The notes beneath the pieces were generated by a model, which worked only from the letters and a program-made list of their open reading frames with translations, did not search any database and was not told where the DNA came from. From assembly GCA_009773765.1 (NCBI GenBank), contig WTWZ01000017.1, positions 1 through 38,903 of the forward strand: a DNA stretch of 38,903 bases, in the 5' to 3' direction. The stretch's first letter is position 1. Every line of letters starts with the position of its first letter. Of the stretch, positions 1-38,903 are shown in pieces. A program made the position numbers and the translations under genes. This stretch comes from Prolixibacteraceae bacterium. GTDB lineage: Bacteria; Bacteroidota; Bacteroidia; Bacteroidales; Prolixibacteraceae.

Positions 1-771
1 TACAACTTTACCAACCGTTGGCAAAAATTTATTGAAAATAATATAAACCAGCAGCGAGAGCACCATCGCACCAGCCGCTATTCCAAAAGCATAATTGTAT
101 CCATTTGCAAACACACTGATATATTCTGTGGCAAAAGCGCCAAGGTCGGCAACAGTTTTGCCCGAAACATGGTTGGCCAGTTCCTGGAATTTAGCAACAT
201 CATCCAAAGTCCCGTTATTAAAAGCATGGCACATGGCAGGCAAACTCCCGTCGTGCAAGTATCCCTGCGACTGAAGAAACCAGTTACGGATACCGTTGGC
301 CACAAACGGGGCAAAGAAAGCGCCGATATTGATACCCATGTAAAAAATCATAAAAGCAGTGTCGCGCACTTTCGAATATTGCGGGTTATCGTACATCTGG
401 CCAACCACAGCCTGCAGGTTCCCTTTAAAAAGCCCGTTTCCGAGCGCAATGGTAAACAGGCCGACCAGTGTTATTGCCAGCGGATTACCCGGGAATGCCA
501 TTACCACATAGCCCCCAAACATGATGATAATACCCAGCAAAATGACAAATTTGTATTTACGTGTGGCATCGGCAATAATCCCGCCAATTAATGCCAGCGC
601 GTAAATACCAAAGTAAAACCAACTGTAATAACCACCAGCCTGTGCTTCGGTAAGCCCGTATTTTGCCTGAAGAAACAACACCAGAATTGCCATCATGGTG
701 TAAAAGCCAAAGCGCTCCCCCATATTCGAGAAGAAAGCTACTAGTAAACCTTTTGGATGATTTTTAAACAT
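1..771 (-). CDS. POT-family proton-dependent oligopeptide transporter (N-terminal part, runs off the window)
   Basis: An open frame of 257 codons starts with ATG at 771 (reverse strand) and continues without a stop to base 1, so only the N-terminal half is present. The start reads MFKNHPKGLLVAFFSNMGER followed by FGFYTMM, the ER-F-xFY signature of helix 1 of the POT/PTR family, which imports di- and tripeptides with protons. Hydrophobic helices follow (FVILLGIIIMFGGYVVM, LVGLFTIALGNGLFKGNLQA, AFMIFYMGINIGAFFAP); the GNGLFKGN and FYMGINIGA segments are typical of POT helices 4-5. A good Bacteroidota promoter lies about 50 bases upstream. It is divergent from nnr. With the MFS carrier and PepD further on, it suggests a local peptide-use theme (inference). 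Substrate cannot be read from the fragment. Confidence 0.9.
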   Translation of the reverse strand, partial: MFKNHPKGLLVAFFSNMGERFGFYTMMAILVLFLQAKYGLTEAQAGGYYSWFYFGIYALALIGGIIADATRKYKFVILLGIIIMFGGYVVMAFPGNPLAITLVGLFTIALGNGLFKGNLQAVVGQMYDNPQYSKVRDTAFMIFYMGINIGAFFAPFVANGIRNWFLQSQGYLHDGSLPAMCHAFNNGTLDDVAKFQELANHVSGKTVADLGAFATEYISVFANGYNYAFGIAAGAMVLSLLVYIIFNKFLPTVGKVV

Positions 772-816
772 AACTTTACTGTTTTATAGTTTTGATTTTC
801 AATTTTTAATGAAAGG

Positions 817-846
817 CAAATATAAAAATCTTTTGCACTTTGACAA
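817..846 (-). promoter_or_regulatory. Predicted Bacteroidota promoter for the POT transporter
   Basis: Read on the reverse strand, TTG (846-844) is followed after 19 bases by TATATTTG (824-817), an exact match to the TTG/TAnnTTTG pattern of the Bacteroidota primary sigma factor. It would give a leader of roughly 35-45 bases before the ATG at 771. Confidence 0.6.
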
Positions 847-980
847 CTTGATAAATATCAGATTAAAACAGCGAAATATTCCTAAATTAGCACATTCACG
901 TTTGGTTGATCAGAAAGATTGGGTTGGCATAATAATACTTTCGGCTTCCGTCTTCTGACTTCCGTCAAATTCCTTGAAAT

Positions 981-2540
981 ATGAAACTCTTCACAACAAA
1001 ACAAATAGGTGAATTAGATAAATACACCATCGAAAACGAACCCATTTCAGATAATGATCTGATGGAACGTGCATCGTTGCAAATTACCGGTTGGCTGACA
1101 AAACGTTTTTCAACCGAAAGGAAAATGGTATTTTTTGCCGGCCCCGGGAACAATGGGGGAGATGCGCTGGCAGTTGCCCGGCAATTGGCAGATTTGGATT
1201 TTCAAAGCGAGGTTTATTTGCTGGATTTGGAAAAACCTTTAAAAGGATCGCCCGCTATTAACTGGCAACGCCTTGAACAGCAGGGAAAAGTAAAACTTTC
1301 ATTGATTAAGACCGTGTTTGATTTTCCTGAAATCGGTTCAACTGATGTAATTCTCGATGGATTGTTTGGCTCTGGGATAACCCGTCCGCTTGAAGGTTTT
1401 CCGGCTGAAATTGTTCAAAAAATAAATGCACTTGCATTAAGAGGTCAACCGGCTCAAAGTCGGCTGACCTCTAAAAATACGGTGGTTTCAATTGATATTC
1501 CCAGCGGTTTAATGGGCGAAGACAATACAGGGAATATTCCTGAAAATATCATACAGGCTGATTTTACACTCACCTTCCAGTTCCCCAAAATCAGTTTCTT
1601 TTTTGCCGAAAACGAAAAATTCATTGGCAATTGGCAAGCGCTTCCAATCCGGTTGCATCCTGATGGAATTGCACAAACTTCGACCGATTTTTACCTGATT
1701 GAAAAAGAAAATGTTCAGCAGATTATTCAAAAACGTTCGCGGTTTGGGCACAAGGGAACTTACGGACATGCCCTTTTAATTGCCGGAAGTTATGGAAAAA
1801 TGGGGGCTGCTGTTCTGGCGTCGAAAGCCTGTTTGCGCTCCGGCGCGGGTCTGCTGACAACTCATGTGCCGCACCTGGGATATTCAATTATTCAGACTGC
1901 TGTTCCTGAAGCCATGGCAAGTGTTGATCAACACGAATATATGTTTACTGAATTTCCCGATCTGTCACAGTTTTCGGCAATAGGTGCTGGACCGGGGATA
2001 GGCCTGAAATCGAACACAAAAAAAGCTTTAAGCGGGTTACTCGGAAAATCGGATGTGCCGCTGGTAATCGATGCCGATGCCCTGAATATTCTGGCTGAAA
2101 ACAAAAACTGGCTTGAGAAACTTCCTGAAAATTCAATTCTTACTCCACATCCGGGCGAATTCAAACGGCTGGCTGGCGATACTGAAAATTCGTGGCTTCG
2201 TATTCAGCAACAGATTGAGTTTTCGAAAAGATACAAGGTAATTGTGGTATTAAAAGGAGCTTTTTCTACGGTTTCAATGCCCGGCGGGAGAGTGTTTTTT
2301 AACTCTGCCGGTAATCCCGGAATGGCTACTGCAGGCAGTGGCGATGTGCTTACAGGAATTATTCTCGGACTTCTGGCACAGGGAATATCGCCTGAAAACG
2401 CAGCCTTAACCGGTGTTTATATTCATGGTTTGGCAGGTGATCTGGCAGTTCGGCAACTTTCCGAATATTCGTTGGTTGCAGGTGATATAGTAAAATTTCT
2501 GGGCAAGGCATTTATGCATTTAAAACCCGGTTCAAAATAA
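981..2540 (+). CDS. nnr: Bifunctional NAD(P)H-hydrate epimerase / ADP-dependent NAD(P)HX dehydratase
   Basis: A 519-residue protein with two domains. The N-terminal YjeF/epimerase domain (about 1-215) shows GPGNNGGDALAVARQL near residue 54, DGLFGSGI and IDIPSGL. The C-terminal ribokinase-like dehydratase domain (about 225-515) shows GHKGTYGHALLIAG, HPGEFKRL and the catalytic stretch NPGMATAGSGDVLTGII. The enzyme repairs hydrated NADH and NADPH: the epimerase interconverts R and S forms and the dehydratase restores NAD(P)H using ADP. Length fits the usual bifunctional form (about 500 residues) with a small excess. Part of that excess is the segment around residues 154-165 (RGQPAQSRLTSK), encoded by a near-perfect palindrome at 1440-1472 and looking like an inserted element between the epimerase motifs. 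The start ATG at 981 gives the typical MKLFTTKQIGELDKYTI opening. Confidence 0.95.
   Translation: MKLFTTKQIGELDKYTIENEPISDNDLMERASLQITGWLTKRFSTERKMVFFAGPGNNGGDALAVARQLADLDFQSEVYLLDLEKPLKGSPAINWQRLEQQGKVKLSLIKTVFDFPEIGSTDVILDGLFGSGITRPLEGFPAEIVQKINALALRGQPAQSRLTSKNTVVSIDIPSGLMGEDNTGNIPENIIQADFTLTFQFPKISFFFAENEKFIGNWQALPIRLHPDGIAQTSTDFYLIEKENVQQIIQKRSRFGHKGTYGHALLIAGSYGKMGAAVLASKACLRSGAGLLTTHVPHLGYSIIQTAVPEAMASVDQHEYMFTEFPDLSQFSAIGAGPGIGLKSNTKKALSGLLGKSDVPLVIDADALNILAENKNWLEKLPENSILTPHPGEFKRLAGDTENSWLRIQQQIEFSKRYKVIVVLKGAFSTVSMPGGRVFFNSAGNPGMATAGSGDVLTGIILGLLAQGISPENAALTGVYIHGLAGDLAVRQLSEYSLVAGDIVKFLGKAFMHLKPGSK
1440..1472. repeat. 33-bp palindrome inside nnr coding sequence
   Basis: Arms 1440-1454 (AGAGGTCAACCGGCT) and 1458-1472 pair at 13 of 15 positions around a CAA loop. 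It keeps the reading frame and encodes about 11 residues that are not expected between the conserved blocks of the epimerase domain. The centre, GCTCAAAGT, resembles the centre of the intergenic hairpin at 33902-33926. Confidence 0.8.
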
Positions 2541-2581
2541 TAATTTTAATACATTTGGGTTTTTTATAAAAAGTGAAGGTT

Positions 2582-3679
2582 ATGAAATTTATTGCTTTAA
2601 TAATAGGAATTGTTTTGGTGTTGCCGGTTTACGGGCAACGTAAAAAAGATGAAACTGTAATACCTGCGTTTTCTGAAGGCGTGGTTTATTCGCTCCCAAG
2701 AACCGGAATCAGGGTTAAAGTAAAAGCTGTTAAAGAGACTTTTATTCCGGGCCCGTATGCAGCTTATGCCGAGCAGTTGCTGGGCATTAAAAATGTAAAA
2801 AACCGGCCGTCGGTAAACTGGGTAATTGAAGATGTTAATATCGATGTTTTTTCCGAACCGGATCCTGAACAAGTGTACAAGGCACTTGGTGAGGGAGCAG
2901 CTTTGGTAAGCCTTTCGTCCGATGGATGTATAGCAGGTATTAACTGCACTTCGGCCAATATTAAAACAGTGGAAGTGGTTACCCATAACGTTCGTAAAAA
3001 AAATAAGTCAGGCGACATTAGTCTCTTTCAATATTTTACCGATTCCCCAATATATATTGCCGGAGACTCGGCCAATAATTACCGGCCGGTAAAATTGCCC
3101 GATGAGCAGAAAATAAGCAAAGCTGCCCAGCGTATTCTTGAATCACGTCGCCTTCAGTACGAAATTGCCGCAGGCCTGGCCGATGAATTTCACCCCGATG
3201 GTGAGGCTTACAAAGTAAGTTTGGAAGAACTGAAGAAAATTGAAAATAATTATATCTGTTTGTTTGTGGGCAAAACAACGTACAACATGGAAACATTTGG
3301 ATTGGATTATGTCCCGAAAGGCGGTGGAAAAAGTGAAGCCATTTTTCGCATTTCCGAAGAAAACGGGATTGTTCCTGCAACCGATTTGTCGGGCAAACCG
3401 GTTATGATCGATTTTGAAATTGATAACGAACTGGTTCAAAAATACAATGGACTGGCCAAATCAGACAACCCAGCGTCAGGCGAGAGTGGAGTTTTTTACC
3501 GTATTCCGGGAAGGGCAACCATAAGGTTAATTTATGATATGAACGTGATTGCAACAGCCCGTGTTACTGTAGCGCAATTCGGTACTGTTGCGCCTGTTCC
3601 CGAAAGTTTATTATTTGGCGGACACGCAATTGTTTTCAATAACGAAACAGGCGCAATTCAATCGGTTTTAAAAAAATAA
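2582..3679 (+). CDS. DUF4831 family exported protein
   Basis: A protein of about 365 residues recognised as DUF4831, a Bacteroidota family of unknown function, from the opening after the signal peptide (GVVYSLPRTGIRVKVKA) and from PGPYAAYAEQLLGIKN. The N-terminus MKFIALIIGIVLVLPVYGQ is a classic signal peptide, so the protein is predicted to reach the periplasm or outer membrane. A GTG at 2573 would add MKV in frame; I prefer the ATG at 2582 because it begins the signal peptide cleanly, but the choice is not certain. It lies 41 bases after nnr on the same strand and may share its transcript. No catalytic motif is recognisable. Confidence 0.75.
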   Translation: MKFIALIIGIVLVLPVYGQRKKDETVIPAFSEGVVYSLPRTGIRVKVKAVKETFIPGPYAAYAEQLLGIKNVKNRPSVNWVIEDVNIDVFSEPDPEQVYKALGEGAALVSLSSDGCIAGINCTSANIKTVEVVTHNVRKKNKSGDISLFQYFTDSPIYIAGDSANNYRPVKLPDEQKISKAAQRILESRRLQYEIAAGLADEFHPDGEAYKVSLEELKKIENNYICLFVGKTTYNMETFGLDYVPKGGGKSEAIFRISEENGIVPATDLSGKPVMIDFEIDNELVQKYNGLAKSDNPASGESGVFYRIPGRATIRLIYDMNVIATARVTVAQFGTVAPVPESLLFGGHAIVFNNETGAIQSVLKK

Positions 3680-3770
3680 CCAGATATTTAACGGATGTTT
3701 TGGAACAATCAGGGTTCTGGTCGTTTATGATTTACCAACAGAAATAAAACTAAAAAATTAAACTACAGTA

Positions 3771-5147
3771 ATGAATAATTTTACGCACACATTAAGAGAT
3801 TCGAAAACAGCCCGCTGGGGAGCGTTGGCTGTTGTATCGTTTACCATGCTTTGTGCTTATTATATTAATTATGTAATTTCTCCCCTGAAGCCTTTTCTCG
3901 AAGAATACATGAATTGGTCGAGCAGCGATTTCGGCATCTGGAACGGCGCTTATGGTTTTTTTAATGTGTTCTTTTTCATGCTGGTTTTTGCGGGGATTAT
4001 CCTCGATAAAATGGGTGTGCGCTTTTCAGGAATAACGGCAAGTTTGGCCATGATTGGCGGAACGGTGCTGCAGTACCTGGCCATCAGCCAGATTATTCCC
4101 GGCCAGGGGATGATTTTTGGGCTCAAAACACAAATTGCAATTGGCGCACTTGGGTTTGGCATTTTTGGTGTCGGTGTTGAAATGGCCGGAATTACAGTAT
4201 CCAAAATCATTGTAAAATGGTTTAAGGGGAAAGAACTTGCCCTTGCTATGGGACTTGAAATGGCTACTGCAAGAATGGGAACAGCGCTGGCGCTGGCACT
4301 TCCTGCCCCTATGGCATTGGCGCTCGGGAAAGATGGTATTCCCAATGTGTCTGCACCGGTAATGCTGGGTTTAGGTTTATTGGTGGCCGGTTTTTTTGCC
4401 TTTCTGTGGTACGTTTCGATGGATAAAAAACTCGATAAATCAATCAGCGATGCCGACCTGGTAAGCGATGAAGAAAAATTCAAAATAAAAGATATCCTTT
4501 TTATCATTGGCAATAAAGGTTTCTGGCTGATTGCGCTGCTTTGTGTTTTATTTTATTCGGGCGTGTTCCCGTTTTTGTATTATGCAGCCGATTTAATGGT
4601 AAATAAATACGGCGTCAACCCAAAATTTGCAGGTACAATTCCTGCATTGCTCCCTTTCGGAACGATTATTCTGACCCCATTTTTCGGGAACCTGTACGAC
4701 AGAAAAGGGAAGGGAGCAACCATCATGTTAACCGGTTCAGTTATGTTGCTCATTGTACACTCGTTTTTTGCAGTGCCATTTTTAAATCATTCGGCAATTG
4801 CAGTGGTTTTAATCATGTTACTTGGCGTAACATTTTCATTGGTCCCTTCGGCAATGTGGCCTTCGGTGCCAAAAATCATCCCCGAGCGTCAGTTGGGTTC
4901 TGCTTACGCACTAATTTTCTGGGTTCAGAATATTGGGTTGATGCTGGTGCCGGTTCTCATTGGCTGGGTACTCGAAAAGTACTGCCGGGTTTTCGACGAA
5001 AGCGGAAACCTGAGTTACTATGATTATACGGTTCCCATGATGATTTTTGCTGCAACAGGATTTTTGTCGATCATTGTTGCCTACTTGTTAAAAGCCGAAG
5101 ATAAACGTAAACGTTACGGATTGGAATTACCTAATATTCAAAAATAA
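3771..5147 (+). CDS. MFS transporter, possibly a dipeptide or organic-solute carrier
   Basis: A 458-residue major facilitator protein with about twelve hydrophobic helices. After helix 2 comes GIILDKMGVRFSG, the MFS motif-A region (G-x-x-x-D-x-x-G-x-R). The second half has the matching FFGNLYDRKGKGATIM. A soluble central loop (DKKLDKSISDADLVSDEEKF) joins the two six-helix bundles. The stop is followed after 11 bases by pepD, so the two are probably co-transcribed; a carrier next to a dipeptidase suggests dipeptide import or export (inference). The protein resembles the broad MFS_1 group, and eukaryotic MFSD1, now known as a dipeptide carrier, is a comparison worth making. Substrate is not shown by the sequence. 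Confidence 0.85.
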   Translation: MNNFTHTLRDSKTARWGALAVVSFTMLCAYYINYVISPLKPFLEEYMNWSSSDFGIWNGAYGFFNVFFFMLVFAGIILDKMGVRFSGITASLAMIGGTVLQYLAISQIIPGQGMIFGLKTQIAIGALGFGIFGVGVEMAGITVSKIIVKWFKGKELALAMGLEMATARMGTALALALPAPMALALGKDGIPNVSAPVMLGLGLLVAGFFAFLWYVSMDKKLDKSISDADLVSDEEKFKIKDILFIIGNKGFWLIALLCVLFYSGVFPFLYYAADLMVNKYGVNPKFAGTIPALLPFGTIILTPFFGNLYDRKGKGATIMLTGSVMLLIVHSFFAVPFLNHSAIAVVLIMLLGVTFSLVPSAMWPSVPKIIPERQLGSAYALIFWVQNIGLMLVPVLIGWVLEKYCRVFDESGNLSYYDYTVPMMIFAATGFLSIIVAYLLKAEDKRKRYGLELPNIQK

Positions 5148-5158
5148 ATATTAAAGTT

Positions 5159-6622
5159 ATGACAAAAATTAAAGATATTACGCCAGTTGAAGTCTGGGGT
5201 ATATTCGAACAAATGTTGCAAATTCCGCGTCCATCGAGGCACGAGGAAGAAATTCAAAACTGGGCGGTTAATTTTGGCAACAGTCTCGCACTGGAAACCA
5301 TTAAAGATGAAGTTGGAAATGTGATTATCCGCAAACCGGCAACTCCAGGGATGGAAAACCGGAAAGGCGTTATTTTGCAGGGACATCTTGATATGGTGCC
5401 TCAGAAAAACAGCGACAAGGCGCATAATTTTGAAACCGACCCGATTGACGCCTTTATTGATGGCGAATGGGTAAAAGCTAACGGCACCACACTGGGCTCC
5501 GATAACGGTATTGGCGTTTCGGCGGCAATGGCAGTGCTGGCGTCCGATAAAATAAAACACGGCCCGGTTGAGGTTCTGCTAACCGCTACCGAAGAAACCG
5601 GAATGGATGGCGCCAAAGGTTTAAAACCCGGATTGCTGAACGGCGATATTTTGATAAACCTGGATTCGGAAGACGAAGGCGAACTATACGTAGGATGCGC
5701 CGGTGGTGAAGATGTTTCGTGTAAATTCAATTACACCGAAAAGAAAACAGCTAAAAACCAGATTGGTATGAAGCTGAATGTTACCGGAATGAAAGGTGGC
5801 CACTCAGGTATCGATATTCCGCTGGGCAGGGGAAATGCCATTAAAGTATTTTTCAGGATTCTTAATTCAGCGCATGAACAATTTGGCGCCCGCCTGGCAA
5901 ATATTGAGGGTGGGAGTTTACGCAATGCCATTCCGCGCGAAGCTTTTGGAACGCTCGCCGTGAAAAAGGGATATGCAAAAAAGCTGGTCAAAATGGTGGA
6001 AGAATTAACTGCTGTAATTAAAAATGAACTTGCCGTTACCGAACCTTCATTAACGGTAACCATTGAAAAGGTGAAACCGCCAAAAAAAATCATTGATAAG
6101 AAAACACAAAAGAACCTGACTGCTGCAATTGTTGCCTGCCCCAATGCCGTAATCCGCATGAGCGACAGCATGGAAGGGCTGGTGGAAACTTCAACAAACC
6201 TAGCCATCGTCAAATCTGATTCTAAAAAGAAAACCATAACAGCTTCATTTTTAATGCGCAGCTCTGTAGATTCTGCAAAAGAAGAACTTGGTTCCAGAAC
6301 TAAAGCGGTTTTTGAACTTGCCGGCGCCAAAGTAAAATTCTCGGGCGCTTATCCCGGCTGGAAACCAAATATGGATTCTGCGATTTTAAAAACCATGCAG
6401 GAGGTTTACAACAAAAACTTTGGTAAAATACCGGAAATAAAAGCCATTCACGCCGGACTGGAATGTGGAATCCTTGGCGGAAATTATCCGCATTGGGATA
6501 TGATTTCGTTTGGGCCAACCATTCGTTTCCCGCATTCGCCCGATGAAAAAGTAAATATTGCAACCGTTCAGAAATTCTGGGATTATCTGGTAGCAACGCT
6601 TGAAGGTATTCCTGAAAAATAA
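5159..6622 (+). CDS. pepD: Aminoacyl-histidine dipeptidase, peptidase family M20C (PepD)
   Basis: A 487-residue cytosolic metallopeptidase that hydrolyses dipeptides such as carnosine-like Xaa-His. The M20 metal ligands and catalytic residues are visible: GHLDMVPQ (H76, D78), TLGSDNGIG (bridging D115), ATEETGMDG (catalytic and ligand Glu near 145-146), LDSEDEG (D169) and the late FGPTIRFPHSPDE with its ligand His. The lid-domain segment MKGGHSGIDIP is also typical. Length matches the family (about 485). It directly follows the MFS gene with an 11-base gap. The next operon starts 53 bases downstream with no clear terminator or promoter between, so read-through into it is possible. Confidence 0.95.
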   Translation: MTKIKDITPVEVWGIFEQMLQIPRPSRHEEEIQNWAVNFGNSLALETIKDEVGNVIIRKPATPGMENRKGVILQGHLDMVPQKNSDKAHNFETDPIDAFIDGEWVKANGTTLGSDNGIGVSAAMAVLASDKIKHGPVEVLLTATEETGMDGAKGLKPGLLNGDILINLDSEDEGELYVGCAGGEDVSCKFNYTEKKTAKNQIGMKLNVTGMKGGHSGIDIPLGRGNAIKVFFRILNSAHEQFGARLANIEGGSLRNAIPREAFGTLAVKKGYAKKLVKMVEELTAVIKNELAVTEPSLTVTIEKVKPPKKIIDKKTQKNLTAAIVACPNAVIRMSDSMEGLVETSTNLAIVKSDSKKKTITASFLMRSSVDSAKEELGSRTKAVFELAGAKVKFSGAYPGWKPNMDSAILKTMQEVYNKNFGKIPEIKAIHAGLECGILGGNYPHWDMISFGPTIRFPHSPDEKVNIATVQKFWDYLVATLEGIPEK

Positions 6623-6675
6623 AATCTGAATTGCCCAAAATTTACTTTATTTAGCCATTCAAACGTTTGATTTTA

Positions 6676-7449
6676 ATGGAGAAAAAATCGTGTGTGCTTT
6701 TTTGTCGCTGCAAAGCCGGAGTTGTTTCCAATGAAATGCTGGACTCGGTTGCGGAAGGCCTGCGCGGATTCGATTCCGTTGTTTTTGAAATGCATGATTT
6801 ATGCGCTTTCTCAATTCATGGAAAAGATGTGTTAAAGGCCATCGGAAAAGAGTTTAAGCAAAAAATTGTTATCGCTTGTTATCCGCGGGCTGTAAAAAAT
6901 ATGCTGCGGCAGGCAGGCGTAAATTTTGGCGGTTTCGAGGTGTTAAATTTCAGGGAGTTGTCGCCTGAAATGATTTTTTTGAAACTTGAAAACGATTTGA
7001 AACTTGAAAAAGGCGAAGCGCGCTATCAGGAGCAAATTACTGATTTGGATGTACCTGCGTGGTTTCCGGTAATTGATGAATCGCTTTGCACACTTTGCGG
7101 AAAATGTGCCCGGTTTTGTTTGTTTGGCGTTTATAGTTACGATAAAAAAAACCTGAAAGTAGTCAACCCGCTGGCGTGTAAAAACAACTGCCCGGCTTGC
7201 GGAAGGACATGTCCCACATTGGCAATTATGTTTCCGCGACTGGCCGAAAATACGATTTTGGCTGGCGCTGAACCTGATGGGAAAAAAATATCAATCGAAA
7301 AAGGAAGTTTATTAATGACATTGAACGAAAGAAACCAAAACCGCCGGTACATTTTCAGGCAGGGAGTTGTTCAACAGGCAGAAATAGAGCGGCAAAAAGC
7401 CATGGCAGAATTTAAAATGGGAATGGAGAATTTCAATAAGAATGATTAA
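6676..7449 (+). CDS. [4Fe-4S] ferredoxin-like protein, first gene of the terpenoid operon
   Basis: A protein of 257 residues. The N-terminal 110 residues form an alpha/beta region with several cysteines (SCVLFCRCKAG, IVIACYPRAVKNML), reminiscent of parts of HdrA-like proteins. The middle holds two iron-sulfur motifs: CTLCGKCARFC (C-x2-C-x2-C-x3-C) and CKNNCPACGRTCP (C-x3-C-x2-C-x3-C). The C-terminal tail is charged and helical (AEIERQKAMAEFKMGMENF). It probably carries electrons, most simply to the radical SAM enzyme whose gene overlaps its end by 8 bases (inference). I chose the ATG at 6676; a TTG at 6667 would add three residues. No signal peptide is seen, so it is cytosolic. Confidence 0.75.
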   Translation: MEKKSCVLFCRCKAGVVSNEMLDSVAEGLRGFDSVVFEMHDLCAFSIHGKDVLKAIGKEFKQKIVIACYPRAVKNMLRQAGVNFGGFEVLNFRELSPEMIFLKLENDLKLEKGEARYQEQITDLDVPAWFPVIDESLCTLCGKCARFCLFGVYSYDKKNLKVVNPLACKNNCPACGRTCPTLAIMFPRLAENTILAGAEPDGKKISIEKGSLLMTLNERNQNRRYIFRQGVVQQAEIERQKAMAEFKMGMENFNKND

Positions 7450-8617
7450 ACGAATACTTTTCAATACCGATAAAAAGTGCCTGTATAAATTTGTATATAA
7501 TATGGGGGTAAAAGGCATATTCAGTTTTAACCGTTATCAGCGGCGGTTGAAAAAGGGCGTGTTTTTTCCGGCCTTTCATTTTATTTCTGTTACTGACGAT
7601 TGCAACCTGAATTGCCAGGGCTGCTGGGTAACCGGCAAAAAGAAAAACGCGCGGATGCCGCCCGGACAGTTGGATCAGATAATATCAGAAACCAAAGCCA
7701 AAGGTTCCTTTTTTTTCGGGATTCTGGGCGGTGAACCGCTGATGTATAAACCGCTTTTTGAGGTGCTGAAAAAACACCCCGACTGCTATTTTCAGCTTTT
7801 TACCAACGGAATATTACTGACCCCCGCAGTGGCAGGGGAACTGCGAAAATTGGCAAACATAACACCCATAATCAGTTTCGAAGGCGATGAAAATGTAGCC
7901 GATATCCGCCGCCGTGGCAATGATGTTTTTCGGCGAACAACCGAAGCGGTTGAAAATGCAACCCGCGCCGGATTGATTACCGGTGTGGCCATTAGTGTCT
8001 GTAAATCGAATATCGGTTTGGCATTGTCGCCCGAATTTATCAACTCGCTCATTAAAAAGAATGTGGCGTATTTGTGGTACTATATTTACCGTCCGGTGGG
8101 AGCCGATTCAACGGTTGAACTGGCGCTCGAAAAGGAAGAAATCCAGAAACTACGGCAGTTTATGGTAGATGCCCGAAGCGGGTTCGACATCGCAATTATC
8201 GATGCCTACTGGGATGATAAAGGAAACGGTTTGTGCCCGGCAGCGACTGGATTGAGCCACCACATCAACGCATCGGGCTACATCGAACCTTGTCCGGTAA
8301 TTCAGTTTGCTACCGATAAGGTTGGAGAAAAACCACTTGCGGAAATTTACCGCGATTCGATCTTTCTGGATAAAATGAAAAAAGAAATTCCGAAAAAAAC
8401 GTCGGGATGTATAATTATGGAAGACCCTCAATGGCTGGCCGGGTTTGTGGAAAAACACGCTGCCACCGATACATCGGGGAGAGGCAATGAAGCTGAGCGC
8501 TTAAGAAAAATGCCTGGGGTTCCAAGTCATGGATCAGGGATTCCGGTTCCTGAAAAAAGCTGGATTTACAGGTTTGCAAAAAAACGGGCTTTTTTTGGTT
8601 TGGGTGCGTATGGTTAA
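7442..8617 (+). CDS. Radical SAM enzyme with SPASM/Twitch-like C-terminal cysteines
   Basis: A 391-residue protein. The radical SAM cluster motif is DCNLNCQGCW (C54, C58, C61), followed by GGEP at 96-99, which binds the methionine part of SAM. In the C-terminal third, further cysteines (NGLCPAAT, IEPCPVI, TSGCII) suggest at least one auxiliary cluster, as in SPASM or Twitch domains. Such enzymes make a 5'-deoxyadenosyl radical to modify peptides, lipids or cofactors. The start overlaps the preceding ferredoxin-like gene by 8 bases, and the DUF116-prenyl synthase gene begins 6 bases after its stop, so all are one operon. It is not an obvious HpnH (adenosylhopane synthase), although its company, a cyclase and a prenyl synthase, is hopanoid-like. 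No precursor-peptide gene is visible nearby, which argues against a peptide maturase. Confidence 0.85.
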   Translation: MIKRILFNTDKKCLYKFVYNMGVKGIFSFNRYQRRLKKGVFFPAFHFISVTDDCNLNCQGCWVTGKKKNARMPPGQLDQIISETKAKGSFFFGILGGEPLMYKPLFEVLKKHPDCYFQLFTNGILLTPAVAGELRKLANITPIISFEGDENVADIRRRGNDVFRRTTEAVENATRAGLITGVAISVCKSNIGLALSPEFINSLIKKNVAYLWYYIYRPVGADSTVELALEKEEIQKLRQFMVDARSGFDIAIIDAYWDDKGNGLCPAATGLSHHINASGYIEPCPVIQFATDKVGEKPLAEIYRDSIFLDKMKKEIPKKTSGCIIMEDPQWLAGFVEKHAATDTSGRGNEAERLRKMPGVPSHGSGIPVPEKSWIYRFAKKRAFFGLGAYG

Positions 8618-8623
8618 AAATTT

Positions 8624-10195
8624 ATGGTGAAGAGAAAACGAATATTAAAAGTCCCGAAAGACCGCAATTTACGTGAAATGTTGCGGAAGGAAGTTGCTTC
8701 GTATGTTTCTGAAAACAAAATCCTTCCGCCTTCCAATATGGAAACTCTTGAAAACGAAACCGGAAAATTGCTTGATAAACTTAAACTGGACAATGAATAC
8801 CTCTATTTTACAATGGTTTTGTTTGGCAATGAAACCTGGCGCGATGTAGCTGCCGCAACCCCCTTTCATCGCAGGCTGCTTTTATTGCCGCAATGTTTGC
8901 GCAACAACTTTCAGTGCAAAGGGGTTTTTGATGATTTGGGGCTGGCTTGTGCAGGTTGCAAAAGCTGTCAGATCGATCATATTCTCGTAAAAGCCGAAGA
9001 ATTGGGTTACACAACGTTGGTTGCCGAGGGAACAACTGTGGCCATTGGTTTGGTTGAAGAAGGTTCCATAGACGCAGTAATAGGAGTAAGTTGTATGCCT
9101 GTGCTGCAAAACTCGTTCGAACCGGTAACCCGTGCAGCGGTTCCGGCAATCGGGCTGCCGCTGCTCCACGACGGCTGCGAAAATACTTCGCTCGACTATG
9201 GCTGGCTTTTTTCAGAAATGGAACAGTTTTCAGAAAATAAGGAAGTTCAGCCGCTTTCTGTTTCTCAAATAAAAAATAAGGTTTCTGAATATTTTTCCGA
9301 AGAAAACCTGAAAAAATTCTTTGCCACAAATTCTGAAACCGAAAAACTGGCTTTTAAAACCATGGCTTTGGGCGGTCAAAGAATGAGGCCGCTTCTGGCA
9401 CTGCTCGCATATCAATCTTATTCCAAAAATATTTCAGAAGAAATTCAAACTGCCCTGGCGATCGTCATCGAATGTTTTCACAAAGCTTCTCTGGTTCACG
9501 ATGATATTCAGGACGATGAGGATTTTCGTTACGAACAGCCGGCTTTGCATAAAACCGAGGGAATTCCTGTGGCAATCAATATCGGAGATTACCTGATTGG
9601 AAAGGGATACCGGTTATTGTCAGCAGTTCCGTGTGATCCGGTTATTCGCGCCAAATGTTTAGAGGTTGTTTCCGCATCGCATTTAAAACTTTCGGAAGGG
9701 CAGGGAGCCGATTTGTTGATGCAGAAAAACAGGACAAAAATGACGGTGGAAGGCGTGCTGGAGATTTTTGAACAAAAAACCGGAGAGGCGGTAAAGGTGG
9801 CTTTGTTAATGGGCGCCATTGCCGGAAATGCTGCGGAAAATGAATTAGTGTACCTTGCCCGGTTTTCGGAATATTTCGGAATTGCCTACCAGATTCGCGA
9901 CGATTTAAACGAGTTCCGCGAAGAAAACAAACACAAACATGCTTTTGATTTCCCGTTTCTTTTAACCCTGCTAAACGTAAATCTTAACGGGCAAACACCC
10001 GGATTTTCAGATATTCTGAAATCAGAAGATTTGGAGCTTCTTTTTAGGAATTTCAAAAAATTTTCCATCGAAGAAAAGGCCGAAAAATACCTTGACGATT
10101 ATATCAGGAAAAGTCAGGAAGAACTCAACAAACTGCAAAATTTAAAGCTCAGGCTGGGTTTATACGGTGTATTGGGAAAAGTGTTTAAAAAGTAA
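8624..10195 (+). CDS. Fusion of DUF116 iron-sulfur domain and trans-polyprenyl diphosphate synthase
   Basis: A 523-residue two-domain protein. Residues about 60-200 match DUF116: LLPQCLRNNFQC, CAGCKSCQIDHI (C109, C112, C115), VIGVSCMPVL (C157) and LHDGCENTSLDYGWL (C185), a cysteine set fit to hold an Fe-S cluster. Residues about 215-520 are a trans-prenyltransferase: GGQRMRPLLAL, first aspartate-rich motif HDDIQDDED (D293, D294, D297) and second motif YQIRDDLNE (D426, D427, E430). Oddities are the second motif ending in Glu rather than Asp, and replacement of the usual RR after the first motif by RYE. The residue five before the first motif is Ala, which by family rules permits chains longer than FPP (inference). 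It would make the prenyl diphosphate for the cyclase two genes downstream. The role of the DUF116 part is unknown. Confidence 0.88.
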   Translation: MVKRKRILKVPKDRNLREMLRKEVASYVSENKILPPSNMETLENETGKLLDKLKLDNEYLYFTMVLFGNETWRDVAAATPFHRRLLLLPQCLRNNFQCKGVFDDLGLACAGCKSCQIDHILVKAEELGYTTLVAEGTTVAIGLVEEGSIDAVIGVSCMPVLQNSFEPVTRAAVPAIGLPLLHDGCENTSLDYGWLFSEMEQFSENKEVQPLSVSQIKNKVSEYFSEENLKKFFATNSETEKLAFKTMALGGQRMRPLLALLAYQSYSKNISEEIQTALAIVIECFHKASLVHDDIQDDEDFRYEQPALHKTEGIPVAINIGDYLIGKGYRLLSAVPCDPVIRAKCLEVVSASHLKLSEGQGADLLMQKNRTKMTVEGVLEIFEQKTGEAVKVALLMGAIAGNAAENELVYLARFSEYFGIAYQIRDDLNEFREENKHKHAFDFPFLLTLLNVNLNGQTPGFSDILKSEDLELLFRNFKKFSIEEKAEKYLDDYIRKSQEELNKLQNLKLRLGLYGVLGKVFKK

Positions 10196-10197
10196 AA

Positions 10198-11037
10198 TTG
10201 AACACCCAAAATCCATATCAACCAATTTACCGTCAGTTAATTCATGAAATTGAAAAGGGATTTTTGTTACTCGACGAAACAATACAGAAAGAAATTTACG
10301 GATTTGTGGCAAGTCAGCAACATCAAAACGGCGCTTTCACCAATCGTGGCGGCCATCCTGACATTTACTACACTTTGTTTGGAGCTTGGTTGGCGGAAGC
10401 TCTCGGATTAACTTCACAAATGAATCAACTGAAAATTTTCACTGAAAAAGTTAATCCAGATAAAAAGAAGATAGTCGAAAGGTTTGCACTACTTTTAATT
10501 AAAGCTGTGGCAGATAACGATTTCAAAAAACCTGCGGTCTTTTCGCTCGTCAGAATGATTTTTAAAGGTGGAAAAGATATCAATCCAGCTTATCAGGTTT
10601 TTCTGTTTTTGCTCAGTTTCGATGCGTTATATGGCAAAAACAGGTTTCTCTATTTTCTTTTCAGTGTTGTTTTGAACTTTTACCGTTCGCCGGAAGATGC
10701 ACCTTGCAGTTTTTCTGCTGCGGTATTGGTTGCAAAATATTTAGTTGGGAAAAAGGTGGAAAACGAAACACAAAATCAACTTGCTTATTTTGAAGCTGGA
10801 AAAGGGTTTAAAGTTTTCAAAGAGTTGAAAAATGCTGATTTGCTTTCAACGGCAGTTGCACTTTTTGCGCTTAAAAAAGCAGGGGCTGATTTAAGGATTG
10901 TTGCTCCTGATTGCCTGAATTTAATTCAGCAAAATTACGATTCGGGTGCTTTTTTATCTGGCGACTGCGATTCTTCACGCGATTTGGAATACACGTTTTA
11001 CGGGCTTTTGGCATTGGGGGCACTTTCGGAAATATGA
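10198..11037 (+). CDS. Small alpha/alpha-toroid protein (prenyltransferase/squalene-cyclase repeat)
   Basis: A 279-residue protein starting at a TTG two bases after the preceding stop; no earlier start is possible without overlap and the next in-frame ATG would cut off the first repeat. It contains repeats of the prenyltransferase/squalene oxidase type: VASQQHQNGAFTNRGG followed by DIYYTLFGAWLAEALG near the N-terminus, and IQQNYDSGAFLSGD followed by LEYTFYGLLALGAL at the C-terminus. These build half or all of an alpha/alpha barrel. The DxDD motif of class II cyclases is absent, so it is probably not itself a cyclase. Its stop overlaps the cyclase start (ATGA), indicating coupled translation and perhaps a physical partnership with that enzyme (inference). 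Confidence 0.75.
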   Translation: MNTQNPYQPIYRQLIHEIEKGFLLLDETIQKEIYGFVASQQHQNGAFTNRGGHPDIYYTLFGAWLAEALGLTSQMNQLKIFTEKVNPDKKKIVERFALLLIKAVADNDFKKPAVFSLVRMIFKGGKDINPAYQVFLFLLSFDALYGKNRFLYFLFSVVLNFYRSPEDAPCSFSAAVLVAKYLVGKKVENETQNQLAYFEAGKGFKVFKELKNADLLSTAVALFALKKAGADLRIVAPDCLNLIQQNYDSGAFLSGDCDSSRDLEYTFYGLLALGALSEI

Positions 11038-12836
11038 AGGGAAAAGAATTAATAAAACGTTTAAACGAGGTTGGTAATTTTGTTGCCGGAGAGCTGAACC
11101 AGGACGGTTTCTGGCAGGGGCAGCTTTCGTCGGGCGCTCTTGGAGTGGCCGTGGCTGTGGCCGCGCTGCATTTTGATGATCCTTTTAAAAATGCAGTAGA
11201 AATTGAAAAAGGAATTTTATGGTTACAGCGAAATATTAACGAAGACGGCAGTTTTGGCGACACGCCCGAAAGCCCCGGAAATGTAAGCGCCAGCTTGTTG
11301 TGTTACGCGGCTTTAAATCTTTATGCAGAAAAGGATAAATCGGCAAAAAAAACGCAGCAACAAATAGCCGGTTATCTGGGAGTACAAAAAATTGATGTGA
11401 ATTCTGCGCAGGTTGTACACTTTATCCTCGATTATTACCAAAAAGATTACACATTCTCGGTGCCTATTTTAACCATGTGCGGACTTTGCGGCGTTCCGGG
11501 ACAGGATGCTTTTAACCACATTCCGCAATTGCCGTTTGAACTTTCATTGCTCCCACGCCGGTTTTACAGGTTGCTGAATTTGAACGTGGTCAGTTACGCC
11601 ATTCCTGCTTTGGTTGCCGTTGGAATTGTCATTTTCAAAAAGAAAGAATCAAAGTTGTTTTGGCGGATCATCCGCCGGTTTTCCATTAATAAAGCGATAA
11701 ATATTCTGCACCAGATGCTGCCCGAAAGCGGCGGTTATCTGGAAGCAATCCCACTTACGGCATTTGTAAGCTTGAGCCTGATAAATTCTGATTTTGCAGA
11801 AACGGAGGTAGTGAAAAAAGGGATTGGATTCCTGAAAAAAACACAACGGCCCGACGGTGGCTGGCCAATTGATGTGGACTTGTCAACATGGGTAACTTCG
11901 TTGTCGGTAAAAGCTTACAGATCGAATTTGAATGATTTTCTTACACCAGATGAACAAAATAAAATTGCCAGGCATTTTAAATTGATTCAAAACGAAGGAA
12001 TTCATTCATTTAACGGTACTGGCCCCGGCGGGTGGGGCTGGACAAACTATTCAGGTTCTGTGCCCGATGGCGATGATACACCGGGTGTAATTCTGGCGCT
12101 TTTAAAACTTCAACCTAAAGAAAAAATTAAAAAGGAAGTATTGGCGGGTGCAAAATGGCTGCAACAGTTACAAAACAGCGATGGTGGTTTTCCAACTTTT
12201 TCAAAGGGGTGGGGAAAACTGCCTTTCGACAAAAGTTGTTCTGATTTAACAGGTCATTGTTTACTTGCTGTTTCAGCAATTTTGGAAACGTTTAAGAACG
12301 ACTTACAAAATAAAGAGCTTCAGGTTCTTGGAGAATTATTCAAAAATGCATTGAGGTACCTTGAAAAAAACCAATCGAAAAACGGAAGCTGGTTGCCGCT
12401 TTGGTTTGGCAACCAGTTAACAAACAATTATGCAAACCCCGTTTACGGAACTGCAAAAGTTGTTGCTTATTTAAAAGATGCAGCTTCGCATCAATGGATA
12501 AATGAATTGAACTGCAACCGGCTTGGCAAAATGATTCAAAAGGGGAATGATTTTTTAATCTCGGTTCAGAATAACGACAGAAGCTGGGGAGGAGATAAAT
12601 CGATTCCCGGATCGATGGAAGAAACAGCGTTGGCAGTTTCGGCGCTGGCATCTCCTGAAAATATGAAAATTTGTTGTTCAGGGATGGATTGGCTGGATGA
12701 ATTTTATATGCAAAATGGATTTAAACCTGCCCCAATCGGGCTTTATTTTGCCTCGCTTTGGTACGATGAGAAAATGTACCCTGCAACTGCATACCTTGAA
12801 GCGCTGACAAGAATGAAGGAGTTGCAGGGAGAATAA
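11034..12836 (+). CDS. Squalene-hopene-cyclase-like class II terpene cyclase
   Basis: A 600-residue protein; the ATG at 11034 overlaps the previous stop by four bases (ATGA), and an upstream in-frame ATG at 10911 lies inside that gene and is rejected. QW-type repeats recur: FLKKTQRPDGGW, WLQQLQNSDGGF, YLEKNQSKNGSW and FLISVQNNDRSW. The catalytic acid motif DxDDT is present as VPDGDDTPG (residues 345-349), preceded by GPGGWGW as in squalene-hopene cyclase. Downstream the equivalents of DVTxHVLE (SDLTGHCLLAV) and of the GSWxGRWG...YGT region (GSWLPLWFG, then NPVYGTAKVV) are visible, as is the C-terminal YFASLWYDEKMYPATAYLEAL. Such enzymes protonate a polyprene and cyclise it at the membrane. 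At 600 residues it is a little shorter than hopene cyclases (about 630-720). The substrate may differ from squalene, since no squalene synthase is seen nearby. Confidence 0.9.
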   Translation: MKGKELIKRLNEVGNFVAGELNQDGFWQGQLSSGALGVAVAVAALHFDDPFKNAVEIEKGILWLQRNINEDGSFGDTPESPGNVSASLLCYAALNLYAEKDKSAKKTQQQIAGYLGVQKIDVNSAQVVHFILDYYQKDYTFSVPILTMCGLCGVPGQDAFNHIPQLPFELSLLPRRFYRLLNLNVVSYAIPALVAVGIVIFKKKESKLFWRIIRRFSINKAINILHQMLPESGGYLEAIPLTAFVSLSLINSDFAETEVVKKGIGFLKKTQRPDGGWPIDVDLSTWVTSLSVKAYRSNLNDFLTPDEQNKIARHFKLIQNEGIHSFNGTGPGGWGWTNYSGSVPDGDDTPGVILALLKLQPKEKIKKEVLAGAKWLQQLQNSDGGFPTFSKGWGKLPFDKSCSDLTGHCLLAVSAILETFKNDLQNKELQVLGELFKNALRYLEKNQSKNGSWLPLWFGNQLTNNYANPVYGTAKVVAYLKDAASHQWINELNCNRLGKMIQKGNDFLISVQNNDRSWGGDKSIPGSMEETALAVSALASPENMKICCSGMDWLDEFYMQNGFKPAPIGLYFASLWYDEKMYPATAYLEALTRMKELQGE

Positions 12837-12858
12837 CAAAACAAAAAATAAGAAAAGA

Positions 12859-12898
12859 CAAACCAGAAACGCATAAATAATAAGTATTTTCTGGTTTG
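12859..12898. terminator. Inverted repeat after the terpenoid operon, possible terminator
   Basis: CAAACCAGAAA (12859-12869) and TTTCTGGTTTG (12888-12898) form a perfect 11-bp inverted repeat 22 bases after the cyclase stop. The loop is 18 bases and no T-run follows, so this may be a factor-dependent end or an old insertion-sequence terminus rather than a classic terminator. Confidence 0.45.
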
Positions 12899-13068
12899 TA
12901 TCCATGCACCCGTGCGGATATTCCCGAAATTACAATTTGTGTGATTTTAAACCGTTAGGCCATATTTTGTTTTTGATAACTTTTCCCTTTGAAACTGTTC
13001 ATTGTGGAGGAAGAAGAGATTCCAACTCATTTTTAAACCCTAACCCAGCCAATATTACGTTATTTAAT

Positions 13069-13251
13069 ATGAAAGGAAAAAGCAAATCTCCGCATCCCGA
13101 TTGGGCAACGGTTCACCGTTTGCCTGGGACAGAACTTCGTCTTATCAGGGGGCACTACTTCATGTATGCAGTTACCTCCAGGTATAATCCCGTTCTTAAA
13201 AGGGCAAAGAAAGTTACCGGCAGGTTGCTTGACACCATCACCCAGGAGTAA
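13069..13251 (+). pseudogene. Transposase remnant, N-terminal 60 residues only
   Basis: An open frame from ATG 13069 to TAA 13249-13251 encodes HPDWATVHRLPGTELRLI, then a tyrosine-containing strand and KKVTGRLLDTITQE. This is the conserved N-terminal signature of a large DDE transposase group (I think IS1634/IS4-type) of which only the first part remains; no DDE catalytic domain follows in any frame. The region 12899-13068 before it has no recognisable gene. Together with the GxxExxY remnant just downstream it marks a scar of decayed mobile DNA between the cyclase operon and the beta-propeller gene. Confidence 0.6.
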
Positions 13252-13259
13252 GTATTTTA

Positions 13260-13548
13260 CCAAAGGGCACTCAAAATAGAAATGCCCTACTTTGGGTTGA
13301 ATTTTAACCGCGAATTCGAAATGCCTGTTTTTTTACCGCGACCGGCAAATTGGCACACGTCGGGTCGATTTTCTGGTGGAAGATGTTATTTCGGTTGAAA
13401 TCAAAGCGATTATATACCTCGAAGATGTTTACCTGGCGCAGGCAATAAACTATTTGGAGGTTACTATATCGAAGTTGGGCTGCTGATTAACTTTGGCAGC
13501 AAAATTTTGCAGGTAAAACGGTTGATTAATACAAAATGCAAAGTCTGA
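13260..13548 (+). pseudogene. GxxExxY family protein remnant, frameshifted
   Basis: Three reading frames taken in turn give a GxxExxY-family sequence: RALKIEMPYFGLNFNREFEM, then DRQIGTRRVDFLVEDVISVE followed by IKAIIYLEDVYLAQAINYLE, then IEVGLLINFGSKILQVKRLI. One frameshift lies at the T-run near 13328 and another near 13465. The N-terminal part with the family-naming motif is missing. It begins directly after the transposase remnant's stop. The family is small and of unknown role, common in Bacteroidota. The 139 bases after it (13549-13687) hold no gene that I can see. Confidence 0.75.
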
Positions 13549-13687
13549 ACCGGGATTAAAGAAGGAAAGTTTGAATTGTGATTGTAGCAGATTCAGCAGA
13601 TGGAGAAGTTTTTTTGTTTTGCTGCGAAATCCTTTTTCAGTTTTAATTTTATTTGTTATTTTGTTGTCAAACCAAAAAATTTAAACA

Positions 13688-15049
13688 ATGAACTTTAAAA
13701 TTTTTCTGTTTATTTCAGCATTCCTAATCACAATTACAAGTTTGGCACAAAACCCCGATCCAGTACGCCAGTGGTTTATGTACCGGGGTAATTATGCAAG
13801 CGGGATTCTGGATAATGCCAATCTTCCAAAAACATGGAATGCAGAAACGGGTGAAAATATTGCCTGGAAAGTTAAAATACCCGGGTTGGGCCATTCGTGC
13901 CCAATCGTTTGGGGCGACAAAGTTTTTGTTACAAGCGCTGTGAGCGAAGAAGATAATGGGGGCGTTCAACCTGGAATTTATGGCTCTATTGACCCTGTAC
14001 AGGATTCATCGGTACATGAATGGAATTTGTACTGTTTGGACAAAAAAACCGGGAAAATAAAATGGAAAAAAACAGCATACAAGGGAGTACCTGAGCAAAA
14101 GCGCCACCCGATGTCATCGCACGCAAACTGTACCCCGGCAACAAACGGCGAATATGTTGTTGCTTTTTTTGGATCCGAAGGATTGTATTGCTACAATATG
14201 AATGGTGATTTGCAGTGGCAAAAGGATTTTGGCGTATTGAAATCGGTATTTTTTATGGATGAATCTGCCGAGTGGGAATTTGCCAGTTCGCCACTCATTC
14301 ACGACAATGTTGTTATTATACAATGCGATGTGCATAAAAATTCTTTTTTGGCAGCTTATGATTTGGCCACGGGGAGAGAACTCTGGAAAAAACAGCGCGA
14401 TGAATACCCGGGATGGTGTACGCCAAACATATATTTTGATGGGGATAAAACACGAATTGCTGTAAATGGGTTTAAACACCGCGGAGGTTACGATTTTGAA
14501 ACCGGCGGTGAAATCTGGAGAATGTCGGGCGGTGGCGATATTCAGGTGCCTACGCCGATAACAGCAAACAACCTTGTTTATTTTAACAGCGCCCACGGAA
14601 AATATTCACCTGTTATGGCAGTTCGTGCAAATGCTGTGGGCGACATTACTTTGAAAGAAAACGAAACATCAAATGCAGGGGTAAAATGGTTTCACCCGAG
14701 GGGAGGTTCTTATATGGGAACAATGCTGGTTTATGGCAATTACCTTTACAACGCAGCCTGGAATGGAAAACTTACCTGTTACAACGCGATAACCGGAGAA
14801 GAGATGTATTCACAAAAAGTTGGAAGCGGGAACAGCTACACTGCTTCACCGGTTGCTGCCGACGGGGTTATATATATTGCCGATAACGACGGCAAAGTTT
14901 ATTCTGTAAAAGCAGGGCCTGATTTTGAAATTTTACAGGAGAACAATTTAAGCGAGACATTCATGTCAACGCCAGCTATTTCAGATAATTACCTTTTTTT
15001 CAGAACGGTGAGCCATTTGATAGCGGTGTCGGCAAAAGCGAAAAATTGA
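13688..15049 (+). CDS. Exported PQQ-like beta-propeller repeat protein
   Basis: A 453-residue protein with a signal peptide (MNFKIFLFISAFLITITSLA followed by Q) and repeated propeller blades of the PQQ/BamB type: GENIAWKVKIPG, DKKTGKIKWKKTAYKG, MNGDLQWQKDFG, LATGRELWKKQR, ETGGEIWRMSGGGDI, NAITGEEMYSQKVGSG. The blade motif (x-G-x-x-x-W) is clear. Proteins of this kind are periplasmic and serve either as dehydrogenases or as scaffolds; the sequence does not show which. It stands between the scar of mobile DNA and the MMPL transporter gene, with 97 bases to the latter. A link to lipid export is only suggested by position. Confidence 0.85.
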   Translation: MNFKIFLFISAFLITITSLAQNPDPVRQWFMYRGNYASGILDNANLPKTWNAETGENIAWKVKIPGLGHSCPIVWGDKVFVTSAVSEEDNGGVQPGIYGSIDPVQDSSVHEWNLYCLDKKTGKIKWKKTAYKGVPEQKRHPMSSHANCTPATNGEYVVAFFGSEGLYCYNMNGDLQWQKDFGVLKSVFFMDESAEWEFASSPLIHDNVVIIQCDVHKNSFLAAYDLATGRELWKKQRDEYPGWCTPNIYFDGDKTRIAVNGFKHRGGYDFETGGEIWRMSGGGDIQVPTPITANNLVYFNSAHGKYSPVMAVRANAVGDITLKENETSNAGVKWFHPRGGSYMGTMLVYGNYLYNAAWNGKLTCYNAITGEEMYSQKVGSGNSYTASPVAADGVIYIADNDGKVYSVKAGPDFEILQENNLSETFMSTPAISDNYLFFRTVSHLIAVSAKAKN

Positions 15050-15095
15050 CTGGAATTGAATTTCACAAGCACAGGTTAATCTGGGAAAGGACTTT

Positions 15096-15124
15096 TTGTA
15101 ATCCGGTTATTTCTTTTATTTTCG
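15096..15124 (+). promoter_or_regulatory. Candidate promoter for the MMPL transporter
   Basis: TTG at 15096-15098 and TATTTTCG at 15117-15124, 18 bases apart, resemble the Bacteroidota pattern with one mismatch in the -7 element. The ATG lies 22 bases downstream. Confidence 0.35.
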
Positions 15125-15146
15125 TGGCTTAATTTAGAATCAGGTT

Positions 15147-17546
15147 ATGTGGATTAGGGTTTCCCGCATCATACTTCGAAATAAAATATTGTTACTGACC
15201 TTTTTGGCCCTCATTACCCTATTCCTTGGTTACCACGCCCGGAAAGTGGAAATGTCATACGAATATGCTTCCATGCTCCCCAAAAAAGACCGCGCATTTC
15301 AGGATAACCAGAAGTTTATTGAAGTTTTTGGCGAAGAGGGAAACCTCATCATTATTGGTATTCAGGATTCAACTTTTTTCGAATTCAATAAATTTCAGAA
15401 ATGGAAAAAACTTTGTAACGACCTTCTAAAAGTTGAAGGGGTTGAAAACCTCTTGTCGGTTTCAAATGCATACAATCTGCATAAAAATACAGAAGAAAAA
15501 AAGTTTGAAATAGAAATGGTTTTCCCCGATACCATTTCAAATCAGGAAGAACTTGACAGTGCGGTGGATAAATTTAAAAGCCTGCCTTTTTATGAAAAGC
15601 TGCTTTACAATGATGAGAACAACACCTATTTGATTGCCATAACTGTTAACAAAGACAAAATGCTCTCGAAAGAGCGGGAAAAAATGGTGAAAGCCATCCA
15701 GAAAATTGGGAAGCAATTCGAAAAAGAAGAAAATGCAAAACTGCACTATTCCGGCTTGCCATACATCAGGGTGGTAACGGCAATGATGATAAAATCAGAA
15801 CTTTACCTTTTTAGCGCACTTGCGCTGGTTATTTGTATCGTTGTCCTTTTTCTTTTTTTCCGTTCGTTTAAGGCAGTGTTTTTCCCTGTGGTGGTTGTAC
15901 TTATTGGGGTAATCTGGTCGCTGGGGACATTGGGTTTGTTAGGATATAAAATTACAATCCTTTCAGGGATGATACCTTCGTTGCTGATTGTAATCGGGAT
16001 TCCCAACAGCATTTACATGATGAATAAATTTCACCATGAATTTGTAAAACACGGCAACAAAGTAAAAGCTGTGCAACGGGTTATTGTAAAAATAGGGAAT
16101 GCAACTTTTTTAACCAACCTTACAACAGCCCTCGGCTTTGCAACATTCATTATTGTAAAAAGCGATTTGCTGAAACAATTTGGAATTGTGGCTTCCATAA
16201 ATATCATGGGCCTTTTTGTGCTTTCCCTCATTCTGATTCCTGTTATTTTCAGTTTCATTAAAACCCCTTCGCCACGGCATGTGCGCCATCTGGAATACAA
16301 ATTGGTAACCAGGGTAATTGCATGGTTTATTAATGCAACCCAAAAGCACCGCAAATGGGTTTATGCAACAACGGGAGCCATTCTTGTTTTGGGCATTTGG
16401 GGTATTACATTCATGAAATCTTCAGGATATGTGGTTGATGATATTCCCAAAGACAATCCGATTTACACCGGCCTGAAATTTTTTGAAGAAAACTTTAACG
16501 GACTGATGCCCCTCGAAATAATGATTGACACCAAAAAACCCACTGGAGCAATGCAACTTTCAACCTTTGAAAAAATTGATGAACTCGAAAAAAGACTCGA
16601 AAAATATGATGAACTGTCAACGCCAACTTCGATATTAAACCTGCTAAAATTCTCGAAACAGGCCTTTTACAACGGCAGCGAAAATTACTACAGCTTGCCC
16701 AACAACCGCGAGAAAAACTTTATTCTTCAGTATGTAGCCACGGGTGAAAAAAATTCGGGCCTGCTTCACTCGTTTTTAGACAGCACCCGGCAGTTTACCC
16801 GGATTAGCATCAGGGTAAAGGATGTTGGGGTTAAACGGATGGAGGAACTTTACACCAGTTTTTACAACGAAATCGATTCCGTGTTTAATCCTGCGGATTT
16901 TAATGTAACTGTCACTGGTACAAGTATTACCGTATTTAAAGGCACAAATTATTTATTGCACAATTTATTAACGAGCCTGGCACTGGCAATTGCGCTTATT
17001 TCGCTAATTATGGCACTGATGTTTTCGTCGTGGCGAATGGTAGTTATGTCGCTCACACCCAATATTATACCTCTTATTTTTACTGCCGCGGTCATGGGTT
17101 TTACCGGTATCCCGATTAAAGCATCAACCATACTGGTGTTTAGTATTGCATTTGGAATTTCAGTTGACAACACTATTCATTTTCTTGCAAAGTACCGGCA
17201 GGAACTGAAAGCGACAGGGTGGGACATAAAAAAATCGGTAATTCTGGCGTTAAGCGAAACAGGGGTAAGTATGTTATACACCTCGGTAGTGCTGTTTTTC
17301 GGGTTTGGCATTTTTGCTGTTTCAAGTTTTGGAGGAACCCGTGCAATGGGAATTTTAGTGTCGTTAACCCTGGTTGTTGCGGTTATCTCAAACTTAATAC
17401 TGCTTCCATCGCTGCTTTTTAGCCTCGACAGGTTAACCACAACCCGTGCATTTAAAGAACCAATGCTGCATATTTATGATGAAGAAGAGGATATTGAGCT
17501 TGAGTATTTGGAATTAAATCATACTGCAAAAAATAAGGAGGATTAA
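15147..17546 (+). CDS. MMPL/RND-superfamily transporter (HpnN-like lipid exporter class)
   Basis: A 799-residue inner-membrane protein with the duplicated RND layout: one N-terminal helix (KILLLTFLALITLFLGYHA), a periplasmic domain of about 200 residues, five or six helices (from ELYLFSALALVICIVVLF), then a second helix (WVYATTGAILVLGIWGITFM), a second periplasmic domain and a last helix bundle ending near residue 770. The motif FGISVDNTIHFLAKYR is typical of the MMPL/Patched branch, which moves hydrophobic molecules such as hopanoids, sterols and mycolates. The tail is acidic (YDEEEDIELEYLEL). The gene contains the ribosome binding site of the prenyl synthase that follows, tying transporter and isoprenoid enzyme together. 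Direct evidence for substrate is lacking. Confidence 0.85.
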   Translation: MWIRVSRIILRNKILLLTFLALITLFLGYHARKVEMSYEYASMLPKKDRAFQDNQKFIEVFGEEGNLIIIGIQDSTFFEFNKFQKWKKLCNDLLKVEGVENLLSVSNAYNLHKNTEEKKFEIEMVFPDTISNQEELDSAVDKFKSLPFYEKLLYNDENNTYLIAITVNKDKMLSKEREKMVKAIQKIGKQFEKEENAKLHYSGLPYIRVVTAMMIKSELYLFSALALVICIVVLFLFFRSFKAVFFPVVVVLIGVIWSLGTLGLLGYKITILSGMIPSLLIVIGIPNSIYMMNKFHHEFVKHGNKVKAVQRVIVKIGNATFLTNLTTALGFATFIIVKSDLLKQFGIVASINIMGLFVLSLILIPVIFSFIKTPSPRHVRHLEYKLVTRVIAWFINATQKHRKWVYATTGAILVLGIWGITFMKSSGYVVDDIPKDNPIYTGLKFFEENFNGLMPLEIMIDTKKPTGAMQLSTFEKIDELEKRLEKYDELSTPTSILNLLKFSKQAFYNGSENYYSLPNNREKNFILQYVATGEKNSGLLHSFLDSTRQFTRISIRVKDVGVKRMEELYTSFYNEIDSVFNPADFNVTVTGTSITVFKGTNYLLHNLLTSLALAIALISLIMALMFSSWRMVVMSLTPNIIPLIFTAAVMGFTGIPIKASTILVFSIAFGISVDNTIHFLAKYRQELKATGWDIKKSVILALSETGVSMLYTSVVLFFGFGIFAVSSFGGTRAMGILVSLTLVVAVISNLILLPSLLFSLDRLTTTRAFKEPMLHIYDEEEDIELEYLELNHTAKNKED
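17536..17541 (+). promoter_or_regulatory. Strong Shine-Dalgarno that fixes the GTG start of the prenyl synthase
   Basis: AGGAGG at 17536-17541 lies inside the last codons of the transporter gene, 7 bases before the GTG at 17549. A consensus site is unusual in Bacteroidota, where most genes here lack one, and it supports this start and translational coupling. Confidence 0.7.
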
Positions 17547-17548
17547 AA

Positions 17549-18532
17549 GTGTATTCTGTTGCAGGGCTTCTGAAAATTATAAATACTGAAATTGAACAGC
17601 GGTCGGGGGATTTGAAAAAATTAACCCCTGCAAACCTTTACAAACCGGTTGATTATTCGCTCGAAATGGGAGGAAAACGTTTACGGCCTGTGCTTCTATT
17701 GCTGAGCTACAATATGTTTTCCGATTCGGTTCAAAATGCAATTCCGGCGGCTTTGGCCATTGAGATATTCCACAATTTTACCCTGTTGCACGACGATATA
17801 ATGGATAAAGCCGAAGTACGCAGAAACAGGCCGCCTGTTCACAAAAAATTCAGTGAAAACAGTGCGATTCTCTCCGGGGATGTTATGGCATTTCTTTCGT
17901 ACCAGTATTTGCTTGAATGTAAATCGGATAATTTGCACGAGGTTTTAGAATTATTTACTAAAACGGCAATTGAAGTTTGCGAGGGCCAGCAGTTAGATAT
18001 GGAATTCGAAAACCGGTTGAATGTTGAAGAATCAGAATACCTCGAAATGATTCGTTTGAAAACCGCGGTTTTACTGGCTTGCGGATTAAAGGCAGGAGCT
18101 TTGCTGGCCAATGCCGACATTAAAATTGCAAACCAATTGTATGAATATGGCATTAACCTGGGAATTGCTTTTCAGTTGCAGGACGATTTGCTCGACAGCT
18201 TTGGTTCCCAGGAATCATTAGGCAAAAAAATAGGGGGCGATATTCTTGCCAACAAAAAAACTTTTTTATCCATAAAAGCGCTCGAAAATGCCACCGGAGA
18301 AGTAAAATCCGAATTGATCTCCTGGTTAAAAAACGCAGATTACAGTCCTGCTGAAAAAATAACAGCAGTTCTCGATATCTTTAATAAATTAAATATCAGA
18401 GAACTTACCGAACAAAAAATTGAATCTTATTTTCAAAAATGCACAACAGTTTTTCAGCAAATTAACATGGGTGAAAAACAAAAACTGCAGCTTCAGGAGA
18501 TAAGCAAAGGCATGTTAAACCGTGTTCATTAG
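17549..18532 (+). CDS. Trans-polyprenyl diphosphate synthase
   Basis: A 327-residue isoprenoid chain synthase. It shows GGKRLRPVLLLL, first aspartate-rich motif HDDIMDKAEVRRNRPPVH and second motif FQLQDDLLDSFG, all intact. It condenses isopentenyl diphosphate onto an allylic primer. The residue five before the first motif is Phe (FTLLHDD), which by family rules limits product length to about C15-C20 (inference). The GTG start, two bases after the transporter stop, is chosen because of the AGGAGG site. It is the second prenyl synthase of the window; unlike the DUF116 fusion it has a canonical second motif and RR pair. It may be the housekeeping FPP/GGPP synthase or a supplier for the cyclase. 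Confidence 0.9.
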   Translation: MYSVAGLLKIINTEIEQRSGDLKKLTPANLYKPVDYSLEMGGKRLRPVLLLLSYNMFSDSVQNAIPAALAIEIFHNFTLLHDDIMDKAEVRRNRPPVHKKFSENSAILSGDVMAFLSYQYLLECKSDNLHEVLELFTKTAIEVCEGQQLDMEFENRLNVEESEYLEMIRLKTAVLLACGLKAGALLANADIKIANQLYEYGINLGIAFQLQDDLLDSFGSQESLGKKIGGDILANKKTFLSIKALENATGEVKSELISWLKNADYSPAEKITAVLDIFNKLNIRELTEQKIESYFQKCTTVFQQINMGEKQKLQLQEISKGMLNRVH

Positions 18533-18568
18533 AAATCGAAAGCTGAACCCAAAAATCGGAAAAATTGA

Positions 18569-18598
18569 TTGGTCAAACTAAAAACAATATTAAATTTG
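18569..18598 (+). promoter_or_regulatory. Predicted Bacteroidota promoter for atpDC
   Basis: TTG (18569-18571) and TAAATTTG (18591-18598), 19 bases apart, match the Bacteroidota TTG/TAnnTTTG pattern exactly. The ATG of atpD lies 49 bases after the -7 element. Confidence 0.6.
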
Positions 18599-18635
18599 TT
18601 CGCTGTATCAAATTGAAATTAAGCACATTTATTAA

Positions 18636-20153
<1,518 letters not shown>

Positions 20154-20169
20154 ACAACACTTTAAAATT

Positions 20170-20412
20170 ATGTATTTAGAAATTATCACACCCGATAAAA
20201 AGGTTTTCGAGGGAGAAGTTAACCTGGTTATGTTGCCCGGGAGCAAAGATCCTTTTACTTTGCTGCAAAATCATGCCCCCATTATTTCAACACTCGAAAA
20301 GGGAACGATAAAAGTTGTTGATGTTTTCGGGAAAAAATATTATTTCAATGTTAGCGGGGGTGTAATTGAAAATTTGGCAAACAAGGTAATTGTGCTGGTT
20401 GAGTCGGCATAA
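20170..20412 (+). CDS. atpC: F1Fo ATP synthase subunit epsilon, short form
   Basis: An 80-residue protein starting MYLEIITPDKKVFEGEVNLV and containing LPGSKDPFTLLQNHAPII, the N-terminal beta-sandwich of epsilon. The C-terminal helical hairpin that inhibits ATP hydrolysis in longer forms (about 135 residues) is absent, as is usual in Bacteroidota. The start ATG at 20170 is 16 bases after atpD; a longer frame opening at 20062 lies inside atpD and is rejected. A hairpin terminator follows 25 bases after the stop. Confidence 0.95.
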   Translation: MYLEIITPDKKVFEGEVNLVMLPGSKDPFTLLQNHAPIISTLEKGTIKVVDVFGKKYYFNVSGGVIENLANKVIVLVESA

Positions 20413-20437
20413 TTTAAAATATTTTTTGTAGAACAAT

Positions 20438-20466
20438 CCTCGAAAATATCTGTTTTCGGGGTTTTT
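20438..20466 (+). terminator. Rho-independent terminator after atpC
   Basis: CCTCGAAAA (20438-20446) pairs with TTTTCGGGG (20453-20461), including one G-T pair, with a six-base loop and a T-run at 20462-20466. It ends just 9 bases before the ATG of the next gene. Confidence 0.75.
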
Positions 20467-20475
20467 AATTTATAA

Positions 20476-21462
20476 ATGAAGGCAAAAATACTGATTATAA
20501 GATTAAGTTCAATCGGGGACATTGTTTTAACCTCGCTGGTTGTCCGATGTCTTAAAAATCAGGTTAAAAATGCCGAAATCCATTATGTTGCCAAACGCCA
20601 GTTTGCCCCAATCCTGAATGCTAATGCCTACATTGATAAAGTACATGTTCTGGATGAGAATTTTGGCGATCTCATCAACGGGCTGAAGCATGAGAAATTT
20701 GACTATATAATCGATTTGCACCATAATTTCAGGAGCGCTCGTTTAAAACGCTATCTGAAAACAAAAGCTTTTTCGGTAAATAAACTGAACTGGCAAAAAA
20801 TGCTGCTCATCAGGTTTAAGATCAACCGCCTACCGCAAAAACACATTGTTGACAGGTATCTTGAAACTACTTCGGCGCTTGGGGTTGAAAACGACGGGAA
20901 AGGGCTGGATTATTTTATACCCGATCAGGAAGTGTTTAAAATATCCGATTTACCGCTTCCGTTTCAAAATGGTTTTGTAGCATTTGTGATTGCAGGCACC
21001 TATAAAACAAAAAAACTACCATTTGGGAAAATTTTAGAAATTTGCCAGCGAATCAATTTCCCGGTCATTCTTTTAGGCGGAAAAAGCGAGTTCGATGAAG
21101 GGGAAAAAGTGTTGTCGCAATCGAAGGGAAATGTATTGAATTATGTCGGAAAAATCAGCTTAAACCGCTCTGCATCACTGGTTCGCGATGCCAACGTGGT
21201 TCTAACCAACGACACTGGTTTAATGCATATTGCAGCCGCATTTCAGAAAAAGATTTTATCGTTTTGGGGAAATACCGTTGCCGATTTTGGAATGGTTCCC
21301 TACCAACCCCACCCCGTTTCGCAACGAATGGAAGTGGAAAACCTGAAATGCCGTCCCTGCTCAAAACTGGGTTTCCAAAAATGCCCAAAAAAACACTTCA
21401 AATGTATGAATGATATTAGTGTTGATGAGGTTGTAAAGTGGATTGGGGAGAATTATAAATAA
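20476..21462 (+). CDS. Glycosyltransferase family 9 (heptosyltransferase-like)
   Basis: A 328-residue GT-B enzyme. The start KILIIRLSSIGDIVLTSLVV and the donor-site segment TNDTGLMHIAAAFQKKILSFWG are hallmarks of GT9, the ADP-heptose:LPS heptosyltransferase group. In between, FVIAGTYKTKKLP replaces the usual nucleotide-binding G-x-x-x-x-K-x-W/L-P segment. A cysteine-rich tail (LKCRPCSKLGFQKCPKKHF followed by KC) is common in the Bacteroidota branch. Predicted role: adding a heptose or similar sugar to lipopolysaccharide core on the inner face of the membrane. A terminator sits almost directly upstream, so expression requires read-through or its own promoter inside atpC, which I could not identify. 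Confidence 0.9.
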   Translation: MKAKILIIRLSSIGDIVLTSLVVRCLKNQVKNAEIHYVAKRQFAPILNANAYIDKVHVLDENFGDLINGLKHEKFDYIIDLHHNFRSARLKRYLKTKAFSVNKLNWQKMLLIRFKINRLPQKHIVDRYLETTSALGVENDGKGLDYFIPDQEVFKISDLPLPFQNGFVAFVIAGTYKTKKLPFGKILEICQRINFPVILLGGKSEFDEGEKVLSQSKGNVLNYVGKISLNRSASLVRDANVVLTNDTGLMHIAAAFQKKILSFWGNTVADFGMVPYQPHPVSQRMEVENLKCRPCSKLGFQKCPKKHFKCMNDISVDEVVKWIGENYK

Positions 21463-21508
21463 ATTTTAGAAACAGATAGTAACTTGAATTAATCCAAAAC
21501 ATGAAATT

Positions 21509-24445
21509 ATGAATGTAAAACAAGATTTTTTAAAATGGTTTTTAAAGCGAAATACTTATAAAGCACTTCCAGAGTCGTCGATAGTCAAGTTTGTCGAGAA
21601 ATATGTTGAGTTTTTAAATTTTGACCCGTTTGAAGTAAGCGATGACTTTTCAAATATTGAAATAATTAAGAAAAATATTTCTGATCAGTCGGAGGAATTA
21701 AAGAATAATCCTGAATATGTTGATTTTCAGAAAAAAAGCAGTAGTAGTGCACCGGCTGCTATCTTGGGCAAGAATAACTATTCCGTTTTTTTAGAGGAAC
21801 TTAAAAATCAAAGTAATAAAGGAATGTTGGATTTAAGTGCTATATTAAATCAACCTGAAATTCAATCTATAATTAATGAGCCAGAATTTTATTTTCAGAA
21901 AGGGCAAGATGCTTTTATTAAATGGAATGGATATACACTATCTGATAGTATAAAAGAAAAATTGGAAGAATTGTCCGATGATTATGAAAAGTTACAGGAA
22001 GAAGCAAGTACAAATCCTGAATTAAGAAAAGTTCTTGATCTGTTTTTTGAAATTATTTCCTATTGCGATTCAAATGCAAAGGACAAACATTTTTATAATC
22101 AATATGAAGATAAAAGAACTTTGGCTTTTGCTTTTGTTAGAATGAATATTTGGGTAAAAAGACTTATTCAGTGGAAAAAAATGTTGTTTGGCATTCCAAA
22201 TGGTTCTCCATTAAATGCATTTGATTATTTATTATTACCTGAAAAAAATGCAACTATATTAAGTGAAAATCATAGACAACTACTTTCTGAAAATCTATTT
22301 AAAAAGCAATACATCAAAAAGGATTTTGTTGAGGATTTAATTTTCTTTTTTAAAGATTATAATTTACAAACAACAAATTCCCAAAACTATACACATTTAC
22401 TATCAAGAATAGTATATTTTATTGAAGATAAATGGAAAGAAGAAGTGGTCGGATTAATGGCTTCCGACGGTACTGGCTGGCAGGATACATTTATCCAAAA
22501 TATGAAAGAATATGATACTGCAATTATCTGGAATAGTAAAAGACCCAGCGGGACTGATGAAACTTTGAATTCTCTTAAGACTATAATTAAAGATAGTGAA
22601 TCGTTTAACTTATATTATAACATTGGTGGCAAAGTCTATTATAAAGCTACTGTAATTGATTTTGTTGAAAATCAAAAAGAATTAGATAGCAAGAAATGGA
22701 ATACTAAATTCGGAAAGCTGTATGATTATCAAAGTAATTTTGTCGATTATACTGATAATATAAAATCTGCAAATATTGTATTCTTAGTTAAAACACTGGA
22801 AAAAATAGAACCAATATCTGTAAAAGAATTTAAATTTTATAAAAATTATAAAGTTCCAGTGCAGGATAACCTTTCTCCTATCAAATTTGAACCTGAAAAT
22901 GTTAATGTTACAGAATCATCTGATGAAATTAAACAGGAAAATATGGCTGATACCAAACACCCATTAAACCAGATTCTTTTTGGCCCTCCCGGAACAGGAA
23001 AAACTTACAATACAATAAATAAAGCATTGGAAATAATAGGTGAAAATACAACGGGTTTAACCAGAAAGCAAATTAAGGATTTGTTTGATGCCAAAATGAA
23101 TGAAGGGCAAATTGTATTTACTACGTTTCATCAAAGCATGAGCTATGAAGATTTTATTGAAGGGATAAAACCGAATGAACCAGAGTCAGTTAAAGACCCC
23201 GTGCATTATACGGTAAATGACGGAATCTTTAAAAGTCTATGTATAAATGCTGCTTTTAGCTTTTTAGAATCAACTAATTCAAAAATTGCATATGGCACTA
23301 AGAGTTTTTTAAATTTTACGGATCAATATAACAATTACATAGATTGGGTGAATGAAGAATTACTTAAAGGGAATGTAGTAAAGGTTATGACCAAAACAGA
23401 TATCGAATACCTTATTATTGAGGCAAGTGACAAAAAGATTGTTGTTCAAAAAGATAATATGTCCCCAGAAAAGGAAGTTTCAAAAAACAAACTTTCGAAA
23501 GTATCCCAATCCATTCCGGAATTAAATGAAATTGATAATATTCATCGAGAATTCAGACAGTATATTGGAGGTAATATTACAGTAACTTGGGCTTTATTAA
23601 ACGCAATTAGGAAACACAATAATAAAGTAGAAGTTAGCAAAGAAAAAGAAACTCAATATACATATGAAGATAAAAAGGAAATTACGCCATATTTAAATCC
23701 TGAAATCTTTAAAAATAACCCCTCAAATCGTTATGTTATAATAATTGATGAAATTAACCGGGGGAATATTTCTCAAATATTTGGTGAACTGATAACGCTG
23801 ATTGAGGAAGATAAACGATTGGGTAAAGATGAAGCATTGGAAGTTACACTACCTTACAGTAAAGAAAAGTTTGGAGTACCTGCAAATCTTTATATAATCG
23901 GCACAATGAATACTGCTGACAGAAGTGTGGAAGCTCTGGATACTGCTCTGCGAAGAAGATTTAGTTTTGAAGAAATTCCACCCAGATATGATCTTCCAGA
24001 ATTAAACTATGAATTTGCTGGTTTTAAAGGCTTTGAAATACTGCAAACTCTTAATAAACGAATTGAAAAATTGCTGGACAAAGACCATCAAATCGGGCAT
24101 TCCTATTTCATGCCAGGGAAGGATGAAAAATCGGAGGAGAAATTACTGACCTCATTTTATAAAAACATCATTCCGTTGTTACAGGAGTATTTCTTTGGCG
24201 ATTTTGGCAAAATTGGGCTTGTGCTTGGAAAAGGTTTTGTTAAGATAAATGACTGGGACAAAAACTCCGATTCGTTTGCTGATTTTGATTACCAGAGTGC
24301 TTCGGAATTTGATGACAGGGAAGTATTCAAAATAATCGATTACCGGCAGAAGAATGTGGATTATTCAATACAAGCTAAAGATAAACTGGTTAAAATGGAT
24401 TTTCAAAAGGCCATTAAGTTGTTAATGAATCAACCCATTGAGTAA
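21509..24445 (+). CDS. mcrB: McrB-type GTPase/AAA+ subunit of a modification-dependent restriction system
   Basis: A 978-residue protein. The C-terminal half is a McrB AAA+ motor: Walker A LFGPPGTGKTYNT near residue 490, a large insertion, Walker B IIIDEINRGNISQIFGELI near 745, and the sensor segment IGTMNTADRSVEALDTALRR near 800. McrB motors use GTP and drive cutting with McrC. Residues 1-470 should contain the target-reading domain. I do not recognise a known reader there; a segment near 310-450 (VVGLMASDGTGWQDTF, YYKATVIDFVE, IVFLVKTLEKIEPISVKEFK) could be PUA/EVE-like, which is speculation. The gene is distinctly richer in A and T than its neighbours, suggesting acquisition by transfer. 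The mcrC start overlaps its end by 8 bases. Confidence 0.88.
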   Translation: MNVKQDFLKWFLKRNTYKALPESSIVKFVEKYVEFLNFDPFEVSDDFSNIEIIKKNISDQSEELKNNPEYVDFQKKSSSSAPAAILGKNNYSVFLEELKNQSNKGMLDLSAILNQPEIQSIINEPEFYFQKGQDAFIKWNGYTLSDSIKEKLEELSDDYEKLQEEASTNPELRKVLDLFFEIISYCDSNAKDKHFYNQYEDKRTLAFAFVRMNIWVKRLIQWKKMLFGIPNGSPLNAFDYLLLPEKNATILSENHRQLLSENLFKKQYIKKDFVEDLIFFFKDYNLQTTNSQNYTHLLSRIVYFIEDKWKEEVVGLMASDGTGWQDTFIQNMKEYDTAIIWNSKRPSGTDETLNSLKTIIKDSESFNLYYNIGGKVYYKATVIDFVENQKELDSKKWNTKFGKLYDYQSNFVDYTDNIKSANIVFLVKTLEKIEPISVKEFKFYKNYKVPVQDNLSPIKFEPENVNVTESSDEIKQENMADTKHPLNQILFGPPGTGKTYNTINKALEIIGENTTGLTRKQIKDLFDAKMNEGQIVFTTFHQSMSYEDFIEGIKPNEPESVKDPVHYTVNDGIFKSLCINAAFSFLESTNSKIAYGTKSFLNFTDQYNNYIDWVNEELLKGNVVKVMTKTDIEYLIIEASDKKIVVQKDNMSPEKEVSKNKLSKVSQSIPELNEIDNIHREFRQYIGGNITVTWALLNAIRKHNNKVEVSKEKETQYTYEDKKEITPYLNPEIFKNNPSNRYVIIIDEINRGNISQIFGELITLIEEDKRLGKDEALEVTLPYSKEKFGVPANLYIIGTMNTADRSVEALDTALRRRFSFEEIPPRYDLPELNYEFAGFKGFEILQTLNKRIEKLLDKDHQIGHSYFMPGKDEKSEEKLLTSFYKNIIPLLQEYFFGDFGKIGLVLGKGFVKINDWDKNSDSFADFDYQSASEFDDREVFKIIDYRQKNVDYSIQAKDKLVKMDFQKAIKLLMNQPIE

Positions 24446-25703
24446 AGCCAAGGAACATATTACCGTATTTGAGCACGAAATACTTCGTCACGATAAAGGT
24501 GAAAAAAGAATCACTCAAGACCAGCTTAAAGCTCTACAGAATTACTATGGAGAAGGCATACCTTATTACAGTTTATGTCATAACGGAGTTCAGTTCAACG
24601 AATTTGTAGGTGCAATTCAAATAGGCAACACACCTATAGAAGTACTTCCGAAAGCCGATAAGAATCAAAAAACGGTTGATGAAGAAAACAAATGGCGAAA
24701 TATTTTGATTGATATGTTAAGGGCGGTTGGAAGTTTTGATTTAAAAACGCCAAGCCACAGCAATCTGAAAATAAAACCAAACAATATTCTTGATCTTTAT
24801 TTTGAGCTTTTTATAAAGGAGATTGAATACTTGTATCATAGTGGATTAGTAAAGCAGTATCGCAAAGCGGAAAGCAATTTGACTGCACTTAAAGGCAGTT
24901 TGCAATTTACAAGACATTTGCAGATAAATCTAACCCACCAGGAACGATTTTATGTGCGTCATACCATTTATGATGTGGAACACAAAATTCATTTTATTAT
25001 TTACAAAACACTTCGTCTTTTGAAGCAAATCAATATTAATGCCTCACTTCATAGCCGAATTGGGAATTTGCTTTTAAATTTTCCTGAAATGCCTGATATT
25101 AAAGTATCAGAAAATACATTTAATAAAATTATTTACAATCGTAAAACACAGGCATATTCCAAGGCACTTGAAATATCTAGATTAATTCTACTTCAGTACC
25201 ATCCCGATTTAAGCAAGGGAAGAGATCATGTTTTAGCTTTGATGTTCGACATGAATAAACTCTGGGAGCAATTTGTATATGTCAGTCTGAGAAAACAAAA
25301 AGCGGACGCAGTAAGTATTACGGCACAGACCTCTAAATATTTCTGGAAACCTGTCAATGGCAGCCGAACTACTATTCGACCGGATATTGTAATTAATAAG
25401 GACCAAGAAAATTGTATAGTTCTTGACACAAAATGGAAAAACCTGAATGGGAAGAATCCCTCACCGGAAGATTTGCGCCAAATGTATGTTTACCATGAAT
25501 ATTTTGGAGCAAAAAAAGTGGCATTGGTCTATCCGGGTGATGAAACTAATAAAATAGGAGGTATCTATATTGACCCATTCACAAATAAAGAAACTACCAT
25601 GGAATGTAATGTCATTACAATAGCTGTTGAATCCGCAATAAAGAAATGGCAGATTCAGATTGGAAAGGATTTTAATAAACTTATTCAGTTTCCTTTAAAA
25701 TGA
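24438..25703 (+). CDS. mcrC: McrC-type nuclease subunit of the McrBC system
   Basis: A 421-residue protein beginning at TTG 24438, overlapping the end of mcrB by 8 bases; no ATG precedes the conserved ITVFEHEILRHD opening. The N-terminal part (GNTPIEVLPKADKN) matches the McrC family, and the C-terminal part holds a PD-(D/E)xK nuclease site, RPDIVINKDQENCIVLDTKW followed by K (residues about 313-330). McrC binds McrB rings and cuts DNA carrying modified bases recognised by McrB, a defence against modified phage or foreign DNA. Together the two genes form a complete-looking type IV restriction module. Confidence 0.9.
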   Translation: MSKAKEHITVFEHEILRHDKGEKRITQDQLKALQNYYGEGIPYYSLCHNGVQFNEFVGAIQIGNTPIEVLPKADKNQKTVDEENKWRNILIDMLRAVGSFDLKTPSHSNLKIKPNNILDLYFELFIKEIEYLYHSGLVKQYRKAESNLTALKGSLQFTRHLQINLTHQERFYVRHTIYDVEHKIHFIIYKTLRLLKQININASLHSRIGNLLLNFPEMPDIKVSENTFNKIIYNRKTQAYSKALEISRLILLQYHPDLSKGRDHVLALMFDMNKLWEQFVYVSLRKQKADAVSITAQTSKYFWKPVNGSRTTIRPDIVINKDQENCIVLDTKWKNLNGKNPSPEDLRQMYVYHEYFGAKKVALVYPGDETNKIGGIYIDPFTNKETTMECNVITIAVESAIKKWQIQIGKDFNKLIQFPLK

Positions 25704-25820
25704 AATACAAAACAAGATTGGAATATTTTGTAGATTGTTTGACTAAACAAAACACACCAGGTTTGTAATAACCGCATATTTGTCAAATAAACAACAGTTT
25801 TTTGAAAAAAAGGAAATTAT

Positions 25821-26042
25821 ATGGAAGCAATCGCAGTAAATGAAATAAAGAATATTTTGCCGTGGTTTATGAAGCAAAAAACCGTTTGGGCAAATTACGA
25901 TGAAGAGGCAGATGTGTTATATCTGCATTTTAAAAAACCAAATCATGCTGATCATTCGGAAATGACTGATGATGATATGATTATTCGTTACGAAAATGAA
26001 GAAATAATTGGAGTAACGGTGTTGAATGTAAGCAAAAAGTAA
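25821..26042 (+). CDS. DUF2283 domain protein
   Basis: A 73-residue protein with the DUF2283 core: VWANYDEEADVLYLHFKKP, then a pair of strands (DDDMIIRYENEEIIGVTVLN). It is an acidic all-beta small protein of unknown function. An AGGA-like site (AAAGGAAATT) precedes the ATG. Members are common as solitary small genes and sometimes sit beside small DUF4258-type toxins; no such partner is seen here. It lies between McrBC and the remnant of an aminotransferase gene on the opposite strand. Confidence 0.75.
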   Translation: MEAIAVNEIKNILPWFMKQKTVWANYDEEADVLYLHFKKPNHADHSEMTDDDMIIRYENEEIIGVTVLNVSKK

Positions 26043-26043
26043 A

Positions 26044-26118
26044 TCACATTTTACCAAATGCTTTTCCAATTTTTCCGGCGCTTCTTTTAAAATTCTAAGT
26101 GGGCAGCCAATATTAATG
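26044..26118 (-). pseudogene. 3' remnant of a second patB-like aminotransferase gene
   Basis: The reverse strand here reads INIGC-P followed by a helix ending in a stop, closely similar to the end of the intact aminotransferase at 27470 (INIGCPRSILVEALERLGKA). The nucleotide match is clear: GGGCAGCCAATATTAATG is identical in both (26101-26118 and 27522-27539), with divergence and a one-base deletion beyond. The remnant includes what was the original stop (TGA, 26046-26044). The ATPase gene ends within it: the ATPase stop TAA (26115-26113) is part of the identical block. Confidence 0.7.
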
Positions 26119-27324
26119 TTCAGTCATCCATTTCCAAACCGGTTTTACCTGAATTGTTTTCCCTTCTTTTTCAAGCTGTTCCTCTTGATCCATGGTCAAA
26201 ATATATCCTTCCTCAAGATTTAGATCTGTCATTGCTTCCAAAAGTCCATTCAATTCCCTGTCTAAATTTTCAGGTGTTAATTCATAGCAAACCTGCACTG
26301 CAAATTCAATATGCTTGTTTTTGGAAACAATAAAATCACATTCACCATTTTTTTGGTAATAATGAATTTCTTTTCCCATTCTTTTTAAATGAATAAAAAC
26401 CTTGTTTTCAAGTGATCTGCCTTTGTCTTTTGAAAACGACATGGAAAGAGTAGCTATTAATCCTGTGTCGATGCCATATATTTTTTTTGGATTTTTTATT
26501 TGTTGCTGCAACGAATAGCTAAATCGGGGAATAGCAAAAAACAAAAAGGTATCTTCGAAATACGAAATGTAGGTTTTTACTGTATTTCCCGAACCGAGAT
26601 CGAAATTTTTGACCAAATTGTTGTATGAAAATACCTTTCCGATATTACTTGCCAGAAAAACTCCTAATTCGCGCACAATATCAGGGTTTCTTAACCCATG
26701 CCTTACAACTATGTCGCGGTAAATTAAGTCGTTAAAAAGATTGATCAATACATCATTTTTTTTTGATGTTAAATATTCGGGAAAACCACCCTGCACAAGG
26801 TAGTCAGTAAAGCTGGCAAGGTTTGCCGTGGCCTCGGTAAAATTCAAATATTCAGAAAATGAAAAGGGGAATATTTCATAAGAAATTTGTCTTCCTGTTA
26901 AACTTGTACTGTGTTCTTTACTTAAAATCCGGGCGTTCGATCCAGTTATTACTACTTTCTTTTTTTGATCGTGCAACACCCGTACATAACGTTCCCAGCC
27001 TTTTACATTTTGAATTTCATCGAAAAAGTAAATGTCATTTCTGCCATTGGCTTCAAAAATCTTTTCAAGTTTGAAAAAATCATTGACTTCAAATAATGAT
27101 AACCGTGGATCTTCAAAACTCAGAATATTTGAAATACCTTCTCTTGTTGTTAATTGAGCCAGTACGGTGCTTTTTCCACACCTTCTTACTCCTGTCAATA
27201 TTTTCACATGAGTATCTGAAAAATCAATTGTATCGAGAATTTCACGTGGAGTTCCGGGAGGAAGTTGTTTTAAGTAGTTGTTTTGATAGTCGAATACTTC
27301 TCTTATTTGCGATTCTATCATCAT
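26113..27324 (-). CDS. DUF4143-type AAA ATPase
   Basis: A 403-residue protein. The AAA_14 domain shows Walker A TGVRRCGKSTVLAQL (about 40-54), Walker B DIYFFDEIQNVKGWERYVR and the ITGSNARILS sensor segment followed by LTGRQISYEIFPFSFSEYL, all classic for the family. The C-terminal DUF4143 part (from about 210) contains FIVSKNKHIEFAVQVCYEL, a nuclease-like fold segment. Such ATPases are abundant in Bacteroidota and archaea with no settled role. Two start codons stand in tandem (27324, 27321). Its last codon and stop fall in the remnant of an aminotransferase gene, so its 3' end was formed by a recombination event. A promoter with a double palindrome lies upstream. Confidence 0.9.
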   Translation of the reverse strand: MMIESQIREVFDYQNNYLKQLPPGTPREILDTIDFSDTHVKILTGVRRCGKSTVLAQLTTREGISNILSFEDPRLSLFEVNDFFKLEKIFEANGRNDIYFFDEIQNVKGWERYVRVLHDQKKKVVITGSNARILSKEHSTSLTGRQISYEIFPFSFSEYLNFTEATANLASFTDYLVQGGFPEYLTSKKNDVLINLFNDLIYRDIVVRHGLRNPDIVRELGVFLASNIGKVFSYNNLVKNFDLGSGNTVKTYISYFEDTFLFFAIPRFSYSLQQQIKNPKKIYGIDTGLIATLSMSFSKDKGRSLENKVFIHLKRMGKEIHYYQKNGECDFIVSKNKHIEFAVQVCYELTPENLDRELNGLLEAMTDLNLEEGYILTMDQEEQLEKEGKTIQVKPVWKWMTEH

Positions 27325-27341
27325 AATAAATTGATTTTCTG

Positions 27342-27372
27342 CAAATATACATTGTTCTCATTAGTAATGCAA
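27342..27372 (-). promoter_or_regulatory. Predicted Bacteroidota promoter for the DUF4143 ATPase
   Basis: On the reverse strand TTG (27372-27370) is followed after 20 bases by TATATTTG (27349-27342), an exact -7 match. The ATG lies 17 bases further on. Confidence 0.55.
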
Positions 27373-27393
27373 ACTAATTCGCATTACTAATGA
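27358..27393. promoter_or_regulatory. Double palindrome overlapping the ATPase promoter, candidate operator
   Basis: TCATTAGTAATGC (27358-27370) and GCATTACTAATGA (27381-27393) form a perfect 13-bp inverted repeat around a 10-base spacer. Each arm is itself palindromic (CATTA-N-TAATG), with centres 23 bases apart, about two helical turns. The left arm touches the -33 element, as expected of a repressor site. Confidence 0.5.
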
Positions 27394-27469
27394 AGATATT
27401 TAAACTTGCTATGAAAAAGTTTTTTTGACTATTTATTGCCTTGCGAAACATTAGAAATGCCTAAAAAAA

Positions 27470-28639
27470 TCATGAAAACGCTTTCCCCAATCTTTCAAGC
27501 GCTTCAACCAAAATACTTCTCGGGCAGCCAATATTAATGCGTAGCCAGCCGTCGCCACCGGTTCCAAAACGGCCACCGTCGTTTAACCCGACTTTGGCGC
27601 TTTCGACAGTAAATTTCATCAATTCGTCATTTTTCATCCCGTATTCCCTGAAATCGAGCCATATCAGGTAGGTGGCATCTGGTTTCATTACTTTTACTTT
27701 TGGCAAGCTGGTTTTAAAAAAATCTTCCAGTAGCAGGTAGTTTTGCCATAAATATTGAAGTAACTGTTTAAGCCATTCGTTGCCGTGCGTGTAAGCAGCT
27801 TCAATGGCAACCGTTCCAAAAATGTTGCCCATTCCCAGATGGCCAACTCCAATTGCCCTTTCGAACCGGGCAAATTTGGTTTTATTGGGAATTATAACAA
27901 CCGACGATGAAAGCCCGGCTACGTTAAAAGTTTTACTTGGCGACATTAAAACCATGCAGTTTTGTGCAATTTCATCTGAAACAGTGGCAATTGGAATGTG
28001 CTGATGCCCTTCAAAAATTAAATCGGAATGGATTTCATCTGAAATAATCATGATTTTGTTTTCGAGGCAGATGTTGGCAAGTTCAGTCAATTCTCCTTTC
28101 GACCAAACCATTCCGCCAGGGTTTTGCGGATTGCACAACAGCAACAGTTTTGTATTTTCGTCAATTTTCGCTTTTAAATCTTCAAAATCGAAAGTGTATC
28201 TGCCGTCTTGCTGCTTAAAAGGATTTTCAACTATTTTTCGTTTGGTGCCTTTTACACATTCGAAAAACGGAAAGTAAACCGGAGGTTGCACTACCACACC
28301 GTCGCCGGGTTTCGAAAAAGTTTCGATTGCAAACGTTAATCCGGCAACCACACCAGGGCTAAATGAAATCCATTCCTTCTGAACCTCCCAGTTGTGGCGG
28401 CGCTTCATCCAGTCGATTACCGATTTGTAATACGGACCGCCCCGGAAAGTATATCCGTAAATTTCGTGTTCTGCGCGTTTTTTAATTGCCTCGACAATAA
28501 AATCGGGTGTTTTAAAGTCCATGTCGGCCACCCACAATGGAAGCACATCTTTATTGCCAAAAAAACGCTCGCGGGCATCGTACTTCAAACAGTTGGTGCC
28601 TTCGCGGAGAACTATTTCGTCGAAATTGTAAGGTTTCAT
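27470..28639 (-). CDS. patB: PatB/MalY-type PLP-dependent C-S lyase (aminotransferase fold)
   Basis: A 389-residue fold-type I PLP enzyme. Visible are CNPQNPGGMVW (PLP-ring Asn), DEIHSDL (D201, pyridine N contact) and SPSKTFNVAGL with the Schiff-base lysine K236. The opening LPLWVADMDFKTP is characteristic of MalY/PatB, cystathionine beta-lyases that split C-S bonds to give a thiol, pyruvate and ammonia. The ATG overlaps the stop of comB (ATGA, 28639-28636), so the two are translationally coupled. The C-terminal end is the parent sequence of the remnant at 26044-26118. It could also act as an aminotransferase; the sequence favours the lyase. Confidence 0.92.
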   Translation of the reverse strand: MKPYNFDEIVLREGTNCLKYDARERFFGNKDVLPLWVADMDFKTPDFIVEAIKKRAEHEIYGYTFRGGPYYKSVIDWMKRRHNWEVQKEWISFSPGVVAGLTFAIETFSKPGDGVVVQPPVYFPFFECVKGTKRKIVENPFKQQDGRYTFDFEDLKAKIDENTKLLLLCNPQNPGGMVWSKGELTELANICLENKIMIISDEIHSDLIFEGHQHIPIATVSDEIAQNCMVLMSPSKTFNVAGLSSSVVIIPNKTKFARFERAIGVGHLGMGNIFGTVAIEAAYTHGNEWLKQLLQYLWQNYLLLEDFFKTSLPKVKVMKPDATYLIWLDFREYGMKNDELMKFTVESAKVGLNDGGRFGTGGDGWLRINIGCPRSILVEALERLGKAFS

Positions 28640-29385
28640 ATATTAATTTTTCTCAGGTATAAATTCCCCTCCCCATAAGGGGAGGCAGGGAGGGGCTTTT
28701 CCTCCTTTTCAACTTTCAAAACAAAACCGAAACGGTTAAGGTTGAGACAAAGATCAAAATCGGCTTGTGGCGACCAGCTTTGTTTTTCAGGATCAAAAAA
28801 ACGCGCACCCGATCCTTGTCTGATAATTTCAACTATTTCTTCAAAATTCTTAGTTTCTTTCCCTCCACCATCGGGGAGGTTAGGAGGGGCTTCCAATTCA
28901 TTCTTTATCCATTCAGCACAAAGCGTATCTTCATCGGTTGGATACTCGCATGCATAACCCATGCAAACCAGCGAAACCATTTCAGGTTGTTTTTGTTGAA
29001 TGTATTTTACAATTGCACCTGCATTTACAAAACTTCCGGTAATTATTTCATCTGATTTCTTAGCATTTGCAATTCCCTGCGTACCTGAACTGGTGGTATG
29101 CACAACAGTTTTACCCTTCAGATTTTCGTTTATGATTTGTGACGGTGAATTTCCGAAATCGAATCCGGGCGGTTTTTGCTCGTTTCGCTCGCCAATCAGC
29201 ACAAAATCAGGATTTTGCTCTTTAAGTTGATATGCAGCACCAATTTCCCCGGTAGGAAAAATTCTGTTCACGCCACAATCGAATACATAACAAGCTGTTG
29301 AAAATGCCCGAAAAACATCAATAATAACAGTTAACCCTCGTGCATCTTTCGCTCCTTCAAGTAATTGCAGGATTTTTACTTCCAT
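28636..29385 (-). CDS. comB: ComB-like 2-phosphosulfolactate phosphatase family protein, with two repeat-derived insertions
   Basis: A 249-residue protein with the ComB pattern: VIIDVFRAFSTACYVFDCGV, LIGERNEQKPPGFDFGNSP, TVVHTTSSGTQGI and CMGYACEYPTDEDTLCAEWI. In methanogens ComB dephosphorylates 2-phosphosulfolactate for coenzyme M; in bacteria it is likely to serve sulfolactate or related sulfonate metabolism (inference). Two segments are not family-like: EAPPNLPDGGGK (about 165-176) and EKPLPASPYGEGN (about 229-241). Both are encoded by copies of a G/C-rich repeat (see repeats at 28858 and 28664), the second giving the protein its unusual C-terminal tail. It is the first gene of a two-gene operon with patB. 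Confidence 0.88.
   Translation of the reverse strand: MEVKILQLLEGAKDARGLTVIIDVFRAFSTACYVFDCGVNRIFPTGEIGAAYQLKEQNPDFVLIGERNEQKPPGFDFGNSPSQIINENLKGKTVVHTTSSGTQGIANAKKSDEIITGSFVNAGAIVKYIQQKQPEMVSLVCMGYACEYPTDEDTLCAEWIKNELEAPPNLPDGGGKETKNFEEIVEIIRQGSGARFFDPEKQSWSPQADFDLCLNLNRFGFVLKVEKEEKPLPASPYGEGNLYLRKINI
28664..28700. repeat. G/C-rich interspersed repeat, copy 2 (in comB 3' end)
   Basis: CCCCTCCCC-ATAA-GGGGAGG followed by CAGGGAGGGGCTT forms a strong hairpin. It aligns with the copy at 28858-28893 over about 34 bases (roughly three quarters identical by hand alignment) and shares the block GGGGAGG and the end AGGGGCTT. Confidence 0.75.
28858..28893. repeat. G/C-rich interspersed repeat, copy 1 (inside comB)
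   Basis: CCCTCCACCATCGGGGAGG followed by TTAGGAGGGGCTT lies in frame in comB and encodes the proline/glycine-rich EAPPNLPDGGGK. It keeps the frame, so the gene appears functional. It belongs to the type of G/C-rich short repeat that I recall as common in Bacteroidota genomes. Confidence 0.75.
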
Positions 29386-29505
29386 AAAAAAAATTTTCCG
29401 AAAGTAAGTAAAATTAACTTAACATATACCGACACATATTGGCATAATTATTGATAATGCGCATAAAATTAATATAACTGCCTGAATATATGATATGTCA
29501 ATAGA

Positions 29506-29542
29506 ATATTAACTCTGGATATTAATCTGAATATTAATTTTA
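29506..29542. repeat. Three tandem AT-rich 12-13-mers upstream of the secreted protein gene
   Basis: ATATTAACTCTGG (29506-29518), ATATTAATCTGA (29519-29530) and ATATTAATTTTA (29531-29542) are consecutive imperfect copies about 95 bases before the ATG at 29637. They could be regulator half-sites; nothing else is recognisable in the 251-base divergent gap 29386-29636. Confidence 0.4.
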
Positions 29543-29636
29543 CATTTATTTTATACAGATTTAATATATGTTTTACAGCATAATTGAAAAAATCATCTTA
29601 TGTTTGCAGAGTCTTGTTAAATTAAAATTACAAGTT

Positions 29637-30221
29637 ATGAAAACAATTAAATTATTGACGATGTTAACAGCGGTTGCGATTTCAGCAATTGTAACTGCGG
29701 TTGAAAAACCAAAAATGGATGTAATCCCATTGACTGCCGATCGGGCAATCGTATCGGTTACAAATGAGAACCCTGCTCTTTTTGAAATGAGCATTGAAAC
29801 TTTGGATGGTAGTTTGGTTTTCTATAAACAAACCACCAGTGCCTCAACTCAGTATCAGCAAGTTTTCGATTTTGCAAATCTTGAAAAAGGGAAATATGTG
29901 CTTAATCTGAAAGTGAATGATACAAAAGTGATCAGAGAATTTGAAGTAACCAGTAAAAACATTCATGTCGGAGAATCAAAACTGAGGTTCGACCCTTATT
30001 TTTCTTTCAAAAACGATATGCTCAAATTCTCTTACCTGAATTTCGATCAGGAAAATTATCAGTTGTACATTTACAACAACGAAGGATTAATTTTCCAGAA
30101 AAAAATGGGAAATGACTTTGCCATTCAAAATGGTTTCAACCTTTCGAAACTCGAAAGCGGAAACTACAAAGTGGTATTAAGCAGCAGAAACAACGAATTT
30201 GCATATAACATTGTAAAATAG
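29637..30221 (+). CDS. Small secreted protein with two sorting-domain-like beta-sandwich modules
   Basis: A 194-residue protein starting at ATG 29637 with a signal peptide (MKTIKLLTMLTAVAISAIVT). An upstream in-frame ATG (29568) would place 23 residues before the signal and is rejected. The mature part has two similar modules: one from about 46 (FEMSIETLDGSLVFYKQ, then FANLEKGKYVLNLKVN) and one from about 138 (YQLYIYNNEGLIFQKKM, then LSKLESGNYKVVLSSRN). The pattern strand-G-x-x-hydrophobic followed by L-x-x-G-x-Y-x-V/L resembles type IX secretion C-terminal sorting domains, but here makes up the entire protein. Function unknown; periplasmic or surface location likely. Confidence 0.7.
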   Translation: MKTIKLLTMLTAVAISAIVTAVEKPKMDVIPLTADRAIVSVTNENPALFEMSIETLDGSLVFYKQTTSASTQYQQVFDFANLEKGKYVLNLKVNDTKVIREFEVTSKNIHVGESKLRFDPYFSFKNDMLKFSYLNFDQENYQLYIYNNEGLIFQKKMGNDFAIQNGFNLSKLESGNYKVVLSSRNNEFAYNIVK

Positions 30222-30241
30222 TGTAGATAAGGAAAATTTTT

Positions 30242-30272
30242 AAAAAGCTCTGTAATTTACAGGGCTTTTTTT
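30242..30272 (+). terminator. Rho-independent terminator after the secreted protein gene
   Basis: AAAAAGCTCTGTAA (30242-30255) pairs with TTTACAGGGCTTTTT (30256-30270) with one G-T pair, followed by further T. It ends this transcript before glyS. Confidence 0.8.
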
Positions 30273-30310
30273 ATTTGTATTGATAGTCGGCATTGTTTAT
30301 TTTTTTCATC

Positions 30311-30318
30311 TATTTTTG
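30311..30318 (+). promoter_or_regulatory. Candidate -7 element for glyS
   Basis: TATTTTTG fits TAnnTTTG exactly, 25 bases before the ATG. No well-spaced TTG is present (nearest at 30293-30295, 15 bases away), so confidence is limited. Confidence 0.35.
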
Positions 30319-30343
30319 CACCTCTAATTTTGAAATTTGTACA

Positions 30344-31879
30344 ATGGCACAGGATGATGTTTTCAAAAAACTGGTTGCACACTGCAAGGAATATGGCTAT
30401 GTATTTCAATCGAGCGAAATTTACGACGGCCTTGGCGCAGTTTACGACTATGGCCAATACGGTGTTGAACTGAAAAACAACATCAAAAAATATTGGTGGG
30501 ACAGCATGGTCCTGCTCCACGAAAATGTAGTTGGAATCGACTCTGCCATATTTATGCACCCCACAATCTGGAAGGCATCCGGCCATGTTGACGCATTCAA
30601 CGACCCCCTTATCGACAACAAGGATTCTAAGAAACGTTACCGCGCTGATGTTTTAATTGAGGAACAACTGGCTAAAATTGAAGATAAAATCAATAAGGAA
30701 GTTGAAAAAGCTGCGAAACGTTTTGGCGATTCATTTAATGAGCAGCAATTCAGGGAAACCAACCAAAGAGTAATCGAAAACCAGCAAAAGTGGGACAACC
30801 TGCACACCCGTTTTGCAAAAGCTTTAAATGATGGCAATCTCGACGAACTGCGCCAGATTATTGTTGACGAAGAAGTTGTTTGCCCTGTTTCAGGAACGCG
30901 AAACTGGACTGAAGTCCGCCAGTTTAACCTGATGTTTTCTACCGAAATGGGATCTACTGCTGATGGCGCGCAAAAAATATATCTTCGTCCCGAAACCGCC
31001 CAGGGAATTTTCGTGAATTACATGAATGTGCAAAAAACCGGTCGGATGAAAATACCGTTCGGAATTGCCCAGATTGGCAAGGCATTCCGCAACGAAATTG
31101 TTGCGCGGCAGTTTATTTTCCGTATGCGGGAGTTTGAGCAAATGGAAATGCAGTTTTTTGTAAAACCCGGTACCGAACTCGACTGGTTCGAACACTGGAA
31201 AACAATCCGCATGAACTGGCACAAAACGCTTGGTTTTGGAGATGAAAACTACCGTTTCCATGTACATGAAAAGCTGGCCCATTACGCCAATGCCGCGGTT
31301 GACGTGGAATACAGGTTTCCGTTCGGGTTTAAGGAAGTGGAAGGAATTCACTCTCGTACCGATTTCGACCTCTCACAACACGAGAAATTTTCAGGAAAAA
31401 AAATCCGCTATTTCGATCCGGAACTTAATGAATCGTACGTCCCGTTTGTGGTTGAAACCTCAATTGGCGTTGACCGCATGTTTTTACAGGTTATTTCGGC
31501 GGCATACTGCGAGGAACAGTTGGAAAACGATATGCGCGTGGTGCTGAAAATACCGCCGGTGCTGGCTCCTGTGAAACTGGCCGTTCTTCCGCTGGTTAAA
31601 AAAGATGGCTTACCTGAAATTGCACGCGAAATTATCGACGATCTGAAGTTTGATTTTAACTGTCAGTACGACGAAAAAGACTCGATTGGCAAACGTTACC
31701 GCCGCCAGGATGCCATCGGTACGCCTTTTTGCGTTACCGTTGACAACCAGACTTTGGAAGACAACACCGTAACCATCCGTTACCGCGACACCATGGCCCA
31801 GGAACGTGTTGCAATCAGTCAGATTGGAAGCATTATAGGAAAACAGGTGAGTTATAAAACGTTGTTTGCAAGGTTGTAG
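30344..31879 (+). CDS. glyS: Glycyl-tRNA synthetase, single-chain class IIa type
   Basis: A 511-residue enzyme that charges tRNA-Gly with glycine. The class II motifs are visible: LRPETAQGIFVNYMNVQ, FGIAQIGKAFRNEIVARQFI, MREFEQMEMQFFV and the glycine-site region near VVETSIGVDRMFLQVI; the C-terminal anticodon-binding domain begins near 410 (VLAPVKLAVLPL). This is the homodimeric type, not the alpha2beta2 GlyQ/GlyS of proteobacteria. The start ATG at 30344 (MAQDDVFKKLVAHCKEYG) is used; an in-frame ATG at 30293 lies upstream of the -7 element. The promoter of the next operon overlaps its stop codon. Confidence 0.97.
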   Translation: MAQDDVFKKLVAHCKEYGYVFQSSEIYDGLGAVYDYGQYGVELKNNIKKYWWDSMVLLHENVVGIDSAIFMHPTIWKASGHVDAFNDPLIDNKDSKKRYRADVLIEEQLAKIEDKINKEVEKAAKRFGDSFNEQQFRETNQRVIENQQKWDNLHTRFAKALNDGNLDELRQIIVDEEVVCPVSGTRNWTEVRQFNLMFSTEMGSTADGAQKIYLRPETAQGIFVNYMNVQKTGRMKIPFGIAQIGKAFRNEIVARQFIFRMREFEQMEMQFFVKPGTELDWFEHWKTIRMNWHKTLGFGDENYRFHVHEKLAHYANAAVDVEYRFPFGFKEVEGIHSRTDFDLSQHEKFSGKKIRYFDPELNESYVPFVVETSIGVDRMFLQVISAAYCEEQLENDMRVVLKIPPVLAPVKLAVLPLVKKDGLPEIAREIIDDLKFDFNCQYDEKDSIGKRYRRQDAIGTPFCVTVDNQTLEDNTVTIRYRDTMAQERVAISQIGSIIGKQVSYKTLFARL

Positions 31880-31903
31880 TTTGTTCAGATTTTTATACTT
31901 TTG
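31874..31903 (+). promoter_or_regulatory. Predicted Bacteroidota promoter for the VapBC pair, embedded in the glyS stop
   Basis: TTG (31874-31876) stands directly before the glyS stop TAG and is followed after 19 bases by TACTTTTG (31896-31903), a full match. The antitoxin ATG is 16 bases further, leaving a very short leader. Confidence 0.6.
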
Positions 31904-31918
31904 AGAAAAGCATAACAC

Positions 31919-32137
31919 ATGACAACTTTAACAGGTACATATTATAAAGGAAGATTAAAACTTGACAAACCGGTTAAGTTTGCAAAACCAGTTAAAGTGA
32001 CTGTTACCTTTGAAAAGGAAAAACAAAGCGGACTATCACTGTCTGACTTTTCTTTTGCTGAAACTCAGGATTTGCTCAAGGAATGTAAAACCTCTTTTGC
32101 TGATGAAGTTATCGAGGAAAGACGTAAAGCAATATGA
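31919..32137 (+). CDS. Antitoxin of a VapBC-type pair (DUF104/AF2212-like N-terminus)
   Basis: A 72-residue protein. The N-terminus TLTGTYYKGRLKLDKPVKFA followed by KPVKVTVTFE resembles short beta-strand DNA-binding antitoxins of the DUF104/AF2212 group. The C-terminal part (FAETQDLLKECKTSFADEVI) is helical and acidic, fit to wrap the toxin. It overlaps the PIN toxin gene by four bases (ATGA), the normal antitoxin-first order. It is expected to neutralise the toxin and repress its own promoter. Confidence 0.75.
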   Translation: MTTLTGTYYKGRLKLDKPVKFAKPVKVTVTFEKEKQSGLSLSDFSFAETQDLLKECKTSFADEVIEERRKAI

Positions 32138-32568
32138 ACCTTTTTTTCGATACATCGGCGTTATTCAAATTATATCATTCTGAAGCAGGAACAAAAGAAT
32201 TAACTGCCTTTTTCAGTTCCAATGTTATAAAAGCAATTTATCTTTCTGAAATTACTTCGATAGAATTTTCTTCTGCAGTCTGGGAAAAATGCAGAAAAAA
32301 AGAAATCAATCAGTCCTCTGCTGAATTACTGATTGACAAATTCAACACCGATTCGGAAAAATACAACTTCATAAGACAAAGTAAGAGTTGCGCTTTTTTG
32401 GCTTCCGAACTAATTGGAAAACACTGGGAAAAGGGATTACGAACGTTGGATTCGTTGCAACTAGCTTCCGCTTTAACATTAAAAATTGATATAGATGTTT
32501 TTATAACTTCCGATGTTTTATTATCCGAAATTACATTATTGGAAAATTTAAAGGTTATGGTTTTTTAA
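32134..32568 (+). CDS. PIN-domain toxin, VapC-type ribonuclease
   Basis: A 144-residue PIN protein. The four acidic active-site positions are present: FFDTSAL (D6), ITSIEFSSAV (E44), LRTLDSLQLASAL (D106) and FITSDVLL (D127). PIN toxins cut RNA with Mg2+, often tRNA or rRNA, and are held in check by the partner antitoxin. All catalytic residues are intact, so the toxin appears active. The pair sits between glyS and a glycosyltransferase gene. Confidence 0.88.
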   Translation: MNLFFDTSALFKLYHSEAGTKELTAFFSSNVIKAIYLSEITSIEFSSAVWEKCRKKEINQSSAELLIDKFNTDSEKYNFIRQSKSCAFLASELIGKHWEKGLRTLDSLQLASALTLKIDIDVFITSDVLLSEITLLENLKVMVF

Positions 32569-32595
32569 GGAATAACTAAACAAAACCTTTGAAAA

Positions 32596-33885
32596 ATGAA
32601 GAAAGTTCTCATCATCACCTATTACTGGCCGCCCAGCGGGGGAGGCGGGGTTATGCGGTGGCTGAAGATGTCGAAATTTCTTCCCGAACTGGGATGGCAA
32701 CCTGTTATTTTTACTCCCGAAAATCCCGATCCATCGGTTATTGACGAAAGTTTACTTCAGGAAATACATCATGAAACTATCGAAATAAAAACGCCAATCT
32801 GGGAACCTTACCATTTGTACCGCAAACTGACTGGCAAAAAAAGCGGGGCAAAATTTAAGGCAGGCTATATTTCCGAGGCCTCGGAGGGAAGCTGGAAAAG
32901 CAGGCTTTCGGTGTTTATCCGCGGAAATTTTCTGATTCCCGATCCTCGTATTTTCTGGGTCTCCCCTTCAATTAATTTTCTGACAAAATATTTAAAGGAA
33001 AACCCGGTTGACCTGATTGTTTCAACCGGGCCACCGCACAGTATGCACCTGATTGCGCTTGGATTGAAAAAGAAATTTGAAATACCTTGGGTTGCCGATT
33101 TCCGCGACCCGTGGACAGATATCGATTTTTACCATAAACTGAAACTGACCCGGCTGGCCGACAAAAAACACCGGCAACTGGAGAAAAAAGTGCTTTCCAC
33201 CGCCGACTATTTGGTAACTGTTAGCCGTGGTTGCGCAGAGGGCCTCTTAAAAATTGGCAACCGTAAGATCGAAGTCGTCACCAACGGTTACGATCCTTCG
33301 GATTACGAATTTGAAAAACCCGGCCTGGACAAAACTTTTACCATTTCGCATTTCGGTGCATTTAACAAAGACCGCAACCCCGTTGCACTTTGGCTGGCGA
33401 TGGATGAACTGGCAACTGAAAACCCTGATTTTAGAAATTTGCTGCGTATTAAACTTTATGGCCAAACGGATGCGTCAGTCATAAACGACATTAAAAAGCA
33501 CAACCTCACTGATAACCTTGTGATTATTGAACATCTCCCGCACCAAAAAGGATTGGTTGAGTTGTGCAAATCGCAGGTTCTTTTGCTCCCGTTAAACAAT
33601 ACGCCCAATGTAAAAGGAATACTCACAGGTAAGATGTTTGAATATATTGCCCTTCAGCGGCCAATTCTGGCAATTGGCCCAACCGATGCCGATTTTGCAG
33701 AAATACTGAGGGAAACCAATTCAGGCATTTCGCTGAATTTTGACGATTTACCAGGAATTAAAAATGCACTCCAAAATTACTTTAATCTTTTTAACGAGAA
33801 CAAACTAATGGTTAAACCGGGCGCTTACGAAAAATATTCAAGAAAAAACCTGGCCAAACAATTTGTGAACCTGATTCAACCTTGA
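32596..33885 (+). CDS. Glycosyltransferase family 4-like protein
   Basis: A 429-residue GT-B enzyme. The N-terminus KKVLIITYYWPPSGGGGVMR is the usual GT4 opening with a glycine loop. Further on are STGPPHSMHLIAL, WVADFRDPWTD, VVTNGYDPSDY and, in the donor half, LLPLNNTPNVKGILTGKMFE followed by YIALQRPILAIGP, where the Glu after MF fits the GT4 E-x7-E region. It likely adds a sugar to a surface polysaccharide or glycolipid on the cytosolic face. A strong palindrome follows 17 bases after the stop. Confidence 0.85.
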   Translation: MKKVLIITYYWPPSGGGGVMRWLKMSKFLPELGWQPVIFTPENPDPSVIDESLLQEIHHETIEIKTPIWEPYHLYRKLTGKKSGAKFKAGYISEASEGSWKSRLSVFIRGNFLIPDPRIFWVSPSINFLTKYLKENPVDLIVSTGPPHSMHLIALGLKKKFEIPWVADFRDPWTDIDFYHKLKLTRLADKKHRQLEKKVLSTADYLVTVSRGCAEGLLKIGNRKIEVVTNGYDPSDYEFEKPGLDKTFTISHFGAFNKDRNPVALWLAMDELATENPDFRNLLRIKLYGQTDASVINDIKKHNLTDNLVIIEHLPHQKGLVELCKSQVLLLPLNNTPNVKGILTGKMFEYIALQRPILAIGPTDADFAEILRETNSGISLNFDDLPGIKNALQNYFNLFNENKLMVKPGAYEKYSRKNLAKQFVNLIQP

Positions 33886-33901
33886 GGTTTTCTCCCTATT
33901 T

Positions 33902-33926
33902 ATACGATGACTCAAAGTCATCGTAT
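33902..33926. repeat. Perfect 11-bp hairpin with CAA loop after the GT4 gene
   Basis: ATACGATGACT (33902-33912) and AGTCATCGTAT (33916-33926) pair perfectly around CAA. There is no T-run on either side, so it is not a classic terminator. The centre ACTCAAAGT is nearly the same as the centre of the palindrome inside nnr (GCTCAAAGT), with a different stem. Confidence 0.75.
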
Positions 33927-34029
33927 GAATATCAGAAGATTCATTTCGCTTTTAAACCTTTAACCCAATCTTTTCAGTGTGTATTTTATTATATTTAAAT
34001 AGCTTTTTTGTTATAAATCAAGTATCAGG

Positions 34030-34220
34030 ATGGACAAAACTGTTTTTCGTAGGGGAAAAATTAAGGAACAGGGAAACGATTTTCTATTTTGGCAATCGCA
34101 GCCCTAGAAACCAGGTTAGCTGTAATGGAACAAATCAGAAAGAAATACAACGACTGGAAATATGGTCCTGAACAAAGATTTCAGGGAGTTTATCGGATTG
34201 TTAAATGCAAACGGGGTTAA
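34030..34220 (+). pseudogene. Remnant of a small protein gene paired with a nucleotidyltransferase
   Basis: ATG 34030 opens MDKTVFRRGKIKEQGNDFLF, then WQSQP and a stop; one base shift near 34105 restores LETRLAVMEQIRKKYNDWK, then YGPEQRFQGVYRIVKCKRG and a stop at 34218-34220. The two parts together match a small protein that I recall being encoded directly before DUF6036-type nucleotidyltransferases. The frameshift makes it inactive. It overlaps the start of the nucleotidyltransferase remnant. Confidence 0.55.
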
Positions 34221-34314
34221 ATACCTGATTGTTGGTGGGAATGCAGTTGGCTTTCATGGTTATCCGAGATACACCAAAGATTTGGCCGATCTTGATAATT
34301 TAAAACCCTTGTAA
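34162..34314 (+). pseudogene. Internally deleted nucleotidyltransferase (DUF6036/AbiEii-like) gene
   Basis: A 50-codon frame reads DFREFIGLLNANGVKYLIVG, then GNAVGFHGYPRYTKDLADLD and NLKPL. The first part is the N-terminus of a MNT-type nucleotidyltransferase ending just at the catalytic TKDLD region; the last residues (DLADLDNL) look like the C-terminus of the same family. The central 100 or so residues are missing, so this is a deletion that joined both ends in frame. The catalytic GG site is also altered (GGNAV where GGYAV is usual). Confidence 0.65.
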
Positions 34315-34344
34315 ACTGATTAACTTCATATTTCTGAAAAGAGA

Positions 34345-35934
34345 TTATGTTTTCTTCGGAATTTTCAGCTTCTGCCCAACAACCAGCCCTTTTTCGTTCG
34401 AAATTTTGTTTAACTCCATTATTTCACCACTGGTAATTCCTTCATATTTTTGAGAAATATTCCAAATATTGTCTCCATCCCGTATAGTGTAATATTCATA
34501 ATCAGTTGAAGTATTTGCAACACTTGCAGAAGAAATATTACTGTTTTGTTTTTGAGAAGCGCTTGGCGTACCCGGATTTTCGTATTTCGATTTATCTTTT
34601 TCGGGAACGTAAACGGCCAGTTTTTGCCCTGCCCTGATTAGGTTTCTCCTGATATTGTTCCAGTATGTTAAATCGTTTTGTTTAACTCTGTACTTAGCTG
34701 CAATTCCGCCAACAGTGTCGCCTGCTTTTACCGTGTAAACAATTTTTGCTTTCCCTTTCACATCAGACGGTGTAAAATAGCCAGGGGTACTTTCAACCGG
34801 ATTAACCAGCGTATTGTTCGGGAAAAAGCGCTCACGCCCGTATGCAAAAACCAGTGTATCTTTTTCAATAAATTCAAAGATTTTTTCGTGAGGCAAAACA
34901 AGCGGATACGGTTTTTTTGCGCTGGCAGGAATTACCCCGCGCCGGTACATCGGATTTAAGGCCTGCAAATATTCTTTTTCGATATTGAGCATAGCCGTTA
35001 CCTGGTCGAAATGCAGGTAATTGTTTACCATTATTGTATCAACATCAATTGGCATTGAAGGAATTTGTGGTTTCAGGTTGTGCTCTTCGTAATAATTCAT
35101 CATGTATGTAGCCGCAATAAACAGTGGGACATAACCCCGGGTTTCACGTGGCAGCAGGTAATACAACTCCCAGTAATTTGTTTTTCCGCCCGAACGCCTT
35201 ATAGCCTTGTTTACATTGCCCGGTCCGCAATTGTATGCGGCAATCGCCAAATGCCAGTCGTTGTAAATGTCATAAAGATATTTCAAATACTTCGCTGCTG
35301 CTTCCGATGATTTAACGGGGTCGCGCCGTTCATCAACAAAACTGGTAATTTCAAGCCCCAAAAATTTGGCGGTGCCATACATAAATTGCCATAATCCCAT
35401 CGCCCCAACCCTCGAGGTTGCAACCGGATCAAGAGCCGACTCAATAATTGAAAGATATTTCAGTTCAAGCGGCAAATCGTGTTTATCCAGAATTTCCTCG
35501 AACATGGGAAAATAATATTCCGACAAACCAATCATCCGTTCTACCTGATTTCGTTTACGCTCGGTGTACATTTTTATAAAACTTAATACTGCAGGGTTGA
35601 ATGATAGGTCAATGACCTGTTTCGTTTCTTCAAGACGCTGAATATAAACCGAGTCGGGAATATTTGTGGGGTAAAAATCTGAAACCGCACCTTCCACAGT
35701 ATTGCCGGCAAATGCATTTTTAATAAACCAATTGTTGGTCGCGCTGTCAATTTGCGATGAGAACATGTCGCTTAAATCTTCATCGACTATTTTTTTACCA
35801 ATTATAACCGAGTCTGTTTCCAACGAAAAAACAGAATCTGAAACCATATCCTGCATCAGTCCGGGTTGCTGCGCAGAAACGATATTGAAAAAAAGGGTCA
35901 ACGCAATGATAATTAGCTTTACTTTTTTCATCAT
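34345..35934 (-). CDS. Lytic transglycosylase with two LysM domains (MltD-like)
   Basis: A 529-residue exported cell-wall enzyme. The signal peptide MMKKVKLIIIALTLFFNIVS ends before AQQ. The SLT domain shows YLSIIESALDPVATSRVGAM followed by GLWQFMYGTAK with catalytic Glu E165, then AYNCGPGNVNKAI and LPRETRGYVPLFIAA. Two LysM repeats close the protein: TVKAGDTVGGIAAKYRVKQN (about 405-450) and TIRDGDNIWNISQKYEGITS (about 483-527). It cleaves peptidoglycan glycan strands, making 1,6-anhydro ends. It is the last gene of a four-gene group, 5 bases after the DUF5683 gene. Tandem ATGs at 35934 and 35931 leave the exact start open. Confidence 0.93.
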   Translation of the reverse strand: MMKKVKLIIIALTLFFNIVSAQQPGLMQDMVSDSVFSLETDSVIIGKKIVDEDLSDMFSSQIDSATNNWFIKNAFAGNTVEGAVSDFYPTNIPDSVYIQRLEETKQVIDLSFNPAVLSFIKMYTERKRNQVERMIGLSEYYFPMFEEILDKHDLPLELKYLSIIESALDPVATSRVGAMGLWQFMYGTAKFLGLEITSFVDERRDPVKSSEAAAKYLKYLYDIYNDWHLAIAAYNCGPGNVNKAIRRSGGKTNYWELYYLLPRETRGYVPLFIAATYMMNYYEEHNLKPQIPSMPIDVDTIMVNNYLHFDQVTAMLNIEKEYLQALNPMYRRGVIPASAKKPYPLVLPHEKIFEFIEKDTLVFAYGRERFFPNNTLVNPVESTPGYFTPSDVKGKAKIVYTVKAGDTVGGIAAKYRVKQNDLTYWNNIRRNLIRAGQKLAVYVPEKDKSKYENPGTPSASQKQNSNISSASVANTSTDYEYYTIRDGDNIWNISQKYEGITSGEIMELNKISNEKGLVVGQKLKIPKKT

Positions 35935-35939
35935 GTTTA

Positions 35940-36548
35940 TTAAAATTTAAACGTGCAATTAATGCCATAAACCAATTGGTTTTCAAAAGTTTTAACTGCA
36001 GGTTGCCAATTTAAAGTCAGGTCTTCGCTTATATCGAAATCAAACAAGTGGGCATCAACGCTGGCATCAATAATATTGAGGCCATAAAAACCGACCAAAC
36101 TAATAATCAGTAAATCGCGGTTTCGTCGGTAATAATCAGATTGTTTCGATAAACCGGTTTTGAAATTAATAGAATCTGTTGGATTTTCCAAATCATAATA
36201 CTTCGAAGCTTGGATATCGAGATACGATTTGGATTCGGGATCACCATCGGTAAGGTCGCTGTTTGCTTTTTTATAGGTACTGTAAAACCCATTGTTCCAG
36301 CCAATAAAATAACCAATCGTTCCAAAACCAGCATAAATTAATGGAATTTTCCAGTATTTTTTGTTGTAGGCCTGCCCCAATCCTGGTAAAATGGCTGAAT
36401 AAATGGCGGCCTTTTTTGGGGAATGAAGTTGTACTGTATCAACCGGGATTTCTGCAACTTGCCTGGTATCAATTTCCAATCCCTGCCCGTAAAGGTTGAA
36501 CGTAATTAAAACAAGCAGAACGAAAATGATATTTTTATTTAAACCCAC
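35940..36548 (-). CDS. DUF5683 domain membrane protein
   Basis: A 202-residue protein with an N-terminal signal (IIFVLLVLITFNLYGQG) and the DUF5683 core: SPKKAAIYSAILPGLGQAYN, KKYWKIPLIYAGFGTIGYFI, then GWNNGFYSTYKKA, and a late FYGLNIIDASVDAHLFDFD. The family is Bacteroidota-specific, of unknown function, and regularly placed between parB and a LysM transglycosylase, as here. That placement hints at a link between chromosome segregation and cell envelope growth, but no direct evidence exists in the sequence. Confidence 0.9.
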   Translation of the reverse strand: MGLNKNIIFVLLVLITFNLYGQGLEIDTRQVAEIPVDTVQLHSPKKAAIYSAILPGLGQAYNKKYWKIPLIYAGFGTIGYFIGWNNGFYSTYKKANSDLTDGDPESKSYLDIQASKYYDLENPTDSINFKTGLSKQSDYYRRNRDLLIISLVGFYGLNIIDASVDAHLFDFDISEDLTLNWQPAVKTFENQLVYGINCTFKF

Positions 36549-36608
36549 ACGTATTAATTTTACCCAAAAATAGAAGTTTACTTGCGTAAACCGGAAGTAA
36601 TTATTGGG

Positions 36609-37475
36609 CTACCCTTGATTTTCAATTATTTTAACAATTCTTTCCAAATCAGGCACCGATTTAAACGGAATAACAATTTTCCCCCGTCCGTGACTGTTCA
36701 CCGAAATATCAATTTTGGAGCTGAATATTTTATCCAGTTGTTTTTTCAGGTTCTGATATTCTTTCGGAACTCTTATTTTCCCGATTTCTGCTGGTTCCTT
36801 TTGTGTTTCATCGTTCAGGTTCCGGACAATTTCCTCCACGCGCCTAACCGACAAACCCATTTTCAAAATCTGGCTATAAATTAAGGTTTGTTTTTCCGGG
36901 TCCTCAATATTGATAATGGCGCGGGCATGTCCCATCGAAATCAGCTTTTCAATCAACCCTTTTTGAATTACCGCAGGCAACTTCAATAGCCTCAGGTAAT
37001 TAGCAATGGTCGAACGTTTTTTCCCCACCCGCGAGCTAAGTTCTTCCTGGGTAAATTGAAGCTCCTCAAGCAAACGCTGGTAACTCATGGCTATTTCGAT
37101 GGCGTCCAAATCTTCGCGCTGAATATTTTCAACGAGTGCCATTTCGAGCATGCCTTCGTCTTTGGCTTTTCTGATAAATGCCGGTATTGACTCCATGCCA
37201 GCCATTTGTGCAGCCCTGTACCTTCTTTCTCCGGCAATAATCTGGTATTTACTATCGGCTACCTTTCGCAAAGTAATAGGCTGAATCAAACCAATTTCCT
37301 TTATCGATTCGGCCAATTCCTTTAAGGTTTCCTCGTCGAACCTGGATCGAGGCTGAAATGGATTTGCTTCAATCTTCGACAATTCAATTTCATCTATTCC
37401 TGCGCCCGGCTGCATTCTGTCTGCATCATCCATCAGCGCCCCAAGTCCCCTGCCAAGTACGTTCCTTTTAACCAT
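36609..37475 (-). CDS. parB: ParB/Spo0J-type chromosome partition protein
   Basis: A 288-residue protein. The N-terminal ParB/sulfiredoxin-like domain shows NPFQPRSRFDEETLKELAES and IAGERRYRAAQMAG (CTP-binding arginine patch, GERRYRA), then a helix-turn-helix region (FTQEELSSRVGKKRSTIANY, LRLLKLP). The C-terminal dimer domain ends near residue 288 with DLERIVKIIENQG. ParB loads at parS sites and spreads as a CTP-dependent clamp. It follows parA after 8 bases. Start ATG at 37475 gives the typical VKRNVLGRGLGALMDD. Confidence 0.96.
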   Translation of the reverse strand: MVKRNVLGRGLGALMDDADRMQPGAGIDEIELSKIEANPFQPRSRFDEETLKELAESIKEIGLIQPITLRKVADSKYQIIAGERRYRAAQMAGMESIPAFIRKAKDEGMLEMALVENIQREDLDAIEIAMSYQRLLEELQFTQEELSSRVGKKRSTIANYLRLLKLPAVIQKGLIEKLISMGHARAIINIEDPEKQTLIYSQILKMGLSVRRVEEIVRNLNDETQKEPAEIGKIRVPKEYQNLKKQLDKIFSSKIDISVNSHGRGKIVIPFKSVPDLERIVKIIENQG

Positions 37476-37483
37476 TGTAAAAA

Positions 37484-38287
37484 TTAATTGATAACTATAT
37501 TTTTTTCTTTCCCCAATTGTGTCATTTTGTTACGCTGCAAAATTTCGCGCGCAAGGTTCATGTGGCTTATTGAACCTTTTGAACTGGCATCATAGAGAAT
37601 TACCGGTTTACCGTAACTTGGGGCCTCGCCCAGCTTAACGTTTCGCTGAATCACGGTTTCAAAAACCATTTCCTGAAAATGACGCTTTACCTCTTCATAA
37701 ACCTGGTTCGATAAATTAAGCCGGCCATCGAACATGGTAAGCAGAAAACCTTCGATTTCAAGGTTTTTATTCAGCCTGTTTTGAATTATTTTGATGGTAT
37801 TTAACAATTTGCCCAATCCTTCGAGAGCGAAATACTCGCACTGAACCGGAATAATTACAGAATCGGATGCGGTTAAAGCATTTACTGTAATCAATCCCAA
37901 AGACGGAGAACAATCGATAAAAATAAAATCGTAAACTTCTTTCAGGTGCCCGATTGCATTTTTTAAAACCTTTTCGCGATTAGGCAGGTTAAGCATTTCA
38001 ATTTCAGCGCCAACCAAATCAATGTGCGATGGAATAATATCCAGGTTGGCAATATCGGTTTTCAAAACCACCTTTTCAGCATCTACCTCATCAATAATAC
38101 ATTCGTAAATACTCGATTGAATATTTTTCAGGTCAAAACCCAATCCTGATGTTGCATTAGCCTGGGGATCGGCGTCGATAATCAGAACTTTCTGCTCCAG
38201 AACTGCCAGGCTGGCCGCGAGGTTAATAGTAGTAGTTGTTTTACCCACGCCGCCTTTCTGGTTTGCCAACGATATAATTTTTCCCAT
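37484..38287 (-). CDS. parA: ParA/Soj-type chromosome partition ATPase
   Basis: A 267-residue deviant Walker A ATPase: NQKGGVGKTTTTINLAASLA (signature lysine in KGGVGKTT), IIDADPQANATSG and FIFIDCSPSLGLITVNAL. It binds DNA nonspecifically as an ATP dimer and works with ParB to move origins apart. First gene of the parA-parB-DUF5683-transglycosylase group on the reverse strand. The presence of chromosomal parAB suggests the origin region may not be far away, though this is only a tendency. Confidence 0.97.
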   Translation of the reverse strand: MGKIISLANQKGGVGKTTTTINLAASLAVLEQKVLIIDADPQANATSGLGFDLKNIQSSIYECIIDEVDAEKVVLKTDIANLDIIPSHIDLVGAEIEMLNLPNREKVLKNAIGHLKEVYDFIFIDCSPSLGLITVNALTASDSVIIPVQCEYFALEGLGKLLNTIKIIQNRLNKNLEIEGFLLTMFDGRLNLSNQVYEEVKRHFQEMVFETVIQRNVKLGEAPSYGKPVILYDASSKGSISHMNLAREILQRNKMTQLGKEKNIVIN

Positions 38288-38398
38288 CTAATTGCCTAAA
38301 TTTAAAATTGAAAGGCTTCAAAGTTAACAATTTCAAATAAACCTCATTCCGTTTTTTTTCCATGCCTGCCTGAACATGGATAAATAGTTGAAATTAAA

Positions 38399-38903
38399 TT
38401 AAAAAAGAGCTGTTTTTTGCAATAACATTTCGTTAATGAGTTGATCCTTATTTACAGGAGAAACCCCGGTTTTTTCACAAACCAGGCCACCGGCCAAATT
38501 CGACATCCAAGCAAGTATTCCGGGATTTAAACCCGTTGCCAAAGCCAGGCTTGCCACGCTGATAACCGTATCACCTGCCCCTGAAACATCGGCAACGTAA
38601 CGAATATTTGCAGGAAAATACAGTTCCTGAACACCATTACTGATAAAAACCCCCAACTCTGAAAGCGTGATAAAAATGATTTTGAAACTTTGTTTTTCCC
38701 TGAACAGGCCAGCTTCCCTCCTGATTTTTTCCAAATCGCCCTTTTCAACCGGAATGTCAACACCATCGGTAAACTCCTTAAAATTGGGTTTGAAAAGAGA
38801 TACATTTTTGTAGTGCCTGAAATTTCGTTTTTTGGGGTCCACTGCAGTTGGAATACCCTTAGAAATGGCCATTTCGTTGATTTTTTCGAATAAAGTTGGT
38901 GTC
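38399..38903 (-). CDS. PfkB-family sugar kinase, RfaE/HldE kinase-domain type (3' part only)
   Basis: The frame enters from the right window edge and covers the last 167 residues. It shows IPTAVDPKKRNFRHYKNVSL followed by FKPNFKE, and the PfkB signature DVSGAGDTVISVASLALATG with the catalytic Asp in GAGD. The PKKRNF/KPNxKE pairing is typical of the D-glycero-beta-D-manno-heptose-7-phosphate kinase (RfaE domain I/HldE), which supplies ADP-heptose. It ends at residue FGD-free tail LLQKTALF with no nucleotidyltransferase domain, so it would be a stand-alone kinase. A 111-base gap without a gene separates it from parA. The heptose link fits the GT9 gene at 20476. Confidence 0.85.
   Translation of the reverse strand, partial: TPTLFEKINEMAISKGIPTAVDPKKRNFRHYKNVSLFKPNFKEFTDGVDIPVEKGDLEKIRREAGLFREKQSFKIIFITLSELGVFISNGVQELYFPANIRYVADVSGAGDTVISVASLALATGLNPGILAWMSNLAGGLVCEKTGVSPVNKDQLINEMLLQKTALF

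Follow-up and report, generated by a model that had tools for sequence, protein, structure and literature searches.

A conserved cassette joins a DUF116-prenyl synthase fusion, Fe-S and radical SAM partners and a class II cyclase distinct from the hopene cyclases compared

Squalene-derived hopanoids and sterols dominate the known ring-shaped membrane lipids of bacteria. The hopanoid (hpn) loci, such as that of Roseomonas marmotae plasmid p1318-3 (locus L139: hpnA, hpnC, hpnD, hpnE, shc, hpnH), place a class II cyclase beside radical SAM and isoprenoid genes. Bacillus SqhC is also a class II cyclase and acts on a non-squalene polyprenyl substrate; the 6.7 kb examined around its plasmid copy in B. 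velezensis (L142) carry no annotated gene for DUF116, a radical SAM enzyme or a prenyl synthase. A fusion of DUF116 to a polyprenyl synthetase has already been noted in Pirellula staleyi (Psta_0175); the portions of that paper used here link DUF116 with electron transfer, not lipids, infer this from other neighbours, and mention no cyclase, radical SAM or toroid partner (PMC5898192). The preliminary description of the present locus had missed both this publication and the tracking of a separate redox locus by the cassette. Judged from their listings, searches of the open-licence PMC literature turned up no description of the cassette.

The window (the whole stretch of DNA analysed, 38,903 nucleotides from a Prolixibacteraceae bacterium) holds five tightly spaced open reading frames, all on the + strand, with an 8-base overlap at the A/B junction, gaps of 6 bases between B and C and of 2 bases between C and D, and a 4-base overlap between D and E. 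This arrangement had been reported in the preliminary description and is confirmed, as are the motifs CNLNCQGC, DDIQD/DDLNE and PDGDDT, which are conserved in alignments of homologues. The features are:

6676..7449, + strand: gene A, two-part Fe-S protein (Pfam Fer4, NCBIfam, residue conservation)
7442..8617, + strand: gene B, radical SAM enzyme (Pfam, residue conservation)
7601..7624, + strand: CNLNCQGC, radical SAM cluster motif of B
8624..10195, + strand: gene C, DUF116 fused to trans-polyprenyl diphosphate synthase (Pfam, conservation, structure matches)
8771..9211, + strand: DUF116 domain of C, residues 50-196 (Pfam, conservation)
9500..9514, + strand: DDIQD, first aspartate-rich motif of C
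10198..11037, + strand: gene D, small alpha/alpha-toroid protein, TTG start (structure model, PDB profile match)
11034..12836, + strand: gene E, squalene-hopene-type (class II) cyclase in a group of its own (Pfam, NCBIfam, tree)
12066..12077, + strand: DGDD (DxDD) catalytic-acid motif of E, residues 345-348

A scan for promoters and terminators gave no excess over shuffled sequence.

The order A-B-C-D-E recurs in 18 of the 23 loci found with the cyclase on genome contigs (including L047, in which A is partial, and L042, in which C is split over two frames). Three of the other five are cut by a contig start; the remaining two, from Lentisphaerae, have C encoded elsewhere in the genome. Carriers with species names include Maribellus maritimus (L032), Tangfeifania diversioriginum (L033), Mariniphaga sediminis (L037) and Draconibacterium aestuarii (L041). 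The 140 genomes of the window's family divide into 87 with both C and E, 4 with one alone and 49 with neither; the 288 genomes of a second phylum (that of a Lentisphaeraceae genome) divide into 51, 3 and 234, both sets of counts being uncorrected for shared ancestry and genome completeness not being given for the second phylum. There, C and E often lie on different contigs, and C is the sole representative of the five genes in 6 of 19 regions examined. Since it recurs in several genera and also in another phylum, the arrangement is not due to chance. The claim of novelty in the preliminary description had hinged on the five genes being conserved together in related genomes, and these loci and co-occurrence counts bear it out. 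At E 1e-40 or better, a set of 395 Bacteroidota genomes yielded the own genome and one other (G413, over positions 245-512, the prenyl synthase part); the own order is thinly sampled in that set, which therefore says little about sister families. Across 43 cassette loci, the commonest cluster of non-cassette neighbours is present in just 10. An MMPL/HAE3 transporter (15147-17546) was considered as a further part of the cassette and rejected, being labelled in none of the 43.

Protein C scores 103.7 bits against DUF116 (PF01976; cut-off 25) and 136.7 bits against polyprenyl_synt (cut-off 27). All 39 aligned rows (of which L080 and L116 are one and the same gene) keep seven cysteines of its DUF116 domain, C91, C98, C109, C112 and C115 (CX6CX10CX2CX2C), C157 and C185, together with the DDxxD and DDxx[DE] motifs, the second being DDLNE at residues 426-430; the synthase part is, by these motifs, a trans-polyprenyl diphosphate synthase. 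Its nearest solved structures extend from FPP and GGPP to octaprenyl synthases. Small residues ahead of the first DDxxD direct prenyl synthases to chains of C20 or longer; in C these residues are A288/S289, which suggests a product of that length. The idea that C homologues contain selenocysteine was dropped: in-frame TGA stops in L017 and L022 are codon 522, the end of the protein, and L015, L016, L018, L020 and L027 are without a stop inside the aligned range.

Protein E matches SQHop_cyclase_C (92.5 bits; cut-off 26.1) and SQHop_cyclase_N (67.5 bits; cut-off 26.2), and D345, D347 and D348 of the DxDD acid are present in 32 of 32 rows, as in class II cyclases. It falls far below the squalene-hopene cyclase equivalog TIGR01507 (86.7 bits versus a cut-off of 431.1), shares 22-24% identity with SqhC and the hopene cyclases used for comparison, and is without a segment of ~40-50 residues that the SHCs compared carry ahead of the DxDD domain. 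A midpoint-rooted tree, with five reference rows and a further one on a long branch, places all 32 E sequences in a group of their own (support 80/95), whereas Bacillus SqhC joins four SHC rows (100/99); E does not group with SqhC. The novelty claim had depended too on the absence of a firm grouping with true hopene cyclases, and none is seen: E stands apart from those compared.

Gene A had been described as ferredoxin-like. This holds for its C-terminal part, an 8-Cys dicluster ferredoxin that resembles part of HdrA, and is corrected by the presence of an extra N-terminal domain with four conserved cysteines (C10, C12, C43, C68; missing from 3 of 25 aligned rows). The A gene of L046 carries a TAG. 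Protein B matches Radical_SAM (Pfam, 57.9 bits); C54, C58 and C61 of the CxxxCxxC motif and the GGEP motif (G96-P99) are kept in all of 29 rows, as in the radical SAM superfamily. C265, C284 and C323 are invariant in the same rows, and by these extra cysteines we read B as a putative twitch/SPASM-like enzyme. It lies below the cut-off for every one of the 25 NCBIfam matches listed. Assignment to HpnH (TIGR03470) was rejected (34.1 bits versus a cut-off of 225.05), the alignment with the annotated HpnH of L139 being limited to B profile positions 33-181, and HpnH is kept just as an analogy. The nearest plasmid-borne relatives of B (30-31% identity), in Klebsiella pneumoniae, Escherichia albertii and Methanosphaera, are annotated just as 'radical SAM protein'; the two regions around the Methanosphaera and Klebsiella genes contain no isoprenoid genes in their (incomplete) annotation. 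Protein D has no match in Pfam, NCBIfam or PHROGs; its predicted structure is an alpha/alpha toroid.

The supply of squalene bears directly on what E might cyclise. PF00494, the squalene/phytoene synthase family that includes HpnC and HpnD, is without a match in the window's genome, while 7 of 14 genomes used as controls were positive. By this search, squalene from HpnC/HpnD(/HpnE) or from a squalene synthase, on which a hopanoid locus draws, is not provided for, and the absence of HpnC, HpnD and squalene synthase noted earlier for the window extends to the rest of the genome. Carriers differ in this respect: PF00494 is absent from 23 and present in 68 of the 91 family carriers of C and/or E, is absent from 41 of 51 second-phylum carriers, and is represented by two genes in each of six others (G602, G723, G726, G735, G753, G770), so that a source of squalene is possible in the 68 and in these six. 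The cassette thus differs from the hpn loci in the lack of HpnC/D in its genome, in a cyclase of another group, in a B that is not HpnH, and in the fusion of its prenyl synthase to DUF116; the annotated genes of L139, for their part, include neither the toroid D nor the Fe-S protein A.

At the gene level, the conservation of the genes, the lack of SQS_PSY in the own genome and the separation of E from the hopene cyclases compared support a pathway well, and the cassette is rather likely to be a self-contained one that builds a polycyclic terpenoid from a precursor other than squalene. C, judged by its motifs, would join isoprene units into a trans-polyprenyl diphosphate, and E would use its DxDD acid to protonate the chain and close the rings. 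B and the Fe-S domain of DUF116, fed by A, may act on the chain or the rings by reduction or radical chemistry (candidates are loss or exchange of the diphosphate, or attachment of a group). D, to go by its fold, probably holds the prenyl chain or passes it on, and the product would most likely reside in the membrane. Of the earlier proposal, a pathway of prenyl chain, cyclase and radical/Fe-S chemistry stands at the level of genes, while a hopanoid-like lipid or cofactor as its product is not supported.

That the Fe-S and radical parts instead replace squalene synthase is quite unlikely. In such an alternative hopanoid route, C would make farnesyl diphosphate, the head-to-head coupling of two chains would fall to DUF116, B and A, and E would yield a hopene-like triterpene. 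The best general model for E is indeed the squalene/oxidosqualene cyclase TIGR01787 (98.5 bits, under the cut-off of 322.7), its best solved relative is a squalene-hopene cyclase (E 3e-16, versus 4e-5 for 7xq4, a drimenyl diphosphate synthase), and a gene of the squalene synthase family is what the own genome lacks; yet the failure of E at the hopene cyclase equivalog, its low identity to SHCs and its missing segment speak against this, and A288/S289 are unlike a farnesyl-only synthase. It is very improbable that the cassette serves to prenylate a protein or some small molecule, C providing the prenyl diphosphate and the two toroids (D, E) acting like a protein prenyltransferase. The RabGGTase beta subunit does share fold and repeat motif with D (PDB profile match, E 2e-6; Foldseek E 4e-3 or worse and TM-score <=0.58 among the matches listed). 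Protein prenyltransferases, however, need zinc ligands (Asp, Cys, His), and in the 21 aligned rows of D no column that is invariant or nearly so holds a Cys or His; the DxDD of E, kept in every row, likewise counts against this reading.

A third reading turns on the separate redox locus, which comprises a NuoEF fusion, a NuoG/GltD-like protein, a NapH/NosR-like protein, an exported-type ferredoxin and beta-propellers. Its NapH-like gene is present in 87 of 91 family and 41 of 54 second-phylum carriers, lies (from gene listings) <=10 kb from the cyclase in 10 family and 16 second-phylum genomes, and cassette and locus are joined at L150, L151, L152 and L157. The product might thus serve this NADH-linked locus as a lipid-soluble cofactor or as a partner in the membrane, and not be a bulk membrane lipid. 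We hold this to be unlikely: the NapH-like gene is also found in cassette-free genomes (21 of 49 in the family, 5 of 234 in the second phylum), 13 second-phylum carriers, including Lentisphaeraceae G141, have the cassette without it, a shared lifestyle could account for both, and dependence could run in reverse, with the locus supplying electrons to A and B. A PQQ-like propeller in the window (13688-15049) was considered as a remnant of the locus and rejected, its best long matches to the locus's propellers being ~28% identical.

The furthest extension of the squalene-independent reading, a rather unlikely one, is a widespread, oxygen-independent class of polycyclic lipids, neither hopanoid nor sterol, made directly from polyprenyl diphosphate by radical/Fe-S chemistry; they would serve an as yet undescribed transmembrane redox complex, linked to NADH, as its membrane partner or cofactor. 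The postulated parent of the tricyclic terpanes of sediments and oils is tricyclohexaprenol, a cyclised polyprenol. These terpanes are called 'orphan biomarkers' in the portions used of a paper that also names algae as a possible source (PMC9247107). If the polycyclic-lipid reading is true, cyclised polyprenoids would become candidate biological precursors of the 'orphan' terpanes. The cassette makes it testable whether living bacteria produce cyclised polyprenols, and likewise what squalene-cyclase homologues do where a genome lacks squalene synthase. It also gives DUF116 a testable role, and its association with the NADH-linked redox locus is a concrete physiological lead. Conserved in two phyla, squalene-free, and bringing along a prenyl synthase as well as Fe-S/radical partners, the cassette points to an unseen class of lipid or cofactor.

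The five genes at 6676-12836 lie in tight array on the + strand, and ORF analysis returned the same overlaps and gaps between them as were first noted. Pfam places Fer4 in A (the two-part Fe-S/ferredoxin-like protein), Radical_SAM in B, DUF116 and polyprenyl_synt in C, and the N and C domains of SQHop_cyclase in E, the class II cyclase. No NCBIfam model among the matches listed reaches its curated cut-off for A, C or E, nor does any in the best 25 of 53 matches for B. The small protein D has no match in Pfam, NCBIfam or PHROGs; its predicted structure (pLDDT 91, from 21 aligned sequences) is an alpha/alpha toroid, and among the solved folds closest to it are RabGGTase beta, farnesyltransferase beta and class II cyclases, with no E <=0.001 and a TM-score of at most 0.58 among the matches listed. 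At the sequence level, a profile of D picks up RabGGTase beta at E 2e-6 over 42 positions. The model of C (pLDDT 87, 19 sequences) resembles polyprenyl synthases of many chain lengths.

That these genes belong together, as the preliminary description proposed from a single stretch of DNA, is borne out in relatives. Scanning contigs of 84,980 species with E yielded 23 loci, those nearest the window's including Maribellus, Draconibacterium and Mariniphaga, and 18 of the 23 have the full order A-B-C-D-E (with A partial in L047 and C spread across two frames in L042). Three E loci (L034, L048, L050) are truncated by the contig start, and at two loci from Lentisphaerae (L051, L052) E is alone of the five; the genomes of these two encode C elsewhere, next to B, A and D (L116, L117). 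At L032 two ORFs separate D from E, and in genome G084 an additional 522-residue ORF separates A from B (L072:3729); a MAG contig has an in-frame TAG within A near residue 234 (L046:597-1346). The window's family is represented by 140 genomes: 90 have the fusion C, 88 the cyclase domain and 87 both. The mismatches are four genomes, G008, G098, G023 and G094: in G008, which has E only, the contig starts inside D (L078); in G098, E runs off the contig start (L011); in G023, just ~1.3 kb of contig extends past C. The commonest neighbour cluster besides the five genes occurs at 10 of 43 loci.

The genome of L052 (G141, 'Lentisphaeraceae bacterium') belongs to a second phylum, Verrucomicrobiota in GTDB. 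In 288 genomes of that phylum, C is found in 52 (E-value 1e-40) and E in 53 (1e-25): both in 51, C only in G749, E only in G675 and G783, neither in 234 (Fisher p ~5e-53, ancestry ignored). Because many of these pairs are on different contigs, the co-occurrence is not merely linkage. Of 19 regions read around C (18 from the second-phylum sample plus G140; in one, L132, C was missed by ORF calling), 10 contain D, 9 B, 7 A and 6 E, and in 6 C stands without the other four. A draw of 395 Bacteroidota genomes across the phylum contained no further DUF116-prenyl synthase fusion at E 1e-40. GcvH-like and CobW-like genes, families tested on L120 only, lie near A/B at L116:3170-5900, L117:4019-6767 and L120:11013-12613, and at L117 another gene reads like a cysteine desulfurase; these genes possibly supply cofactors to the Fe-S enzymes.

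By their conserved motifs, the enzymes of the cassette besides E look active. In C, the DDxxD and DDxx[DE] motifs, K385/T386 and seven DUF116 cysteines are retained in all 39 aligned sequences, two of which are one gene, and GGxRxRP (R253) in 38. All 29 aligned B sequences share C54/C58/C61, GGEP and another three cysteines; A keeps its eight ferredoxin cysteines in 25 of 25 and four N-terminal ones in 22. PMC5898192 describes DUF116 as a CxxCxxC domain, probably flavodoxin-like, with a suggested role in electron transfer, and as fused to polyprenyl synthetase in some bacteria. The fusion itself is therefore not new; what is new, as far as searches of the open-licence literature show, is its partners.

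E scores 86.7 bits against the squalene-hopene cyclase (SHC) model, whose cut-off is 431.1. In a midpoint-rooted tree of 38 sequences, the 32 cassette cyclases of both phyla form one group with modest support (80/95), and four SHC-type sequences with Bacillus SqhC form another (100/99); the remaining sequence, from Streptomyces clavuligerus, sits on a very long branch. The window's E is 38-75% identical to members of its own group and 22-24% to SHC and SqhC. Before the DxDD domain the SHC sequences carry a segment of ~40-50 residues that E lacks, and E has insertions of its own. DxDD is present in 32 of 32 cassette cyclases, and D404 and H408 beyond it in 31; in the alignment these two fall close to the SHC residues responsible for activating the acid. 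Judged by sequence, E is not a hopene cyclase.

In a known hopanoid locus (L139), hpnC and hpnD adjoin shc. The absence of any squalene synthase, HpnC or HpnD family gene, first remarked for the window, extends to the whole genome: PF00494, which comprises the squalene, presqualene and phytoene synthases, has zero matches there, in a search that was positive in 7 of 14 control genomes. C or E occurs in 91 family genomes; a PF00494 gene is present in 68 of these and absent from 23, the single-contig genomes G036 and G070 among the latter. Of the 51 second-phylum genomes with C and E, 41 lack such a gene and 10 carry it. The PF00494-free carriers argue that the cassette would need no squalene route. 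Against this stand six of those 10 carriers (G602, G723, G726, G735, G753, G770), which have two copies each and all lack the NapH-like gene considered next; the paired genes make a squalene-fed version of the cyclase possible there.

At several divergent loci the cassette's neighbours are PQQ-like beta-propellers, an NHL-repeat protein in which CCNP is invariant (6 sequences), a ferredoxin and a membrane Fe-S protein resembling NapH and NosR at scores below cut-off. Wider reads extend this redox locus by one more propeller, a fused NuoE-NuoF protein and a protein resembling NuoG/GltD; no family model names the locus. The ferredoxin reads as having a Tat signal and matches no NapG model.

Redox locus, and genes downstream of the cassette in the window
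L155:966-16515, redox locus; further copies at L149-L154, L156 and L157, and in the window's own genome at L147 and L148
13688-15049, PQQ-like beta-propeller protein; best long matches to redox-locus propellers ~28% identity
15147-17546, transporter of the MMPL/HAE3 type; its similarity to HpnN, a hopanoid transporter, stays below the cut-off (122.8 bits against 751.85); not labelled beside other cassettes (43 loci)

The NapH-like gene (profile A6, from five cassette-linked sequences, E 1e-40) is present in 108 of the 140 family genomes: 87 have it with the cassette, 21 have it only, 4 have the cassette only and 28 neither. The corresponding second-phylum counts are 41, 5, 13 and 229. It lies <=10 kb from E on the same contig in 10 family and 16 second-phylum genomes on manual inspection (L044 and L150, the same contig, and L068, from G105, each counted once). 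In the window's own genome the redox locus is on two other contigs, with the NapH-like gene cut by a contig end. Family carriers of the cassette nearly always have the redox locus, and not the reverse; the cassette may thus depend on its electrons, or the cassette product may serve it. The dull alternative is that a shared lifestyle accounts for the association.

Directly observed are the gene set, its order and co-occurrence, the catalytic motifs, and that the window's genome has no gene of the squalene synthase family. The pathway we propose would have C make a polyprenyl diphosphate, D handle the prenyl chain and E cyclise it by acid, with DUF116, B and A carrying out a reductive or radical step. 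PMC9247107 calls tricyclic terpanes 'orphan biomarkers' with tricyclohexaprenol as postulated precursor, and also allows an algal origin; the reference list of PMC6770870 includes a title on tricyclohexaprenol improving membranes. A link between the cassette product and tricyclic terpanes is speculation. Searches of the open-licence literature turned up no description of the cassette. These organisms carry a real, conserved and apparently undescribed cassette, made of known folds, for a putative terpenoid.
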